From: Belliella buryatensis | Lineage (GTDB): Bacteria; Bacteroidota; Bacteroidia; Cytophagales; Cyclobacteriaceae | Direction of reading: 5' to 3' | Assembly (NCBI RefSeq): GCF_900188245.1 | Contig: NZ_FZOK01000005.1 | Span: forward strand, 1 to 64,000 | Length of the DNA: 64,000 bases | Shown: positions 1 to 64,000 of the stretch, one piece after another | How the letters are laid out: every line of letters begins with the position of its first letter | Numbering within the stretch: position 1 is the stretch's first letter | The notes under the pieces: model-generated | The model's input: the letters and a program-made list of their open reading frames with translations, nothing else | Database searches by the model: none | Told to the model about the DNA's origin: nothing | Program-made: the position numbers and the translations under genes

Positions 1-197
1 AGAGGTTATAGGAATATCTCCAACTTTATCAACATGATTTACTTCATCTCTGGAAAACTCAAATTCGACTACCCACTATATTCCACCTAGAGCCTATAAT
101 TTTTGTTGAAGAACTTGTTAGTTCAGCTCCATCAATTTCAAATTGGAAATTCACAGCATTAAAACCAGCTCTTGATATACAGGATGTTAATATAAGA

Positions 198-935
198 ATG
201 GAAGATTACACTTTTGAAAGTGGTAATCTATCGTTTTATGCTATTGAGGACAGAAACTATCCTGATGAAGTTGATATTGTCGTGGCACATGATGATTACA
301 AAGAAGAAGATAGAATAACTATCATAAACGGGATATACATTTTCCTTGATAATTATCTCGAAGAACTAAATTCTGTTACAACCATAGACAACTTAACAGT
401 GATTTCAAAAGACCAAGCTGAGATAGATTTGATTCCAATTGAAAAGCTTAAAGATTATCTGATTTGGAGAGAAAAGGAGTTTTTGGAAAAATATGATGGG
501 ATAAGACACAATACTGATAACGATAATTATTCAAGCTTGGAAGCAACTCTTAAAAATGGTCTTCAATTAGTAGCAATTATAAATACCACTTTACTTGATT
601 GGGATAGTAAAGCATCACATCCTTGGATTTTAAAGGTTGAAATAAAGTATGACGGCAGTAAGAACAATGGTATGCCTGATAATGATTCTTATGAACAACT
701 AAATAATTTTGAAGATGAATTAATGCTTGAACTTAAAGACTTTGACGGATATTTGAATATAGGGAGGCAAACAGCAGATGGAGAAAGAATTATTTTTTTT
801 GCATGTAAAGATTTCCGAAAGCCATCCAAACTTCTTTACAATTTAGCCACTAAACATTCAGGCAAAATAAATTTGAATTTTGATATCTATAAAGATAAAT
901 ATTGGCGATCATTTGAAAGATTTAGACCTAATTGA
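198..935 (+). CDS. DUF695-family protein, 5' end apparently eroded
   Basis: The C-terminal half (about residues 135-235) has the DUF695 pattern: a PWILKVEI strand, GMPD, an acidic helix, then IGRQTADGERIIFFAC and a KPSKLLYNL helix. DUF695 has no established biochemical role and often sits in accessory gene neighbourhoods. The ATG at 198 is the first in frame. However, the same frame stays open back to a stop at 9-11, and its translation just upstream (FVEELVSSAP, then a WKF-containing stretch) looks like family protein. Related proteins extend further N-terminally than this start allows. Either translation begins at an unseen non-ATG codon or the 5' end is broken. No transcription signals were recognised. 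The next gene-like pieces downstream are remnants, so the region looks eroded. The DUF695 call is good; whether the gene is intact is uncertain. Confidence 0.6.
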   Translation: MEDYTFESGNLSFYAIEDRNYPDEVDIVVAHDDYKEEDRITIINGIYIFLDNYLEELNSVTTIDNLTVISKDQAEIDLIPIEKLKDYLIWREKEFLEKYDGIRHNTDNDNYSSLEATLKNGLQLVAIINTTLLDWDSKASHPWILKVEIKYDGSKNNGMPDNDSYEQLNNFEDELMLELKDFDGYLNIGRQTADGERIIFFACKDFRKPSKLLYNLATKHSGKINLNFDIYKDKYWRSFERFRPN

Positions 936-1045
936 CAAAGGAAGCCAAGTTGCCAACTTCACCTGGGAAGACAGCGAGCGGTTTCAAGTAAATTGAAAGT
1001 ATAGTGTCTTTAAAAAGCTAGGGTTTAACTTTAAATAACTTAATC

Positions 1046-1153
1046 ATGAAGAAAATTTCAATATTTTTACTTATTCCTATTTTATCCTATGGTCAGTCTG
1101 ATACAGATGGTAAAATGCCCCCAGAAAGTGTTTTATATGCGGAAGGGAAATAG
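1046..1153 (+). pseudogene. Short signal-peptide remnant (35 codons)
   Basis: An ATG at 1046 opens a 35-codon frame. It has a clear signal peptide (KK, a hydrophobic stretch, then SYGQS as the probable cleavage region) followed by about 15 residues and a TAG at 1151. A signal peptide with almost no mature protein suggests the 5' end of a secreted-protein gene whose body has been lost. The minus-strand gene ending at 1168 begins its stop just beyond. It could instead be a real very small secreted peptide; nothing in the sequence decides this. Confidence 0.35.
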
Positions 1154-1167
1154 TTTTATGTGGTAAT

Positions 1168-2301
1168 TTAATGATCAAATGAAATTAGGTATGTATGTTC
1201 TTTCGGTTTATTTACGGGCATTTTCCAGACTTTTAAAGTAAACATATCATCTTCAGAAGTATATCCATCTTTGTTTGTTGTGATTTTTGGAGAAGAAGAA
1301 AGGTTGAGTTTTATATTCGATATTAGATATATATCATCAATATCATTCTTTTTGTAATTGGATTCCACACGACTAATGCTTGATTTTAAGATGTATCTGT
1401 TAGATATATCTTTTTCATTCCAAATTTCATATTCTTCCTTAATGAAGGCGATTTTTTTAAAATCCACAATCTTAGTCATAAGGTTTAATTTAAGGTTTTC
1501 AGCTCTTAAAGCTTTACTGTTTTTCCAATACTTCAAATATGATATACCATAATCATCTTTATTGATCCATATTTCTCCATCAAATTCAGATTTTGCAGAT
1601 TTGCCTTCAAATTGGATTTTATATACCTCGGAGTTTTCATCTTCCAATTGATAATTGAAGCGCTTCATTTCATTTAAAGTAAGAAAATAAGGGATATTTG
1701 ATGCTTCAAAAAAAAATGAATTAATATTCCTGAAATATTTCTTTTGGTAAAGGATACTATCCAAATAGGAAATCTCTTTGTTTCCTTCTTGAATTTTTAT
1801 ATTCAAGATTTCAAAATTAGGTAACCCATTATATCGATCAATTTGTCTATTGAAAAGTAGAAACCGCTCTATAAAATTGTCTTCTCTAGATTGTGCGTTT
1901 TGAAAATTTAATTTTTCACCATATTCATAAGTTGTAGTGGCTGGGTAGATTTGATAGATTTTTCCTATTTGATCTATTGCTTGTCTGATAATATCCTCTG
2001 CACTAAGGGCTGAAACGACAACTTCGTTAAGGTTGTATGTTTCTTCTTCCAAAACGACCTCAAGGTTTGAGTTAGAATCAACTTTTAAGACCTTTGATTT
2101 ATAACCCATTGATCTAAAAATCAGTAATTTATTGTCTGCGTCAATTTTAATCTTGAATTCCCCTTTTTGATTAGCTACAGAGTGATATTCTCCATTAGAG
2201 ACCATCACCAGAGGAATAGGATCACCATTTTTATCAACAACTTTTCCAGTTACTGTTTCATTACCAAGGATAAATGAAAATATAAAGAATAAAAATATCA
2301 T
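1168..2301 (-). CDS. Carboxypeptidase-regulatory-like domain protein
   Basis: A short N-terminal hydrophobic signal is followed at about residues 15-95 by a CarboxypepD_reg-like beta-sandwich: VTGKVVDKNGDPIPLVMVSN, then GEFKI, a FRSMGYK strand and a terminal NLNEVVVSA, the usual domain end in Bacteroidota. The remaining 280 residues form an extended, strand-rich region with no recognised catalytic motif. Such proteins sit in the outer membrane or periplasm and are often annotated simply as carboxypeptidase-like regulatory domain-containing. The start overlaps the stop of the upstream propeller lipoprotein by 4 bases (ATGA), so the two are translationally coupled. The domain call is secure; the function is unknown. 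Confidence 0.8.
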   Translation of the reverse strand: MIFLFFIFSFILGNETVTGKVVDKNGDPIPLVMVSNGEYHSVANQKGEFKIKIDADNKLLIFRSMGYKSKVLKVDSNSNLEVVLEEETYNLNEVVVSALSAEDIIRQAIDQIGKIYQIYPATTTYEYGEKLNFQNAQSREDNFIERFLLFNRQIDRYNGLPNFEILNIKIQEGNKEISYLDSILYQKKYFRNINSFFFEASNIPYFLTLNEMKRFNYQLEDENSEVYKIQFEGKSAKSEFDGEIWINKDDYGISYLKYWKNSKALRAENLKLNLMTKIVDFKKIAFIKEEYEIWNEKDISNRYILKSSISRVESNYKKNDIDDIYLISNIKLNLSSSPKITTNKDGYTSEDDMFTLKVWKMPVNKPKEHTYLISFDH

Positions 2302-3401
2302 GGGGTTTGAAATTTGTATTTGAAGATGGCAAAGAGCGCTTCTCCTTCAAATGCTTTTAAATGTAATGGATCAATATTTTCTCCAAAATGATCTATCAAT
2401 CCTCTAAAATGGTCTAAATCTATCACTGAAATAAATTCCCCCTGTTTGAAAATGGTATGATTTAGCAGGGAAAAACTGATTAAAAAATCTGTGAAATTTT
2501 TTCCTTCTTTGATTTTTATTACTTCGGCTCCATTATTTCTAATTAATCTATATTCTGGTCTTCCAGATTTATTGTAATGAAATATTAAATTATCATCGAA
2601 TGCAACCAAGCCATCAATATGTGTGGTCTTATTTTCGAAATCATTTTCAACTTGATTTAATAATTCTGGAGTTAGAAACTGATTTTCAAAATCCAAAGTA
2701 TAAATTATGTCAGCATTTTCAGAAGTTAGCCTATATACATTATTATCAAAGGGGATACTGAATAGCTTATCTTTTTTTGATGGTGAAAAAATATTTGTCG
2801 CTTCTATGCTTAGTATTGGTTCTTCCTGATAGGGAAGAAGTTTGTTCTGCAACTGAAATGTATTTTTATCTAATACAGCAATATTAAATTTTTCATTTTC
2901 TGAAGTTGGTTCATATCCTAAATAGCAAAATAAATTCCCTTCTTGGATTGTCAATAACTTTTCAATCACAAAATCTAGACGAGTAGTACTAATATAATTT
3001 CCATCAATGGAGTATTTCTCTATTCTCTTTCCTTGGGTGTAGAGTAAAATTATATTATTATCTATGTCGATTAGAAAATCATAGATGTTTTGTTTTTCAA
3101 ATGACTGGATCTTTTGTATAAATCCCCCCTTATTATCAAAAATTTGTAAGCTTTTGGAAAACTCATCATCAAGAATGAAAAGCTTATTGTCCAAAAATTC
3201 AATTTTTTTCACAAAACCAAATCCTTCAATATTTTCAAAGGAGATTGGTGTGATCTCTAGTTCGTGAAATATTTCATTGATCGAAATTTCTTTGGTTGGG
3301 CTTACAACATTGATGGATTCATTCTTTTCTACTTGGCAGGAGAAGGAAAAAAGCAATATGGGAAACAGGAATAAGATTGAATTTTTAATTTTGTTTTTCA
3401 T
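2298..3401 (-). CDS. 6-bladed beta-propeller lipoprotein
   Basis: A lipoprotein signal peptide (hydrophobic residues 8-20 then LLFSFSC, with the lipidated Cys near residue 22) precedes repeated WD-like strands. An example is LQIFDNKGGFIQKI, in which a short strand, D-x-x-G and another strand recur. This is the pattern of Bacteroidota 6-bladed beta-propeller proteins (PF17170 type). They are cell-envelope proteins, usually of unknown ligand. It is the first gene of a two-gene minus-strand operon; its TGA overlaps the ATG of the downstream carboxypeptidase-regulatory-like gene. A TATTTTTG promoter -7 box lies on the minus strand at 3461-3468, about 60 bases upstream of the ATG. Confidence 0.75.
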   Translation of the reverse strand: MKNKIKNSILFLFPILLFSFSCQVEKNESINVVSPTKEISINEIFHELEITPISFENIEGFGFVKKIEFLDNKLFILDDEFSKSLQIFDNKGGFIQKIQSFEKQNIYDFLIDIDNNIILLYTQGKRIEKYSIDGNYISTTRLDFVIEKLLTIQEGNLFCYLGYEPTSENEKFNIAVLDKNTFQLQNKLLPYQEEPILSIEATNIFSPSKKDKLFSIPFDNNVYRLTSENADIIYTLDFENQFLTPELLNQVENDFENKTTHIDGLVAFDDNLIFHYNKSGRPEYRLIRNNGAEVIKIKEGKNFTDFLISFSLLNHTIFKQGEFISVIDLDHFRGLIDHFGENIDPLHLKAFEGEALFAIFKYKFQTP

Positions 3402-3460
3402 ATTATGAATGTTTAGTTAATCAAATCAAAAAAAAAAAATAAAAAATCTAATTAATTTAT

Positions 3461-3468
3461 CAAAAATA
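3461..3468 (-). promoter_or_regulatory. Candidate -7 box, propeller operon
   Basis: Read on the minus strand this is TATTTTTG, a full match to the Bacteroidota -7 consensus TAnnTTTG. It lies about 60 bases upstream of the lipoprotein ATG. No good TTTG -33 box is at 19-21 bases, and the AT-rich setting makes chance matches likely. Confidence 0.3.
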
Positions 3469-3683
3469 ATTTATTTATTATTTTATAAAATTGCTATTTT
3501 ATTGAATATAAATAATAATAAACATGCTAATTTTATTAGTATCATTTCGATTTCTATATTTCATTAAGTTTTGCTCAATCTAATTTTTAATACTTTTAAA
3601 AGCTTTAAGACGATTTTTTATTGATATGTGTCGACTTCCTATTATCATATCTGTTTTGGATCAAATCAAATACAGCTTTTCCC

Positions 3684-3691
3684 TATATTTG
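3684..3691 (+). promoter_or_regulatory. Candidate -7 box, priA
   Basis: TATATTTG matches TAnnTTTG exactly and would give a leader of roughly 50 bases before the TTG start of priA. A TTTG exists upstream at 3655-3658, but the 25-base spacer is longer than the usual 19-21. Confidence 0.35.
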
Positions 3692-3746
3692 CCTAAAGGT
3701 CTTTTTGGATTGACCCTAATTTGAGAACCAATCAAAATTCAGATTT

Positions 3747-6266
3747 TTGGAAAGTTTATTTGGCGATACTTACGAACCCCAGGATGAAAAATCTCGGCTT
3801 TTTGCTGATGTGATCCTGCCTGTGCCCATTCCCAAGATGTTTACCTATAAGATTCCTCGCAACCTCGCAGAGGAAGTGGGAATTGGCTATAGGGTGATGG
3901 TGCAGTTTGGGCAGAAAAAAGTACTCACTGGCATCATTGGTAAGGTCCATCAGAAGCCGCCAAAAGAATATGAAGCTAAGACCATCCTCGATGTGCTTGA
4001 TACCTATGCCATGGTCAATCCTTTGCAGATCAAGTTTTGGGCATGGATGGCGGAGTACTATTGTTGCCATATTGGGGAAGTGATGAATGCAGCTCTTCCA
4101 GCTGGTCTCAAGCTCAGCAGTGAGAGCAAGGTTCAGCTGAACCCTACCTACGATGCGGATACTTCTCCATATCCTTTGGACGAAAGGGAAGAAGTCATCC
4201 TGCAGGCTTTGGCTACCAAGGCAGAATTGACTTATGAGGATTGTCAGGAGTTGGTGGGAGTCAAGACCATTCATGGTATATTAAAAAGCCTGGTGATCAA
4301 AGAGGCCATCATCATCTTTGAGCAAGTCAAGGATAAGTATACGCCAAAGGTTGAGAATCGTATTAGGCTTTGTCATCCTTATGCGAGTGATAAGCAAGCC
4401 CTAGAGCGCTTGTTTCAAGAGATCGCTGCTAAGCCCAAGCAAGAAGAAGTATTGCTCAAATACCTCCAAGAAATTCCCGTATACCAAAATCCAGCGTTGA
4501 ACTCAAAAGGCGTCGAAAAGAAAGTCATTGCTGATGCAGGACTTTCTATGAGTTCTTTGAAAACCTTGATCAAAAATGGGGTTATGGAAGAGTATAAGCT
4601 GATCATCAGTAGATTTGAGGACAAGGAAGGAAGTGGTGAGGAGATCAAGCTCTCTGAAGAGCAGCAGCGTGCGCTAAATGAGATCAAGCAAGGGTTTCAA
4701 GATCATCAAGTCAACCTTCTCCATGGGATCACAGGAAGTGGGAAGACGGAGATTTATATCAAGCTGATAGAAGAGGCTTTGGCGAGTGGCAGTCAGGTGC
4801 TATTGCTATTGCCTGAGATTGCACTGACCACGCAGATGGTGGGAAGGCTGCAGGAGGTCTTTGGGAGTAGAATGGGTGTCTACCATTCGAAGTATTCTGA
4901 CAATGAGCGCGTGGAGGTATGGAATGGTGTCATCAGTGGAAAGTTTGCTTTTGTGGTTGGTGTGAGGTCTTCTATATTTTTGCCATTCGACAGCTTGGGT
5001 TTGGTGATTGTGGATGAAGAGCACGAATCTTCTTACAAGCAGTATGATCCAGCACCACGGTTTCATGCAAGAGATGCAGCTATCATGCTGTCATGGTTGC
5101 ATCAAGCGAAGACGCTACTTGGTTCTGCGACACCATCCTTTGAGAGCTTTTTCAATGCCAGAACCAAGAAGTACGGCTATATCCAACTCAATCAGCGCTA
5201 TGGTGATGCGAAGTTGCCTGAGTATATTTTGTCTGACATTTTGGTGGATAAAAAGAAGAACTTGCTTAAGCTTGATTTTACTAGGGTGATGCGGGAGAAG
5301 ATCCAAGAGGCACTCAACAAGCAAGAGCAAGTGCTAATTTTCCAAAATAGGAGGGGCTATGCACCCTATATTTCATGTGAAGATTGTGGCTGGATCCCAG
5401 AGTGTGAGCACTGTGATGTGAGCTTGACCTACCATCAGTTCAGTGAGGAGATGAGGTGCCATTACTGTGGATTCAAGGAGAATGTACCCAAGGTCTGTCC
5501 AGCCTGTGGTAGCGGGAAGTTGGCAGCAGTAGGGCTCGGCACAGAGCGGATAGAGGAGAGTTTGGCTTTGCTTTTTCCTGAGGCAAGAGTTGCCCGGATG
5601 GACTTGGATTCGACAAGGAGTAAGTATGGTTATCAGCGTTTATTGGAAGACTTTGGTGCTGGCAATGTAGATATATTGGTCGGTACCCAGATGATTACCA
5701 AAGGTCTAGATTTCGATAGAGTGACGGTAGTAGGTATACTTGATGCGGATCGGATCTTATATTTTCCTGACTTCAGGGCTGGTGAGCGAGCATTTCAGCA
5801 GATCACGCAGGTAGCCGGTCGGGCTGGAAGAAGGGAGAGAAAGGGGACTGTGGTCATACAGACCCGCAAGCCAGATCATTTTGTATTTGATGCTGTGATG
5901 AAGGGTGATTATAAAAACTTCTATGTAAATGACATGACTGAGCGGCAAAAGTTTTTTTACCCTCCATTTGTCAAGCTGATCAAAATATCGAGTAGGCACA
6001 AGGATTACAAAACAGCGGAGAAAGCAGCCAGGCATTTACATAACCTACTGAGCGATATACAAGTCAGAAAAATCATGCTGGGGCCTGAAAAAGGGCTGAT
6101 CGGAAAAATCAAGAATCAATACATCTTCGAAACCCTCGTCAAATTAGACAAATCTGGAAATGCTCAAGCCGTATTCAAGCACGAGCTCCAGAAGATATTG
6201 GAAGAAATTTACTCCAATAAGGAATACAGAAGTGTCAGGGTGGTAGTGGATGTAGATCCTTATTAG
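3747..6266 (+). CDS. priA: Primosomal protein N' (replication restart helicase PriA)
   Basis: PriA is the 3'-to-5' superfamily 2 helicase that recognises stalled forks and reloads the replisome in the cytoplasm. Visible in order: the N-terminal 3'-DNA-binding domain (FADVILPVPIPKMFTYKIP), Walker A GITGSGKTEIY, DEEH motif II, GSATPSFES motif III, and an eight-cysteine double zinc module (CEDC, CEHC, CHYC, CPAC). Helicase motifs GTQMITKGLDF and QVAGRAGRR follow. At 839 residues it is full length. The start is a TTG: no in-frame ATG occurs before the conserved N-terminal strand and a stop lies upstream at 3717-3719, so the TTG at 3747 is the only reasonable choice. It is monocistronic and followed by a strong terminator. 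Confidence 0.97.
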   Translation: MESLFGDTYEPQDEKSRLFADVILPVPIPKMFTYKIPRNLAEEVGIGYRVMVQFGQKKVLTGIIGKVHQKPPKEYEAKTILDVLDTYAMVNPLQIKFWAWMAEYYCCHIGEVMNAALPAGLKLSSESKVQLNPTYDADTSPYPLDEREEVILQALATKAELTYEDCQELVGVKTIHGILKSLVIKEAIIIFEQVKDKYTPKVENRIRLCHPYASDKQALERLFQEIAAKPKQEEVLLKYLQEIPVYQNPALNSKGVEKKVIADAGLSMSSLKTLIKNGVMEEYKLIISRFEDKEGSGEEIKLSEEQQRALNEIKQGFQDHQVNLLHGITGSGKTEIYIKLIEEALASGSQVLLLLPEIALTTQMVGRLQEVFGSRMGVYHSKYSDNERVEVWNGVISGKFAFVVGVRSSIFLPFDSLGLVIVDEEHESSYKQYDPAPRFHARDAAIMLSWLHQAKTLLGSATPSFESFFNARTKKYGYIQLNQRYGDAKLPEYILSDILVDKKKNLLKLDFTRVMREKIQEALNKQEQVLIFQNRRGYAPYISCEDCGWIPECEHCDVSLTYHQFSEEMRCHYCGFKENVPKVCPACGSGKLAAVGLGTERIEESLALLFPEARVARMDLDSTRSKYGYQRLLEDFGAGNVDILVGTQMITKGLDFDRVTVVGILDADRILYFPDFRAGERAFQQITQVAGRAGRRERKGTVVIQTRKPDHFVFDAVMKGDYKNFYVNDMTERQKFFYPPFVKLIKISSRHKDYKTAEKAARHLHNLLSDIQVRKIMLGPEKGLIGKIKNQYIFETLVKLDKSGNAQAVFKHELQKILEEIYSNKEYRSVRVVVDVDPY

Positions 6267-6320
6267 GCTAGACCTACAATTCTAAATTTGTTTGCAGGTC
6301 TAGCTTAGATAGTTTTTTTT
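6267..6320 (+). terminator. Intrinsic terminator after priA
   Basis: A perfect 9-bp stem (GCTAGACCT at 6267-6275 with AGGTCTAGC at 6296-6304) starts directly after the priA stop. A run of eight T follows at 6313-6320. Confidence 0.75.
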
Positions 6321-6321
6321 T

Positions 6322-6990
6322 CTAAAAATGATAAGAAATCCTCAGTGCTTTGAGAGGAAGTAAGTTCAACCCAAAAGTCTCTGGCCCTGATTCTCGGTCT
6401 GTGGGGGTAAATGAACTTCCATTTTTGAATACAGAATTGGCATAAAAAACTTCAAAGCCAGTTTCTGCGGAAAAGCTCAATCTTGGATTGAAGTGGTATT
6501 TGACTCCCCAAAAATTGGAAGCGCTGTACCTCATGACATCAATGTTGAAAAATTCACTCTCTCCTGCTGGTTGTCCAATTCTATCAAAAAATCTGGCATT
6601 TGCAAAACCAAAGCCAAGGTCTACACCTCCATAGGCAATGAATTTATCATTGATGAATTTTTGCCTCTCTAGCCCCATGGTGATCTCGTAGGTCAGTTCT
6701 CTATTTTTTCTAAAATTGACTGCCTCCTCGAATAGAAAATTAGAATTGAATTCATTCTGAAAAACCATGTTCGCTCTGAATCCCATATTTCTACCTTTAG
6801 GGCTCAGGTAATTTTTCCTATAAAATAGTGAGCTAGGCACCTCTCCTCTTAAGATGGGAAGTAAGCTGACAGCAAGTTCGTGTTTGGTTTCTTCATAATT
6901 GTAAACCCTCTTTTCATTTTCGTCCACTGATTGAGCCATGACTACTGAACTGGAACATAATAGGATAGCTAATAAGATTTTAATTTTCAT
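6322..6990 (-). CDS. Outer-membrane beta-barrel protein, unknown function
   Basis: A signal peptide (KIKILLAILLCSSSVVMAQ) precedes about 200 residues of alternating amphipathic strands, with aromatic strand ends such as SNFWGVKYHF. The protein ends in RISYHF, the terminal-Phe signature of outer-membrane barrels recognised by the BAM machinery. The size suits an 8-stranded barrel of the general OmpW/PF13568 kind, but I recognise no named family. It is a single gene convergent with priA, and the stop lies within the priA terminator region. Location is inferred with fair confidence; function is unknown. Confidence 0.7.
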   Translation of the reverse strand: MKIKILLAILLCSSSVVMAQSVDENEKRVYNYEETKHELAVSLLPILRGEVPSSLFYRKNYLSPKGRNMGFRANMVFQNEFNSNFLFEEAVNFRKNRELTYEITMGLERQKFINDKFIAYGGVDLGFGFANARFFDRIGQPAGESEFFNIDVMRYSASNFWGVKYHFNPRLSFSAETGFEVFYANSVFKNGSSFTPTDRESGPETFGLNLLPLKALRISYHF

Positions 6991-7213
6991 AGAATAGGAT
7001 TTAATAAATAAATAATTGTTTTCAGGTAAGCTTACGGGTTTAGTATATGAAAAGTTTATGTTTAGTTTAAAAATGATTTATTCTGCTGAATAGCAGTTAC
7101 TGATTTATGATTTTATAAAGATTTTATTTTCTACTTAACTGGTAAGAAAGTGGACAATCTGGTTGTTATTGATGAAGTTTCAGAAGTCGAAATTTATGAT
7201 TATTAAAAACTAC

Positions 7214-7272
7214 GACATTTAATGTCAAAAAAGTGTTGGTTTTATAAACATGTATATGTTATTTAAAATAAC
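7214..7272. promoter_or_regulatory. Cluster of dyads, candidate operators of the XRE-S24 regulator
   Basis: There are three dyads: GACATTTAATGTC (7214-7226, perfect about a central base), AACATGTATATGTT (7247-7260, outer five bases of each arm symmetric) and GTTATTTAAAATAAC (7258-7272, perfect about a central base). The last two overlap the -33 box and spacer of the promoter reading into the regulator pair, the usual place for an autorepressor. The sequences are not identical copies of one site, so the assignment is inference. Confidence 0.35.
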
Positions 7273-7285
7273 TTTCTTATCTTAG
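7255..7285 (+). promoter_or_regulatory. Candidate promoter of the small gene and XRE-S24 pair
   Basis: TATG (7255-7258), a 19-base spacer and TATCTTAG (7278-7285) each differ from TTTG-N19-TAnnTTTG by one base. The spacing is ideal, and the leader is about 15-20 bases to the ATG at 7308. Confidence 0.4.
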
Positions 7286-7307
7286 CTACTGTTAAAACAA
7301 AAAAGCT

Positions 7308-7553
7308 ATGGAAGAGATTGCAAAAATCAGTTTGACTCAAAAAACCTTGCCTTCAGGTAATTGTCAAGTGAAGTTTTTTATAGAGGATGAGCAAAAGCCA
7401 CAATATGGCTATTTGCTAGTCAGTGAGCCTAAGTCGGTGGGAGAGATCATAGAGGAAATCAAGAATAGGATGGAGCAGAGAAAAATGAGTAACCCATTTT
7501 CTGTGAAGAATCCAGTGAAAGAAGATCATAACTTTTATCTCTACTCTGCTTAA
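7308..7553 (+). CDS. Small protein upstream of the XRE-S24 regulator
   Basis: This is an 81-residue soluble protein with no signal or membrane segment. It predicts as a small alpha/beta fold: strands around KISLTQKTLPSGNCQVKFFI and YGYLLVSEP, then a helix VGEIIEEIKNRMEQRK. I recognise no family. Its TAA shares its last base with the ATG of the next gene (TAATG at 7551-7555). It is therefore translationally coupled to the XRE-S24 regulator and probably works with it, for example as a modulator or co-expressed partner. That role is inference from gene order only. Confidence 0.7.
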   Translation: MEEIAKISLTQKTLPSGNCQVKFFIEDEQKPQYGYLLVSEPKSVGEIIEEIKNRMEQRKMSNPFSVKNPVKEDHNFYLYSA

Positions 7554-8332
7554 TGCTATTGGCTAAGAATCTTAAGTTCCTCAGAACTACCAAGGGGATC
7601 ACCCAATCGGAACTTGCTGAAGATCTCGGTGTGCAGCGCACCATGATATCTGCTTATGAAGATGGAAGGTCTGAACCAAAACTTACAGCTTTGGCTAAGA
7701 TTTCTGAGATTTTCATGGTATCTATAGATGAATTGCTTCATCATGATATACAAGAAAAGGGCAGGAAAGTCTTACAACAAAAACAGCTTAAAGTTTTGAC
7801 CATAGCAGTGGACAAGGAAGACAATGAACATATCAGCATGGTAGGTCAAAAGGCTTCCGCCGGTTATCTCAATGGTTTTGCAGATCCTGAGTATATGGAG
7901 CAGCTACCACAATTTCGGTTACCTCATCTTGCTACCAATCAATCTTACAGAGCTTTTGAAATAGCGGGGGATAGTATGCTACCCCTAGTACCAGGGACTT
8001 TGATTATAGGCAGCTATATAGAGCAGTTGTCAGCTATCAAAAGTGGAAAGACCTACGTCTTAGTGACAAGTACCGAAGGCGTGGTGTATAAGCGGGTATT
8101 TAATTATTTGCAGGATAATGGAAAGTTGTTTTTGGTCTCTGACAATGAACACTACAAGCCTTACGAGATCAAAGGGGAGGATGTGATGGAAGTTTGGGAG
8201 GCCAAAGCTTTTATCAGTACTGATTTCCCAAATCCAAAGGATAAAAATACACCTGTTACCAACGAGGACCTATCCAAAATGATACTAGACTTGAAAGCTG
8301 AGATCGTCAAGATGAAAGGTTCTCGAAATTGA
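7553..8332 (+). CDS. XRE-family repressor with S24 (LexA/CI-like) self-cleavage domain
   Basis: The N-terminal HTH_XRE spans residues 4-60 (ITQSELAEDLGVQRTMISAYEDG). A C-terminal peptidase S24 domain covers about residues 97-220. All elements for LexA-type autoproteolysis are visible: an Ala103-Gly104 site in QKASAGYL, nucleophile Ser141 in GDSML and general base Lys180 in VVYKRV. The 39-residue Ser-Lys spacing is close to that in LexA and UmuD. Such proteins are DNA-binding repressors inactivated by RecA-stimulated cleavage. No phage genes surround it, so it may be a chromosomal stress regulator rather than a prophage repressor. It is coupled by TAATG to the 81-residue gene, and dyads in their shared promoter suggest autoregulation. 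Confidence 0.88.
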   Translation: MLLAKNLKFLRTTKGITQSELAEDLGVQRTMISAYEDGRSEPKLTALAKISEIFMVSIDELLHHDIQEKGRKVLQQKQLKVLTIAVDKEDNEHISMVGQKASAGYLNGFADPEYMEQLPQFRLPHLATNQSYRAFEIAGDSMLPLVPGTLIIGSYIEQLSAIKSGKTYVLVTSTEGVVYKRVFNYLQDNGKLFLVSDNEHYKPYEIKGEDVMEVWEAKAFISTDFPNPKDKNTPVTNEDLSKMILDLKAEIVKMKGSRN

Positions 8333-8443
8333 AAGTGCTTATTTACAGCATATTGATAGTTGTTTGACAAACATTTTATCTTTCATTCATTTCGATGTTT
8401 TAGAAAAATAAATGGGTGATATTATTCTGAAAGCCCAAAAGTA

Positions 8444-8488
8444 TGAAACATAAAAAAATCGGTAGATTACCGGTTTTTTTATGTTTCA
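8444..8488. terminator. Long-stem bidirectional terminator
   Basis: A 21-bp stem with one G:T pair (arms 8444-8464 and 8468-8488, loop GAT) has A/T runs inside the arms. It therefore works as a terminator for the regulator on the plus strand and for the OmpA gene on the minus strand. Confidence 0.75.
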
Positions 8489-8500
8489 ATCACTTTTTTA

Positions 8501-9181
8501 TCAATTTTCAATTTCACCTTTTTCAGCTTTCTCGATCAAGACGTCATTGGCTGTGATTAGAATTTCAACCCTTCTATTTTTAGCACGTCCTTCGTCAGTG
8601 TCGTTGGTAGCTACAGGTTTATCAAACGAAAAACCTAATGTAGTCATTCTTTTATCATCAATACCTTGCATTTTTAGGTAGTTTTTCACCGAAGCTGCTC
8701 TTCTTTCAGATAGTCCAAGGTTGTACTGATAGGAACCTCTGTTGTCAGTATGGCCTTCGATGGATAGATCTGTGTCAGGATATTCTTTGAGGATTTCTGC
8801 AAACTTCATGATGTTTTCTTGAGATGCAGGAGTCAATGAATAAGAATCAAATCCAAAAAGGATGCCTGAATCAAAGGTTAATTTGATCGCATCACCTACT
8901 CTTTCTACCTCTGCATCTTTTACTTCTTCTTCTATCTTCTTGGCTTGCTTATCCATGTAGATACCTACTGCCGCACCAGCTGCCGCTCCGACTACTGCTC
9001 CGATAGCAGCACCTTTGCCAGCTTGGCCACTTTTATTTCCAAGAACCGCTCCTACTGCACCCCCAGTTCCACCACCGATCACGGCTCCTTTTTCTGTATT
9101 GTTCCAGCTAGCACAGCTGAATAGAAATACCACCCCTAAAATTTGGGCGAAAATACTCTTGATGAATCTTGGCTTTTTCAT
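8501..9181 (-). CDS. OmpA-family lipoprotein with glycine-zipper segment
   Basis: A lipoprotein signal ends at LFSCAS (Cys near residue 23). A Gly/Ala-rich glycine-zipper segment follows (about 32-75: GGGTGGAVGAVLG, then GAAIGAVVGAAAGAA). The C-terminal OmpA domain (about 105-212) contains LSIEGHTDNRG, LSERRAASVKNYL and GRAKNRRVEI, the peptidoglycan-binding Asp/Arg residues. The order matches the YiaD type: a lipidated envelope protein that tethers the outer membrane to the cell wall. It starts 15 bases after the unknown gene at 9197-9955, likely the same transcript, and ends at a long-stem terminator. Confidence 0.9.
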   Translation of the reverse strand: MKKPRFIKSIFAQILGVVFLFSCASWNNTEKGAVIGGGTGGAVGAVLGNKSGQAGKGAAIGAVVGAAAGAAVGIYMDKQAKKIEEEVKDAEVERVGDAIKLTFDSGILFGFDSYSLTPASQENIMKFAEILKEYPDTDLSIEGHTDNRGSYQYNLGLSERRAASVKNYLKMQGIDDKRMTTLGFSFDKPVATNDTDEGRAKNRRVEILITANDVLIEKAEKGEIEN

Positions 9182-9196
9182 AGCTATTAAAGTTGG

Positions 9197-9955
9197 TTAT
9201 AAGTTTAAAAACCCTTCTTTGATTTTAGAGACTGCATCATAAGAAGCGTCAATATTGTAAATACCTTTCCCAAATTCATGCCAAAAACCATCACCACAGT
9301 CAATATAGCTCCCCCTTTTAGTAGGTTTATTTTCTTTGGCTATATCGTAATCATAATCAGGTAGATAGATATTGGTAAGTAGATCTTTTGTCTTTTCCCA
9401 ATTGAGTTCTTTTTCTGTACCATTGACTGATGCTATGGCTTTCCTTACCGAAAACTTCATCGTCAAAGCGATGTCTAAACTTGAATCTGAATTGATTTGC
9501 AGGAAGTTGACTGTCAGAGGTGCTTCTCGCTTACTAGTTTCGAAGATGGCTTGAATGATTTCTTGGGACTCGATCTTCCAATCTTCTTGGTTTAACGGAA
9601 CTGTTCTGGCGATCTTGCCATGAATATCTTTGGCTAATATCCTTATACCACCATCTTCTTCATCTATTTTTTTATTGGACCATTTGGATTTGGTGTAGAG
9701 TTTTTTGATTGGTGCGACCCAAGCATTGTGAAGTTCGCCTACCCAATGATAATCATCTTCAATAGTAAATCCCTCGTTCAGAATTTCTTCTTCTGTCAAT
9801 TCCTCTCTATGGGTGTACTCCATATCCACAGCCGTATTGAGGAAATTCTTTTCAAAATTGAGCTTCAGTTTGAATCTATGACTAAAGGGTGGAGGGATAC
9901 TTCCTGAATCATAATCTATTTCTAACCTCAACAAATCATCTGTTTTCAAATGCAT
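9197..9955 (-). CDS. Unknown 252-residue cytoplasmic protein
   Basis: I recognise no family. It has no signal peptide or membrane segment and is acidic, with alternating strands in the first half (LLRLEIDYDSGS, FKLKLNFEKNF) and a conserved-looking FWHEFGKGIYNID near residue 225. The strand content and the mid-protein IRILAKDIHGKIARTVPL suggest a beta-rich fold. It is probably co-transcribed with the OmpA lipoprotein 15 bases downstream; rluF lies upstream across a 160-base gap. It could be a paralogue-family protein restricted to Bacteroidota. No function can be proposed. Confidence 0.65.
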   Translation of the reverse strand: MHLKTDDLLRLEIDYDSGSIPPPFSHRFKLKLNFEKNFLNTAVDMEYTHREELTEEEILNEGFTIEDDYHWVGELHNAWVAPIKKLYTKSKWSNKKIDEEDGGIRILAKDIHGKIARTVPLNQEDWKIESQEIIQAIFETSKREAPLTVNFLQINSDSSLDIALTMKFSVRKAIASVNGTEKELNWEKTKDLLTNIYLPDYDYDIAKENKPTKRGSYIDCGDGFWHEFGKGIYNIDASYDAVSKIKEGFLNL

Positions 9956-10115
9956 ATTATTTTTGTTTTTATGAATCTCCGCTTTTTTACATATAATAAA
10001 ATATTCTTGAAGCTTGATGATTTCGAATTACAGTCAACTGTGAACGATCATTCACTTCAAATCATGTGCTCTTTTTTAACACTGGTATAAATGCGGATAA
10101 TTTGTTTAATAATAA

Positions 10116-10850
10116 CTACTCCTCATATGTTTTGGAGGAATTAGCGACCATCTCGTTGATGATTTCCATTTCTTTTTTGCTAAGGTCTCTCCATTTGCCT
10201 ACGGGAAGGTCAAGCTTTACATTCATGATTCTAATCCGCTTGAGCTTGGTGACTTCGTAGCCAAGGTATTCACACATCCGACGAATTTGACGATTGAGTC
10301 CTTGGGTGAGGATGATGTTAAACTTGTTTTTTCCTATCCTCCTCACTTTACACTTCTTAGTCACCGTTTCGAGAATTGGGATACCATTTTCCATGCTTTT
10401 TACGAAATCATCCCCAATGGGTCTATTCACTGTTACCACATATTCTTTTTCATGGTTATTACCAGCACGAAGGATTTTATTGACAATATCACCATCACTG
10501 GTAAGGAAAATTAATCCCTCGCTCGGTTTGTCCAATCTCCCAATAGGAAAAATTCTTTTGGGATGTCCTATGTAATCAATGATGTTGTCTTTTTCTGCTT
10601 TTACATCAGTAGTGCAAACAATGCCAACTGGTTTGTTGAAAGCGATGTAAACATGGTCTGAACTTGGTGCTGAAATTAGCTTTCCTTTTACCCTTACTTC
10701 ATCTCCGGGGAATACTTTTGTACCCATTTCGGGAATTTTCCCGTTGATAGTGACAAGGCCCTCTTCAATAAGTTTGTCCGCAGCCCTTCTCGAGCAGTAT
10801 CCTACTTCGCTGAGATATTTATTGACTCGGGTAGCTTCTGATTGATCCAT
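10116..10850 (-). CDS. rluF: 23S rRNA pseudouridine(2604) synthase RluF
   Basis: An N-terminal S4 RNA-binding domain (residues 8-55: [24 protein letters not shown]) precedes a RsuA/RluB/E/F-type synthase domain with catalytic Asp107 in [22 protein letters not shown] and [17 protein letters not shown] are also present. The RIRIMNVKL stretch and overall order fit RluF better than RluB. It converts a uridine in the peptidyl-transferase region of 23S rRNA to pseudouridine. The ATG start is well placed before the S4 domain. It is a single gene divergent from the unknown gene at 10960. Confidence 0.9.
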
Positions 10851-10959
10851 GAACTCTGAATTTCATGCAAATTTAGGGCTTATTTCAGGAATATCTCTTT
10901 TGATCAGGACTGATAAATAGTTAATTTTAAGTGAGACACATTTTAAACCCTTAATCTAT

Positions 10960-11391
10960 ATGGAAACAAAGCAATTTAAGTCAGTAGGAATATGGTTGGA
11001 TCAGTCAAAAGCACATTTTATAGGATATCATGAAGGTGAAGCTCAATTTCTAGAAACACTCATCTCTCCACATGAAAGAATCAAAAGAGAGGAAGGGGAG
11101 GTAAGTGATACAGCTCGGTTTTCTCCCAACCCCTCGGTACTTTCTAACAATGAATACAGAAAAAACAATATCGCCCAGAATGAACTCAATGAGTATTATA
11201 AAATGCTTGAAGATAAAATTGCTAAATATGATGATATCCTCCTTTTTGGTCCGGGAACAGCTAAAGATCAGTTCAAAAATCGACTAGCAGAGAATAAATC
11301 ATTTAGTAAAAAATGGGTTTCTGTACAAAATTCAGATAAAATGACTGACAATCAGCTTTTAGCATTTGTTCGGGATTTTTACAAAAGTTGA
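10960..11391 (+). CDS. Unknown protein, possibly eRF1-domain-like
   Basis: This 143-residue soluble protein begins with a strand typical of nucleotide- or RNA-binding alpha/beta folds (SVGIWLDQSKAHFIGY). It has a central charged segment and ends with a helix-strand-helix around DDILLFGPGTAKDQFKNRL. The GPG-x-x-K/R-x-x-F pattern recalls the Pelota/eRF1 C-terminal-type domains described in bacterial eRF1-like families, but the resemblance is by eye only. It stands alone, divergent from rluF, with a bidirectional terminator 27 bases past its stop. Treat as hypothetical with a testable fold guess. Confidence 0.6.
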   Translation: METKQFKSVGIWLDQSKAHFIGYHEGEAQFLETLISPHERIKREEGEVSDTARFSPNPSVLSNNEYRKNNIAQNELNEYYKMLEDKIAKYDDILLFGPGTAKDQFKNRLAENKSFSKKWVSVQNSDKMTDNQLLAFVRDFYKS

Positions 11392-11417
11392 AAACTGTAT
11401 TAATCTGCATCTAATAT

Positions 11418-11460
11418 AAGGGGTCGATGGTTTCATTGTAAGCCACCGACCCTTTAGTTT
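11418..11460. terminator. Bidirectional intrinsic terminator
   Basis: Arms at 11418-11430 and 11443-11455 pair over 13 positions with one mismatch (GGGTCG with CGACCC at the core). T/A-rich flanks lie on both sides. It serves the plus-strand gene ending at 11391 and the convergent ATP-grasp operon ending at 11534. Confidence 0.65.
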
Positions 11461-11533
11461 TATAGTTGATACTCCAAGAGAACAATAGAATTAATCTTCT
11501 GATCAATTCTCCTCAATTATCAAACCCATATGA

Positions 11534-12745
11534 TCAATGGCTCAAGTTCTTTTCTTTTTTAAACTTAATATAATTTCCTAAATCTGAGTGAAGGATATCA
11601 TGTAGTTCCTTTTCCTTACTGGTTTCAGTAAATAAAAATCCAAACACACCAAATTCATTCAATGGATATTTTCTGACATGAAGTGGATTTTCGAAATCAT
11701 TTGCAATCGCTTCATAATCGAATGATGCTATTTCTTCTAGTTTGAATTTTGCTGCCTTATCTAATAGAATAAGACTGTATTTTTTATCTTTTCTATTTTG
11801 GAAAATAGCTTCCCAATCAGGCTTTTTGGATTCGAAGAAATATTGATAAGAATTCACTCCATATCCAAACCAGGTCAAATCTGCGGTAGTACACCAACCT
11901 CCAAATCGCATAGGATTAACTTCTATTGGGGTGATACGGTTATTTTGGTCTACTCTAATCTCTATATGAAGTGGAAAATTTTTGATCTCAAGTTTTTCAC
12001 CTATAGCTTTTAAGAAATCCATCAAAGGATTATGAAGCCTTTTAATGATTTCCTCAGAGCTATAGTACCAGCGATCACTGACATCTTCTTCGGAGATAAA
12101 TACATGATGAAGGATATTCAAAATGACAGGCTCGCCATTTTTATCAAAATAACAATCGAATGCATATTCTTCACCTTTGATGTATGCTTCAATAATGAAA
12201 TCTGTATTATCAATTACTTCTTTTGGATACAAGCTTTTGGTGGATTCAATTGCCTCATAAATTTGATCTACGGTTTTCATCCAGTCTTCAGGTCTATCCA
12301 CTTTATGCACGGCGATACTGAAAAAACCCACAGCGGGCTTTACAATTAATGGGTAATTCAGATCATTGGGATCGACTTCTTTTAACTCAGAAAAGGCTAT
12401 TGATTGAAACTGATAATCGGGAAAGATATCGCTTACGAGTTTTCTGAATCGGAATTTGTTTTTGAAAGTATCTATCAGTTCTGGAAATCTAGTTCCAATG
12501 GCATGTTGCTGTACCCAGCTGATGGTGTTTTCAGAATTAGTGTATAAAGCAATTTCTGGATCCTGTTGAATGCTCTTTTCAGCTTCTTTTTCAGAGATGA
12601 AATTGATATTTCTGTTTTTGCACCAGTCTTTTGCTTGCTGTGTAGCAACTACCGGATATTGATAATGCTCGATTGTTTCGAGAAGGAAATCTGAAACAAA
12701 TGGGTAATCTAAAAGAATCATAAGTTTGGGATGATTAGCAGGCAA
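11534..12745 (-). CDS. ATP-grasp domain protein
   Basis: ATP-grasp signatures include YPLIVKPAVGFFS (glycine/lysine nucleotide-binding strand), FIIEAYIKGEEYAFDCYF (metal-ligand strand) and IEVNPMRFGGW (the terminal Glu/Asn metal site). Such enzymes ligate a carboxylate to an amine or thiol through an acyl phosphate; the substrate here cannot be told. The 403-residue length suits a stand-alone ligase. It is the third gene of menE-DUF2141-ATP-grasp on the minus strand, starting 8 bases after the DUF2141 stop. The link to menaquinone synthesis is positional only. Confidence 0.85.
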   Translation of the reverse strand: MPANHPKLMILLDYPFVSDFLLETIEHYQYPVVATQQAKDWCKNRNINFISEKEAEKSIQQDPEIALYTNSENTISWVQQHAIGTRFPELIDTFKNKFRFRKLVSDIFPDYQFQSIAFSELKEVDPNDLNYPLIVKPAVGFFSIAVHKVDRPEDWMKTVDQIYEAIESTKSLYPKEVIDNTDFIIEAYIKGEEYAFDCYFDKNGEPVILNILHHVFISEEDVSDRWYYSSEEIIKRLHNPLMDFLKAIGEKLEIKNFPLHIEIRVDQNNRITPIEVNPMRFGGWCTTADLTWFGYGVNSYQYFFESKKPDWEAIFQNRKDKKYSLILLDKAAKFKLEEIASFDYEAIANDFENPLHVRKYPLNEFGVFGFLFTETSKEKELHDILHSDLGNYIKFKKEKNLSH

Positions 12746-12753
12746 AATTAAGC

Positions 12754-13176
12754 TTAGCGAAGACTGATTGTTTGTCTATTTACACCAGTGGTTAAGCTAA
12801 ATGTAGCTTTACTGAATGAAGGAGGGCCGAAAGTTCCTGTTACGTTATTTGAAAAGCCATATCCATCTAGTGGTATGCCAAATCTATTGGTTCGTAGTTT
12901 GCCTGTTTCCTCTGTATCATGAATGACTGCAATTGCATATATTCCTGCTGGCAGATTTTTGAAAGTATAAGTTGCTTTTTGATTTACTATTTTAAGCGTA
13001 GCGCTTTTGAAAGCCTTGCTTGGATCATCTGGCCATCCTTTTTCCTGATCAAAAAGTAAAACTCTGATAACACCTTTATCACTTTTGATTTTATCTACTG
13101 TTAAGTCGAGCTGTGACATTTGAAGATCAGTTTTGCCAAAACCTAAAAACATCATTAAAATTAATTGGAACCACAT
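12754..13176 (-). CDS. DUF2141 secreted protein
   Basis: A hydrophobic N-terminus (WFQLILMMFLGFGK) looks like a short signal sequence. The DUF2141 domain follows: IRVLLFDQEKGWPDDPSKAF, AIAVIHDTEETGKLRTNRFGIPLDGYGFSN and a closing beta strand. DUF2141 proteins are small periplasmic or surface beta-sandwich proteins without assigned function, common in Bacteroidota. The start lies 16 bases inside the end of menE (13161-13176) and the stop is 8 bases before the ATP-grasp gene, so the three form one operon. Confidence 0.85.
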   Translation of the reverse strand: MWFQLILMMFLGFGKTDLQMSQLDLTVDKIKSDKGVIRVLLFDQEKGWPDDPSKAFKSATLKIVNQKATYTFKNLPAGIYAIAVIHDTEETGKLRTNRFGIPLDGYGFSNNVTGTFGPPSFSKATFSLTTGVNRQTISLR

Positions 13177-14240
13177 AGTTTGAGAGTTTGAATTCTGTTG
13201 GTTTTTCCTGAATCCGTTCTTTGAAAAGAAGGTATGCCATAGATTCTCTTAGGGCATTCGTATTTATTCAGGTTTGATTTCAAGAGCTTGAGCAATTCCT
13301 GTTCCTTCTTTTGGTCAAGCTCAGATTCGATGATTAAAACGGCTCTTTGACCGAGGTAATCATCAGTTTCGCCAATTATAAAATAATTGACGGGACCTAG
13401 GCTAGCAGTAATTATTTTTTCTATTTGCTTTTCTATGATTTCAGGGTGAATTTTCACTCCTCCTGAATTGATGATAAAATCAGCTCTTCCTAACCACTTG
13501 AAGCTTGTAGGAGAAACCAGCTCAACGATGTCATTGGTTTGGAGCCTTTTTTCTTGTGCCATGGGAGCTTCTATCCAAAGACAGCTTTGATCATCAACTC
13601 CTATGTTTACTTCAGGAAGTACGCTATAGATCAAATCACCCGATTCTATTTTTGCTAATGCGATATGGGAGACTGTCTCGGTCATGCCATAGGTTTGAAA
13701 AGCATTGAGTCTAGCTTTTTTGATTTCTTCTACCAATTTTGGAGAAGATGTGGCTCCGCCAATAATCAGAGTCTTTATTTTTCGGAGGAATTGGGTTTGT
13801 TCCTGATTTCGAAGGCTAGACTCCACCTGCATGGGTACCATGGCTACAAAATCATAAGGCTGCTGCATCCATTCCTCCTTAAAAGGATTGCTAGAAGGTA
13901 GGCAAAGATAAATGCTGGCATCCCACTCCATGGCTCTCACAAGCATCATTTTACCACCTATCATTGCGGTATTGATGCAGCCTAATAATAGGGGCTGAGT
14001 TGGGATCTTAAAAAATTCAGCAGTAGCCTTGGCTGATTTTTCCATTTGGCTTCGTGTGACAAGAATATCTTTTGGGTTTCCTGTAGAGCCTGAGGTTTTC
14101 AAGACAAATTCTTGTTTGCCAGACAACCAATCTTGACAAAATATTAGACATTCTTTGAAATAAGGTACCTCTACTTGCCATTTTCCAGCAAGAATCTCAT
14201 TGAAAGAGAAAGTCTGATGTTCTAAGATTATTTGCCCCAT
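13161..14240 (-). CDS. menE: o-Succinylbenzoate-CoA ligase
   Basis: This adenylate-forming enzyme activates o-succinylbenzoate to its CoA ester in menaquinone synthesis. Visible motifs: P-loop KTSGSTGNPKDI, the acyl-adenylate motif AFQTYGMTETVSHIAL, hinge region WLGRADFIINSGGVKIHPEIIE and the C-terminal catalytic-Lys region TDSGKTNR. At 359 residues it is short for the superfamily but usual for Bacteroidota MenE, which lacks part of the N-terminal subdomain. It is divergent from menB across about 95 bases, giving a split menaquinone cluster, and is first in an operon with DUF2141 and ATP-grasp genes. Confidence 0.92.
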   Translation of the reverse strand: MGQIILEHQTFSFNEILAGKWQVEVPYFKECLIFCQDWLSGKQEFVLKTSGSTGNPKDILVTRSQMEKSAKATAEFFKIPTQPLLLGCINTAMIGGKMMLVRAMEWDASIYLCLPSSNPFKEEWMQQPYDFVAMVPMQVESSLRNQEQTQFLRKIKTLIIGGATSSPKLVEEIKKARLNAFQTYGMTETVSHIALAKIESGDLIYSVLPEVNIGVDDQSCLWIEAPMAQEKRLQTNDIVELVSPTSFKWLGRADFIINSGGVKIHPEIIEKQIEKIITASLGPVNYFIIGETDDYLGQRAVLIIESELDQKKEQELLKLLKSNLNKYECPKRIYGIPSFQRTDSGKTNRIQTLKLCGSN

Positions 14241-14334
14241 ATTTTTAAGATCTATGCAAGGTAATGCCTTTCCTAAAATTCAACAAAATTCAGCGAAGCC
14301 TGTTATCTTGCAAAAAAATAAAAATAGATTAGAC

Positions 14335-15174
14335 ATGACAATCAACTGGACAACTGCCAAGGAATACGAAGATATTACTTATAAGAAATGTGATGGTGTA
14401 GCTAGAATTGCCTTCAATAGACCTGAGGTCAGAAATGCATTCCGTCCTAAGACTACCAGCGAACTTTATGATGCCTTTTATGATGCGATGGAAGATACCT
14501 CGATCGGGGTGGTTTTACTTTCTGCTGAGGGCCCTTCTCCTAAAGATGGAGTCTATGCATTCTGCTCTGGCGGCGATCAGCGTGCTAGAGGACATCAAGG
14601 GTATGTAGGTGAAGATGGCTATCATAGATTGAATATTTTGGAGGTGCAGCGCTTGATCAGGTTTATGCCGAAAGTAGTAATAGCTGTTGTCCCAGGTTGG
14701 GCAGTTGGAGGGGGACATTCACTGCATGTGGTATGTGATATGACTTTAGCAAGTAAAGAGCATGCGATTTTTAAACAAACTGATGCCGATGTGACCAGCT
14801 TTGATGGTGGCTATGGTTCTGCCTATTTAGCGAAAATGGTCGGTCAAAAGAGAGCAAGAGAGATTTTCTTTTTGGGAAGAAACTATTCTGCGCAAGAAGC
14901 CTATGATATGGGGATGGTGAATGCCGTAGTGCCACATGCTGAGTTGGAAGATACAGCGTATGAATGGGCTCAAGAAATATTAGCCAAATCTCCTACTTCT
15001 ATCAAAATGCTCAAGTTTGCATTTAATCTTACTGATGATGGAATGGTTGGACAGCAGGTGTTTGCGGGTGAAGCGACTAGATTGGCCTATATGACGGATG
15101 AAGCCAAAGAAGGTAGAAATGCATTCTTAGAGAAAAGAAAACCTAACTTCAAGGATGTGAAGTGGATACCTTAA
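14335..15174 (+). CDS. menB: 1,4-Dihydroxy-2-naphthoyl-CoA synthase
   Basis: A crotonase-fold enzyme that closes the second ring of the menaquinone naphthoquinone. Motifs: VARIAFNRPEVRNAFRPKT, the oxyanion-hole strands VYAFCSGGDQRARG and VPGWAVGGGHSLHVVCDMTLAS, the MenB-specific TSFDGGYGS loop and a C-terminal ERNAF-like GRNAFLEKRKPNFKDV. The frame is open from an ATG at 14254. The ATG at 14335 (MTINWTTAKEYEDI) matches the family N-terminus and gives the usual 279 residues, so I chose it. It lies opposite menE, sharing the upstream region. Confidence 0.95.
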   Translation: MTINWTTAKEYEDITYKKCDGVARIAFNRPEVRNAFRPKTTSELYDAFYDAMEDTSIGVVLLSAEGPSPKDGVYAFCSGGDQRARGHQGYVGEDGYHRLNILEVQRLIRFMPKVVIAVVPGWAVGGGHSLHVVCDMTLASKEHAIFKQTDADVTSFDGGYGSAYLAKMVGQKRAREIFFLGRNYSAQEAYDMGMVNAVVPHAELEDTAYEWAQEILAKSPTSIKMLKFAFNLTDDGMVGQQVFAGEATRLAYMTDEAKEGRNAFLEKRKPNFKDVKWIP

Positions 15175-15251
15175 GGATTTAAAATTTTTGAAGGTAGATT
15201 TTAGATAAACCAAAGAAGTGCAACAAGAAGAAGAAAATGTAAAAAATGAAC

Positions 15252-15284
15252 GACTTTTTAGATGCTGCAGCATCTTCAAAAGTC
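15252..15284. repeat. Imperfect 33-bp palindrome
   Basis: A perfect 14-bp palindrome (GATGCTGCAGCATC, 15261-15274) is flanked by GACTTTT at the left and AAAAGTC at the right. Together they form a long dyad between menB and the hydrolase gene. No T run follows, so it is not a typical terminator. It could be an operator or an RNA hairpin in the hydrolase leader. Confidence 0.5.
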
Positions 15285-15339
15285 TTCAAAATAAGACTAC
15301 GAGTTATTTCATAAATATAATCTTAAATCTACAATCCAA

Positions 15340-16176
15340 ATGAACTACTTAGAGACTACTTATACAACCCATGATGGTATAAAACTCTACCTTCAAGCGT
15401 GGATGCCTGAGCAACCGAAAGCATCCTTACTTCTGGTTCATGGGCTGGGAGAACATAGCAGTAGATATGCACATTTTGCTGACAGGTTGGTCAAAGAAGG
15501 TATTGCAGTGTTTACATTTGATGGTAGGGGGCATGGTAAATCCTCTCTGCCAAAGCCGACGGCTTACTTTGCAAATCATGAAGACTATTTGAGAGATATT
15601 GATGCACTATTTAGTAAAGTGAAGTCTTATGTGAAGGACATTCCGTCATTTGTATTTGGACATAGTATGGGGGGAGGTTTGGTTGCCAAATATGTAATCA
15701 GTTACCAGCCTGATGCCAGGGGTGTCATATTGAGTGCTGCGGCACTCAAGCCTGCCGATAATGTTTCTAAATCCCTCATTGCCATCTCTTCACTTGTTAG
15801 TAAATTAGCCCCAAGGCTTAAGGTGTTAAAATTAGATAGTTCGATGATCTCTCACGATCCTATAGAGGTCAAAAAGTACAATGAAGATCCACTGGTTTAT
15901 TCTCAAGCGATTCCAGCGAGAACTGGTTTTGAACTTTTGAGGATGATGAGAGAGATTGAAGATAGAGTTGATGATTTTAAGTTACCTGTTCTTATGCTTC
16001 ATGGTGCAGATGATCAGCTGACTAATCCAATGGGAACTGAAATGTTATTTCGAAGAGCTAAGGTAAAAGACAAAACCTTCAATAGATATCCTGGTCTCTA
16101 TCATGAGTTGCTCAATGAATATGAAAAGGAGCAAATTATAGATGATATTATTCAATGGATCAAGGAAAGGGTATGA
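15340..16176 (+). CDS. Alpha/beta hydrolase, monoacylglycerol-lipase-like
   Basis: A serine hydrolase of the S33/Hydrolase_4 group, 278 residues. The oxyanion motif LLVHGLGEHSSRY is followed by nucleophile Ser109 in FGHSMGGG, Asp225 in HGADDQLT and His255 in YHELLNE, giving a complete catalytic triad. FDGRGHGKSS is the usual strand in monoacylglycerol lipases. It has no signal peptide, so it is cytoplasmic or membrane-associated. Likely substrates are monoglycerides or lysophospholipids, but family members vary. It is a single gene with a palindrome in its upstream region. Confidence 0.9.
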   Translation: MNYLETTYTTHDGIKLYLQAWMPEQPKASLLLVHGLGEHSSRYAHFADRLVKEGIAVFTFDGRGHGKSSLPKPTAYFANHEDYLRDIDALFSKVKSYVKDIPSFVFGHSMGGGLVAKYVISYQPDARGVILSAAALKPADNVSKSLIAISSLVSKLAPRLKVLKLDSSMISHDPIEVKKYNEDPLVYSQAIPARTGFELLRMMREIEDRVDDFKLPVLMLHGADDQLTNPMGTEMLFRRAKVKDKTFNRYPGLYHELLNEYEKEQIIDDIIQWIKERV

Positions 16177-16226
16177 TTTTCAAAAATATTGATAGTGAAT
16201 AATGTCGCAATTTAAATATTGGTATA

Positions 16227-17633
16227 TTACCAATTGGTTAGTTTATCAGACTCTCTTTGAGAGCCTTGCCCAATATGTTCTTCGGTAGATTTGGTGATTT
16301 TTCGGATTTTAAGGTCCAGTTTTTCAGATTCGCAAAGTAAACTGTTGAAAAGTGACTCAATTTCTTCTTCTTCAAGATTCAAACGCTCATTTTTTAACAT
16401 GTCAATTAGGCCCATGATGTTTGCCAATGGGCTTCTCACCTCATGTGATTGGACCCAGGCTATTTCTTTTAATTTTTCATATTGAGCTTGAATTTTGGCA
16501 AGGTAATTTTTGGATTCAGTGATGTCTTTGACCACTTTACTCACTCCGATCATCTGCTGATTAGAATCATATACTGGATAGAAGACAAATTCTAGCCATG
16601 TAGTAGTCCCATCTTCATGTGTGAGCTTTTGTTCGAATTTTGAAATAGAACCATTTATTGCAATAGTGAAGCTTTTATAAAAATCTTCTTTGATTGCTTC
16701 TGAAATGAAGTCTCTAAAGTCATTTCCAATCACGAGTTTATTTTGATGTATTCCGTGGCACAAATCAAAAGCCACCTTATTGAATGCTATAATATTGAAA
16801 TCTTGATTGATCAAGATGATGCAATCAGAAGTACTATCTAGAATTGCTTTTAGCTTGTTTTCAGACTCTTGGAGCCTAATTTTAGATTTTTGTTCTCTGG
16901 TGTTATCTCTGAGAATAACACTTACTCCCTGATTATCAGGAATAGCTATTCCTGAATAATACAAGTCCAATTTTTCAATATTGTCTTGGAATAGCGTAGC
17001 ATTATCAGAATTTATGCTTGAAAGTATTGCATCAATGCAAGGTGTATTTACTTTTTGCTTTATCCTTTCGTTAAATACGTTTTCAGCATTATCGCTAGGA
17101 ATCCCCAAGAATTTAGAAGCAGACTTATTTATCCCTTTCAACTCTAGGTTTTTAGAGAGATGAAAACAACCATCTGAACTATTTTTTAGGATCTTAAAAA
17201 TATTGATTTTTTGAAAGATTTTATAGTTAACAGTCTCTGAAATAGAACTGATTTCGTACCCAACTGAAAAAATTCCAATGGGTATATCTTGCTGATTACT
17301 CAATGATGAAAAAACCCAACGGCTGTGAAATGTCTGCTGACCAAGGCCTATAGGTTTTCTCAAATCTACTTCAAAAGATTGACTTGGGTTTTGTATACAC
17401 TTTGTTGCTGCCTCTATGGCACTCTCAATATCTTCAGCAATTACCGTTTCAGTAAAGTATTTATTGGTGATATCAGTATCTACCGATTGAAATTTTTTGA
17501 TAAAAAAATCATTGACATAGAGATATTTCCCTTCCATATCTGTAATGACTACGTAGAAGAGCCCTGAATTGAAGATCCAGTCTGGTAGGGGATGATTATT
17601 TTCGTCAGAAATATTTTTATCCTTAATAGACAA
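16227..17633 (-). CDS. PAS-domain sensor with HisKA dimerisation motif but no ATPase domain
   Basis: Three PAS-type segments can be followed: about 15-115 (FYVVITDMEGKYLYVNDFF), 145-240 (GCFHLSKNLELKGINKSAS) and 255-375 (LDSTSDCIILINQDFNIIAFN, with a PAC-like IGVSKVVKDITES). A coiled linker then leads to an H-box, WVQSHEVRSPLANIMGLIDML, near residue 393. The protein ends about 75 residues later, with no N, G1, F or G2 boxes of a HATPase_c domain. It may accept phosphate from another kinase or act as a dimerising sensor. The region downstream of the stop holds no ATPase fragment, so a simple frameshift is unlikely. It lacks membrane segments and is cytoplasmic. Confidence 0.85.
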   Translation of the reverse strand: MSIKDKNISDENNHPLPDWIFNSGLFYVVITDMEGKYLYVNDFFIKKFQSVDTDITNKYFTETVIAEDIESAIEAATKCIQNPSQSFEVDLRKPIGLGQQTFHSRWVFSSLSNQQDIPIGIFSVGYEISSISETVNYKIFQKINIFKILKNSSDGCFHLSKNLELKGINKSASKFLGIPSDNAENVFNERIKQKVNTPCIDAILSSINSDNATLFQDNIEKLDLYYSGIAIPDNQGVSVILRDNTREQKSKIRLQESENKLKAILDSTSDCIILINQDFNIIAFNKVAFDLCHGIHQNKLVIGNDFRDFISEAIKEDFYKSFTIAINGSISKFEQKLTHEDGTTTWLEFVFYPVYDSNQQMIGVSKVVKDITESKNYLAKIQAQYEKLKEIAWVQSHEVRSPLANIMGLIDMLKNERLNLEEEEIESLFNSLLCESEKLDLKIRKITKSTEEHIGQGSQRESDKLTNW

Positions 17634-17812
17634 GGGAGTAGTTGGTTTTGTGTTAACTCTTTGATAAATATAGACTAATGTAACGCAAAATTACTGGATT
17701 AAAATCTAATTATCACCTCATATTTTTATAAAAAAACAAGATACAATTGTCTTATTTTATAATACAAAAATTTAAATATAAAATTATTAAAAGAATGAAT
17801 TGATCTTCAAAA

Positions 17813-18619
17813 TCACTTTATTATAAGTAGGGGGACAACAGTGTGATAGCACATTTGAACGGAATCACTTTCATTAAAAAGATATTCAAAGAAGGTTTTT
17901 TTCTTGTAAAACATTACCATAAAAGTATGCTTATTTTGTAAGAGATATGACTCTATTCCATGGAGTACAGAGTTAGATTCGATACTCTTTGTATTTGCTT
18001 TAATTTCCGGATAATTAGTTTTCAAATAATTAAGCAGTCCCTGAAAAGCCAATTCTTTTTCGAAATCCATCGTTCTTTTTATGTGAATAAATTCAAAAGA
18101 AAAATCAAGTCCTTGAGTTAGTTTCAGTAGCTTTTTGTAATAATTTTCCTCAGAATTATCAAGCTCAACTCCTACGCTAACTGATTTAATGTTTTCCCAT
18201 CGAGCTTCTGCTGGTATGGCCAAGACTGGCACTTGTGATTCTCTAATGACATGACCAGTATTTGAGCCAAAGAGTGCTTTCTTGATGCCACTAGCACCTT
18301 GGGTTCCCATGACAATCAAATCATAATCCTCCCTGTATGCTTTAGAAGTAACAGCGGTTGCGACTGTCCCCTGTACGATCTGATAATCAATTTTCAAACC
18401 TTCAGACAATGCTAAGTCTACAGCTTTCTTCATCGCTTTTTTAGCATCTTGCTCTATGCTATCTACAATCTGTGATGCATTGGCAGCAAAGTCATAGACC
18501 GCATAAAAAGCAAATAACAAAGTGATTTGGACATTTTCCTGCGACTTAGCCATGTGCTTGGCAAAAGTTAGCGCATTGTTGGCATTATCTGAAAAATCAG
18601 TAGGTACGAGGATTTTCAT
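17813..18619 (-). CDS. Universal stress protein, tandem UspA domains
   Basis: Two UspA-like domains in 268 residues. The first (1-137) is canonical: KILVPTDFSDNANNALTFA, then YDLIVMGTQGASGIKKALFGSNTGHVI, the G-2x-G-9x-G-S/T ATP-binding motif, and VPVLAIP. The second (about 147-268) is divergent, keeps the strand order and ends VVPLLIIK, but has no recognisable ATP motif. Tandem USPs of this kind are common in Bacteroidota and respond to starvation or stress. A single gene. A TATCTTAG box and a 15-bp dyad at 18627-18641 lie in its upstream region. Confidence 0.9.
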   Translation of the reverse strand: MKILVPTDFSDNANNALTFAKHMAKSQENVQITLLFAFYAVYDFAANASQIVDSIEQDAKKAMKKAVDLALSEGLKIDYQIVQGTVATAVTSKAYREDYDLIVMGTQGASGIKKALFGSNTGHVIRESQVPVLAIPAEARWENIKSVSVGVELDNSEENYYKKLLKLTQGLDFSFEFIHIKRTMDFEKELAFQGLLNYLKTNYPEIKANTKSIESNSVLHGIESYLLQNKHTFMVMFYKKKTFFEYLFNESDSVQMCYHTVVPLLIIK

Positions 18620-18626
18620 GTCTGTC

Positions 18627-18641
18627 AGAAGTTAGACTTCT
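18627..18641. promoter_or_regulatory. 15-bp dyad next to the usp -7 box
   Basis: AGAAGTTAGACTTCT is perfectly symmetric about a 3-base centre. It lies just downstream of a minus-strand TATCTTAG box at 18642-18649. It could be an operator or a 5' leader hairpin for the universal stress protein gene. Confidence 0.35.
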
Positions 18642-18795
18642 AAGATAAGAAAGTTTAAGGGCAAGAACCACGATACTGAGTATCTATTATTCTAAATTTT
18701 TTGTTCCAAAAATCTTTCATTTTTTCTTACAAATTTGCTGATGAATGACTGCTGTTAATGTAACTTAGATCACAATTTGCGCTTAATTGTTTCAG

Positions 18796-18803
18796 TATTT
18801 TTG
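18796..18803 (+). promoter_or_regulatory. Candidate -7 box, persulfide-dioxygenase-like gene
   Basis: TATTTTTG matches TAnnTTTG exactly, 45 bases upstream of the ATG at 18849. No convincing -33 box at the usual distance. Confidence 0.35.
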
Positions 18804-18848
18804 AATTTCAAATTAGGAATAGTCTTGCTATTCAAATTATAACAAACC

Positions 18849-20288
18849 ATGAACATGAAAAAATATTTGATATTACTTTGGTTGTCGATTTTTGCTGTTA
18901 CTTCTCAAGCGCAGTTTAATGAGCTTGTAAAGGGCAGAGAACCTCAAAAGTCAGAAATAAAGCAATTTGAGGATGATGGTTTAGCGCATTTTAGCTATGC
19001 CATTTATACTGAAGGTAAGGTTGTTTTGATCGATCCAGGGAGAAATCCTCAGCAATATTATGATTATGCCAAGGAGAAAAAAGCAACAATCGTAGGAGTT
19101 ATCGAAACCCACCCTCATGCGGATTTTGTGAGTTCCCATTTGGAAATCCAGCAAACACTTAATGTTCCTATTTATATCAGTGATTTGGTCAATGTACATT
19201 ATGATTTTACGCCATTTGATGAAGGTGATGTGATAGTATTAGCCGATGGAGTGAGACTTAAAGCCATATTTACTCCAGGGCACTCTCCAGATGGTATTTC
19301 TGTGATTTTGGAAGAAGATGGGGTTGATATTGCCGTATTTACAGGAGATACAATGTTTATTGGAGATGTTGGTAGACCTGATTTGAGAGAGTCGGCAGGA
19401 AGTATCCAAGCACAGCGCACGGAGTTAGCTAAGATGATGTATCATAGTACCAGAGAGAAATTGATGAAGTTGGATGATGAAGTTTTGGTATATCCTGCAC
19501 ATGGTGCTGGTTCGCTTTGTGGAAAATCATTGAGCAAAGAAAAAGTCAGTACCATTGGTCAAGAAAAGCTCACTAATTATGCTTTGCAGCCTATGACTGA
19601 AGAAGAATTTGTTGCTGTATTGCTAGAAGATCAACCTTTCATTCCCAAGTATTTTCCTTTCAGTGTAGAGGTAAATAGGAAAGGTGCCAAAGCATATCAA
19701 TTAGCAAAGTCGGAAGTGACTTTACTGAGGGAAAATACAGTTTCTTTAGAGGAAGCTTATATCATCGATGGTAGAAACCAAGCTACTTTCAAATCAAGTC
19801 ATCTTCCAGATGCTATCAATATCATGAATGGAGCCAAATTTGAGACTTGGTTGGGAAGTATTGTCCCTCCCACTGCTGAGTATTACCTAGTAGCAGATTC
19901 GCAAGAAGAACTTAAAGAGATGATTTCCAAAACTACCAAGATTGGTTACGAACCATTTATCAAAGGTGCATTCGTCTATTCAAAAACTGATGGAGAATCT
20001 ATGCCAATATTTGATAGAAGTGCTTTTGATGCGAATCCTGAGCAGTATACCATTTTGGATATAAGAAATTCAGGAGAAGTAGCTCAAAAGCAAGTCTTTG
20101 ATGGAGCGATCAATATTCCACTTCCAGAATTAATGGAGCGGGCTAAAGAATTGCCAACGGATAAGCCCATCATAGTACATTGTGGTACTGGATATCGGTC
20201 TGCGGCTGGATCAAGTATCGTACATCAAATATTAAAAGGCGCTAAAGTGATAGATATGGGTTCGGCAATTTTAGATTATAACAAATAG
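18849..20288 (+). CDS. Exported MBL-fold persulfide dioxygenase-like/rhodanese fusion
   Basis: A signal peptide (residues 1-21, ending TSQAQ) leads into a metallo-beta-lactamase domain of the ETHE1 type. The three iron ligands known for ETHE1 align with His88 (THPHADF), His145 (TPGHSPDG) and Asp167 (FTGDTMF). The last position of the HxHxDH motif is Phe93 instead of His. Two rhodanese domains follow: one without a catalytic Cys (about 300-375) and one with Cys445 in VHCGTGYRSA. The expected chemistry is oxidation of glutathione or protein persulfides to sulfite plus sulfur transfer, here in the periplasm. It is followed by a terminator and by further genes including a second rhodanese. Confidence 0.85.
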   Translation: MNMKKYLILLWLSIFAVTSQAQFNELVKGREPQKSEIKQFEDDGLAHFSYAIYTEGKVVLIDPGRNPQQYYDYAKEKKATIVGVIETHPHADFVSSHLEIQQTLNVPIYISDLVNVHYDFTPFDEGDVIVLADGVRLKAIFTPGHSPDGISVILEEDGVDIAVFTGDTMFIGDVGRPDLRESAGSIQAQRTELAKMMYHSTREKLMKLDDEVLVYPAHGAGSLCGKSLSKEKVSTIGQEKLTNYALQPMTEEEFVAVLLEDQPFIPKYFPFSVEVNRKGAKAYQLAKSEVTLLRENTVSLEEAYIIDGRNQATFKSSHLPDAINIMNGAKFETWLGSIVPPTAEYYLVADSQEELKEMISKTTKIGYEPFIKGAFVYSKTDGESMPIFDRSAFDANPEQYTILDIRNSGEVAQKQVFDGAINIPLPELMERAKELPTDKPIIVHCGTGYRSAAGSSIVHQILKGAKVIDMGSAILDYNK

Positions 20289-20318
20289 TTATTAGTTTGT
20301 GGTTTATGGATTGTGACT

Positions 20319-20347
20319 GAGGGCTACCTATTGGGTAGTCCTCTTTT
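20319..20347 (+). terminator. Intrinsic terminator
   Basis: A 10-bp stem with one G:T pair (GAGGGCTACC 20319-20328, GGTAGTCCTC 20334-20343) has a 5-base loop and then TTTT. It lies 31 bases after the persulfide-dioxygenase-like gene. Confidence 0.6.
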
Positions 20348-20365
20348 CAAAATAGAAATTCAATT

Positions 20366-21241
20366 ATGGATAAATATATCAAGGTAGTTCAAGATGCTTA
20401 TTATGGGTATTTTGATTATCTGAAAAATGAAATACTCTATCCTTCATGGACTAATTACTTCTGGTGGTTATTAGGGCTATCGGTAGCTGTTTGGCTTTTG
20501 GAGATAATATACCCTTGGAGAGAAAAGCAGGCAATTTTCAGGAAAGATTTCTGGTTGGATGGCTTTTACATGTTTTTCAATTTCTTTTTATTTTCCTTGA
20601 TTGCTTACAATGCCATTTCAAATATAGCTGTAGAGGCATTCAATGATTTTCTAGGAGTTTTTGGATTAGAAAACATCGTTGCTTTGCATGTGGAGACTTG
20701 GCCAGTTTGGGCGCAGTTTTTATTGCTTTTTGTTTTGGCGGACTTCATTCAATGGAATGTTCACCGAGCTTTACATAAATATCCTGCACTTTGGGAATTT
20801 CATAAAGTGCATCATTCTGTAGAAGAGATGGGATTTGCAGCTCACCTGAGGTTTCATTGGATGGAGACGATCATTTACAAGACTGTGCAATACATTCCTT
20901 TGGCAATGATTGGGTTTAGTTTAGTTGATTTCTTTATAGTGCACATATTCACCACCGCCATAGGTCATCTCAATCACGCAAATTTGAAAATTACTTACGG
21001 ACCATTGAAGTACATTCTCAATAATCCCATCATGCATATTTGGCATCATGCTAAAAAACTTCCTGAAGGGACTAATGGAGTTAATTATGGATTGACCCTG
21101 AGTGTTTGGGATTACCTGTTTGGGACTGCTTACATCCCAAATGAAGGCAAAGATGAGCCACTTGGATTTGATGGCATGGAAACATTCCCAAAATCATTTT
21201 GGTCTCAGGTTACTTACCCTTTTATTCAAAAGAAGAAATGA
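20366..21241 (+). CDS. Sterol desaturase/fatty acid hydroxylase family membrane enzyme
   Basis: An integral-membrane di-iron oxygenase with the eight-histidine signature: HRALH (133-137), HKVHH (146-150), HLNH (201-204) and HIWHH (224-228). Hydrophobic segments lie at about 33-50, 67-90, 112-128 and 175-195. Family members hydroxylate or desaturate lipids such as carotenoids, fatty acids or sterols using O2; the substrate here is not evident. It overlaps the following small membrane gene by 4 bases (ATGA at 21238-21241). A terminator 18 bases upstream separates it from the exported dioxygenase. Confidence 0.92.
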   Translation: MDKYIKVVQDAYYGYFDYLKNEILYPSWTNYFWWLLGLSVAVWLLEIIYPWREKQAIFRKDFWLDGFYMFFNFFLFSLIAYNAISNIAVEAFNDFLGVFGLENIVALHVETWPVWAQFLLLFVLADFIQWNVHRALHKYPALWEFHKVHHSVEEMGFAAHLRFHWMETIIYKTVQYIPLAMIGFSLVDFFIVHIFTTAIGHLNHANLKITYGPLKYILNNPIMHIWHHAKKLPEGTNGVNYGLTLSVWDYLFGTAYIPNEGKDEPLGFDGMETFPKSFWSQVTYPFIQKKK

Positions 21242-21489
21242 AAACTACAAACAATAACTGGAGATTTGTCATCATACTTTGTCTTACCCTAGGCCTAGCC
21301 CCTTTTGTTCCTGAGCCACATATTTTTGGGAAGGTTAGGTGGATTTTAGGAGGTGCCGTTGGTATGGAACCTATGGACTGGTTTGACTTTCTCTTTCATG
21401 GTATTCCTTTCTTTTTGCTTTTAAGATTGATATTTATTCATCTGAAAAAGAAATTTTTCTCAAGTAAACAAACCCTTGGAGCTAAGTGA
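21238..21489 (+). CDS. Small membrane protein coupled to the hydroxylase
   Basis: 83 residues with two hydrophobic segments (FVIILCLTLGLAPFVP and FHGIPFFLLLRLIFIHL) joined by a loop containing KVRWILGGAVGMEPMDWFDF. An in-frame ATG exists at 21199 inside the hydroxylase gene. The ATG at 21238 overlaps the hydroxylase stop as ATGA, the usual coupled arrangement, so I start it there. No named family is recognised. Tight coupling suggests a partner or subunit of the membrane hydroxylase; that is inference. Confidence 0.75.
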   Translation: MKTTNNNWRFVIILCLTLGLAPFVPEPHIFGKVRWILGGAVGMEPMDWFDFLFHGIPFFLLLRLIFIHLKKKFFSSKQTLGAK

Positions 21490-21553
21490 TAAAGGTTACT
21501 GTGGCTGTTTGATTAGTGCTGTACTTTTGTATGGTAAAATATAACAAATAGCT

Positions 21554-21889
21554 ATGTTTAATTTCTTTAGAACACAACCGAAAAACTATACAGATCTTAA
21601 TTCAGAAGATTTCAAAAAAGGGATGACCGCTACGGAGGCAGTATTGATCGATGTCAGAAGCGCAGGAGAATTTCAGTCAGGGAAAATCAAAGGAGCTAGA
21701 AATATTGAAATCACAAGCGGGACTTTCATGAATCAGGTTCAAAATCTGCCAAAAGATAAAAAGTACTACCTCTATTGTAGAAGTGGAAATAGAAGCGGAC
21801 AAGCTTGTGCTATCATGGCCAATCAAGGCTTCGAAAACTTATACAATTTAGAAGATGGTATCATGAGCTGGCCCTATGATATAGTTTAA
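21554..21889 (+). CDS. Single-domain rhodanese
   Basis: A 111-residue cytoplasmic sulfurtransferase domain: LIDVRSAGEFQSGKIKGARNIE (the CH2A-type motif) and the active-site loop YCRSGNRSGQAC, with the persulfide-bearing Cys in CRSGNRS. It has no signal peptide, unlike the rhodanese fusion 1.3 kb upstream. It lies 64 bases after the small membrane gene and before a terminator, so it may be the last gene of the hydroxylase transcript. Physiological sulfur donor unknown. Confidence 0.92.
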   Translation: MFNFFRTQPKNYTDLNSEDFKKGMTATEAVLIDVRSAGEFQSGKIKGARNIEITSGTFMNQVQNLPKDKKYYLYCRSGNRSGQACAIMANQGFENLYNLEDGIMSWPYDIV

Positions 21890-21923
21890 GAGACATTTAT
21901 TGATTGAGAGTAGATTGATTGAC

Positions 21924-21957
21924 AAAAGCCCGGAAGTATCTATCGGGCTTTTCTTTT
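21924..21957. terminator. Bidirectional intrinsic terminator
   Basis: A 9-bp perfect stem (AAAAGCCCG 21924-21932, CGGGCTTTT 21944-21952) with T/A runs on both sides. It ends the rhodanese transcript and overlaps the 3' end of the convergent DUF2805 gene. Confidence 0.75.
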
Positions 21958-22233
21958 GCTTATTTTGTTCATTGTTATCACTTTCTGTCTAGAGCATTTG
22001 AAGTGGTTCACGTCCTCGACTGCTTTTCCAGCATGCTTTGTTTTTCTTCCTTGAACCCTCGCTCTCCACATGCGAAAAGAGGAGTGTTTCATCTCTCGAC
22101 GCATGATTTTGATGACTTCTTTTTCTGGTATTCCAAACTGACGTTCTATGGCGTCAAAGGAAGTACGATCTTCCCATGCCATCTCCACTATTCTATCTAT
22201 CTCTTCGTCTTTTAGTGTCTTAATTTTTTGCAT
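21940..22233 (-). CDS. TIGR03643/DUF2805 family protein
   Basis: A 97-residue basic protein matching TIGR03643 by its core: [50 protein letters not shown]. The helix-turn-helix-like [11 protein letters not shown] and Arg/Lys-rich tail suggest nucleic-acid binding. The family is uncharacterised and often lies beside photolyase/cryptochrome genes, as here. A further in-frame ATG at 22242 is possible; I chose 22233, closest to the usual family start. It is divergent from the cryptochrome gene with at most 40 bases between starts, so the promoters must overlap. Confidence 0.88.
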
Positions 22234-22272
22234 ACTTTTCAAACTTTGACAGACATGAAATGTTTTCAGTTT

Positions 22273-23742
22273 ATGCAGGAAGTAAATATTGTTTGGTTCA
22301 AAAGAGACTTGAGGCTAAAGGATCATGAGCCACTCAAAAAAGCCATTGAACAGGGTTTGCCTATCGTGATGGTCTATTTTTTTGAGCCAGAATTGATAGC
22401 TGCTCCACAGAGCGATGAGCGACATTGGAGGTTTGTCTATCAAAGCTTAGAGGATATGAATGAGCGATTACTACTTTTTGATACAAAGGTACATTTCTAT
22501 TTTGCTGACCCTGTTAACTTTTTCGAACAAGTATTGAAGTACTATCGTGTCAAAACCGTCTTTTCTCATATTGAAACAGGTATAAAAGTGACATTTGACA
22601 GGGATCTCAGGATGAGAAAATTCTTTGATCAACATCAGATTTTTTGGGAAGAATATGCACAGCAGGGTGTACTGAGACGGAGGAAAAACCGAAAGAATTG
22701 GTCCCAAGATTGGTATGCCATGATGTGCGAAAAAGTAAAGGATCCAGATATGAACAAAGGAAGGTTTTATACTTTGCCTAAATCTTTCGAAGAGGAATTG
22801 AAGCAATCTCAGATACCTGAATCATGGGTGAGCCTCAACCCCTTGATGCAAAAAGGGGGAGAAACAACAGCTTATAAATATTTCGAATCCTTTTACGCTG
22901 ACCGAGCAAAAAACTATAACAAACATATTTCCAAACCTGAGCTGAGTAGAAAAGGCTGTAGCAGACTTTCCCCATATCTAGCTTGGGGAAACCTGTCTAT
23001 TAGGCAAGTGTATCAGGCAGCTGAAGCAAAAAAGAAGGATGGATTCCAAAAGAGAAATTTGACCAACTTCCAATCTAGACTTCGCTGGCATTGTCATTTC
23101 ATCCAGAAGTTTGAGATGGAGTGCAGGATGGAAAAAGAACATGTGAATAGGGGATTTGATTTGATGGAGAAGCCTTTAGATCAACAAAAGGTAAAGGCTT
23201 GGGAAGAGGGGAGGACAGGCTATCCGCTCGTAGATGCCTGTATGCGCTGTTTGAAAGAGACGGGATATTTGAATTTTAGAATGCGTGCTATGGTAGTTTC
23301 TTTTTTGACCCATCATTTATTTCAAGATTGGAGAGTAGGAAAGGATTTTTTGGCGAGACAATTTTTGGATTTTGAGCCAGGCATCCATTATCCTCAGCTT
23401 CAAATGCAAGCAGGTGTGACTGGTATCAATACAGTGAGAATTTATAATCCTGTGAAGCAATCTGAGGATCATGATGCAGATGGGGTATTTATCAAAAAAT
23501 GGGTACCAGAGTTAATAAAGTTACCCATTGCTTTTTTGCACGAGCCTTGGAAAATCACTGCAATCGAACAAGAAATGATGGGTTTCAGACTAGGGCAGGA
23601 TTATCCTTTGCCTATTGTAGATTTAGAGCAATCAGGTAAATTTGCCAGAGATCAGATTTGGAAGGCTCAAAAACACCCTGCTGTCATTAAAGAAGCCAAC
23701 AGGGTACTGCATGTGCATACAGTACCGAATCGTTGGCCTTGA
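22273..23742 (+). CDS. Cryptochrome/photolyase family protein, atypical active site
   Basis: An N-terminal alpha/beta photolyase domain begins [19 protein letters not shown]-terminal FAD-binding helical domain has [46 protein letters not shown] and [19 protein letters not shown]. Where classical CPD photolyases carry NNGGWQW beside the flavin, this protein has [13 protein letters not shown], so both tryptophans are absent. FRIFNP is present as VRIYNPVKQ. It is therefore a distinct subfamily; repair activity cannot be assumed. In-frame ATGs also exist at 22228 and 22255; 22273 places the start a few residues before the conserved strand. Divergent from DUF2805. Confidence 0.88.
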
Positions 23743-23850
23743 GTTTTTGATGAATTTCCCTTTAAATGTAAATAAGTTCGTTTAAATAAAAATCAGTCAT
23801 TAATATTTACTTTTTAAGCTATTTAAACTAAGGTTTAATTAAATTCAATT

Positions 23851-25068
23851 ATGAAAAACTCAATACTACTCTTTGCTTTTTTTAGCTTAATGCTTTTTTC
23901 TTGTCTCGGTGATGAAACAGAGACGGAACCAATCGTTGAAGAAGAAACTGGCTGGATTAAGCATCCAGAATATTTGAACGCTAATAAGATTATTAGAGGC
24001 TTATACGAATTAGAAGATAATTTGATAAGTCTTCATGACTTTGGTTATGGCGTGAAATCTTATTTTGATCGAGGGAGTTTTTCACAATTAAATTTTTTTG
24101 GACTTTCAATACCAGATGCAGGTTTGAGAGTTCATATGCCTTTCAATCAATCTTTTCCTATCAATGATAAGTTTATGGTGTTCAATATTGTTGAAAGGCC
24201 AAATAGTATTTTTGTTTATTCACTTAACGAGCCCACTAGTTTAAGTACATCATCAAATGGTTTAGAAATCAAAGGAAGTGAAATTGATCCTAATTTTAGG
24301 GTATTTAATTTTATTTTTAAATCAACTGGTAATGCTTTTGAATTAAATGGAAATTTTATCCTTTTGAGTTATTCAGTAAATAATGATCCATCAATGCCAC
24401 TGAGGTTTGCTATAATTGAAGTAGAGCAAAACACTACAAGTGGATTTAGGGTTGGAACAGAGCTTATTTCAATAAATACTTTTAAATCACCCCAAAAAGA
24501 AGGATTACTTGGTAATGGAGTGATGTCGATGCTTTCAGTTGAGGATGGTTTTATTATTTCGACTTGGTTTAGTTTGTTTAAGGTTGATTTTGAGGGGAAC
24601 ATTAAAGAATTTGAAAAAAATAATATCTATAATGGGAGAGAGCAATATGGGCAAAGCTACCTTGTCAAAGACCCAAGAACTAATGTGATCATATGTGCTG
24701 ATGCTACTGAACTTACAGATTCTTATTACTCTACAGATGATGGGGAATCTTGGTCAGTGTTGGCTGATTATAATCAACAAGACTCTTTCTTTAACTTGAA
24801 TCGCCTTTACTATAGAGAATTGAATGGTGATTTATATGGAACTAATAGTTCTCAAATTTTTAAAGTTTCAATTACCCCCAATAGTTTCATTTTAGATGAA
24901 TTAGATAATAGTGGTTTGGAAGGCCACGAGATTACAGGAATTAGTTCTTATTATCAAGATAGCTTGGTGATGGTATCAACTTATTCCGGTGCATTTTATA
25001 AGCCTTCAGCTGATTTCCTCAAACCCAAAATAAGTGATTCAATGGGGCTTTTTTCTGGTGGTTTTTAA
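23851..25068 (+). CDS. Lipoprotein with probable beta-propeller fold
   Basis: A lipoprotein signal (LLFAFFSLMLFSCLG, Cys at 18) is followed by an acidic linker and about 370 residues of strand-rich sequence. It includes an Asp-box-like YYSTDDGESWSVL (sialidase/BNR repeat motif) near residue 297 and several L-x-D-x-G-x-I turns. This suggests a surface beta-propeller; no catalytic residues are recognised. It is a single gene whose TAA ends at 25068, immediately next to the stop of the convergent gene at 25069 with no spacer. Family and ligand unknown. Confidence 0.65.
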   Translation: MKNSILLFAFFSLMLFSCLGDETETEPIVEEETGWIKHPEYLNANKIIRGLYELEDNLISLHDFGYGVKSYFDRGSFSQLNFFGLSIPDAGLRVHMPFNQSFPINDKFMVFNIVERPNSIFVYSLNEPTSLSTSSNGLEIKGSEIDPNFRVFNFIFKSTGNAFELNGNFILLSYSVNNDPSMPLRFAIIEVEQNTTSGFRVGTELISINTFKSPQKEGLLGNGVMSMLSVEDGFIISTWFSLFKVDFEGNIKEFEKNNIYNGREQYGQSYLVKDPRTNVIICADATELTDSYYSTDDGESWSVLADYNQQDSFFNLNRLYYRELNGDLYGTNSSQIFKVSITPNSFILDELDNSGLEGHEITGISSYYQDSLVMVSTYSGAFYKPSADFLKPKISDSMGLFSGGF

Positions 25069-26712
25069 TCATCCCACTTCCACATCAAAAGCCCCATTGA
25101 CAATCTTGCCATTGATTTTGACTTGGATCCAAACTCTGTATTTTCCTGACTCAGGAAATGCATAGGGAAAGCTGACCATACTGTGTTCATCATGCTCTTC
25201 ACCATAAAGTCTCTGATGATCCATATCTGCCATCAGCAGTTCGTCTCTTTCTTCATCTGAAAGCTGATTCAAGATTCGAATCACATTATCAATACTGTCT
25301 GGAAAACTTAACCCAGAAGGAAGATTGTTGAATCCAACTTTCCCTGATGCAAAGCGCTCTTTGAGCATTTGCTGAGATCCCATGGAATAATTGCCAGTAG
25401 GGTGGAGGTGAATGTAAACTGAGCCATCATGCTTCAATACCACCGCATGTCCCATCATTCCCAAATATGGCTCAAGCACAGCAGGCTCTCCATCTGAATC
25501 AAAAAGCGCAAAGTCCAAGGTGTACAACTTACCAGCATCAAACTTACCAGTTTCTGTTTCCCAAATAGCCGAATAACCACCTGGTAGATCTGTTTTGATA
25601 CCAGGTTTTCCACAAATCATAATGGCCTCGTCTAGCCGCAGTGGTTTGGGGTCTGAAACAGGGGTGGAAAATGTAAAAGTATCATCCCTCCCTAAAACAA
25701 ATTCCTTCTGACTGGCAAAGGAAAAAGTGCCTTGATCAGGAATTTGGAGATCAGCTACGATGGTTTCAGAAAAACCCGTGTATCTTGTAATATCAGCGAA
25801 TACATGATAATCTCCGGCAGGGAGGTCAGGTATACTGACACTGTAATTCAGGGTGTCAATTCTTTGCGGGTGTAAGTGAGCAAACACATCCAAATCCCCT
25901 TTTCTAATCAGAAACATGTGCATAAGCTTGCCATGGTCTGGTACCATGTAGCTAAGCTTTCGAGTGATTCTTCCTTGATTCAGTTCTTTGGGGTCTATGG
26001 ACAGGGTAAGCAAATTCCCATCCGAGCCGGTTTCTATTTGAGCACTGGCCGAAATGGGTTGAAAAAGGTACCGAGAATAGGTGTTAGCTTCTGCATCCCA
26101 CCAGTTTTTACCAGCCCACAAGATCAATAACATGCAAATAGATCCTAAGGCAATACCGATTTGGTTTCTCCTAATAGATGATTTATTTCTAATTTCTCCT
26201 GGTTCCCTGATACTCTCGCTCATGGCTGAACTAATGATCGTTACCATCAAGATGACTAAAAAAATACCCAATCCAGCCAAAATTAATCCCAATTCCTGTG
26301 GCATATCTCGCTGAGCAGTTGGCATGGCCATCACAGGAATGATGGTTTCAAATACCTCGCCATTTTGCTCTAGCATAATTTGAACACTTGAAGTGCCAGG
26401 CTCCATAAACCATAGCTCACCTTCGTATCTACCTGCTTCACCTTCAACAGGAAGCATTATATCTGCTTTTGGCGTGCCCTTTAATCCAGCAGACCAATAT
26501 ACTGGACGAGCCTCAATTTTTATATTCGATGGAGCATCTGGAAGGACTACAGTTAATGTGGCTGTGCCAGGAACTACATCGGGTGGATTGATATTGGCGA
26601 GCACTCTATAATTGCCAAGGAGTCCTTCGAAAGTCACCCCTGGACTTCCAATATGACTACTGACAAGAATGTAGATAAATAATATTGAGCAAATGCTGGT
26701 GAATCGTTTCAT
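25069..26712 (-). CDS. Membrane-anchored His-rich periplasmic protein with twin HLHP repeats
   Basis: A signal peptide is followed by a periplasmic beta-domain (about 28-130, YtkA/FixH-like by its PPDVVPGTATLTVVLPDAP opening). Two membrane helices (141-164, 185-200) precede a second, larger periplasmic region. That region holds two similar His-rich stretches: LMHMFLIRKGDLDVFAHLHP (about 264-283) and MGHAVVLKHDGSVYIHLHP (about 416-434). A Met/His/Asp-rich stretch (MADMDHQRLYGEEHDEH) follows near residue 500. The pattern suggests metal binding, copper most likely, in the periplasm. It lies 6 bases after the multi-spanning membrane protein gene, clearly one operon. No family function known to me; the metal role is inference. 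Confidence 0.75.
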   Translation of the reverse strand: MKRFTSICSILFIYILVSSHIGSPGVTFEGLLGNYRVLANINPPDVVPGTATLTVVLPDAPSNIKIEARPVYWSAGLKGTPKADIMLPVEGEAGRYEGELWFMEPGTSSVQIMLEQNGEVFETIIPVMAMPTAQRDMPQELGLILAGLGIFLVILMVTIISSAMSESIREPGEIRNKSSIRRNQIGIALGSICMLLILWAGKNWWDAEANTYSRYLFQPISASAQIETGSDGNLLTLSIDPKELNQGRITRKLSYMVPDHGKLMHMFLIRKGDLDVFAHLHPQRIDTLNYSVSIPDLPAGDYHVFADITRYTGFSETIVADLQIPDQGTFSFASQKEFVLGRDDTFTFSTPVSDPKPLRLDEAIMICGKPGIKTDLPGGYSAIWETETGKFDAGKLYTLDFALFDSDGEPAVLEPYLGMMGHAVVLKHDGSVYIHLHPTGNYSMGSQQMLKERFASGKVGFNNLPSGLSFPDSIDNVIRILNQLSDEERDELLMADMDHQRLYGEEHDEHSMVSFPYAFPESGKYRVWIQVKINGKIVNGAFDVEVG

Positions 26713-26718
26713 AATATA

Positions 26719-27915
26719 TTATCTCTTGACTTGTGACATCCAATTTCCCCAAGCTAAAGCAATTCTAGAACTTAAGATACCAATTATTAAAGCATACAAT
26801 AACCCTATTCCTAATTTGAAAATGGAATCCACCGACCCTGGATAAAACACATATCGGTAGTTTCCATCAGGATTGACAAAATAGGGGAGGGAGAATCTGC
26901 CAAAAAACCAACCTCTTGCATGTTCTGTCAAAAGGAATTCAGAGAAATACCACTGCGTTGGAATGAAAAGTATTAAGAATGCTACTGCCAACATTGTCGC
27001 TAAAAGCCATTTATTTTTATCCTTAAATTTCATCATCACAAAATCTACAGCTAAAGCAGGAATGATCAAAAGCATTGGGAAATGATAGGGTTGAAAACGA
27101 TCAATGTGATTTAAAACAGGACTTAATAAAGGTTCTGCAGAAAATAGAGGAAGTAGCCAAACCATTCCTGCCATAGTCAACATATAGATTATGGACATCT
27201 TTGAAGCAGCAAATTTGAATGGAGATGCGAATGCAACAGACACAATAAATAAAGGAAAAACTATTGCAGCCACTTGATAAGGGAATACCTGATGCATAGC
27301 ATTAGGATAGAAATATTCTGAGGTAAGTGTGTAAACCATCACCAATAGGAAACCTGAGCTTAATGCAAAAAGCCATTGTAGGTGATTTTTTATTTTATCA
27401 TCCATTTTAGATTTCAATCTGTTTTGAGTAGAAATCACAGAAATCATTGCTCCAAATTGAATCATAATCATTCCAAGACCCAAGAGTGCATGTGGAGGAG
27501 AAAGAATCTTTACATCCAAGCCATATGTATTATGCCACCAGTCATCAAAAGGTGCTGATGTCAGCATGGCAAAAGCTCCCCAGATGCAAAACATGGCGCC
27601 TAGTGAGCCATGGAAAATCCCCCAAAACTTGATATTCTCAGCTTTTGCCTCCTTAGAAGACCAAAAGCTATTTTTGAGAACTTTGATACCAGAAAATACT
27701 CCTGATATCACAGCACCCAAATAAATAAGCATGTGTGGAGGAGATAGCAAACCATCTCTCCCTACAGTCATATGCCAAGAAATATCCCAAAGTAAGCCTG
27801 TAGCAATACAAAAAGAGGCAAAGACAGAAGCGTAAATATAGGTTGGGATTACCTTAGCTTTGGTCTCTGACAACTCAATTGAACTGTCAATGATGAGTGT
27901 ATTTGATTGATTCAT
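26719..27915 (-). CDS. Multi-spanning membrane protein with duplicated SPPH motif
   Basis: 398 residues with about nine or ten hydrophobic segments and a cytoplasmic-looking N-terminus. The first half contains two matching units: ISWHMTVGRDGLLSPPHMLI (about 46-65) and DWWHNTYGLDVKILSPPHAL (about 125-144), each with W-H, then SPPH, then a G-rich helix. Further His residues lie in loops (MHQVFP, LNHIDRFQPYHFP). Conserved His/Trp at membrane edges suggests a heme or metal site. It is the first gene of a two-gene operon with the His-rich periplasmic protein downstream. I recognise no characterised family. Confidence 0.75.
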   Translation of the reverse strand: MNQSNTLIIDSSIELSETKAKVIPTYIYASVFASFCIATGLLWDISWHMTVGRDGLLSPPHMLIYLGAVISGVFSGIKVLKNSFWSSKEAKAENIKFWGIFHGSLGAMFCIWGAFAMLTSAPFDDWWHNTYGLDVKILSPPHALLGLGMIMIQFGAMISVISTQNRLKSKMDDKIKNHLQWLFALSSGFLLVMVYTLTSEYFYPNAMHQVFPYQVAAIVFPLFIVSVAFASPFKFAASKMSIIYMLTMAGMVWLLPLFSAEPLLSPVLNHIDRFQPYHFPMLLIIPALAVDFVMMKFKDKNKWLLATMLAVAFLILFIPTQWYFSEFLLTEHARGWFFGRFSLPYFVNPDGNYRYVFYPGSVDSIFKLGIGLLYALIIGILSSRIALAWGNWMSQVKR

Positions 27916-28107
27916 AATGGTATATGGCTAATAAACAATTTGATAAAGTTAATCAATATTTCCAGATCGAGCATATCAATTAATCGATTTAGAATTGAAA
28001 TTAAAGGTTACCGTATCAATGGAAAACCTTAACAAATTCACTAAGCAACCTAACCACTCAGTAACCTAATAACTTAATCAACTAGTATCTCAATCAACTA
28101 TTATCCC

Positions 28108-30279
28108 TTAAAACCCCGGCTTATAAATAACCCTTGCGTTTTTCAAAACATCATCTCTATAATAGCTAACTTCTTTGAACTCTCCCTTGCTATACATTTC
28201 AGCTTGATCTACAAAGTGTGGAGAAAATGGATTTCCACTTTGGCCACCAGCTAGTAGAGACTTTGCTTTTACCTTTTCACCAAACTCTACCGCTGCCACA
28301 AAGCTATTGCCAACATTTCCATACCATTTTTTGGTATTAGGGTAAGCTCTACTTCCATAAGCTGCAAGGGACCCCCAAAGCGAAGAGTTGTAGCCAACAG
28401 GCAAACTTGGTAATTCATCATAGAATTTGCCTTGAATTTCATTGGTGACACGTTGGAACCTGTTGATTTCTCCCCATGGTGTATTCCAAGAACCGAAATC
28501 TTCTGCCAATCTTTCTACTGCTTTTTCGAAGGCGGATATTTTTTGTTCATCAGTGGTTTCTGTTGCCAAGAAATCAAAAATATAAGTGTCCCACGCTCTT
28601 TCCATTCTTCTACCTTCTGCCATCAATTGATTTCCCCAAAACACAGCTAAGGAAGTTCCGACAGAATGAATGCCTGTCTTCAAATCCCAGTCAGCCAAAA
28701 CCCCTATTGGTTCCTTCAATTTTTCCTTTCTCGGATCTGAGTTAGGGAGTTTACGAAATGCTTGCGCAAGCGCTGGGATCATAGGCTTGAATGCCATCAA
28801 AGTTGGTTCGTAAGCCACATCCGTGATCAATCTATCTAAAGTCAAGTCTTTGATTTCCGATAAAATTCTCACTGCATTGAGACCGCGGGCATTCTCAGTG
28901 TCCCAAGCGATATAAGGAGGGTAATCTTCACGAAGAGGGCTATCTATTCCAAGAGCATTGAATGGATCGGAGTTGCAATGTTGGATCCAGCCATTTGCCG
29001 GATTTTCAATATAGATCATTTCCTCTATGTCATGAAGACCTTTCCAATCTGTATCAGGATTGCTCCCATCTACGACATTTCTCCAATCAAATTGAGGGTC
29101 TCTCACTGGAATGAAGTTTCCATGGTAGTATGCAATGGTGCCATCTCTGTCGGCATATACAGTACTATTGGAGGAGTTTGTTTTCAAGTTCATATTTGCT
29201 TTGAACTCCTCGTGATTTTTTGTCTTAGTTCTATTGTAAGATTGTGTCAGTGCTTTTTCCCTTTCAACCATCAAGGCAATAGCAATCCATTTATCATCCT
29301 CTTCACGAATCACAGGCCCATGGTGGGAATAGTAGGCGGTAAACTCTTCCTCAGCCATATTATTATCTACCTTATAGCTGACTTTGATTTTCTTTTCTAT
29401 AAAAGGTCTCCAATCATTTCCGAATTTATAATGATACTTACCATCTCTCATCTCTACAATCAAAGCAAAATGATCTATCGCATCTGCTTTGGCAGAAGTA
29501 TGCATCCAGCCATTATATTCGTTGAAGCCTTGGTAGATAAAAAACTGGCCCCAAGTCACGGCGCCATAAGCATTGAGTCCCGCTTCACTGACCATGTGGA
29601 CTTCTGGTCTGAAGTAGAAAGAAGTATGTGGATTGATCATCAACATGGCATTACCAGATTGAGTCAGTTTAGGAGCAATAGCAAAACCATTTGATCCCTT
29701 GGGTTCTTCTTCCCAGTCTCTCTCGGTATAAGTTAAATATGCATGGGCCTTATTGTCATAAAAAGCTTTCAGTCCATTAGGAGAAATAGTCTCAATATCA
29801 CCTCCTATACTGCCTTCACTAAAAGTCAAAGCCATCCATGGCTCAAATTTAGTGATTAGCTTAGGCTTGACTTCTGGATGAGTATGGAGGTAGTAGTTAA
29901 TTCCTGCTGCCCAAGCATCCATCAAATCCTTGAGCCACTTAGGGCTGTCCTCATATTCTTTTTTCACCACAATAGGATCAATGTAGAGTTTCATTCTGAG
30001 ATCTACATAAAGCTGGCTGATGCCTTCTACCTCAGCCATTCTACCCATCGCATTGATATAATTAGTTTCTACCCGATTAAAGTCATCTTCGCATTGGGCG
30101 TAAATCATTCCAAAAACAGCATCAGCATCTGTTTTTCCGTAAATATGTGGTATACCCCATTGGTCTCGGATGATTTCAGTATTTTGGGCATATTGTTCCC
30201 ATTTTTGAATTTCTGATTGTGCATGAGCTTGGGTGATAAAAGCAAACCAAACTAATAACAGAAGTGATTTTTTGAACAT
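28108..30279 (-). CDS. Penicillin acylase family (Ntn-hydrolase) secreted enzyme
   Basis: A signal peptide (residues 1-21, ending AHAQ) precedes an alpha-subunit-like region with EIIRDQWGIPHIYGKTDADAVFGMIYAQ. The processing and nucleophile site KGSNGFAIAPKLT has Ser196 as the probable N-terminal nucleophile after autocleavage. Downstream INPHTSF and GFNEYNGWMHT match the beta-subunit. At 723 residues it fits the family, which includes beta-lactam, aculeacin and acyl-homoserine-lactone acylases; the substrate cannot be told. The enzyme is periplasmic or outer-membrane-exposed. A single gene. Upstream, a minus-strand TATTTTAG box resembles a -7 element. Confidence 0.92.
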   Translation of the reverse strand: MFKKSLLLLVWFAFITQAHAQSEIQKWEQYAQNTEIIRDQWGIPHIYGKTDADAVFGMIYAQCEDDFNRVETNYINAMGRMAEVEGISQLYVDLRMKLYIDPIVVKKEYEDSPKWLKDLMDAWAAGINYYLHTHPEVKPKLITKFEPWMALTFSEGSIGGDIETISPNGLKAFYDNKAHAYLTYTERDWEEEPKGSNGFAIAPKLTQSGNAMLMINPHTSFYFRPEVHMVSEAGLNAYGAVTWGQFFIYQGFNEYNGWMHTSAKADAIDHFALIVEMRDGKYHYKFGNDWRPFIEKKIKVSYKVDNNMAEEEFTAYYSHHGPVIREEDDKWIAIALMVEREKALTQSYNRTKTKNHEEFKANMNLKTNSSNSTVYADRDGTIAYYHGNFIPVRDPQFDWRNVVDGSNPDTDWKGLHDIEEMIYIENPANGWIQHCNSDPFNALGIDSPLREDYPPYIAWDTENARGLNAVRILSEIKDLTLDRLITDVAYEPTLMAFKPMIPALAQAFRKLPNSDPRKEKLKEPIGVLADWDLKTGIHSVGTSLAVFWGNQLMAEGRRMERAWDTYIFDFLATETTDEQKISAFEKAVERLAEDFGSWNTPWGEINRFQRVTNEIQGKFYDELPSLPVGYNSSLWGSLAAYGSRAYPNTKKWYGNVGNSFVAAVEFGEKVKAKSLLAGGQSGNPFSPHFVDQAEMYSKGEFKEVSYYRDDVLKNARVIYKPGF

Positions 30280-30477
30280 GATGTCAGGGTTATTGCTCTA
30301 AATTGATATTTGGGTTATTGAATCTGATTAAGACTAAAGGCTAAAATAATGATTTGATCCGAAATCAAAAGCCCTAAGAAATGGAGATGGATGAATTTGG
30401 CTATGGATGGTGTAAAAATTAGCTTTCTCCGCTACATTAGTGCTTAACTAGCGTTGACTTTTTTATATGGATTTCCC

Positions 30478-31281
30478 TTAATCCTTGGCGATCTTTTCGT
30501 AAGAAGCCAATACCCCTCTGACCATAGCGGAGGAAAAGCCTTGATGTTCCATTTCGTTTAATCCTACTATCGTACAACCCTTTGGTGTAGTTACTTTATC
30601 GATGGCTTCTTCTGGATGCATGTTTTTTTGAATCATCAATTCTGCTGCACCTTTGACGGTTTGATTGACAATCTGTGAGGCTGTCTTGGCGTCAAAGCCA
30701 ATTTGAATACCACCTTGAATCATCGCTCGCATAAACCTCAAAACGTAAGCAATACCACAAGCACCTAGTACAGTGGCCGCCTCCATAAGATTTTCATCGA
30801 TTGTGATGGAAAAGCCAATGCTGTTGAATAAGCTTTTGACCAATTCATCACTTTTTAAATCATTGTTTCTACCACAAATACAGGTAATGGACTCATTAAT
30901 ATCAGCAGCAATGTTAGGCATTGCCCTGTATAAAATTGTTGAAGGATCAAGCTCTGCATACATTTCATCCAAAGTGATTCCTGTAGCCAAAGATATGATG
31001 ATTTGTTTTTTAGGATTGAGAGTTGATTTGATTTGCTTCAATATTGCTGTGACATTATATGGCTTTACACCTAATATGATGATGTCAGACTCTTGAGCTG
31101 CAATCAGGTTATCATTGTGCACTCGTACCCCTTTGTCCTGAAGGTGAAGCAGGTTAGCAGGATTTCTTTTGGTAACGTGTAGGTGTTGCGGATGGAAGCC
31201 TTCTTGGTCTAGTAATCCATTCGCTATTGATGTTCCCAGATTCCCGCACCCAATGATGGCTATTTTTTGTAATGAATTCAT
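30478..31281 (-). CDS. proC: Pyrroline-5-carboxylate reductase
   Basis: Catalyses the last step of proline synthesis, NAD(P)H reduction of pyrroline-5-carboxylate, in the cytoplasm. Rossmann motif IAIIGCGNLGTSIANGLL, then IIILGVKPYNVTAILKQI, LYRAMPNIAADINESITCIC, and the C-terminal oligomerisation region with GAAELMI and VTTPKGCTIVGLNEMEHQGF. A further ATG exists at 31302; the ATG at 31281 sits just before the nucleotide-binding strand and gives the normal 267 residues. Monocistronic. Confidence 0.95.
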   Translation of the reverse strand: MNSLQKIAIIGCGNLGTSIANGLLDQEGFHPQHLHVTKRNPANLLHLQDKGVRVHNDNLIAAQESDIIILGVKPYNVTAILKQIKSTLNPKKQIIISLATGITLDEMYAELDPSTILYRAMPNIAADINESITCICGRNNDLKSDELVKSLFNSIGFSITIDENLMEAATVLGACGIAYVLRFMRAMIQGGIQIGFDAKTASQIVNQTVKGAAELMIQKNMHPEEAIDKVTTPKGCTIVGLNEMEHQGFSSAMVRGVLASYEKIAKD

Positions 31282-31450
31282 ATCAAACAGTATTTCAAGC
31301 AAAGTTAATGATTTTAGGTTTTGGGAGTGAAAAGTTGAATAAAAGTAGCCTTATATGAATGTATTTCGAAATTTTTTATAGCTTATTTTGCTGATTTGAA
31401 AATTAAGTAGAGCTTGTTACACTGTAAAAGCTTCAACAAATAGAATAAAA

Positions 31451-31472
31451 TATGTAAAATAATTTTGACATA
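31451..31472. promoter_or_regulatory. Dyad over the -33 box of the membrane-pair/HTH operon
   Basis: TATGTAAAAT on the left mirrors ATTTTGACATA on the right, with one extra base. This forms a roughly 22-bp dyad that covers the TTTG -33 box at 31464-31467. The operon encodes its own HTH regulator, so this is the natural candidate operator; that link is inference. Confidence 0.4.
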
Positions 31473-31495
31473 AAGTAAAGTTTGTTTTACATTTG
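31464..31495 (+). promoter_or_regulatory. Promoter of the membrane-pair/HTH operon
   Basis: TTTG (31464-31467), a 20-base spacer and TACATTTG (31488-31495) give an essentially complete Bacteroidota promoter, the best match in the window, 18 bases upstream of the ATG at 31514. Confidence 0.6.
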
Positions 31496-31513
31496 GTTAA
31501 AAATATTTGATCT

Positions 31514-31957
31514 ATGGAAAGAGATAAACTTATACATGTCCCCTTGTTAAAAAAAAAGTGGAATATTTTCGCTTATATTTTATTCGCATTACCAATTCCT
31601 GTACTCATTGTTTTATTTTTTATTGATGTAAAGCTTTCCAGTGATGGTGTCGCTGATTTAGTATATTCCTTTTGGGCTATGGGAGCTAGTATCATGATTT
31701 TAACTGAAGAGAATAAGGAAGATGAAAGGCTTAAACATTTTCGTCTTCAGGCTTTTCAAACAGGATTTTATTGGTTGATATGGGGTTTGGCGGTTTTGAT
31801 TGTTGTTCATTTAGTAGGAAATGTCGGAGGTTTACCAATTTCAGGCCCTAAGATTTCAGCTCCATTGGTTATGTTTCTCCTAAGTTTTTACGTTTTAGCT
31901 GCGCTCAAATATCAGGTTTGGAAATCTAACAAAGTAGATGAACAAAGCTCAAAATAA
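31514..31957 (+). CDS. Four-helix membrane protein, paralogue 1
   Basis: 147 residues with four hydrophobic segments (about 17-40, 47-62, 82-102, 118-136). Between helices 2 and 3 is a polar stretch, EENKEDERLKHFRLQAFQT, that also occurs in the next gene's product (EDE, then RL, then QT at equal spacing). The two proteins are therefore probably tandem paralogues. No named family recognised. First gene of a four-gene operon with a small XRE/Cro regulator, an arrangement seen for DUF-type membrane proteins paired with YozG-like HTH proteins. A strong promoter lies just upstream. Confidence 0.75.
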   Translation: MERDKLIHVPLLKKKWNIFAYILFALPIPVLIVLFFIDVKLSSDGVADLVYSFWAMGASIMILTEENKEDERLKHFRLQAFQTGFYWLIWGLAVLIVVHLVGNVGGLPISGPKISAPLVMFLLSFYVLAALKYQVWKSNKVDEQSSK

Positions 31958-31967
31958 ATTCAAACCT

Positions 31968-32348
31968 ATGATTCCCAAATATTTATTACCTAGTTATTTC
32001 AAATCAATCGGATTTATCATATTCTTATTATCAGTAATTGGCCATTTGATTTATGGATACTTCTACTTTCTTTTATTCACCGCGGTAGCTTTCTTCGGGC
32101 TATTTCTGATTGCATCCTCAAGAGAAAAAATCGAAGATGAAATGATTCAAGTTATTCGCTTGAAATCTTTGCAGACAGCTGTCTTTTTACAAGTGATTTT
32201 CATTCTTGGGTTTACTTTAATTGATAATTGGAGAGGAGAGGGGTTTGTGAATTTGCCGATCCCAGCTGTCCTAGTTGGTATTGTATTTATAGCGATTTAT
32301 TTGGCAGTATTCTATTATCAACTTTATTTCAAGCAAGATGAAGAATAG
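31968..32348 (+). CDS. Four-helix membrane protein, paralogue 2
   Basis: 126 residues, four hydrophobic segments, with the polar stretch SREKIEDEMIQVIRLKSLQT between helices 2 and 3 matching that of the preceding protein. Another in-frame ATG at 31938 would overlap the upstream gene by 20 bases; I chose the ATG at 31968, which starts directly before the first helix. Its end overlaps the HTH gene by 11 bases, showing tight coupling. The role is unknown. The paired membrane proteins plus regulator may act as an envelope-sensing unit, which is inference. Confidence 0.7.
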   Translation: MIPKYLLPSYFKSIGFIIFLLSVIGHLIYGYFYFLLFTAVAFFGLFLIASSREKIEDEMIQVIRLKSLQTAVFLQVIFILGFTLIDNWRGEGFVNLPIPAVLVGIVFIAIYLAVFYYQLYFKQDEE

Positions 32349-32538
32349 TCTGAAAGTTGAACGTGCCAAAAAAGACATGACACAACAAGATTTAGCAGAT
32401 CAGATAGGTGTAAGTCGACAGACAATTAATTCTATTGAAGCTGGAAAGTATGTGCCTTCTACTGTACTAGCATTGAAGATCGCAAGGTGTTTTGATGTTG
32501 CTGTAGAAAGGATTTTTGAATTGGAAGAAAATGAATAA
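32338..32538 (+). CDS. Small XRE/Cro-type regulator (YozG-like)
   Basis: A 66-residue protein that is almost entirely one HTH_3 domain: VERAKKDMTQQDLADQIGVSRQTINSIEAGKYVPSTVLALKIARCF. FDVAVERIFELEENE closes it, the usual tail of the YozG/stand-alone HTH family. It has no sensor domain, so its activity probably depends on its membrane partners or on level. It overlaps the upstream membrane gene by 11 bases and lies 15 bases before the next gene. The dyad at 31451-31472 is a candidate binding site. Confidence 0.92.
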   Translation: MKNSLKVERAKKDMTQQDLADQIGVSRQTINSIEAGKYVPSTVLALKIARCFDVAVERIFELEENE

Positions 32539-32553
32539 CATAATGAAAAAAAT

Positions 32554-33282
32554 ATGAGAAAGTTAAAAATTACATCAATTGCGCTGTTTTTAGCTCTTGC
32601 TATCACATCTTTTGTGATGAAGTATGATGCTTTGATAAAGGAAGGGCCGAGGCAAGAGCTTGTCCTTTCAATAGAAAATGAGAGTGTGGAGTTGAATTTG
32701 TATCGTGAGACATTTATCTCAGGGATTAAGCTCAAAGGATATGCTTTTGGCCCAAATCTTCTACAAAAGTCAGGATCATTTGATGAAGTGATATCCATTG
32801 TTTTAAACGGTAAACCAGTCGAATTAAATTTTGAAGACAAAAGAGGCTACAGATTGGAGCTTAAATCAACAGTGCCAGTCGATGATATTAGGGAAGAAGT
32901 AGCACTTGAAATTATAAAAGAATTAAGTTTAACTGCTGAGACTGTTACTATAGATAAGAAGATTAATTATTTAAAACTTGAAGACAAAAGTCTGGCTCAA
33001 TCTGGCATAAAAGATATACCTGTTGGCGCAGCCTCTTACTCTGACACCAGGAATAGGAAAAGGAGATACCTTGGTTATTCATTAGAGATGTTAGCGGAGA
33101 GTTTGAATGAAGATTTTGAAAATTGGACATTTGTTGGTGATGCACAGAATGAAGAATACTTAGGTATAGAAGTTATACTTAATGGGAATCTTGAAACTGT
33201 TCTAAAAGAGTTAAAAAATCAAGGGATTAAGTCAGAAGAAAAAGTAATTCAGCAAGAGGTATTGTTGATTTCTAAAAATTAA
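32554..33282 (+). CDS. Unknown exported protein, last gene of the HTH operon
   Basis: 242 residues. An N-terminal hydrophobic segment (ITSIALFLALAITSFVM) looks like a signal peptide or anchor; the rest is a soluble alpha/beta region. The segment SLEMLAESLNEDFENWTFVGDA followed by LGIEVILNGNLETVLKELKNQG loosely recalls secretin/STN-type or DUF3738-like repeats, but no firm family can be named. It starts 15 bases after the HTH gene and ends at a strong terminator, so it is part of the same four-gene transcript. Function unknown. Confidence 0.65.
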   Translation: MRKLKITSIALFLALAITSFVMKYDALIKEGPRQELVLSIENESVELNLYRETFISGIKLKGYAFGPNLLQKSGSFDEVISIVLNGKPVELNFEDKRGYRLELKSTVPVDDIREEVALEIIKELSLTAETVTIDKKINYLKLEDKSLAQSGIKDIPVGAASYSDTRNRKRRYLGYSLEMLAESLNEDFENWTFVGDAQNEEYLGIEVILNGNLETVLKELKNQGIKSEEKVIQQEVLLISKN

Positions 33283-33312
33283 AAGAGAGGCTTTTGAGCC
33301 TCTCTTATTTTA
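33281..33312 (+). terminator. Intrinsic terminator of the HTH operon
   Basis: A perfect 9-bp stem, AAGAGAGGC (33283-33291) with GCCTCTCTT (33298-33306), 6-base loop, then ATTTT. It may also serve the convergent cytochrome gene. Confidence 0.75.
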
Positions 33313-33819
33313 AAATCTAACAGGAGAAGTTCTCACTTCCGGTTCTTTGATCATGATGTAGGATTCTCCTTCCATGGCATGACAAGCATTACAAGCTGAT
33401 GTGAATGCTCTGAATCCCTTGAGGAATTCTTCTTTGTTTTCTTTTTTGATCACTTCTTCTATTGCGGGAAGAGCATCTTTCATAAAGCTCTCTGCCGATT
33501 CGGCTCTTTCAGGTCTTCTTTTGAGTCCATCTTCCAATGCTTCGATGATGTGTTCTACTTGATGGTCAGCATAGCCCCAGTTTTCATCCATTCCAGCCCA
33601 ATATAGCTCTGAATATCTGTAAGAAACTTCGACCATAGTCTTGCTGAACCCTCCTAATTGATGGGCGATTTCTTCAAATTTCTCTTCAGAAGTGCCTTCT
33701 AGCCAGCCTTCGTGTCCTACAGCTGTACTTTTTTCTTCTTGTTGGACATTAGTTTGGCAAGCAAAAAGCGCTGCGATTGCAAAGAGATAAAGAATAGGTT
33801 TTTTCATGCTTAATTTCAT
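33310..33819 (-). CDS. Lipoprotein with a c-type heme motif
   Basis: A lipobox (ALFAC, Cys21) is followed by a helical protein of 169 residues. A single CNACH heme-attachment motif lies at 143-147 near the C-terminus, and nearby Met residues could serve as the second axial ligand. A mostly helical body with a C-terminal CxxCH resembles the cytochrome c' layout. It would sit in the periplasm attached to a membrane. The first ATG (33819) overlaps the rsmE stop as ATGA; a second ATG at 33807 is possible. Coupling of a cytochrome-like protein to rsmE is unexplained. Redox partner unknown. Confidence 0.78.
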   Translation of the reverse strand: MKLSMKKPILYLFAIAALFACQTNVQQEEKSTAVGHEGWLEGTSEEKFEEIAHQLGGFSKTMVEVSYRYSELYWAGMDENWGYADHQVEHIIEALEDGLKRRPERAESAESFMKDALPAIEEVIKKENKEEFLKGFRAFTSACNACHAMEGESYIMIKEPEVRTSPVRF

Positions 33820-34532
33820 AATTCTTTGAGATTGTTAATCAATTGTAAAGTATGGACTGCAGCAACGGCAGCTGTTTCTGACCGTAATCTACTTTTTCCT
33901 AGAGAACAAGGTAAGAAATGATTGTCAAAAGCCAATTGAATTTCCTGTTTTGAAAAATCACCTTCTGGCCCGATAAGTATCAAATAGGCATTGTCAGGCT
34001 TGGCTTTGTCGAAAAGATGCCGATCATTTTCTTTGTCAACATAAGCGATAAATCTTTGATAGCTATTGAACTCAGTATCTTGCACTAATTCCTCCATTGG
34101 TCTTACTGAATTGAGTTTAGGGATCCAAGTTTTGAGACTTTGTTTGCTAGCAGCTATTATTTTTTTTTCTAGCCTTTCTAGTTTGAGGTGACTTCTTTCA
34201 GAAAACTCTGATTCCATGAAAGTGATCTCGTGAACACCTATTTCTGTGAGTTTTTCTATCATCCATTCCATTCTGTCCGAATTTTTTGTGGGAGATATTG
34301 CCAAATGGATATAGTAGTCATCTTCAGGTTGAAATTCTCGATCTTCAATTTTAATGGTAGCTTTTTTGGGATTGGCATCTATGATGACACAATGATAGAG
34401 ACAGCCCTTTCCATTAGTGAAATGTACTCTGTCTCCTTGTGTTTTTCTTAATACTTTGATCAAATGCTTAGACTCTTCAGCATCCAAGGTAAATTGATTT
34501 TCATTAGTGTGTTCTGTGAAAAATAGTTGCAT
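33816..34532 (-). CDS. rsmE: 16S rRNA (uracil(1498)-N(3))-methyltransferase
   Basis: A SPOUT-class methyltransferase of 238 residues. It has an N-terminal PUA-like domain (ESKHLIKVLRKTQGDRVHFTNGKG) and a C-terminal trefoil-knot SAM-binding region with LILIGPEGDFSKQEI and LPCSLGKSRLRSETAAVAA. It methylates U1498 of 16S rRNA in the assembled 30S subunit. It lies downstream of the helicase terminator, so it has its own promoter, and is followed with 4-base overlap by the cytochrome-like gene. Confidence 0.95.
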   Translation of the reverse strand: MQLFFTEHTNENQFTLDAEESKHLIKVLRKTQGDRVHFTNGKGCLYHCVIIDANPKKATIKIEDREFQPEDDYYIHLAISPTKNSDRMEWMIEKLTEIGVHEITFMESEFSERSHLKLERLEKKIIAASKQSLKTWIPKLNSVRPMEELVQDTEFNSYQRFIAYVDKENDRHLFDKAKPDNAYLILIGPEGDFSKQEIQLAFDNHFLPCSLGKSRLRSETAAVAAVHTLQLINNLKEL

Positions 34533-34604
34533 GGGCTTAAAATTTCTTTAAGTAAAAATACTAAATCTAATTGAAACTAAAGGGTGTCTGCCGTCACATA
34601 AAAC

Positions 34605-34637
34605 AAAAAAAGCGTATCCTCCAAGAAGATACGCTTT
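34605..34637 (-). terminator. Intrinsic terminator of the DEAD-box helicase gene
   Basis: On the minus strand AAAGCGTATC pairs with GATACGCTTT (34628-34637 and 34609-34618) and is followed by a T run (34605-34611 region). It lies 22 bases past the helicase stop. Confidence 0.78.
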
Positions 34638-34658
34638 CAAATTACCAATCTTTATAAA

Positions 34659-36419
34659 TTACCCTTTTGAAATCTCGATATTGACAATTTTACCTTTGAT
34701 AGTATTGTCTCTCATGACACTGATGACATGCTGTGCATCTTTTTGAGGCACATCTACAAAAGAGAAGTTGTCAAAGATATCAATACCTCCAATGCTTCTG
34801 CCCGGTACGCCAGTTTCTCCAGCAATTGCACCGACGATATCATTTGGACGAATTCTGTCTTTTGCACCAAGGTTGATAAATAGACGGGCCATACCCGGTT
34901 CTCTAACTCCTTTTTCTCTAGAAGATGTTCTTTCTCTTCTTGGAGCTCTTTCGCTTCTGTCTCCGCCTCTTTCAGAACGGTCTCTATTAGAGAATCTATC
35001 TCCTCTCTCACTTCTACCTCTGCTTCCGAAATCTCTTTCACCTCTTCTTGCGCCACGATCAGATCGGTCTCTTCCACCGCCTAGATCAAGTCCAAAGTTT
35101 TGATCTTCCATTTCTTTTACTGTTTCTCCCATTTGCAACTTGATCAAGCCAAGTGCAATTTGTTCGATACTCAGTCCTTCAGCAAGCATCATTCCGATTG
35201 TTTCTTCGAAAAGTTGGTTGTTTTCTTCTTTACTAATAGCTGTATTCACATCTTTTACCAAAGAAGCCTTTTTCAGCTCAACCAAGTCAGAAACTGATGG
35301 AGGATCCATCTTGTGGATGGATGTTTTGATGAACTTTTCAAGATCTCTTAATCTGTAAGTATCCTTTCTGCCAGTCACAAAGCTAAGTGCCATACCTGAC
35401 TTACCTGCTCTACCAGTTCTACCGATTCTATGTACGTAGTTTTCCTCATCCAATGGAAGGTCGTAGTTGAATACTGCTTCTACATCATCCACATCAATAC
35501 CTCTTGCAGCAACGTCAGTAGCTACTAGCACTGAGCAAGTCCCTTTTCTAAACTTGTTCATTACTTTGGTACGCTGAGCTTGAGAAAGGTCTCCATGAAG
35601 TGCCTCTGCCATGATTCCTTTAGAAATCAACGCTTCTGTTACTTCATCTGTTGCTCTTTTTGTATTACAGAAGACCACACTTAACTTGAATTGATTGATA
35701 TCCATCAATCTGGCCATCAATTCAATTCTTAAACTAGGTCTTACTTCATAATAAGCTTGAGAAATATTTTCTACTGTCAATTCTTTCCTTAGAACTTTCA
35801 CGATCTCAGGATTATCCTGATATTTTCTAGTCAAGTCAAGGATTGGCTTAGGCATTGTAGCTGAGAAAAATACAGTTTGTCTTTCTTCAGGCATTGAGCT
35901 CAAGATAGTCTCGATATCCTCTCTGAACCCCATATCCAACATCTCATCAGCTTCATCTAAAACGATAATGCTCACTTGACTAAGATTTAAAGTCCTTCTT
36001 TGCATGTGGTCCATGATTCGACCAGGGGTTCCAACTACAATCTGAACACCTCTCTTTAGGCTTTTGATTTGTCTATCAATAGACTCACCACCATAGATGC
36101 ATGTGCTGCTGATTCCTCTTTTGTACTTGGATAGTTTGACGATTTCTCCTTCTACCTGTACAGCCAATTCTCTGGTAGGGCATAGGATCAAAGCCTGTGG
36201 CTTGTTGATCGTAGGGTCTACTTGATCTATAATGGGAATACCAAAAGAAGCTGTCTTACCTGTTCCAGTTTGAGCTTGTCCAATGACATCTCTGCCTTCA
36301 AGCAAAAGTGGTATAGATTGTGATTGAATAGTAGAAGGTTGGGTATAGCCCATATCCTCTACTGCCTTTAGGATTTCTGATGAAATCCCAAGGTCTGAGA
36401 ATGTTAATTCTTTTTCCAT
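34659..36419 (-). CDS. DEAD-box RNA helicase (DeaD/CsdA-like)
   Basis: A cytoplasmic ATP-dependent RNA helicase of 586 residues. Q motif FSDLGISSEILKAVEDMGY, motif I AQTGTGKTA, PTRELA, motif II DEAD, SAT, DVAARGIDVD and HRIGRTGRAGKSG. After the core comes an Arg/Gly/Ser-rich tail (about 455-515) and then a DbpA-type RNA-binding domain beginning ARLFINLGAKDRIRPNDIVG. Likely roles are ribosome assembly and cold adaptation. I chose the ATG at 36419 over a TTG at 36443: it starts directly before the Q motif and has an AAGGA at ideal distance. That AAGGA is buried in an inverted repeat (see leader). Confidence 0.93.
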   Translation of the reverse strand: MEKELTFSDLGISSEILKAVEDMGYTQPSTIQSQSIPLLLEGRDVIGQAQTGTGKTASFGIPIIDQVDPTINKPQALILCPTRELAVQVEGEIVKLSKYKRGISSTCIYGGESIDRQIKSLKRGVQIVVGTPGRIMDHMQRRTLNLSQVSIIVLDEADEMLDMGFREDIETILSSMPEERQTVFFSATMPKPILDLTRKYQDNPEIVKVLRKELTVENISQAYYEVRPSLRIELMARLMDINQFKLSVVFCNTKRATDEVTEALISKGIMAEALHGDLSQAQRTKVMNKFRKGTCSVLVATDVAARGIDVDDVEAVFNYDLPLDEENYVHRIGRTGRAGKSGMALSFVTGRKDTYRLRDLEKFIKTSIHKMDPPSVSDLVELKKASLVKDVNTAISKEENNQLFEETIGMMLAEGLSIEQIALGLIKLQMGETVKEMEDQNFGLDLGGGRDRSDRGARRGERDFGSRGRSERGDRFSNRDRSERGGDRSERAPRRERTSSREKGVREPGMARLFINLGAKDRIRPNDIVGAIAGETGVPGRSIGGIDIFDNFSFVDVPQKDAQHVISVMRDNTIKGKIVNIEISKG

Positions 36420-36525
36420 GAAATGTTTCCTTACTTTTCTCAACCATGATTTCCTAAGAACCTCCTATTGTTAGCGACAGTAAGGAAACCCACGGCTAGA
36501 AAAATGTTATAATTTTATTCGGGTG
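36419..36525 (-). promoter_or_regulatory. Structured 5' leader of the helicase gene
   Basis: In the transcript GTTTCCTTACT (36479-36489) can pair perfectly over 11 bp with AGTAAGGAAAC (36425-36435). The 3' arm contains the AAGGA Shine-Dalgarno, 8 bases before the ATG, so folding would hide it. The 43-base loop holds an AGGAGG (36461-36466) and an ATG at 36447 that opens a 49-codon frame running through the 3' arm into the gene out of frame. This resembles a translational switch or autoregulated leader. Confidence 0.55.
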
Positions 36526-36556
36526 CAAAGATATGATGAAATAAATTGAATTCCAA
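36526..36556 (-). promoter_or_regulatory. Promoter of the helicase gene
   Basis: On the minus strand TATCTTTG (36526-36533) is a full TAnnTTTG match, with TTG at 36554-36556 about 20 bases upstream. It predicts a leader of roughly 100 bases. Confidence 0.5.
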
Positions 36557-36631
36557 TCTATGATAAAAAAGAAATTGAAATAATCTTAAGAAAAATTACC
36601 TGATCATTTAAAAAAATTTGGTAGACCTTGA

Positions 36632-36670
36632 TAAAAAATCAAAATACCCCAATAATTTATGGGGTATTTA
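36632..36670 (-). terminator. Intrinsic terminator of the ACBP gene
   Basis: On the minus strand AAATACCCCA pairs with TGGGGTATTT (36660-36669 and 36642-36651), followed by TTGATTTTTT. Confidence 0.75.
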
Positions 36671-36672
36671 CT

Positions 36673-36933
36673 TTATAAATATTTTGATGAAATTTCGTTT
36701 ACAAAAGCAATGTATTGTTCTGAAGCTTCTCCTTTGCTTTTCCCACTTTGATTGAGCCAAGCATTGTATTTGGCTGCTGCCACGAAATCAAAGCCCCCAG
36801 GTCTCTCTCCTTCATTGTCTCCTTCGGTAGCTTGCTTGTATAGTGCGTATATTTTTAATAATTCTTCATTACTTGGCTTTGAAGTAAATTTTTTTGTCAA
36901 AGCTACGGCTTCTTCTAAGGTCTTAGCGTCCAT
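36673..36933 (-). CDS. Acyl-CoA-binding protein
   Basis: An 86-residue four-helix protein matching ACBP: LLKIYALYKQATEGD, then RPGGFDFVAAAKYNAWLNQSGKSKGEASEQYI, with the conserved YxxYKQAT, KxxAW and YI acyl-CoA contacts. It binds long-chain acyl-CoA in the cytoplasm and buffers or delivers it. ACBPs are less common in bacteria than in eukaryotes but regular in Bacteroidota. It is monocistronic, with a TATATTTG box at 36963-36970 and its own terminator. Confidence 0.93.
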   Translation of the reverse strand: MDAKTLEEAVALTKKFTSKPSNEELLKIYALYKQATEGDNEGERPGGFDFVAAAKYNAWLNQSGKSKGEASEQYIAFVNEISSKYL

Positions 36934-36962
36934 TGAAAACTCATTTTATGTTATTTAGTTTC

Positions 36963-36970
36963 CAAATATA
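36963..36970 (-). promoter_or_regulatory. Candidate -7 box, ACBP gene
   Basis: TATATTTG on the minus strand matches the consensus exactly, 30 bases before the ATG. No clear -33 box. Confidence 0.35.
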
Positions 36971-37012
36971 AAACAATCTCCAATAGCTTGAATAAAAATT
37001 AAAACTTTTTGA

Positions 37013-37047
37013 TAAAAAAAGACTCGAAACCAATTGGCTTCGAGTCT
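37013..37047 (-). terminator. Intrinsic terminator of the citrate synthase gene
   Basis: A nearly complete 28-bp palindrome (37020-37047; AGACTCGAA outer arms) is followed on the minus strand by a run of seven T. Confidence 0.8.
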
Positions 37048-37069
37048 GATTGTATTTTTACTGAAAGGA

Positions 37070-38359
37070 TTAACTTCTCTTATTCATTGAGACATAATCT
37101 CTCTCTACTGCTCCAGTGTAGATCTGACGTGGCCTGCCTATTGGCTCACCATTTTCCCTCATTTCTTTCCACTGAGCTATCCATCCTGGAAGTCTACCAA
37201 TTGCAAACATCACTGTGAACATGTCAGTAGGGATTCCTAAAGCTCTATAGATGATGCCAGAGTAGAAGTCTACATTTGGATAAAGGTTTCTATCTACGAA
37301 ATATTGATCACTGAGCGCAGCTGCTTCAAGTTCTTTCGCAATGTCCAATACAGGATCATTTACGCCTAGTTTAGCCAATACATCATCAGCTGCTTTTTTG
37401 ATGATTTTTGCTCTCGGATCAAAGTTTTTGTAAACTCTATGTCCAAAGCCCATCAATCTGAATGGATCGTTTTTGTCTTTTGCTTTGTCCAAAAACTTCT
37501 TGGTATCTCCACCATCGGCTTTGATTGCTTCAAGCATTTCAATTACAGCTTGGTTGGCACCTCCATGAAGTGGCCCCCACAGCGCATTGATACCTGCTGA
37601 AATTGAAGCGTAGATCGATGCTTGAGAAGAACCTACAATTCTTACTGTAGAAGTAGAGCAATTTTGCTCGTGGTCTGCATGAAGGATCAATAATTGATCA
37701 AGCGCTTTTGCAACTACTGGATCCGCATCATAACGCTCTGCTGGTAGCGCAAACATCATTTTGAGGAAATTTGAGCAATAATCCAAGCTGTTATCAGGGT
37801 AATTTACTGGGTGACCTACTTTATTTTTGAATGCCCAAGCCGCGAACGTAGGCATTTTAGCTAAAAGTCTGATGATGCTCAAGTTAACAGCTTCTTCGTT
37901 TCTTGTAGGATCTAGTGATTCTGGATAGAATGCTGTCAACGAACAGATTAAAGAAGAAAGTACGCCCATAGGATGGGAGTTAGAAGGGAACCCATCTAGG
38001 ATTTTTTTGATATCCTCGTGTACCAAAGTATGGGTAGTGATTTCTCTGGTGAATTTTTCGTACTCTTTCTGAGTAGGAAGTTCACCGTAAATCAAAAGGT
38101 AGGCGACTTCAAGGAAAGAAGATTTTTCTGCCAAATCCTCGATTTTGTAACCTCTATATTTTAATATACCGTTTTCTCCATCCAAGTAAGTGATTGCAGA
38201 AGTAGTAGAGCCTGTATTCTTGTATCCAGGATCTATTGTGATCAAGCCAGATTGTGCTCTGAGCTTAGCGATATCTATCGCTTTTTCGTTTTCCGTTCCT
38301 TCAATTACAGGGAGTTCGTATTCCTTCCCGCCGTATGATAACTTAGCTATTTCGGACAT
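37070..38359 (-). CDS. gltA: Citrate synthase
   Basis: Condenses acetyl-CoA and oxaloacetate to citrate, entry to the TCA cycle. 429 residues with the N-terminal LITIDPGYKNTGSTTSAITYLDG segment typical of the hexameric Gram-negative type. Catalytic histidines lie in WGPLHGGANQA and FGHRVYKNFDPRAK, and HADHEQNCSTSTVR is also present. The C-terminus GRLPGWIAQWKEM, GRPRQIYTG is canonical. Single gene with its own terminator. A candidate promoter at 38543-38574 would give a leader of about 180 bases. Confidence 0.97.
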   Translation of the reverse strand: MSEIAKLSYGGKEYELPVIEGTENEKAIDIAKLRAQSGLITIDPGYKNTGSTTSAITYLDGENGILKYRGYKIEDLAEKSSFLEVAYLLIYGELPTQKEYEKFTREITTHTLVHEDIKKILDGFPSNSHPMGVLSSLICSLTAFYPESLDPTRNEEAVNLSIIRLLAKMPTFAAWAFKNKVGHPVNYPDNSLDYCSNFLKMMFALPAERYDADPVVAKALDQLLILHADHEQNCSTSTVRIVGSSQASIYASISAGINALWGPLHGGANQAVIEMLEAIKADGGDTKKFLDKAKDKNDPFRLMGFGHRVYKNFDPRAKIIKKAADDVLAKLGVNDPVLDIAKELEAAALSDQYFVDRNLYPNVDFYSGIIYRALGIPTDMFTVMFAIGRLPGWIAQWKEMRENGEPIGRPRQIYTGAVERDYVSMNKRS

Positions 38360-38660
38360 AAATTGATTATTATTATTAGTTTATTGATTCTTGTAGATAT
38401 TAACTTATTTCAGCGCCTTAAGTTAGCAAAAACGAGTGTTATTTACATGATAATTCGTATCAATGGTATATTCACTGGTAAATTGCTCAAACACCTATTC
38501 ATCTCTTGAATAGCATTTTGATCATTGAAATAAGGCCTGCTTCAAATTTAGAAATATAGAAAGTGAATAAACAATATTGAATTCAAAATATTATTCTGAA
38601 TCTTCTTGTGAAAAATGCTATATTTTTTTAGCAGAAAAAAAGCCCCGAAGGGCTAATTGT
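38360..38660. other. Intergenic region between the SUF operon end and gltA
   Basis: It holds the bacilliredoxin terminator at 38634-38654 and a candidate gltA promoter on the minus strand: TAAATTTG at 38543-38550 with TTG at 38572-38574, 21-base spacer. AATATT occurs at both 38573-38578 and 38587-38592 around a GAATTC, forming an AT-rich dyad over the -33 box. No coding or RNA gene seen. Confidence 0.4.
38634..38654 (-). terminator. Intrinsic terminator of the SUF operon
   Basis: On the minus strand AGCCC-TTCG-GGGCT (38641-38654) is followed by a T run. A TTCG tetraloop closes a short 5-bp stem. It sits 6 bases past the bacilliredoxin stop. Confidence 0.7.
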
Positions 38661-39083
38661 CTAATCTTTGCAGAAATGTTCAAACACTTCTACCAAGTGA
38701 TCACCGATCATTTGAGCATTTCTTCCTTCGATATGATGTCTTTCAATGAAGTGAACCAATTCACCATCCTTGAAAAAAGCCATAGCAGGTGATGATGGAG
38801 GGTAAGGAAGTACTACTTCTCTAATTTTATTTACCGCTGTTACATCATTACCAGCAAATGCTGTTGCAAGATAGGTTGGCTTCACACTACTTTTCTCGAT
38901 AGCATATCTAACTCCAGGTCTTGCAGCTCCAGCCGCACAGCCACAAACAGAATTGATCACTACTAAAGTAGTACCTTTATGATCTTTCAGATGGTTGATT
39001 ACATCTTCATCTGTTCTGAACTCTTGAAAACCTACATCAGTCAACTCTGCACGCATCGGTGCGATTAAATCCTCTGGATACAT
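38661..39083 (-). CDS. BrxA/BrxB-family bacilliredoxin
   Basis: A thioredoxin-fold protein of 140 residues with the CGC active-site motif (VINSVCGCAAGAARPGVRYA) and the YPPSSPAMAFFKDGELVHFIERHHIEG segment typical of the YphP/YqiW family. It reduces mixed disulfides formed with low-molecular-weight thiols in the cytoplasm. It is the last gene of the SUF operon, 20 bases after the SufT-like gene, which suggests protection or thiol maintenance of Fe-S assembly proteins. The link is inferred from gene order. Confidence 0.93.
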   Translation of the reverse strand: MYPEDLIAPMRAELTDVGFQEFRTDEDVINHLKDHKGTTLVVINSVCGCAAGAARPGVRYAIEKSSVKPTYLATAFAGNDVTAVNKIREVVLPYPPSSPAMAFFKDGELVHFIERHHIEGRNAQMIGDHLVEVFEHFCKD

Positions 39084-39103
39084 ATATTTAGTTATTTATA
39101 ATT

Positions 39104-39445
39104 TTAAAGAAATCCTAATTCAAGTTTTGCAGCCTCAGACATCATATCTTGTGTATAAGGTGGGTCAAATGTTAACTCTAATTCCACATGATTGATTCCC
39201 TGAATCTGCTGGATTTTATCTTTGATTTCACTTGGGATAAATTCAGCAGAAGGACAGTTTGGGGAAGTCAATGTCATTAAAATGTAGACATTATTGACAG
39301 GGTACACGCTAATTTCATAGATCAATCCCAATTCGTAGACATCTACAGGGATTTCTGGGTCATACACCTGCTTGATTGCCGTGATGACCTTTTCTTTTAA
39401 TTCCTGAGCAGGTATTTCTTGAAGGTTTGAATTTGTCTCAGACAT
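39104..39445 (-). CDS. SufT-like MIP18/DUF59 Fe-S assembly protein
   Basis: A 113-residue DUF59 domain: VYDPEIPVDVYELGLIYEISV, then MTLTSPNCPSAEFIPSEIKDKI with the conserved Cys, and ELTFDPPYTQDMMSEAAKLELG. Proteins of this kind (SufT, MIP18, PaaD) help mature Fe-S proteins after cluster assembly. It lies between sufE (12 bases upstream) and the bacilliredoxin gene, as in other Bacteroidota SUF operons. Confidence 0.92.
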   Translation of the reverse strand: MSETNSNLQEIPAQELKEKVITAIKQVYDPEIPVDVYELGLIYEISVYPVNNVYILMTLTSPNCPSAEFIPSEIKDKIQQIQGINHVELELTFDPPYTQDMMSEAAKLELGFL

Positions 39446-39457
39446 ATTGAATAGTTT

Positions 39458-39886
39458 TTATGCATTAAGTTTGGCTTGATAAGCCAAAGCGTACATTTTC
39501 ATTTGTTTAATCATAGCCGCCAATCCGTTGGATCTTTGAGAGCCTATGATGCTTCCCATACCAATTTTATCTATAAAAGATAACTCGGCTTGAATGATCT
39601 CTTCGGGTGTTCTCTTAGACAATACTCTTATTAATAAACTTATAAGTCCTTTTGTGATATCAGTATTAGAGTCCGCTTGAAAATGTACTTTGCCATCTTT
39701 TTCTATAGCAGTTAACCATACTTTGGATTGACATCCCTTGATGATATTCTGATCTGTCTTATCACTTTCAGGCATTTCTGGTAAGCCATTTCCAATTTCC
39801 ATGATATAGAAAATTGTTGACTCTTTATCATCACCTAAAATACTGAATTCGTCTATGATTTCATTTTGAATAGCTTCTATGCTCAT
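39458..39886 (-). CDS. sufE: Cysteine desulfuration protein SufE
   Basis: Accepts the persulfide sulfur from SufS and passes it to the SufBCD scaffold. 142 residues with the active-site Cys in IIKGCQSKVWL and the C-terminal IGSQRSNGLAAMIKQMKMYA. The start overlaps the sufS stop by 4 bases, so the two partners are translationally coupled, fitting their complex. Confidence 0.96.
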   Translation of the reverse strand: MSIEAIQNEIIDEFSILGDDKESTIFYIMEIGNGLPEMPESDKTDQNIIKGCQSKVWLTAIEKDGKVHFQADSNTDITKGLISLLIRVLSKRTPEEIIQAELSFIDKIGMGSIIGSQRSNGLAAMIKQMKMYALAYQAKLNA

Positions 39887-41106
39887 TTATTTTTCAGTTT
39901 TGCGATTTTGCTTACTGATGCTACCAATTTATCGATTTCTGATTTGGTATTGTAAACAGAAAAAGAGGCTCTCACAGTTCCTTCAATACCGAACCGTTGC
40001 ATGAGTGGTTGAGTGCAATGATGCCCTGTCCTAACAGCAATGCCATTGGCATCTAGCATCATGCCTACATCAAATGGGTGCATACCGTTGATGTTAAATG
40101 AAATGACAGATATTTTTTCCCTTGCGGTACCTACAGGGATAAAGCCTTTGATTTGGGATAATGAATCACTTGCATAGGCTAACAACTCGTCTTCATGTGC
40201 TTTGATTTGTTTTTTCCCAAGTTGGTTGATAAACTCCAATGCCTTTCCAAAAGCGATGACATCTCCAATGTTTGGTGTGCCCGCTTCAAATTTAAAAGGC
40301 AGTTCGTTGTAAGTCGTTTTGGTGAAAGTAACTTCTTTGATCATTTCTCCACCACCTTGATATGGAGGCATTTCCTCTAACACCACTCTCTTTCCGTATA
40401 GTACACCTAGACCAGTTGGTCCGTATAGTTTATGCGCAGAGAAAACTAGAAAATCACAATCTAAGGCTTGAACGTCTACTTCCAGATGGGATGTAGATTG
40501 AGCTCCATCTAGCAGGACTTTAGCACCTACTTGATGCGATAGCTCAATTATTTCCTCTACTGGATTGATCGTGCCTAATGCATTGGATACATGAATGATG
40601 CTGACCAATTTGGTCTTTGGACTAACCAAATCTTTGAAAGCCTGCATATCTAGATCACCAGCCTCATTGATAGGAATGATTTTAAGAACAGCACCTTTTT
40701 CTTCACATAGCATTTGCCATGGAACTATATTAGAATGATGTTCAAGTGTTGAAATAATTATCTCATCTCCTTCATTGATATATTTTCTTCCGAAGGTAGA
40801 TGCTACTAAATTAATTCCCTCTGTAGTTCCTTTGGTGAAAATGATTTCCGCTTCTTCCCTAGCATTAAGAAACTGTTGAAGTAGCTTTCTTGTGTTTTCA
40901 TAATAGCGTGTAGCACGATCTGCTAATGTATGTGCTCCTCTATGAATATTCGAATTATCATTTTTATAATATGCTGACAAGGCATCAATTACTGATATTG
41001 GTTTCTGAGTAGTGGCTGCATTGTCAAAATAAACCAAAGGTTTCCCATTGACTTCTTGATGAAGAACTGGAAATAACGCTCTGATTTCTTGGATATTTAA
41101 AGACAT
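39883..41106 (-). CDS. sufS: Cysteine desulfurase SufS
   Basis: A PLP enzyme that removes sulfur from cysteine to form an enzyme persulfide. N-terminal VYFDNAATTQKPISVIDAL, PLP-binding Lys in FSAHKLYGPTGLG, active-site Cys in RTGHHCTQPLMQRFG, and RASFSVYNTKSEID. The length of 407 residues and short Cys loop fit the class II (SufS) type. It lies 9 bases after sufD and overlaps sufE. Confidence 0.97.
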   Translation of the reverse strand: MSLNIQEIRALFPVLHQEVNGKPLVYFDNAATTQKPISVIDALSAYYKNDNSNIHRGAHTLADRATRYYENTRKLLQQFLNAREEAEIIFTKGTTEGINLVASTFGRKYINEGDEIIISTLEHHSNIVPWQMLCEEKGAVLKIIPINEAGDLDMQAFKDLVSPKTKLVSIIHVSNALGTINPVEEIIELSHQVGAKVLLDGAQSTSHLEVDVQALDCDFLVFSAHKLYGPTGLGVLYGKRVVLEEMPPYQGGGEMIKEVTFTKTTYNELPFKFEAGTPNIGDVIAFGKALEFINQLGKKQIKAHEDELLAYASDSLSQIKGFIPVGTAREKISVISFNINGMHPFDVGMMLDANGIAVRTGHHCTQPLMQRFGIEGTVRASFSVYNTKSEIDKLVASVSKIAKLKNK

Positions 41107-41115
41107 AAATTATTC

Positions 41116-42393
41116 TTAAAACTTGCTTCCTAATCTCTCTTGAATAAGATTGGTGCAATACAATTGAAATGGTTCGTAGGAGATGTGTTCCATCACTTCT
41201 CCCGCAAAAGCAAACAATAACAATCCTCTTGCTTGCTCTTTACCAATTCCTCTGGCCTGAAGATAAAATAATGCTTCTTCGTCAAGCTGACCCGTGGTAC
41301 AACCATGAGAGCATTTCACATCATCAGCCCAGATTTCCAATTGAGGTTTGGTATTGATAATAGCTTCTTCTGATAATAATATGTTGTTGTTCTGCTGAAA
41401 TGCATTTGTTTTTTGCGCATCTTGGCGAACAAAAATCTTCCCATTAAAAACGCCTCTGGAGGAATCTGCTAGGATTCCTTTGTAAAGCTCATTCGAGTCT
41501 GCGTGTGGTTTGGTATGATCCACATTGGTATGGTTGTCTACATGTGTTTTACCATTGAGTAGGTATAAGCCATACATATTGCCTTCACAACCAGAATCTA
41601 GCAGATTCATAGTAAGGTTATTTCTGAGCATTCCACCTTGTAACTGTGTAGCGACAGAGGTGAAAGTAGCATCTCTATGAATATCCGTCACAAAATTATT
41701 GACAACAATAGCCTTGCGGTTTTCATTTTGAAGCCGGTAATAATGCGCATGTGAATTTTGGGCTACTCTTACTTCTACAACGGAATTGGAGAAATATACT
41801 TCTTCATCAAGAGATATTGTATTTTCTAGGAAAGTAACTTCTGCACTTTCCGCCACATCGATTAGGACTCTTTGATTGATTACCTGACCTTGGTTTGCTT
41901 GATTGAAGTGAAGTAAGAAAATTGGCTTCTCTACTTTCTTTCCTTTTGGTACAGAAATGAAAGCCCCATCTTTAAATGAAAGATTATTTAAAGCAACAAA
42001 TGGGTCATTTTCAACTTTGGCAATGCTTCCTAATATTTCCGACTTAGAATCTGAAAGCAGGGAAAATGAATAGTTTTGATGAGATACAGTAGAAAGTGTA
42101 GGGACAAATTCACCATTATTGAAAACGATGATATCACCCTCAAAGCCTTCGAAAATTGCTTTTTGAATCAACTCTTTATTCAAAGAGGCAGGTTGAGCAG
42201 CTTTGAAATTAGTTATTTGTTGATCTAATCTTTTGCTGATCTGTGTGAATTTATATTCTTCTTCTTTTAATGCTGGCAATCCTTTGATTTCTAAGGTTTC
42301 CAGTCCCATTTTTCTCAAATTTTCAAAATTTTGAGTCAAAGGCTTGTTTTGAAGGAAAAGGTCAGTGATTTTATGTTTAGTGATCGTCGTCAT
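41116..42393 (-). CDS. sufD: Fe-S cluster assembly protein SufD
   Basis: A beta-helical partner of SufB in the SufBC2D scaffold. 425 residues; the C-terminal half has the family landmarks YGLYLLNGKTHVDNHTNVDHT, GILADSSRGVFNGKIFVRQDAQKTNAFQ, and SHGCTTGQLDEEALFYLQARG. The N-terminal helical region is divergent, as usual. It lies between sufC (29 bases upstream) and sufS. Confidence 0.95.
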   Translation of the reverse strand: MTTITKHKITDLFLQNKPLTQNFENLRKMGLETLEIKGLPALKEEEYKFTQISKRLDQQITNFKAAQPASLNKELIQKAIFEGFEGDIIVFNNGEFVPTLSTVSHQNYSFSLLSDSKSEILGSIAKVENDPFVALNNLSFKDGAFISVPKGKKVEKPIFLLHFNQANQGQVINQRVLIDVAESAEVTFLENTISLDEEVYFSNSVVEVRVAQNSHAHYYRLQNENRKAIVVNNFVTDIHRDATFTSVATQLQGGMLRNNLTMNLLDSGCEGNMYGLYLLNGKTHVDNHTNVDHTKPHADSNELYKGILADSSRGVFNGKIFVRQDAQKTNAFQQNNNILLSEEAIINTKPQLEIWADDVKCSHGCTTGQLDEEALFYLQARGIGKEQARGLLLFAFAGEVMEHISYEPFQLYCTNLIQERLGSKF

Positions 42394-42422
42394 TTTTGAA
42401 TTGAGTTAAGAATAAAAGGAAA

Positions 42423-43181
42423 TTATACGGCAGCGTCTACCTCTTCTTTGATCCAGTCGTATCCTTTTTCTTCCAATTCTAATGCAAGCTCCTTCGTTCC
42501 TGATTTTACAATTCTTCCCTTGTAGAGTACATGTACATAATCTGGAACTATGTAATCAAGCAGTCTTTGATAGTGCGTCACCACAATAGTAGCATTATCA
42601 GGAGACTTTAATTTATTCACTCCATTGGATACAACTCTCAATGCGTCGATATCAAGACCTGAGTCAGTTTCATCAAGGATAGCGAGTTTTGGCTCTAACA
42701 TAGCCATTTGGAAGATTTCATTCCTTTTCTTTTCACCTCCAGAAAAACCTTCATTAAGAGATCTACTCAATAACTTCTGGTCGATTTCTACCAATTTCAT
42801 TTTTTCTTTCATGATGGTAAGAAACTTCACTGCATCAAGTGCATCAAGTCCTCTATACTCGCGGACCTGATTTACGGCTGTTCTTAAAAAATTTGTTGAA
42901 CTAACACCTGGGATTTCTACAGGATATTGAAATGCTAAAAAGACACCTTCTCTTGCTCTATCTTCTGGTGCTAGTTCAAGGAGGTCTTTACCGAGGAAAG
43001 AAACTTCTCCCTCTGTTACTTCATACTCTTCCCTACCTGCCAGGACAGAGGCTAATGTGGATTTCCCTGAGCCATTAGGACCCATGATAGCATGAACTTC
43101 TCCTGGCTTAACTTCAAGATTGATTCCTCTTAATATTGGTGTGCCTTCGATTGAGGCATGCAAATTCTTAATTGACAACAT
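42423..43181 (-). CDS. sufC: Fe-S cluster assembly ATPase SufC
   Basis: A cytoplasmic ABC-type ATPase that drives conformational change of SufB/SufD. Walker A GPNGSGKSTLA, a Q-loop AFQYP, signature FSGGEKKRNEI, Walker B LAILDETDSGLD and a His switch in VVTHYQRLLDYI; 252 residues. Second gene in the operon, 64 bases after sufB. Confidence 0.97.
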   Translation of the reverse strand: MLSIKNLHASIEGTPILRGINLEVKPGEVHAIMGPNGSGKSTLASVLAGREEYEVTEGEVSFLGKDLLELAPEDRAREGVFLAFQYPVEIPGVSSTNFLRTAVNQVREYRGLDALDAVKFLTIMKEKMKLVEIDQKLLSRSLNEGFSGGEKKRNEIFQMAMLEPKLAILDETDSGLDIDALRVVSNGVNKLKSPDNATIVVTHYQRLLDYIVPDYVHVLYKGRIVKSGTKELALELEEKGYDWIKEEVDAAV

Positions 43182-43245
43182 AATAGTATGAGATTAGCCT
43201 TTTTAATTAGCTGTATTTTGATTGAATTCGAATTGATTTAAATAA

Positions 43246-44691
43246 TTACCCTACAGAGCCCTCTAATGTAAGTGCAAGTAGTTTTTGAGCTTCTACTGCA
43301 AATTCCATTGGTAGCTGGTTGAGAACTTCTTTTGCATATCCATTGACAATCAATGCTACCGCATCTTCGGTAGAGATCCCTCTTTGGTTACAATAGAAAA
43401 TTTGATCTTCTCCAATTTTAGAAGTAGTTGCTTCATGCTCTACTTTAGCTGTTGAGTTTTGAATATCAATATATGGGAAGGTATGTGCACCACATTTATC
43501 ACCCATCAAAAGTGAATCACACTGAGAGAAGTTTCTTGCGTTGGTTGCACGTTTCATCACTTGAACTTGACCTCTGTAAGAATTTTGAGATTTTCCAGCT
43601 GAAATACCTTTGGATACAATTCTTGATTTAGTGTTTTTACCAATGTGGATCATTTTAGTCCCCGTATCAGCTTGCTGGTAGTTATTAGTAACTGCTACTG
43701 AATAAAACTCTCCAATTGAATTATCTCCTTTTAGAATGCAAGAAGGATATTTCCATGTTACAGCCGATCCAGTTTCTACTTGAGTCCAAGAAATCTTAGA
43801 GTTATCACCTGCACAAATACCTCTTTTGGTCACAAAGTTGTAAATACCACCTTTGCCATTTTTATCTCCAGGGAACCAGTTTTGGACTGTGGAATACTTT
43901 ACCTCAGCATCTTTAGCCGCATAGATTTCAACTACTGCAGCATGAAGTTGGTTTTCATCTCTTTGAGGAGCAGTACAGCCTTCTAGATAAGATACATAAG
44001 AGCCTTCTTCAGCTACAATCAATGTTCTTTCAAATTGGCCTGTGTTGGCCGCGTTGATTCTGAAATAGGTGGAAAGCTCCATAGGACATCTTACACCTGA
44101 TGGGATATAACAAAATGAACCATCAGAAAATACAGCCGAATTTAGCGCAGCGTAATAGTTATCTGTCGTTGGAACTACAGATCCTAGATATTTTTTCACC
44201 AACTCAGGATGTTCTTTCACCGCTTCGCTGAAAGAGCAAAATACTATTCCAAGTTTGGAGAGCGTGTCTTTGAATGTAGTACCTACGGAAACTGAATCTA
44301 GTACTGCATCAACTGCTATTCCTTGAAGTTTTTTCTGTTCGTTTAGAGAGATACCAAGTCTTTCATATATCTGAAGTAATTCAGGATCTATTTCATTTAG
44401 GCTTTTCGGCTTATTAGATTTTTTTGGTGCAGAGTAGTATCTCAGTGATTGCAAGTCGATTTTTGGGTAGGTCACATTCGCCCACTCTGGTTCTGACATT
44501 GTCTCCCAGGTTTTAAAAGCTTTTAGCCTCCAATCAAGCAACCATTGAGGTTCTTCTTTTTTGGCTGAAATCCATCTAATAATATCTTCATTAAGACCAA
44601 GTGGGGCTTCGTCGACTTCCATGTCTACAGACCAGCCGTGCTCATAATCTTTCGATGTGAATTCTTCTAAAATTTGATTGTCTTTGCTCAT
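43246..44691 (-). CDS. sufB: Fe-S cluster assembly scaffold SufB
   Basis: The main scaffold on which clusters form. 481 residues with [82 protein letters not shown], and the C-terminal FYCNQRGIS with the conserved Cys implicated in cluster assembly. First gene of the operon. A TATCTTCG -7 box lies about 37-44 bases upstream of its ATG. Confidence 0.97.
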
Positions 44692-44727
44692 ATTGTGAGT
44701 TATTTAGACTAATTATATTTTGACATG

Positions 44728-44735
44728 CGAAGATA
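44728..44735 (-). promoter_or_regulatory. Candidate -7 box, SUF operon
   Basis: On the minus strand TATCTTCG followed by CATG differs from TAnnTTTG by one base and has the common context of Bacteroidota promoters. No clear -33 box at 19-21 bases. Confidence 0.45.
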
Positions 44736-44832
44736 CAACATTTATCTAAAATATATTGTTCGCTTTCATTTCAAAAATCTATGAATCATAGAAAAAATAA
44801 ATTATAAGTGATTGAAAAATAGATGATAAAGG

Positions 44833-44863
44833 AAATAAATAAGCCAAGCTTTATAAGCATGGC
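44833..44863 (-). terminator. Probable terminator of the Lrp-family gene
   Basis: GCCAAGCTT-TAT-AAGCATGGC (44843-44863) is a 9-bp stem with one internal mismatch, followed on the minus strand by TTATTTATTT. It could also act as an operator for the SUF promoter region. Confidence 0.5.
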
Positions 44864-44948
44864 CTATGATTAATGGTTATAAAAAATATTGGAATAGTTC
44901 TAATATTATTTTATTTAGATTTAATCTAAAGTAAGATTTTTAAAACTG

Positions 44949-45425
44949 TTATTTCCCAGTTTTATCAAAAAACTGAATTGGCCGATTGATGCTTTCTTCT
45001 AATACGATCAAGGTTTCAGTTCGGTCTATACCATCTACTTTTTGTATATTATCCAATACTGTTCTTAAATGATTGGTGTCTTTGCAAATGATTTTGGCGA
45101 AAATGCTGTAGTTTCCAGTTGTATAATATGCGTTGATGACTTCTGGTATTTGCTTGAGATTTTCTATAACAGTATCATAAAGGGAACTTTTCTCTAAATA
45201 GATACCCAAAAAAGCTGAGATGTCGTATCCAAGTTTAGAAAAATCAATGTTCAGGGTAGCACTTTTTACTACACCCATATCTTCTAATTTTCGCATTCTG
45301 ACGTGTACTGTACCAGATGAGACGAATACTTTTTTGGCGATTTCTGTATAGGGGGTCTTCGCATCTTCGTTGAGAAGAGAAATGATCTTCAGATCAACAT
45401 TGTCAATATCTAAAATTTTGTCCAT
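44949..45425 (-). CDS. Lrp/AsnC-family transcriptional regulator
   Basis: 158 residues: an N-terminal winged HTH (DLKIISLLNEDAKTPYTEIAKKVFVSSGTVHVRMRKLEDMG) and a C-terminal RAM/AsnC effector domain with INAYYTTGNYSIFAKIICKD and a VDGIDRTETLIVL strand. Such regulators form octamers and sense amino acids. It is upstream of, and on the same strand as, the SUF operon but separated by 257 bases with a probable terminator, so it is a separate unit. Its targets are unknown. Confidence 0.93.
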   Translation of the reverse strand: MDKILDIDNVDLKIISLLNEDAKTPYTEIAKKVFVSSGTVHVRMRKLEDMGVVKSATLNIDFSKLGYDISAFLGIYLEKSSLYDTVIENLKQIPEVINAYYTTGNYSIFAKIICKDTNHLRTVLDNIQKVDGIDRTETLIVLEESINRPIQFFDKTGK

Positions 45426-45547
45426 TATTTTGAGTTTATATTAGCTGTATGGTAATAAATCAGCGGTCAAATTATGAAATACTTAAAATAATGCAAAATT
45501 TATTTTTCAATTTGTAAAATTGATATAAAACCATTTATTTTGGCTTT

Positions 45548-45719
45548 CAGGAATTAAGAGTAAATTTAATTTGGCATTATGTATTGTAAGTCAAATAATC
45601 ATCTGATATAGGCTTTAAAGGTCTCAATTTAAGATGTTTTAAGATAAGAACTTTTAATCTCTAAAGTTATATTTGGGTTTATATTCTGAAAAGGGTCTTG
45701 CTGGTGGCAAGACTTTTTT
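45548..45719 (+). ncRNA. Candidate small RNA ending at the orphan terminator
   Basis: The terminator at 45695-45719 needs an upstream plus-strand transcript. TTTG (45512-45515 region) with TATTTTGG about 21 bases downstream could start one near 45548, giving roughly 170 bases without a coding frame. The 5' end is a guess. A nearer TATATTTG at 45668-45675 would instead give only a very short leader. Confidence 0.25.
45695..45719 (+). terminator. Orphan intrinsic terminator
   Basis: A perfect 7-bp stem GTCTTGC (45695-45701) with GCAAGAC (45707-45713), loop TGGTG, then six T (45714-45719). The T run is only good on the plus strand, and no plus-strand gene lies upstream for more than 2 kb. Confidence 0.7.
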
Positions 45720-45775
45720 ATTGCTTTTTTGTAAATTTAAACTGCAAAATTTTGGGTTTGAAAATATTTATTATG

Positions 45776-45783
45776 TATTTTTG
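45776..45783 (+). promoter_or_regulatory. Candidate -7 box, secreted-protein gene at 45808
   Basis: TATTTTTG, exact consensus, with a TTTG about 21 bases upstream and 24 bases before the ATG. Confidence 0.4.
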
Positions 45784-45807
45784 AATCATTAAATAAAAGG
45801 CGTTCCA

Positions 45808-46299
45808 ATGAAAGGTTTTATATCCATATTTTCTTTGATTTTCTTGATCACAGTTGCACTGGGACAAGAAAGCTTGGCACGTACAACTAATAACGATATT
45901 GAGGCTAAGCTCAAAGTGAATGCAATCAGTTTCAAATCAGTAACTTTAAAGACAGTTAATTTTGAAGCCGTTCATACTGAAACACATTCAGAAGCAACTG
46001 AAGATGTATTAGCTGATTTTGGTTCTCCATGGGCTTGGCCAGTATTTACATTGGAAATGGTGGAAAGCTATATGCCATTCATTTTTAGAACAAAAACAAG
46101 CTCAGAATTAGATGAAGTGAGAATTTTATTGAATGTAAATAATCAAGGGAAACTTGTAGGATATGAAATGTTGACTGAAGCAGATAGAGGCTTGGAGCAA
46201 AGAATTGCTCATGTTTTGAGGAAGCTTCCTAAATGTCTGCCAGTTCCAGGATATTCAAATTATGATGCAACAGATTTTGAGTTGATTATTAAAAGGTAA
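45808..46299 (+). CDS. Secreted protein, TonB-C-like C-terminus
   Basis: A signal peptide (residues 1-19, ending VALGQ) is followed by a low-complexity linker (about 25-65). The C-terminal domain has VRILLNVNNQGKLVGYEMLTEADRGLEQRIAHVLRKLPKCLPVPGY, which resembles the TonB C-terminal fold (strand, NxxGxV, helix with LPxW-type turn). Without the N-terminal membrane helix and proline-rich spacer of TonB it is not an energy transducer. It may be a periplasmic protein of the TonB_C-like clan. It has its own terminator at 46326-46358. Confidence 0.65.
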   Translation: MKGFISIFSLIFLITVALGQESLARTTNNDIEAKLKVNAISFKSVTLKTVNFEAVHTETHSEATEDVLADFGSPWAWPVFTLEMVESYMPFIFRTKTSSELDEVRILLNVNNQGKLVGYEMLTEADRGLEQRIAHVLRKLPKCLPVPGYSNYDATDFELIIKR

Positions 46300-46325
46300 A
46301 TGATAAGAGTGTTTAATTTATCAAG

Positions 46326-46358
46326 TCCCCTCCAATTTTTTGGTGGGGATTTTTTTTG
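46326..46358 (+). terminator. Intrinsic terminator
   Basis: TCCCC-T-CCA pairs with TGG-T-GGGGA (46326-46334 with 46341-46349; one T:T mismatch), then eight T. It follows the secreted-protein gene. Confidence 0.7.
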
Positions 46359-46364
46359 AGTGGT

Positions 46365-46395
46365 TTTGAATGAAAGAGTTGGTTTGATACTTTTA
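46365..46395 (+). promoter_or_regulatory. Promoter of the M14 peptidase gene
   Basis: TTTG (46365-46368), exactly 19 bases, then TACTTTTA (46388-46395), one mismatch to TAnnTTTG, 22 bases before the ATG. Confidence 0.5.
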
Positions 46396-46417
46396 TAATC
46401 AATCAAACTCTTACTTT

Positions 46418-48340
46418 ATGAAACATAAATACAGTTTAATAATACCCTTGGCATTTTGTTTTGGTGAGCTTGTGGCTCAGGATTATGGCTTGGGGAAAGC
46501 AATGCTATGGCTTGAGCAAGATGAGAAATCAAAATTCTACACTGTGGCAGGAGAGCGACATGGTCAGTCTTTTTTCAAAAAACATCAATTTCCCGAAGTA
46601 GAATATACACCGGGTGAAAAGCTTACCTTCGATATTTATCATACGCCTGATGTAATGTATCATTGGTACAAAGTATGGGCAGAGAAATATCCTGATATTA
46701 CTGAGCTATATGAAGTAGCTAGATCTTTTGAGGGTCGTCCCATATTGCAAATGACCATTACCAATAAGAAAACAGGAAAGCACACAGATAAGGCTGCCGC
46801 TTATTTTGAAGGAGGTCGACATGGAGGTGAAGTGACCAGTAGTGAATCTGTACTATGGTTGACTCAGCATCTATTGGAAAACTACGGTAAGGATCCCGAG
46901 ATTACCAAACTTATCGATACCAAGACCATCTACCTGAGACCTCAGAACAATCCTGACGGTACTAATATGTATCTCTTCACCGAACAGAGAAATCGATCCA
47001 CGGTGAGACCTTATGATGTGGACAGAGATGGACTGATGGATGAGGATCCAGAAGAAGATCTCAATGGAGATGGTGTCATCCACATGATGCGGAAGAAAGC
47101 TGTCACAGAAGAGGACAAGGCCAAAGCCAATTATATACTTGATCCAAGAGATCCTTCGGGTCGCTTGATGAAACGGGTGTTTGATGGACAAGGCGAATAT
47201 TTAATGTTTACCGAGGGGATTGATAATGATGGGGATGGACGCTACAATGAAGATGGTATTGGCGGACTTGACCTACACAGAAATTACCCTGAAAATTGGA
47301 GACCAGATTCTGGAGGAGATATGACAGGTAGAGGTTACACCCAGTGGGGTGCAGGTGAATATCCATTGAGTGAAATTGAGACTAGGTCTACGGTTCTTTG
47401 GCTTTTATCACATCCAAATATCTCAGTTGTCAATTCTTTGGATACAAGAGTTCCTATGCATTTAAGACCACCTTCTACTTCAGGAAGCGAGGAAAGTATG
47501 TTTCCGGAAGATTTAGCCATTTATAAGAAATTTGATCAAATGGGGATGGATATCACTGGATATCCTTGGGCAGGGGATGTCTATGAGACTTATTCAACGC
47601 GTTACAAAGTGAACAGACTTACAGGAGATCCACTTAAACCTAACCCGCTTTTTGGGCATGGACCTGATTTTGGATATTTTTATTATGGTGCTATTTGGTA
47701 CGGTGATGAATTATGGAACAATGGCGCCATGAAGGATTATGATGGAGATGGAATCTATGATGATTATGATGCTTTGATGTGGGATGATGAAGAAAACGGA
47801 TCCAAAGGTTTTAAGCCATGGGAAAAATTTGATCATCCACAATTAGGCGAAGTAGAAATTGGAGGTTTCCACCCTAAATTTTTCTCACAAAATGGTCCGC
47901 CTTGGCAGCTAGAATCATGGATTAGAAAGCAGTCTTTATTCAATTTGGCAATGGCCAAAGAGCTGCCGCAAATAGATCTGTTGGCTACTGATATTAAGAA
48001 ATCAACTGATGGTACCTATGATGTAAAAGTTACTTGGAAAAATTCAGGTGGACTCCCAGTGGCTTTGGAGCAAGCCAAAAGAGTGAAGATCGTTCAAGAG
48101 GATAGGCTAATGCTCGAATTTGATAGAGATCTAACCAAAGGCTTTGAGGATGCTAAGGTGCAGATTATCTCTCCTGAGCTTTACGATAAGACTATCTATG
48201 CAGGGTATACCAAAGCAGGAGAGACTAAAACGGCTACTTTTAAAGTGAAAATCAACCAGAGTGAACCTGTAAAAGCCAAACTCAAAATCCTTTCCACCCG
48301 AGGAGGATATATTGAAAAGGAAATTGAGCTAGGGAAGTAA
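46418..48340 (+). CDS. Secreted M14-family zinc carboxypeptidase
   Basis: A signal peptide (to about residue 21, ELVAQ) precedes a peptidase M14 domain. Zinc ligands His135 and Glu138 lie in EGGRHGGEVTSSES, and LRPQNNPDGT follows. Two calcium-type Asp loops (DVDRDGLMDED near 200 and DNDGDGRYNEDG near 273) are inserted in the domain, a feature of large Bacteroidota M14 peptidases. The C-terminal 120 residues form a beta-sandwich-like extension. It probably trims peptides in the periplasm or outside. It is followed by an S9 peptidase gene, though a terminator separates them. Confidence 0.93.
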   Translation: MKHKYSLIIPLAFCFGELVAQDYGLGKAMLWLEQDEKSKFYTVAGERHGQSFFKKHQFPEVEYTPGEKLTFDIYHTPDVMYHWYKVWAEKYPDITELYEVARSFEGRPILQMTITNKKTGKHTDKAAAYFEGGRHGGEVTSSESVLWLTQHLLENYGKDPEITKLIDTKTIYLRPQNNPDGTNMYLFTEQRNRSTVRPYDVDRDGLMDEDPEEDLNGDGVIHMMRKKAVTEEDKAKANYILDPRDPSGRLMKRVFDGQGEYLMFTEGIDNDGDGRYNEDGIGGLDLHRNYPENWRPDSGGDMTGRGYTQWGAGEYPLSEIETRSTVLWLLSHPNISVVNSLDTRVPMHLRPPSTSGSEESMFPEDLAIYKKFDQMGMDITGYPWAGDVYETYSTRYKVNRLTGDPLKPNPLFGHGPDFGYFYYGAIWYGDELWNNGAMKDYDGDGIYDDYDALMWDDEENGSKGFKPWEKFDHPQLGEVEIGGFHPKFFSQNGPPWQLESWIRKQSLFNLAMAKELPQIDLLATDIKKSTDGTYDVKVTWKNSGGLPVALEQAKRVKIVQEDRLMLEFDRDLTKGFEDAKVQIISPELYDKTIYAGYTKAGETKTATFKVKINQSEPVKAKLKILSTRGGYIEKEIELGK

Positions 48341-48359
48341 TGAATAAGCTTATTTTAAA

Positions 48360-48393
48360 GGCTGTTGCTGTTTAAAGAGCAACAGTCTTTTTT
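48360..48393 (+). terminator. Intrinsic terminator of the M14 peptidase gene
   Basis: GGCTGTTGCT (48360-48369) pairs with AGCAACAGTC (48378-48387) over 10 bp with one G:T, then six T. Confidence 0.8.
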
Positions 48394-48475
48394 ATCTATC
48401 TAATTCTCCTTTGATATAAAAGATAAGGTTCTGCAGATCAATCTTTATTTATATTGTAATCAAAATACACAAACT

Positions 48476-51313
48476 ATGATATTCAAATTAAAACAAATCT
48501 TAGCAGTAATCTGCTTTTTTGCTGTGCTTGGCTTACAGGCACAGCAGAAGAGAGCGCTGACTCACGCAGATTATGATGGATGGGAGAGTGTGTCTTCCGA
48601 TAATATTTCCACCAATGGTAAGTGGGTGGGTTTTCAAGTAAGTCCTCAGGATGGGGACGGTAGACTTGAAATTGTAAGCCATGGAGATGCTCAAAAGCGC
48701 TATGTAATCAATAGAGCGGACAGGTGGTCATTCTCTAATGATAATAATTTTGCAGTTGGAAGAATCACAGCAGAAAAAGATGTGATTAAAGCTTTGAAAT
48801 TGAAAAAGACCAAAGCTGATGACATGCCTAAGGATAGTCTTTTTATTCTCAACTTGGCTAATGGAAACATTGAAAAGCTCGCAAGAGTAAAGTCTTTTTC
48901 TACTCCAAACAAAGAAGCCAGTTGGTTAGCTGTGCTTTTTGAAAAGGAACTTCCTCAGAAGCCTGCCAAAAGAGAAGAAGGGGATACCACTAAAGTAGCT
49001 CCAGCGGAGAAGCCTAAAAAAACTGATGGAACTACTCTAATTGTAAGGTCTTTCGATGGAAAGACTACTTATGAATATGATAGAGTTAAGTCTTATGGTT
49101 TTTCTGATACTGGTACACATATGTATTATGTAAAAGCCACAGAAGACACTTTAAAAAATGCAGGTGTTTTCATTCTTGACTTAAAATCTGGTGTATCTCA
49201 AATTATCGATGTAGGCAAAACAGATTATATGTCTGTAAATATTTCTGATACGAATAAGTTCCTTGCTTATTTGACTACAGAAGACTCTCTGAAGGCTAAG
49301 AAGCCGTACTATGATTTGTACCTGTATGATATAGCAAAAGCTACGAATCAAAAAATTGCTTCTAAAGATACTCCAGGTATCTTGAAGGATGGAATGATCA
49401 GCAAGTCAGGTAGGATCAGTTTTGCTACAGATGATAGTAGGTTGTATTTCGGTACCACCAATGATTATGTGAGCTACGAGTATGAGGATGATACCACCAT
49501 GCTTGATGAGGAAAGGGTGAAGTTGGATATTTGGGGCTGGCAAGATGCTGAAATTCAGCCAATGCAATTGAGAAATAGAAATAGAGAACTCAATAGAAGC
49601 TTTTTGGCTGCCTACAGTATAAAGGACAGAAAAGTAACTCAAATAGCTGATGAAAAAGTAAGTACAGTGATGTATGACAACAAGGCTAAGCATAAATTAG
49701 CTTTGGGAATGGATGATTCTGAATATAGAAGAGAATATAGCTGGAATACTCAGATTGGTAGTGATGTTTACTTAGTGAATCTAGAAACTGGAAACAAAAC
49801 GCTTATCCAAAAAGCTCTTACAGGTAGACCTTCTCTTTCTCCAGCGGGTAAATATGTATACTGGTATGACGGAAATGAAAGAGCTTGGTTTATCTATGAT
49901 GTTGTAACCAAAGCGACAAAAAACATCACAGATGTACTTGATGTAAATGTTTACAATGAACAGCATGACTCTCCTTCTTTGCCAGGTAGCTATGGTGCTG
50001 CGGGTTGGTTGAAAGATGATAAAGGTTTCTTGGTCTATGATAAATACGACATTTGGAAGATTGATCCAACTGGTAAAGTTGCACCTCAAAACATCACTTT
50101 AGGTGCAGGTAGAGCTCAAAATATTGAATACAGAAGACAAAGATTAGAGCTAGAAGAAGATGAAGGAATTGATCCTGCCTCTCCGTTAATTTTGACGGCT
50201 TTCCACGAGTTCAATAAGAAAAATGGTTTCTCAAAAGGAGATATCAATGGTAAAAAAGCTCCTGAACAAATCATCTTTACAGACAATAGATATCTTGGTT
50301 TAAGAAAAGCTGAAAATACCAATGATTTGATTGTAAGGAGATCTACTTACCAAGAATATGCTGATGTGTATGCGACTGATATGAATATGTCAAAATTGAC
50401 TCAATTATCTTTTGCTAATCCACAGCAGAGTGAAGTAAACTGGGGTACTGTTGAACTGGTAGATTATTTGGCTAATGATGGTGTTCCACTTCAAGGTTTA
50501 TTGTTCAAGCCTGAGAACTTTGATCCGAATAAGAAATATCCTATGATGGTGTATTTCTACGAGAGAAATTCTGATGGACTACACAACTACAGAGCACCTG
50601 CTCCAAGTGCTTCTACAATCAATATCCCGTATTTTGTAAGTAATGAATATTTGGTGTTTGTACCAGATATCAAGTATGACCTGGGTCTTCCAGGGCCAAG
50701 TGCTTATAATTGTATCATTCCTGGTGTTCAATCTATCGTAGCTAAAGGCTTTGTAGATGCTGATAATATGGCCATACAAGGACAAAGCTGGGGTGGCTAT
50801 CAAGTAGCATACTTGATTACTAGAACGAATATGTTCAAAGCTGCTGGAGCTGGAGCACCTGTTGTGAACATGACCTCGGCTTATGGAGGTATCAGATGGG
50901 GAACAGGTATGAGCCGTATGTTCCAGTATGAGCAGACACAGAGTAGAATAGGAGGAACCTTATGGGAAAAACCACTTTACTACCTCGAGAACTCTCCGCT
51001 ATTCTTTATGGATAGAGTGACTACTCCTGTATTGATCATGCACAATGACGAAGATGGAGCAGTTCCGTGGTATCAAGGTATTGAAATGTTTATGGCCTTA
51101 AAGCGTCTGAATCAGCCTGCATGGTTGCTACAATACAATGGAGAAGATCACAATCTTGTTCAGCGTAAAAATAGAAAAGACTTATCTATCAGGTTGTCTC
51201 AATTCTTTGATCACTACCTTAAAGGAGCTCCTGCTCCATTGTGGATGACTGAAGGTCTACCTGCTGTAGAAAAGGGCAGAACCTTGAAATATGAATTAGA
51301 AGAAGATAAATAA
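48476..51313 (+). CDS. Secreted prolyl-oligopeptidase-family (S9) peptidase
   Basis: A signal peptide (to about residue 22, GLQAQ) is followed by a long beta-propeller-like region. The C-terminal alpha/beta-hydrolase peptidase domain has nucleophile Ser771 in GQSWGGY, the acid in HNDEDGAVPWYQG and His in GEDHNLV. At 945 residues it belongs to the large S9 group common in Bacteroidota. Inserted acidic and Lys-rich stretches (for example EEGDTTKVAPAEKPKKTDG) lie in the propeller. It likely degrades proline-containing peptides, complementing the M14 peptidase upstream. Confidence 0.94.
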   Translation: MIFKLKQILAVICFFAVLGLQAQQKRALTHADYDGWESVSSDNISTNGKWVGFQVSPQDGDGRLEIVSHGDAQKRYVINRADRWSFSNDNNFAVGRITAEKDVIKALKLKKTKADDMPKDSLFILNLANGNIEKLARVKSFSTPNKEASWLAVLFEKELPQKPAKREEGDTTKVAPAEKPKKTDGTTLIVRSFDGKTTYEYDRVKSYGFSDTGTHMYYVKATEDTLKNAGVFILDLKSGVSQIIDVGKTDYMSVNISDTNKFLAYLTTEDSLKAKKPYYDLYLYDIAKATNQKIASKDTPGILKDGMISKSGRISFATDDSRLYFGTTNDYVSYEYEDDTTMLDEERVKLDIWGWQDAEIQPMQLRNRNRELNRSFLAAYSIKDRKVTQIADEKVSTVMYDNKAKHKLALGMDDSEYRREYSWNTQIGSDVYLVNLETGNKTLIQKALTGRPSLSPAGKYVYWYDGNERAWFIYDVVTKATKNITDVLDVNVYNEQHDSPSLPGSYGAAGWLKDDKGFLVYDKYDIWKIDPTGKVAPQNITLGAGRAQNIEYRRQRLELEEDEGIDPASPLILTAFHEFNKKNGFSKGDINGKKAPEQIIFTDNRYLGLRKAENTNDLIVRRSTYQEYADVYATDMNMSKLTQLSFANPQQSEVNWGTVELVDYLANDGVPLQGLLFKPENFDPNKKYPMMVYFYERNSDGLHNYRAPAPSASTINIPYFVSNEYLVFVPDIKYDLGLPGPSAYNCIIPGVQSIVAKGFVDADNMAIQGQSWGGYQVAYLITRTNMFKAAGAGAPVVNMTSAYGGIRWGTGMSRMFQYEQTQSRIGGTLWEKPLYYLENSPLFFMDRVTTPVLIMHNDEDGAVPWYQGIEMFMALKRLNQPAWLLQYNGEDHNLVQRKNRKDLSIRLSQFFDHYLKGAPAPLWMTEGLPAVEKGRTLKYELEEDK

Positions 51314-51336
51314 GATAGCTTTTCTAAAATAAAATT

Positions 51337-51369
51337 AAAGCCCTTCAGGATCTCTTGAAGGGCTTTTTT
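51337..51369. terminator. Bidirectional intrinsic terminator
   Basis: AAAGCCCTTCA (51337-51347) pairs with TGAAGGGCTTT (51356-51366), with T/A runs on both sides. It serves the S9 peptidase gene (plus) and fhs (minus). Confidence 0.8.
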
Positions 51370-51388
51370 GTAATTAGTAAAATCTTTT

Positions 51389-53059
51389 TTAGAACAATCC
51401 GGTGATATTTCCATCGGCATCTATGTCAATATTTTCTGCGGCGGGCTTGGATGGTAGTCCAGGCATGCGCATAATGGTGCCTGCTATTGGAATGATGAAG
51501 CCAGCACCTGCGGCAATGTCAAATTCTCTAATTTTGATCGTGAATCCTTTTGGTCTGTTGATCAATTTTGGGTCATCTGATAGTGAATACTGTGTTTTGG
51601 CAATGCAAATGGGGACTTTATCAAGTCCAATTTTATTGAAAAGCCTAATTTGCTGTTTGGCTTTGAGGCTATATTCGACTTCAGCTGCACCGTAGATTTT
51701 TCTAGCAACAGTTTCTATCTTCTGCTCAATTGGCCAATCAAAATTATAAAGGGGGGTGAAATTACTTTTACCAGATTCAGCTACTTCTTTGACTACTTTT
51801 GCCAAATCTATACAGCCTTCTCCTCCTTTTTCCCATCCCTCGGAGATAGCTGCTTTTACACCTAATGCTTCACATCTTTTTAGCACTATGTCGATTTCTT
51901 CGTCAGTGTCTGTATAAAACTTATTGATGGCCACTACTGGGCAAAGCATGAAGTGCTTGATGTTTTCAATGTGTTTTTCCAGATTTTCTAAGCCAACCTT
52001 GACAGCTTCGGCATTCGGCTCCTTTAGGGCTTCAAATTTTACCCCTGCATGACTTTTTAAAGCTCTGATGGTAGTGACGATAACCGCTAAGTCTGGTTTT
52101 AATCCACCGTATTGGCATTTGAGGTCGAGGAACTTTTCTCCTCCAAGGTCAGAGGCAAATCCTGCCTCTGTGACTACATAATCAGCCAAAGATAAACCCA
52201 TTCGAGTAGCTATGATGGAGTTGGAACCTTGTGCAATATTGGCAAAAGGGCCACCATGAATGATGGCTGGGTTTCCCTCGATGGTTTGTACCAAGTTTGG
52301 CATGATGGTATGCTTGAGCAAAGCTGTCATGGCACCTTGTGCCTTCAGCTCTCTGGCATAGACTGGCTGATTGTCGTAAGTATAAGCGACAATGATATTG
52401 CCGAGTTTTTCTTTTAGGTCTACCAAGTCTTTGGCAAGGCAAAGCGCTGCCATAACTTCAGAAGCTGCGGTAATGTCAAATCCAGACTCTCTTGGAATTC
52501 CTTGGGCTGCTCCACCCAAACCTGTAACAATATCGCGAAGTGCCCTTTCATTCATATCCATGACACGTTTCCAGACAATTTTTCGAGCATCAATATTTAG
52601 TGTGTTACCTTGATGGATATGGTTGTCTAAAAGTGCTGCCAGAAGGTTATGAGATTTTTCTATAGCAGCAAAGTCTCCTGTAAAATGTAAATTAATAGAT
52701 TCCATTGGGAGGACCTGAGAGTATCCTCCTCCTGCGGCTCCACCTTTCATTCCAAATACAGGGCCCAATGAAGGCTCCCTTAACACTACAGCTGTTTTGA
52801 CACCTATTTTATTCAGCCCTTCACAGAGCCCAATGCTTGCTGTCGTCTTTCCCTCTCCTGCTATGGTAGGGGTGATGGCAGTCACTAGGATCAGTTTTTT
52901 ACCAACCATTTTTGACTCTTCGATCAATTTTAGAGGGAGCTTTGCGACGTACTTTCCATAGGGGCGGAGGTCATCTTCATCAATTTGGAGTTTTAGAGCA
53001 ATTTGATTGATAGGGCGCATGGTGGAAGCTCTTGCTATTTCTTGGTCTGTTAATTTCAT
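51389..53059 (-). CDS. fhs: Formate-tetrahydrofolate ligase
   Basis: Makes 10-formyl-THF from formate, THF and ATP for one-carbon metabolism. 556 residues with the ATP-binding TPTIAGEGKTTASIGL, LREPSLGPVFGMKGGAAGGGYSQV, HFTGDFAAIEKSHNLLAALLDNHI, and the C-terminal AGAGFIIPIAGTIMRMPGLPSKPAAENID. Monocistronic. A minus-strand TATATTTG box at 53206-53213 would give a leader of about 140 bases that includes a small hairpin at 53171-53188. Confidence 0.97.
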   Translation of the reverse strand: MKLTDQEIARASTMRPINQIALKLQIDEDDLRPYGKYVAKLPLKLIEESKMVGKKLILVTAITPTIAGEGKTTASIGLCEGLNKIGVKTAVVLREPSLGPVFGMKGGAAGGGYSQVLPMESINLHFTGDFAAIEKSHNLLAALLDNHIHQGNTLNIDARKIVWKRVMDMNERALRDIVTGLGGAAQGIPRESGFDITAASEVMAALCLAKDLVDLKEKLGNIIVAYTYDNQPVYARELKAQGAMTALLKHTIMPNLVQTIEGNPAIIHGGPFANIAQGSNSIIATRMGLSLADYVVTEAGFASDLGGEKFLDLKCQYGGLKPDLAVIVTTIRALKSHAGVKFEALKEPNAEAVKVGLENLEKHIENIKHFMLCPVVAINKFYTDTDEEIDIVLKRCEALGVKAAISEGWEKGGEGCIDLAKVVKEVAESGKSNFTPLYNFDWPIEQKIETVARKIYGAAEVEYSLKAKQQIRLFNKIGLDKVPICIAKTQYSLSDDPKLINRPKGFTIKIREFDIAAGAGFIIPIAGTIMRMPGLPSKPAAENIDIDADGNITGLF

Positions 53060-53205
53060 ATTTTCTATCCTTTTTACTTTGGTCTAAAATAACCAAAAAG
53101 AGCAGCTTAAAAACTGATTTTGATCCTATTCCTGAAATTTATCCAATTGAGGTGAAAAAGTTTGTTGTACAGAAGGCAGGCTCCTTCTTTTTGTGGTAGG
53201 TATTT

Positions 53206-53213
53206 CAAATATA
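53206..53213 (-). promoter_or_regulatory. Candidate -7 box, fhs
   Basis: TATATTTG on the minus strand, exact match to TAnnTTTG. The upstream -33 region is poor. Confidence 0.35.
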
Positions 53214-53343
53214 AATTATCTCTATTTATCATTTATCGCACTTGGAAAATTATATAAATCGGTCAAGCAGGAGACGAATCATTCATATTTGATAGTATTT
53301 AGGACTATTTTGTAAAAAACATTCTTTCCTAACACGAAAAACT

Positions 53344-53351
53344 TATATTTG
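53344..53351 (+). promoter_or_regulatory. Candidate -7 box, symporter gene
   Basis: TATATTTG, exact match, 43 bases before the ATG at 53395. No -33 box at the standard distance. Confidence 0.35.
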
Positions 53352-53394
53352 AAGCACTCAAAATAATTTAAACCCTATTAATTAACCTCAACCT

Positions 53395-55038
53395 ATGTTA
53401 TTAGAACCTTTAGACCTTATTGTATTTATTGGGTATTGTTGCCTGATAATCGGAATGGGGCTTTTTGTCTCTAGAGAGAAGAAAGGCCATGTTAAAAACT
53501 CACAAGACTATTTTCTTGCATCCAAAGCCTTGCCATGGTGGGCTGTAGGAGCATCACTGATCGCTTCCAATATTTCTGCTGAGCAGTTTATTGGAATGTC
53601 TGGATCCGGATTTGCACTTGGATTGGCAATTTCCACTTATGAATGGATGGCGGCGATCACTTTATTAGTTGTAGCGATTTTCTTTTTGCCTGTTTACATC
53701 AAGAAGGGCATTTATACCATGCCCGGTTTTCTTCTAGATAGGTATGATACAAGGGTCCGCACCACCATGGCGATCTTTTGGCTTGCCTTATATGTATTTG
53801 TAAACTTGACCTCAGTACTTTACTTAGGTGCCTTGAGCTTGAATACTATCCTAGATGTGCCTATGCGCTATGCAATTATTGGTCTGGCTCTTTTTGCTAT
53901 GATTTACTCCATTTATGGAGGATTGAAAGCAGTGGCTTGGACTGATGTCGTACAGGTTTTCTTTTTGATAGCAGGTGGATTAGCTACGACTTACATCGCC
54001 TTGACTATGGTAGGTGATGGCAGTGCTTGGGAGGGCCTAGGTCTCTTGAGAAAAGAAGTTCCTGGACATTTCTCAATGATCTTGTCCAAAGGTGAAATGA
54101 TGATTCCTGATGGGAAAGGTGCTACAAAAGATGCATACCTTGATTTACCTGGACTGAGTGTTTTGGTAGGAGGGATGTGGATTACCAATTTGTCCTACTG
54201 GGGCTTCAATCAATACATCACGCAGAGAGCATTAGCTGCTAAGAGTCTGGATGAAGCGCAGAAAGGGATGATCTTTGCAGGTTTTCTGAAGCTTTTGATG
54301 CCTTTGATAGTGGTGATTCCTGGGATTGCAGCTTTGGTTATCGTAAATAATGGGATGGATGTGACATTTGTGGAATCTATGAAGGATCCAGTCACAGGTA
54401 TTGTGAAGTCAGACAGAGCATATCCTACTTTGTTACAACTGCTACCTGTTGGGTTGAAGGGACTAGCTTTTGCGGCATTGACAGCGGCGATTGTGTCTTC
54501 GTTAGCATCCATGGCAAATAGTACTTCGACCATCTTTACAATGGATATTTATAAGAAATATTTTGGTCAGGATGCTTCTGAAGCTAAGCAGGTAAAAGTT
54601 GGTAGAATTACGGCAGCAGTGGCATTTGTCATAGCGGCGATCATAGCTCCAGCTCTCGGGCAATTGGATCAAGCATTTCAGTTTATTCAGGAATATACGG
54701 GTTTTATTAGTCCGGGTGTGTTTGCAATCTTTTTCTTTGGTGTGTTTTGGAAAAAAACGACCTCTAATGCTGCTTTAGTCGGTGCCGCACTCAGTATTCC
54801 TTTGTCTGTAGTGTTGAAATTCTTATGGCCTGAACTACCATTCTTGGATAGAATGGGTATTGTATTTTTGGTTTTGGCAGCTTTGATGATTGTCATTAGT
54901 TTATTGGAGGGCAAAGGGAAAGACCATCCAAAAAGCATCGATATTTCAGGAGATATCTTCAAGACAAGTACTGGATTCAAAATTGGAGCCTTTATCATTA
55001 CTTTGATTACTACGGCACTTTATATAGTGTTTTGGTAA
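53395..55038 (+). CDS. Sodium/solute symporter (SSS family), probably sugar
   Basis: 547 residues with about 14 hydrophobic segments. Family features: DYFLASKALPWWAVGASLIASNISAEQFIGMSGSGFA (the Na+/substrate region of SGLT-type proteins), YSIYGGLKAVAWTDVVQVFFLIAGG, and AALTAAIVSSLASMANSTSTIFTMDIYKKY, the SSS signature. The closest characterised relatives are SGLT-type sugar symporters such as vSGLT. Inner-membrane, single gene, followed by a strong terminator. The substrate is inferred only from family resemblance. Confidence 0.92.
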   Translation: MLLEPLDLIVFIGYCCLIIGMGLFVSREKKGHVKNSQDYFLASKALPWWAVGASLIASNISAEQFIGMSGSGFALGLAISTYEWMAAITLLVVAIFFLPVYIKKGIYTMPGFLLDRYDTRVRTTMAIFWLALYVFVNLTSVLYLGALSLNTILDVPMRYAIIGLALFAMIYSIYGGLKAVAWTDVVQVFFLIAGGLATTYIALTMVGDGSAWEGLGLLRKEVPGHFSMILSKGEMMIPDGKGATKDAYLDLPGLSVLVGGMWITNLSYWGFNQYITQRALAAKSLDEAQKGMIFAGFLKLLMPLIVVIPGIAALVIVNNGMDVTFVESMKDPVTGIVKSDRAYPTLLQLLPVGLKGLAFAALTAAIVSSLASMANSTSTIFTMDIYKKYFGQDASEAKQVKVGRITAAVAFVIAAIIAPALGQLDQAFQFIQEYTGFISPGVFAIFFFGVFWKKTTSNAALVGAALSIPLSVVLKFLWPELPFLDRMGIVFLVLAALMIVISLLEGKGKDHPKSIDISGDIFKTSTGFKIGAFIITLITTALYIVFW

Positions 55039-55088
55039 AAAAGGCCACACCGCCACTTGATAAAAGTGGACTTGCATATTTAGCAAAA

Positions 55089-55128
55089 GCCTAGAATTTT
55101 CAGAATATTGAAAATTCTAGGCTTTTTT
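55089..55128 (+). terminator. Intrinsic terminator of the symporter gene
   Basis: A perfect 14-bp stem (GCCTAGAATTTTCA 55089-55102, TGAAAATTCTAGGC 55109-55122), 6-base loop, then six T. Confidence 0.85.
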
Positions 55129-55241
55129 GATTCCATGGCAGGAATATTGCGTGTTTTTTAGTTATTCGGCTTTAGCCTTTGTTTTGAAAAAAACATAAGT
55201 TGATCAAATCAACTTTTTTAAATCTAAAAAATATATTCATC

Positions 55242-56768
55242 ATGGCATTAATCGGAGAGATCATCAAAAAATCTGTTGAGACAGTTGATAAAATTTTCAC
55301 CAATGATAATCCCAAGGAAGCTCAGTTGAAAGTTTTGGAAGAACTACTAAGTACAGCACGGAATACAGCTTTTGGTAAGTATTATCAATTTGAACGTATT
55401 CTCAAATCTGAAGATATTAGGAAGTCATTTGAAGCTGAGTTACCTTATTTTGATTATGAACAGTTGCGCGAGCGCTGGTGGCAAAAAGTAATAGATGGGG
55501 GAGAGGATATTACTTGGCCTGGGAAAGTTGATTTTTTTGCTGTTTCTAGTGGAACGACTAGTACCAAAAAACATATTCCTGTAACAGAAGACATGCTTCA
55601 ATCCATCAGAAGTGCTGGTATTCAGCAGATAAAAGGAGTTGCAGATTTTGACTTACCAGCTGAGTTTTTTGAAAAAGAAATTCTGATGTTTGGTAGCAGT
55701 ACTAATCTCAAAGAGGTCAATGGACATCTTGAAGGTGAAATTAGTGGGATTAGTGCCAGTCAGATTCCGTTTTGGTTTGAGGGGTTTTACAGACCGGGCA
55801 AAGATATTTCTGCGATAGATGATTGGGATTTGAGAGTGGAAGAATTGGCGAAGCAGTCGGCTGACTGGGATATCGGGGCGATATCTGGGATTCCTTCCTG
55901 GATAGAATTGATGCTCAAGAAAGTGATCGAATATAATCAGGTGAATCATATTCATGAAGTATGGCCAAATTTTCAGGTTTATACATCCGGTGGGGTGGCA
56001 TTTGATCCTTACAGGCAGTCATTTGAGAAGCTATGTGGTCAACCGATTACCGTGATTGATACTTATCTGGCATCAGAAGGATATATAGCAACCCAGCTAC
56101 GTAAGGAAACTGATTCCATGGCATTGATTACAGATAATGGTATTTACTTTGAATTCATTCCTTTCATTCCTGAAAACGTGAATGACGATGGAAGTGTAAA
56201 TCAAAATGCCAAATCAATCCATATTGAAGATGTAGAAGAAGGTGTGGATTATGTCCTGCTGATGAGTACTGTGTCTGGTGCTTGGAGATATATGATAGGG
56301 GATACTGTTGCATTTACTGATAAAGAGAGAGCAGAGATCAAGATTACAGGGAGAACAAAGCATTTTCTCAATGTAGTGGGTTCACAGCTTTCTGTGATAC
56401 AAATGAATAAAGCCCTTAAAGTATTGGGTGATGATTTTGGTTTTGATGTCAAAGAGTTTACCGTGGCAGCAATCTTAGAATCGGATGAATACTTGCACAG
56501 GTGGTATTTGGGTACAGATGGTGTTGCGAAGGAAAATGAAAAGCAGGTAGCTGATCGACTGGATGAAATTTTGAAAGAGCATAATAAAAACTACAAGGTT
56601 GCAAGAAATAAAGCCCTTAAGGGTGTTGAGGTAAAGCTTATCAGTGATGAAATTTTCAGAAAATGGACAGCCAAAACTAAGCAGAAAGGTGGACAGGTCA
56701 AATTCCCTAGAGTGATGAAGGAAAAGGATTTCAGAGCCTGGGAGGATTTTGTTGCTAATCTAGGATAG
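55242..56768 (+). CDS. GH3-family acyl-adenylate-forming protein
   Basis: 508 residues matching the GH3 superfamily (PF03321). LLSTARNTAFGKYYQF at the N-terminus, nucleotide-binding FFAVSSGTTSTKKHIPVTEDML, VYTSGGVAFDPYR, IDTYLASEGYIATQ, and the hinge MIGDTVAFTDKERAEIKITGRTKHFLNVVGSQLS. Plant GH3 enzymes join amino acids to auxin or jasmonate; the bacterial members' substrates are unknown. A TTG at 55200 extends the frame, but the ATG at 55242 is the natural start. The 3' end overlaps the convergent metalloprotein gene by 14 bases. Confidence 0.92.
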   Translation: MALIGEIIKKSVETVDKIFTNDNPKEAQLKVLEELLSTARNTAFGKYYQFERILKSEDIRKSFEAELPYFDYEQLRERWWQKVIDGGEDITWPGKVDFFAVSSGTTSTKKHIPVTEDMLQSIRSAGIQQIKGVADFDLPAEFFEKEILMFGSSTNLKEVNGHLEGEISGISASQIPFWFEGFYRPGKDISAIDDWDLRVEELAKQSADWDIGAISGIPSWIELMLKKVIEYNQVNHIHEVWPNFQVYTSGGVAFDPYRQSFEKLCGQPITVIDTYLASEGYIATQLRKETDSMALITDNGIYFEFIPFIPENVNDDGSVNQNAKSIHIEDVEEGVDYVLLMSTVSGAWRYMIGDTVAFTDKERAEIKITGRTKHFLNVVGSQLSVIQMNKALKVLGDDFGFDVKEFTVAAILESDEYLHRWYLGTDGVAKENEKQVADRLDEILKEHNKNYKVARNKALKGVEVKLISDEIFRKWTAKTKQKGGQVKFPRVMKEKDFRAWEDFVANLG

Positions 56769-57327
56769 ACCTGTTTTCCATCATGTAAATGATTTCTTCT
56801 GGAGGGAGATAAAGTTTGTTGATTTTCTGTATGTATTTTTCAGGCATGCCTGCTTCGTGGAGGATGAAGTTTTTGGTGCTAAGAATATAATCTCCCAATC
56901 CATGATCTACTGCATAGGTATCGGCAACCCTTTCAGCAGCGATAATAAAGCTCTTGGAGGTCAAATAACCAATTCCAAATAAGAATAAGGGCCAATTGCT
57001 TCTATTGAGATAATCCATGATATGACCGAGCTCGTGCCCAATCCACCCTATCAAGACATCCTCAGGAAGCTCTTGTATGGGTTTTACATTTCCTTTTAAT
57101 TTAAAAAATCTGCTGATCTTGATGATATAACTTCTGTCTTTTCTAGAACCCAGCATGGTATTGAATCTAGGCTGAGCTTGCATGACAGATTTTCGAATGT
57201 TTTCACTGAGAACAAACTCAATTTTTACATTTTTCATATCTGGATAAAAATCCAAAGCCTTGATGATGACTTCATTTAATTCTTTTGGAATGCTATTTTG
57301 AATGTATTTTGTTTCACTTATTCGCAT
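56755..57327 (-). CDS. M48-like HExxH metalloprotein
   Basis: 190 residues with WIGHELGHIMDYL, an HExxH zinc motif near residue 104, and AAERVADTYAVDHG downstream. There the E-x-x-x-D arrangement supplies the third ligand as in M48/gluzincin peptidases. A hydrophobic stretch between them (WPLFLFGIGYLTSKSFII) may be membrane-associated. It is shorter than HtpX or Ste24 and has no signal peptide. It convergently overlaps the GH3 gene by 14 bases. Probably an active zinc protease or a related cytoplasmic metalloenzyme. Confidence 0.75.
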   Translation of the reverse strand: MRISETKYIQNSIPKELNEVIIKALDFYPDMKNVKIEFVLSENIRKSVMQAQPRFNTMLGSRKDRSYIIKISRFFKLKGNVKPIQELPEDVLIGWIGHELGHIMDYLNRSNWPLFLFGIGYLTSKSFIIAAERVADTYAVDHGLGDYILSTKNFILHEAGMPEKYIQKINKLYLPPEEIIYMMENRSILD

Positions 57328-57381
57328 CCTGTTATTATACTATTTTTTTTAGATGAAGTCAAATCACAGCTGGGAGACAAT

Positions 57382-58458
57382 TTAATCAATTTCTTGAATT
57401 TGGACTTTCCTCAAAGGTTTCTCCCACGAAAAAGTAGCCGAGATAGGATAGTGATCAGAGTAATCTACTTCTCTATGAGTTTTGAAAGATTTGATTTCTA
57501 GAATGTCATCGTAGAAAATGTTGTCGATTCTGAGAAAGAAAAGGACTTTGTTGTAGGTGAAGCCAAAACCTCTTCCAGCTTTTTCAAAGGCATTATTCAT
57601 AGTTTTTCTTAGAGAAAAATATGTGTAGCTGTAAGGAACATCATTGAAGTCTCCGACAAGTATATTTGCATAAGGACTATTGCGCATGTGTTCCATCAAT
57701 ACGCCAAGCTGAGAAGCCCGCACCACTTGTCCGTTTTTTAATTTCTTAAGAGTTTCTTTGTAGTTCTCTTTGATGCCATCTAAGTCAGAAAGTCCCTCAG
57801 AAGGAATGGACATGGATTCGAGGTGGGCATTGTAGATCCGGATAGTATCTCTGTCTACTTTAATGTCTGCAAAGATGACTCCATTATTTTTTCTTGTATC
57901 GAATACTCTTCCCTCATTGATGATTGGATAGCGGCTGAAAATAGCCATTCCATACGATCGTTTTTTGATATTACCATCGATTACTTGGTAAGAATATTCA
58001 TACCCTTGATCGTTTGCCAAAGCTTTGATGGCATTTCGAGATGGAGTGGTATAATCCTGATAGAACTCTTGAAAACATTTGATGTCTGAAGGATTGTCTT
58101 GGAGCCATTTGGTGATGTTTTGGGTGACAGTTTTCCGGTCTTGACCATCTTTGGCGTAATTGAGTAAATGTACATTATAACTCAATACAGAAAGGCCATT
58201 CGTATTCTCTGGAATTGCATTCAACTGAAATGTGATCCCAATAAACTTCCAGCCAATGATGATCGCTATCAATGGAATTAGCGCTAATTTTCTACCTGCA
58301 AGCACGAGTAATACCAAGATGATTGCATTGACCACAATCAATGGAGGAATCAATAGTGTCAATAATCCAGCATAGGGAAAAAATTCAGGTGATATATAAA
58401 CACTGAAAAAAAGGAAGATCGAAATCAAAAAGATAAATCCAGTTAGGAAACGCAACAT
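57382..58458 (-). CDS. Membrane-anchored endonuclease/exonuclease/phosphatase-family protein
   Basis: Three N-terminal hydrophobic segments (about 3-22, 28-52, 58-75) are followed by an EEP domain: VLSYNVHLLNYAKDG, KCFQEFYQD with the metal-binding Glu, YNAHLES, VGDFNDVPYSYTY, and DHYPISATF. The catalytic Glu, Asp/Asn and His are all visible. The domain would face the periplasm. EEP proteins include phosphodiesterases, nucleases and sphingomyelinases; the substrate is unknown. Single gene. Confidence 0.9.
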   Translation of the reverse strand: MLRFLTGFIFLISIFLFFSVYISPEFFPYAGLLTLLIPPLIVVNAIILVLLVLAGRKLALIPLIAIIIGWKFIGITFQLNAIPENTNGLSVLSYNVHLLNYAKDGQDRKTVTQNITKWLQDNPSDIKCFQEFYQDYTTPSRNAIKALANDQGYEYSYQVIDGNIKKRSYGMAIFSRYPIINEGRVFDTRKNNGVIFADIKVDRDTIRIYNAHLESMSIPSEGLSDLDGIKENYKETLKKLKNGQVVRASQLGVLMEHMRNSPYANILVGDFNDVPYSYTYFSLRKTMNNAFEKAGRGFGFTYNKVLFFLRIDNIFYDDILEIKSFKTHREVDYSDHYPISATFSWEKPLRKVQIQEID

Positions 58459-58634
58459 AGCATGTAGATTAGAAATCGAAAATATGCCTATTCATCAATC
58501 TTTCCAAGTAATTTATTTCAATGGGTGGGTTATTCAAATGGAAAGCATAGAAGAATTATAAGAAATACTCAAAAAGTGGGCAATTTCCACTCCTCTTAAA
58601 AATAAACCAAAGGTATTGATACTCCCAGTACTAG

Positions 58635-58955
58635 TTATTCACCTGCATCATGCCTTTTTGGGATTTCAGGATTGATAAAGGTAAAGCCTCTGGCTTCATT
58701 TCCTTCATAAAAATCTATCTGCATCCCCATCAAAAACATATAGTGCTTTTTCTCAATCAAAACGGGGATGTGATTTAGTACAAACTGCTCATCACCTTCT
58801 TTGGCCTTGTCAAAACCCAAAGCATAGGACATTCCACCACATCCTCCACCTTTGACTCCCACTCTGAGATGATAGTCAGCAGGGATATTTTTATTATCCA
58901 TGATGTTTTTGATTTCAATTTGAGCTTTTTCTGTGATGCTAATAGGTATAATCAT
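58635..58955 (-). CDS. IscA/HesB-like protein lacking the C-terminal CxC
   Basis: 106 residues with the A-type Fe-S carrier fold: ISITEKAQIEIKNIMDNK, LRVGVKGGGCGGMSYALGF with Cys39, and GFTFINPEIP. The usual C-terminal CGCG motif, which together with Cys39 holds the cluster or iron in IscA, SufA and ErpA, is absent; the protein ends EIPKRHDAGE. Other reading frames after position 58660 contain no such motif, so this is not a simple frameshift. It may bind iron differently or be a structural variant common to its lineage. It is remote from the SUF operon. Confidence 0.88.
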   Translation of the reverse strand: MIIPISITEKAQIEIKNIMDNKNIPADYHLRVGVKGGGCGGMSYALGFDKAKEGDEQFVLNHIPVLIEKKHYMFLMGMQIDFYEGNEARGFTFINPEIPKRHDAGE

Positions 58956-59275
58956 GTCTGATTAATTCAAATCGTACTATTTGGGTTCCATTCTAGTGTA
59001 AAATTAGGCTTTCAATTTTAGAATATAGGATTGATTGAAAAAAATAATCTTTTTCAATATAATTCGTATATGGTTAAAAATTGAACCAGTTTTATATTTT
59101 ATTGAATAAAAAATTCTATTTATAGTTTATAATTAAACCAAAAAAAATTAAATTGACAAAAAATTGATCAAATACAGTTTTAATATGATCAATGGTTCCG
59201 CCCAATATAACCATTTTTATAAGTGTCTTTTTAAGATGCTTGACTTCATTTATTAATCACTAATTATTTATAACC
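58956..59275. other. AT-rich divergent intergenic region
   Basis: This gap lies between the IscA-like gene (minus) and the Tat-exported aminotransferase gene (plus). It holds an inverted pair TTGATCA (59164-59170) and TGATCAA (59186-59192), 15 bases apart, about 85 bases before the ATG, a possible operator. No exact TAnnTTTG box, terminator or RNA gene was recognised. Confidence 0.45.
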
Positions 59276-60445
59276 ATGAATAGAAATCTTAACAGAAGAG
59301 GTTGGATCAAAAAATCTCTATTGGGCTTTGGAGCTTTAACCACTGCGCCTCAATTAGCTAAAGCATTTATTGGCAACGTGTGGCAGCCAACAGTAAAATC
59401 AACCTTTTATGAAATAACACCGACTTTCAATTTAGATGAACCGAGGATGTTGGCAAGGTTGTCCGCTAATGAAAACCCTTATGGTCCTTCTCCAACTGTC
59501 CGCACTGCGATCAAAGATGCAATCTCTTTGGGTAACAGGTATGCTCATAGAGATGCAGCAGAATTGATCGAATTGATAGCGGAGAAAGAGGGAGTGAGCA
59601 CCAAGCACATCATGTTAGGGCCAGGATCTTCGGATTTATTGGAGAAAGTAGCCTTTGTTTCTTTTCCGGCAGGAGGGAATATCGTTTCAGCAGATCCTGC
59701 TTATATGTCTATCATCAGTACTGCTAGAGCTTTGGGTGCCATTTGGAAGCCAGTCAAACTTACTGCTGATTACGCTCATGACTTGAATGGGATGAAAGAA
59801 GCTATTGATGCTGATACTAAGTTAATCTATGTATGTAACCCAAATAATCCAACTGGGTCTATTACCAATTCTGATCAATTGCATCAATTTTGTTCCGATG
59901 CATCTTCCAAAGTTCCGGTATTTGTAGATGAAGCTTATTTGGAATTTTTGGATGATAGTCAAAGCCATTCGATGGTTAACCTTGTAGCTGATGGAGCAGA
60001 TGTGATTGTTGCACGAACTTTTAGTAAGATTCATGGAATGGCGGGATTGAGAATAGGATACATCGTTGCTCAGCCAGAACGAATTGCCTCTATCACAGAC
60101 AAAGTTAGAAGTACCATGGGCTTGTGCTCAACTTCACTGAAAGGTGCACTAGCTAGCTTTATGGATGAAGCTTTTTTGCATGAATGCAAATCTCTCAATA
60201 GTTCATGTAGAAAATATCTGGTAGAAGAGATCACAAGCTTAGGTTATGAAGTGATACCTTCCTATACCAGCTTTGTGCTATTTCCTATTGCTATGAATGG
60301 ACAAGCTTTTATGAAAGGGATGTATGAAGAAGGTGTAAGTATTCGTGTATTTAGCATAGAAGACCAGCCCTTCTGTAGAGTCAGTATAGGTACCATGGAG
60401 GAGATGGAGTATTTCGTAGAGGTATTTAAAAAAGTTACTGCTTAG
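59276..60445 (+). CDS. Tat-exported HisC-like PLP aminotransferase
   Basis: 389 residues. The N-terminus carries a twin-arginine signal (LNRRGWIKKSLLGFGALTTAP, Arg7-Arg8), followed by a fold-type I aminotransferase of the histidinol-phosphate type. ARLSANENPYGPSPTVR, VCNPNNPTGS, VDEAYLEF and the PLP-binding Lys251 in ARTFSKIHGMAGLRIGY are all intact. The Tat signal means the enzyme folds with its PLP in the cytoplasm and works in the periplasm, unlike biosynthetic HisC. It lies 3 bases before a permease gene. The substrate is unknown; export rules against a role in histidine synthesis. Confidence 0.9.
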   Translation: MNRNLNRRGWIKKSLLGFGALTTAPQLAKAFIGNVWQPTVKSTFYEITPTFNLDEPRMLARLSANENPYGPSPTVRTAIKDAISLGNRYAHRDAAELIELIAEKEGVSTKHIMLGPGSSDLLEKVAFVSFPAGGNIVSADPAYMSIISTARALGAIWKPVKLTADYAHDLNGMKEAIDADTKLIYVCNPNNPTGSITNSDQLHQFCSDASSKVPVFVDEAYLEFLDDSQSHSMVNLVADGADVIVARTFSKIHGMAGLRIGYIVAQPERIASITDKVRSTMGLCSTSLKGALASFMDEAFLHECKSLNSSCRKYLVEEITSLGYEVIPSYTSFVLFPIAMNGQAFMKGMYEEGVSIRVFSIEDQPFCRVSIGTMEEMEYFVEVFKKVTA

Positions 60446-60448
60446 GTT

Positions 60449-61585
60449 ATGAGTATAGCTTTACAAAAAACACTCTCCTTGATTTTATTGATTGTTTTAG
60501 GACTGATCTTAAAGCGGAAGTTCACAAACCCAGATCAAAATAAGGGTCTGAAAATGATCATATTGGATGTGGCGCTACCAGCGATGATTTTTGTGGCTTT
60601 ATTGAAAATCGAAATCAATCCTGACCTGTTGATGTTGCCTGTTTTTGCTTTGATTTTCAATGTGCTGATTTTGGTGATCGCTAAATATGCATTACCCTTT
60701 TTCGGTGTAGAGGGGAACTCTTCGTCAATGAGAACGTTGCTATTGCTATTACCTTCCTTGGCTCCTGGACTGACGTGTTTCCCTTTTGTGGTGGAATATT
60801 TAGGAGAGGATTTGTTAGCATTGGCTGCATTGTCTGATATTGGTAACAAGGTGTTTGTGTTAATTCTCGCCTATTTATTGGCTATCTCTTGGTATTACAA
60901 ACACCATCAGCTCAAGTCAGTATCATCTATTCAGCGAGTGAAGCAATTGCTCCTGGCTATGGTCAAAGAGCCTATCAATGCAGTAATTTTGACGGCAATT
61001 TTATTGTTGTCTATAGGAATTAATATGGAAAGGTTACCAGTGTTTTTGTCACAATCCATTTTAATGATGAAGGATATGATGACACCATTGGTATTACTTT
61101 TTATTGGTATTGCTGTAGTGTTCAAATGGGAGCAAATGAGAATGCTGGCGGGTATACTGTTGTTTAGAGCAGGGATTATTTTTCTGATTAGTGGGGTTTT
61201 TATTTTACTCGTTCCCATGTCTACAGAGCTGATGCTGCTTGCGGTGGTATTTCCACAAAGCGCAGTAAGTTTCTGGCCATTTGCACATATGTCTGCTATC
61301 AGATCTATGGAAATAAGTCAAGCTGAATTGAAGTCTAATCCCACTTTTAATTTGGAGTTAGGTATCAATCTACTGGCTTTGTCTATGCCTTTTAGTACGC
61401 TTTTGATTTTAGGTGTTTTTTCCTCAGGTACTTACTTTACCAATCCAACCCATGTATTCTTGATTGGAGGAATACTGTTAGTAGGTTCTATTATTCCTAT
61501 ACTAATTAAGTGGGTGTCATCATTGGATACAGGATTTGATCATATAGACGGGCAAAAATTAAAAGAAAATAATTCTATGGAATAA
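60449..61585 (+). CDS. AEC-type permease
   Basis: 378 residues with about ten hydrophobic segments. An N-terminal helix pair with GLKMIILDVALPAMIFVALLKI and a central LLLLPSLAPGLTCFPFVVEYLG fit the auxin-efflux-carrier (AEC, PF03547) membrane transport fold, but the match is by pattern only. Such carriers export or exchange organic acids and amino-acid-related compounds. It starts 3 bases after the Tat-exported aminotransferase gene, so the two are co-translated and likely handle related compounds. It ends at a bidirectional terminator. Confidence 0.72.
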   Translation: MSIALQKTLSLILLIVLGLILKRKFTNPDQNKGLKMIILDVALPAMIFVALLKIEINPDLLMLPVFALIFNVLILVIAKYALPFFGVEGNSSSMRTLLLLLPSLAPGLTCFPFVVEYLGEDLLALAALSDIGNKVFVLILAYLLAISWYYKHHQLKSVSSIQRVKQLLLAMVKEPINAVILTAILLLSIGINMERLPVFLSQSILMMKDMMTPLVLLFIGIAVVFKWEQMRMLAGILLFRAGIIFLISGVFILLVPMSTELMLLAVVFPQSAVSFWPFAHMSAIRSMEISQAELKSNPTFNLELGINLLALSMPFSTLLILGVFSSGTYFTNPTHVFLIGGILLVGSIIPILIKWVSSLDTGFDHIDGQKLKENNSME

Positions 61586-61611
61586 AGTGGTTTCAAGGTT
61601 TGATAACAAAT

Positions 61612-61648
61612 AAGCCCCGGTAGGTTACCGAGGCTTATTTTTTTTGTT
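61612..61648. terminator. Bidirectional intrinsic terminator
   Basis: AAGCC-C-CGGTA pairs with TACCG-A-GGCTT (61612-61622 with 61626-61636, one mismatch), then a run of T. It separates the permease gene (plus) and the DUF5723 gene (minus). Confidence 0.75.
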
Positions 61649-61685
61649 TTAAGAAGCTATGGTTAGCTATTTTGAATGTTAAAAT

Positions 61686-63035
61686 TTATAGCCTTCCAAA
61701 GCCCCAACTTAAACCCACGTGGAAATCAGCTTGTTTGCTATCAGCTGTGAAACCAGTTAGTATTGAATTGCTTCCAATAAAGAAACCACCATATCTCAAA
61801 CCAAGACCACCTGTGATACCAGCGATTTCTGTACTGGCCCATGGAGAATAGATTTCGAAGTTGCCCAAAACTAACCTTGGCGTGATTACAATCATATTTT
61901 GAGCAGTAAGCTGCTCATTGGCATTGTCATCTCCAAAGCGCTGCTGAATGTATGCACTGGCTTGAAGCTTTCCGATTACTCTCATCTCAGCATAAGCCGA
62001 TATCATGGATGGCAGGCTGGTTTTTACGCCACCAGTTTCAGTTGTCTTGGTGAAAAAACCACTTTCTAACAGTTGATCTTCAATATCACTGAGATTACCT
62101 TCTAGTTGATCTAATCTGAAAGCTTGTCCTTCAGGAATATTCATTGTGTAAGTGTTATTGACTTGACCTTCACCGAAGGTCATGCTACCTAGATTCCTAA
62201 CAGCCAAGCCTGCATTCAATTTTGTACGTCCATTGGCATCTTTCATTTGATAGCTACCACCTAGATCGAGTCCAAAACCATTGATGGATCCAAAATTGAA
62301 ACCGTTAGTACCTATACCAAAAGTACTACCGTCAAAATCTGATTCAGAGTAGGAAATATTTAAACTCCCAGTTGCCCTAGTCAAGCTCACTTCAAAATCA
62401 TTTTGATCAATCACGGCTCTCAGCCTATCTAAACCAAAATTTGCATAAGTTCCGGGAAACATCAGTTTTCCTGTAGCACCCACTGAGAATTTATGCTTGT
62501 CTGTATTCAAAATCTCCCTTCCTACAATGAACCCCAATTCAGCCCAACCTGTGGCATTGACCCTCTGATTGTATTCGCTGGCAATGGCAGTTGAGCTATT
62601 TCTGCTGTCAAATTGAATATCTAAAATGGACTGGCCGAGAGTAGGGTCAAGGTCTACAATATCTGCCTTGGCAAATGCCTGAGTAGTCATACCGAAAGAC
62701 CACTTACCAGATCGGATACCAAATGATGGACCCAGTACTGATGCTTCTGTTCTCATATTGACAGGGCCATTGGCTCTTTCAAAAGCAACATCTACCACAT
62801 CTCCTCCAAATTCAAAAATATCTCCGAAAGAAATGATATTGTTGCTTACTGAGCCATTGATAGAGAAGAAATTCACTTCTACTTTTTTGTTCAAATTATT
62901 AATTTCAGCGGGGTTCATTGTCGCTGAGATCATGCTTTTTCTAGAGCTATTTTGGATTCCTATGAATGGTGTCTGAGCCGCTGCAAAGGCTGTTATTCCC
63001 ATGAAAATCGCTAATGTTGAAAGCTGTTTTTTCAT
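61686..63035 (-). CDS. DUF5723 outer-membrane protein
   Basis: 449 residues. A signal peptide (to about residue 20, AFAAAQ) precedes a family-typical opening: SRKSMISATMNPAEINNLNKKVEVNFFSINGSVSNN. The body alternates short beta strands, with FGIGTNGFNFGSINGFGLDLGGSYQM and a strand-rich C-terminus ending in GLSWGFGRL, as in transmembrane barrels. DUF5723 proteins are uncharacterised Bacteroidota envelope proteins. Single gene between terminators. Confidence 0.88.
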   Translation of the reverse strand: MKKQLSTLAIFMGITAFAAAQTPFIGIQNSSRKSMISATMNPAEINNLNKKVEVNFFSINGSVSNNIISFGDIFEFGGDVVDVAFERANGPVNMRTEASVLGPSFGIRSGKWSFGMTTQAFAKADIVDLDPTLGQSILDIQFDSRNSSTAIASEYNQRVNATGWAELGFIVGREILNTDKHKFSVGATGKLMFPGTYANFGLDRLRAVIDQNDFEVSLTRATGSLNISYSESDFDGSTFGIGTNGFNFGSINGFGLDLGGSYQMKDANGRTKLNAGLAVRNLGSMTFGEGQVNNTYTMNIPEGQAFRLDQLEGNLSDIEDQLLESGFFTKTTETGGVKTSLPSMISAYAEMRVIGKLQASAYIQQRFGDDNANEQLTAQNMIVITPRLVLGNFEIYSPWASTEIAGITGGLGLRYGGFFIGSNSILTGFTADSKQADFHVGLSWGFGRL

Positions 63036-63091
63036 AAAAAGGTTGTTTAAGTTTCTAGCATTGTATCTATACGCTATCAGTAAAAGTATGT

Positions 63092-63124
63092 AAAAAAAAG
63101 GAAGACTTGATAAAAGCCTTCCTT
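63092..63124 (-). terminator. Intrinsic terminator of pntB
   Basis: On the minus strand AAGGAAG (63118-63124) pairs with CTTCCTT (63098-63104), 13-base loop, then a T run. Confidence 0.65.
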
Positions 63125-63147
63125 GATTTTTTTAGTAAGAATTGAAT

Positions 63148-64000
63148 TTACACTTCTTTGACCTCAGTAGTGAGTTTCTGAAGCGAATCTTTGGCATCTC
63201 CAAATAGCATTCGTGTTTTTGGATAGAAGAACAATTCGTTTTCAATGCCGGCATATCCTGCACTCATGCCTCTTTTGAGTATGATGACATTTTTTGCTTG
63301 ATCTACTTCTAGGATAGGCATCCCATAAATTGGAGAGGTGGGGTCATTTTTGGCAGCAGGGTTGACTACGTCATTTGCTCCAATGACTACTACCACATCT
63401 GTATTGCTCATTTTGGGATTGATCTCTTCCATCTCTTGGAGCCTTTCGTAAGGCACGTCTGCTTCCGCCAGTAAGACATTCATGTGCCCTGGCATTCTCC
63501 CTGCGACTGGGTGAATGGCGTAGTTTACATTGACGCCTTTTTCTTCCAGTAATTTCTCCAATTCATGACATATATGCTGTGCTTGAGCTACAGCTAAGCC
63601 ATAACCTGGAACGATCACGACATTTTGAGAATAGGAAAGCAAAACAGCCGTATCTGATATGCTGATCTCTCTCACGGTCTGATCTCCTGCTTCCCCTTTT
63701 GCTCCACCGGCTTTGTTTCCTCCAAAAGCTCCCAATAGTACATTGGTCAGAGAACGGTTCATGGCATTACACATCAATATGGTGAGGATAGTCCCCGCTG
63801 AGCCCACCAATATACCTCCTGTAAGCATGGCTTTATTACCGTAAAGAAAGCCACCAAAAGCAGCAGCTACACCAGTAAAGGAGTTGAGAAGTGAAATTAC
63901 AACAGGCATATCAGCACCTCCAATAGGCATCACAAATAGGATTCCATAGATCAATGCGATCACCAATAAACCGTAGAAAACCATGCTATCTCCATATCCT
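63148..64000 (-). CDS. pntB: NAD(P) transhydrogenase subunit beta, 3' part
   Basis: The gene enters from beyond 64000; 284 codons are visible. A membrane part (VFYGLLVIALIYGILFVMPIGGADMPVVISLLNSFTGVAAAFGG, then further helices) is followed by the NADP-binding domain III: VVIVPGYGLAVAQAQHICHELEKLL, HPVAGRMPGHMNVLLAEADVPY, VVVVIGANDVVNPAAKNDPTSPIYGMPILEV, and MLFGDAKDSLQKL. The enzyme couples hydride transfer from NADH to NADP+ with the proton gradient in the inner membrane. In frame, the coding continues past the ATG at 63984 (codons for GYGDS precede it), so that ATG is internal. Confidence 0.96.
   Translation of the reverse strand, partial: GYGDSMVFYGLLVIALIYGILFVMPIGGADMPVVISLLNSFTGVAAAFGGFLYGNKAMLTGGILVGSAGTILTILMCNAMNRSLTNVLLGAFGGNKAGGAKGEAGDQTVREISISDTAVLLSYSQNVVIVPGYGLAVAQAQHICHELEKLLEEKGVNVNYAIHPVAGRMPGHMNVLLAEADVPYERLQEMEEINPKMSNTDVVVVIGANDVVNPAAKNDPTSPIYGMPILEVDQAKNVIILKRGMSAGYAGIENELFFYPKTRMLFGDAKDSLQKLTTEVKEV

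Follow-up and report, generated by a model that had tools for sequence, protein, structure and literature searches.

Mutually exclusive helices at the start region are a familiar feature of translational riboswitches and ribosomal-protein leaders, and the leader of the Escherichia coli cspA mRNA adopts alternative structures that respond to cold. The helicase leader described here resembles riboswitches and ribosomal-protein leaders in having exclusive helices that would expose or hide the start region, but it matches no Rfam family and is not known to have a ligand or protein partner. It is like the cspA leader in preceding the gene of an RNA-remodelling protein and in a rearrangement of the kind that, in cspA, is described as freeing or hiding the ribosome-binding site (PMC8346122); it differs in that its two folds share one arm, its gene encodes a DEAD-box helicase and the predicted effect of temperature is small in most genera. 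The Synechocystis crhR gene also encodes a DEAD-box helicase, for which autoregulation involving temperature has been reported; transcriptional and post-transcriptional steps have been assigned and direct action of CrhR is left open, and a search of the text of that report gave no mention of an untranslated region (PMC3485376). In a similar vein, RNase E (rne) and RNase J (rnj) are RNA-processing enzymes that sense their own activity through the 5'-UTR of their own mRNA, although this works via mRNA decay and no alternative-fold switch appears in the relevant passages of the source (PMC5874925). Finally, bS21 (rpsU) of Flavobacterium johnsoniae is a Bacteroidia gene for a component of the translation machinery whose start region is unusual in containing an SD, but there the reader is described as the anti-SD of the ribosome (PMC9976891), in place of the alternative RNA fold considered here. 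Among the open-access titles and abstract openings listed, none describes a helicase leader of this kind, which is not proof of its absence. The kind of switch is known; what is new to the sources searched (Rfam and open-access literature) is this RNA, together with the gene that follows it and the input to which it may respond.

The locus lies on the minus strand of a 64,000-nucleotide stretch of the Belliella buryatensis genome (contig NZ_FZOK01000005.1), hereafter the window, and comprises the following features:

36526 to 36533, minus strand: promoter -7-like motif TATCTTTG (TAnnTTTG), with a predicted transcript start at about 36518-36523.
36499 to 36504, minus strand: UUUUUC, which forms the 5' side of the lower stem in helix B, seen in folds, in duplexes and in the alignment fitted to B.
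36479 to 36496, minus strand: 5' arm GCCGTGGGTTTCCTTACT, common to both helices; its partner is the start region in A and the decoy in B.
36473 to 36478, minus strand: GTCGCT, a loop motif that reads GTYGCT in many relatives, from the alignment.
36442 to 36455, minus strand: decoy AGGAAATCATGGTT, similar to the start region and partner of the 5' arm in helix B; it holds an alternative ATG at 36447-36445.
36435 to 36441, minus strand: GAGAAAA, which forms the 3' side of the lower stem in helix B, seen in folds, duplexes and alignment.
36425 to 36435, minus strand: 3' arm AGTAAGGAAAC of helix A, containing the SD-like AAGGA at 36432-36428.
36416 to 36421, minus strand: UCAUGG, including the helicase start codon; its partner in helix A is CCGUGG at 36495-36490.
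34659 to 36419, minus strand: DEAD-box RNA helicase gene (586 aa) with its ATG at 36419-36417 and Pfam matches over cut-off for DEAD, Helicase_C and the DbpA RNA-binding domain.

The first-pass annotation of this locus had described an 11-bp perfect inverted repeat that would bury the ribosome-binding site of the helicase. The repeat is there, GTTTCCTTACT (36489-36479) being fully complementary to AGTAAGGAAAC, with AAGGA inside the 3' arm and 8 nt ahead of the helicase ATG, and the loop does contain an AGGAGG (36466-36461) and an ATG that opens a 49-codon reading frame out of frame with the helicase. The predicted start-hiding hairpin is kept over 22 genera, but as a description of the leader it is incomplete, since it constitutes one half of a putative two-state system. 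Helix A is longer than first noted, as its pairing reaches the start codon through CCGUGG/UCAUGG in the alignment consensus, and the 5' arm has a second possible partner in the loop, the decoy, with which it can form a helix B that leaves the start free. Both helices use the same 5' arm and are mutually exclusive. The minimum free energy (MFE) fold of the window leader lacks the first-noted hairpin and pairs the 5' arm with AGGAAATCATGGTT and UUUUUC with GAGAAAA. We read this leader, which is about 105 nt long in our model and was taken as 147 nt in the stability test on the window, as a cis-acting two-state RNA switch of translation, the exchange of which might be driven by the helicase itself, and we place the probability of this reading at about 0.55.

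The helicase gene is the top scorer among the 23 DEAD-domain matches of the genome (17 of them over cut-off), and its DEAD, Helicase_C and DbpA domains are those that define a DEAD-box helicase with a DbpA-type RNA-binding domain; of the NCBIfam rows listed for it (25 of 42), none lies over its cut-off, and no subtype name is given here. The Bacteroidota promoter consensus consists of TAnnTTTG and an upstream TTG. In 64 of the 65 leaders identified below TAnnTTTG was found 35-44 nt upstream of the 5' arm (searched within 75 nt), and in 56 of these 64 a TTG lies 14-32 nt farther upstream. Because the promoter-like motif precedes the arm, both arms are probably part of the transcript, and the start predicted from it in the window agrees with this, as opposed to a start downstream of 36479 that would remove the 5' arm. 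Farther upstream, between the preceding gene and the helicase promoter, lies a palindrome, AAATACCCCAATAATTTATGGGGTATTT (36642-36669), that looks terminator-like by eye and would fit transcription of the helicase independently of the upstream gene. The latter (36673-36933, minus strand) is an 86-aa ORF with no NCBIfam family among the matches listed, which we take to resemble an acyl-CoA-binding protein.

Of 245 Cyclobacteriaceae genomes searched with a covariance model, 65, from 22 of 84 genera, carry the leader, with a single match per genome that lies, in all 65 cases, directly 5' of an ORF with a DEAD-box helicase motif. No further copies were found in the genome of the window, only chance-level pieces of 14-21 nt. 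Across eight genomes of the window's genus (its own included) the leader is near-invariant and the sequence upstream of the promoter has diverged. In a 60-genome sample of the family, the 17 genomes with a helicase orthologue at 69% identity or more are all within the covariance-model hits, and two genomes with orthologues at 52-57% identity have no leader match at that locus; in a 291-genome sample of the order, the 22 family genomes with the orthologue are exactly the 22 that carry the RNA. The leader is also present at seven of seven named loci of the family (Rhodonellum psychrophilum, Mongoliitalea lutea, three Algoriphagus and two Cyclobacteriaceae bacteria), at least four of which are probably duplicates of sampled genomes (L107/G076, L108/G027, L111/G215 and L112/G181) and are not independent. 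Genome searches ran with the stricter filters of Infernal, which miss weak matches, and under these conditions a phylum sample of 395 genomes gave five matches, all within the Cyclobacteriaceae, and a class sample of 345 genomes searched with a broader model (R3) gave five family matches plus one in G935 (E 0.003). This last match precedes a transporter-like gene (translation read by eye), has no clear arms and was rejected as a homologue and taken as chance. Among named loci of other Cytophagales, 21 of 21 gave no match up to E 5 (of a set of 28 loci, two gave no start), and 60 helicase leaders of the order gave none better than E 0.86. In Rfam no family lies over its gathering threshold anywhere in the window, with only weak, chance-like matches near the leader (best E 0.3).

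Pairing was assessed on alignment A1, with 19 of 23 leaders (the congeners L011, L012, L014 and L016 excluded), and on alignments A2 and A3, with 61 of the 65 leaders in 56 distinct rows (L041, L043, L059 and L096 excluded as identical over the leader); tests at genus level used one representative per genus, and all shuffle and permutation statistics ignore relatedness. The arms proposed in the first-pass annotation turn out to be conserved in related genomes, helix A being paired over the 22 genera in 97.1% of cells in the alignment fitted to A and in 96.8% in that fitted to B (40-52% in slid controls), with standard pairs in 100% of the cells of its UCAUGG/CCGUGG part. This helix is mostly invariant, with seven double-change cells at two pairs; none of 500 shuffles reaches seven such cells, and 76 and 79 reach two pairs. 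The first alignment of 19 leaders has a double change at no pair. The clearest single covarying pair lies just outside helix A (GC 34, AU 17, GU 3, other 2). With its lower stem included (16 pairs), helix B is paired in 93.8% of cells when the alignment is fitted to it, against 49-63% in slid controls, the lower stem by itself in 93.9%, and there are 20 double-change cells at four pairs, numbers reached by 0 and 2 of 500 shuffles, respectively; the number of pair types is reached by 103 of 500. When the alignment is instead fitted to A, a 14-pair version of helix B, which omits the lower stem and includes three other pairs, is paired in 84.5% of cells. There is no excess of changed pairs or types in this case: of 500 shuffles, 9 have as many double-change cells (25), 125 as many changed pairs (four) and 438 as many pair types.

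Exchanging arms and partners among the 22 genus representatives revealed that cognate duplexes are stronger than swapped ones, the number of permutations as low, out of 20000, being 832 for arm:decoy, 109 when the upstream UUUUUC is included and 64 for arm:start. Against shuffled partners, the arm:start duplex is matched by at most 2 of 300 shuffles in 22 of 22 genera, and the arm:decoy duplex by at most 15 of 300 (5%) shuffled decoy regions in 16; its signal is weaker in the other six (g19, g27, g32, g39, g47 and g67). By eye, decoy pairing is mismatched in L102-type and g47 leaders. On these comparisons helix A appears well supported and helix B fairly well supported. In the 56 distinct sequences the conserved helix A covers the ribosome-binding site and the start codon, as a sequestor would, and helix B, a competitor for the same arm that is conserved in its own right (93.8% or 84.5% of cells, depending on the alignment), occupies the place of an anti-sequestor, with a weak signal against shuffles in six of the 22 genera. 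A two-state anatomy of the leader is, in our judgement, very likely.

Further information comes from outside the family. A model based on B matched the genome G665, from another family of the Cytophagales (E 0.003), directly before its helicase gene; its sister G690 was unmatched in that search, yet has the same leader on inspection. In this pair the start context reads UAUGCAAC instead of UCAUGGA and the arm GCCGUUGC instead of CCGUGG, and both pairings are possible (arm:decoy, -26.7 and -21.8 kcal/mol; arm:start, -17.2 and -17.8 kcal/mol), and B's lower stem, judged by eye, has been exchanged as a unit, AUC.UUCC facing GGAAGAU. These leaders, rewritten yet still paired, are the most telling argument for selection on both helices, although they amount to two related sequences. 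The predicted MFE folds of the second-family leaders L248 and L249 include an extra inner hairpin, CTTGCTGTTGTC/GACAGCGGCAAG, that spans the decoy, would compete with B and represents a possible third state. Among other helicase leaders of the Cytophagales, 12 of 57 pair the start region upstream at no more than 2 of 200 shuffles (57 of 60 were used; the starts of L207, L208 and L224 lie too close to the end of the stretch), and eight of the 12 belong to a single family, f2, which by sequence likeness includes Hymenobacter. As a separate observation, ten Hymenobacter-type helicase leaders (L187, L188, L191, L192, L202, L204, L162, L163, L165 and L168) have a hairpin near the start codon with variable arms and a largely constant loop, GCGTCGCTGAATCCGCTGTTTTCAGAGC. 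They give no match to the model of the present element and, their arms being unrelated, may by analogy perhaps be seen as a parallel solution.

The window has a general excess of perfect 11-bp inverted repeats (loops of 3-60 nt), with 20 overlapping hits at six places against a mean of 2.35 overlapping hits in 20 Markov-1 simulations, so that the repeat by itself is weak evidence and was rejected as an argument in its own right. Longer perfect inverted repeats (about 14-18 bp, as judged from overlapping 11-bp hits in series), possibly terminators, occur at 8444-8488, 25039-25100 and 55085-55126. The 147-nt window leader as a whole is not exceptionally stable (z -1.35; 18 of 200 shuffles are equally stable). 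Among 53 ORFs of the window, the helicase included, the duplex between start region and upstream sequence is strongest in this leader (-30.3 kcal/mol, the next being -23.0), and start-region pairing at no more than 2 of 200 shuffles is seen in two of them, one being the helicase; the same threshold is reached by 19 of the 22 genus representatives of the element. Conservation of the leader in relatives argues against a chance origin.

The energies of A and B were obtained with one pairing forbidden at a time and compared with neither. Relative to neither fold, at 25 C the predicted gain across the 22 genera is -4.4 to -19.0 kcal/mol for A and -5.3 to -14.6 kcal/mol for B, and the two are close in most genera (median A minus B, -1.1 kcal/mol), with B favoured in seven genera, that of the window included, and A slightly in 15; some genera strongly favour one state, A by 9.9 kcal/mol in g32 and B by 7.2 kcal/mol in g70. 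In growing-transcript folds of the window leader, computed for an assumed transcript start at 36523, B is complete at 80 nt, ahead of the start region (nt 90-108), and in prefixes of 110 nt or more A has a probability of between 0.02 and 0.88, depending on length and temperature. In yeast, mRNA helices that exclude one another, with energies of -15 to -25 kcal/mol, have been described as folding in the order of their synthesis, and exchange between them can be slow above a stability threshold, with proteins on the nascent transcript suggested to help branch migration (PMC2817708); the arm duplexes of the present leader have predicted strengths of -17 to -28 kcal/mol.

Based on these observations, it seems reasonable to postulate the following scheme. 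State A, with the 5' arm paired to the SD-like AAGGA and the start codon, would be OFF, and state B, with the arm paired to the upstream decoy and the lower stem UUUUUC/GAGAAAA formed, would be ON and expose the true start; that the leader exerts translational control with A as its OFF state is, in our estimation, probable. Because the decoy is transcribed first, B could form before the start region exists, and A would then have to displace it. In cells this exchange may be slow and might be sped up by an RNA-unwinding activity, most simply that of the helicase itself, a DEAD-box helicase being, by analogy, a plausible natural catalyst of helix exchange and the controlled gene encoding one. 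With ample helicase, B would be remodelled to A and translation would fall; with little free helicase, as might occur in the cold or with much structured RNA, B would persist and more helicase would be produced. That the helicase drives the exchange from B to A is a tentative proposition; feedback by the helicase is plausible, its sign not being readable from the sequence.

Other explanations have to be weighed against this scheme. In the first-pass annotation, the leader is a single sequestering hairpin, in which A is the default OFF state, the helicase melts A in a positive feedback and B is incidental. This is consistent with the better conservation of helix A, its coverage of AAGGA and start codon, arm:start duplexes that beat shuffles in 22 of 22 genera and the slight preference for A in 15 of 22 at 25 C, but helix B has a compensatory pair and a lower stem of its own and is kept in another family, and positive feedback alone would presumably leave the helicase level unlimited; we regard the single hairpin as an unlikely account. 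The annotation had also suggested that temperature could set the fold, and a cspA-type leader in which temperature alone moves the balance between A and B would agree with the decrease in genera predicted to favour B (9, 8, 7, 5 and 3 of 22 at 4, 15, 25, 37 and 50 C, respectively) and with six genera in which warming from 4 to 37 C shifts the balance by 1.8-6.0 kcal/mol towards A. Over the same range, however, the shift is at most 1.1 kcal/mol in 14 of 22 genera (0.3 in that of the window) and is of mixed sign in the other eight (1.7-6.0 kcal/mol, with warming favouring A in six and B in two), and the accessibility of AAGGA in the window leader goes only from 0.50 to 0.66 between 4 and 60 C. 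Temperature as a general, direct switch of the fold is not supported by these predictions; as sole cause we have rejected it, and a cold-sensing leader of this type appears quite improbable.

The two remaining explanations concern the loop. A factor, such as the DbpA-type domain of the helicase, a ribosomal protein or a small molecule, might bind the loop and select A or B, as could be expected from the motifs GTYGCT and GGGA, which are conserved and not consistently paired, and from the DbpA RNA-binding domain of the product. The leader matches no known Rfam family, though, and the idea that the loop mimics 23S rRNA as a ligand of that domain was rejected, since 12-92 of 100 shuffles score as high for five loops compared with the genome's 23S rRNA; we regard selection by a loop-binding factor as doubtful. 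As for the upstream reading frame, initiation at the decoy ATG could alter the leader fold or initiation at the helicase start. The decoy region contains an ATG in 47 of 65 sequences and 18 of 22 genera, the ATG opens a two-codon ORF in several of these genera and, where present, it is predicted to be paired in state B but unpaired in A; moreover, a retained AUG could matter because start sites in the Bacteroidia are said to avoid nearby AUGs (PMC9976891). Against this, four of the 22 genera have no such ATG, the ORFs among the rows listed occupy all three frames and vary in length between 1 and 538 codons, and the AGGAGG stands at its first-noted position in only four of 61 leaders. In g21 (L063, L064) and g78 (L073, L075) the decoy ATG shares the reading frame of the helicase, and a nine-residue N-terminal extension of the enzyme is possible there. 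Neither start nor frame being conserved, a function of the upstream ORF was rejected, and control through it is very improbable; to judge from the alignments, conservation of the leader follows pairing rather than coding.

Returning to the two-state switch, its most specific form would have the leader gauge RNA-unwinding capacity, with a kinetically trapped ON fold B converted into the OFF fold A by helicase activity, so that the level sets itself; this is a possibility that we put forward tentatively. If true, the helicase would set its own level by doing to its own mRNA what it ordinarily does. A compact leader in which two competing helices share one arm, with a single copy per genome ahead of one helicase gene, would allow a direct test of whether RNA-remodelling activity can be gauged through the fold of a single mRNA, in a field in which the control of bacterial helicase levels has been stated to be not well characterised (PMC3485376). 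Given that the choice of start sites in the Bacteroidia is said to depend on low structure and on the absence of nearby AUGs (PMC9976891), this leader also bears on start-site choice in that class.
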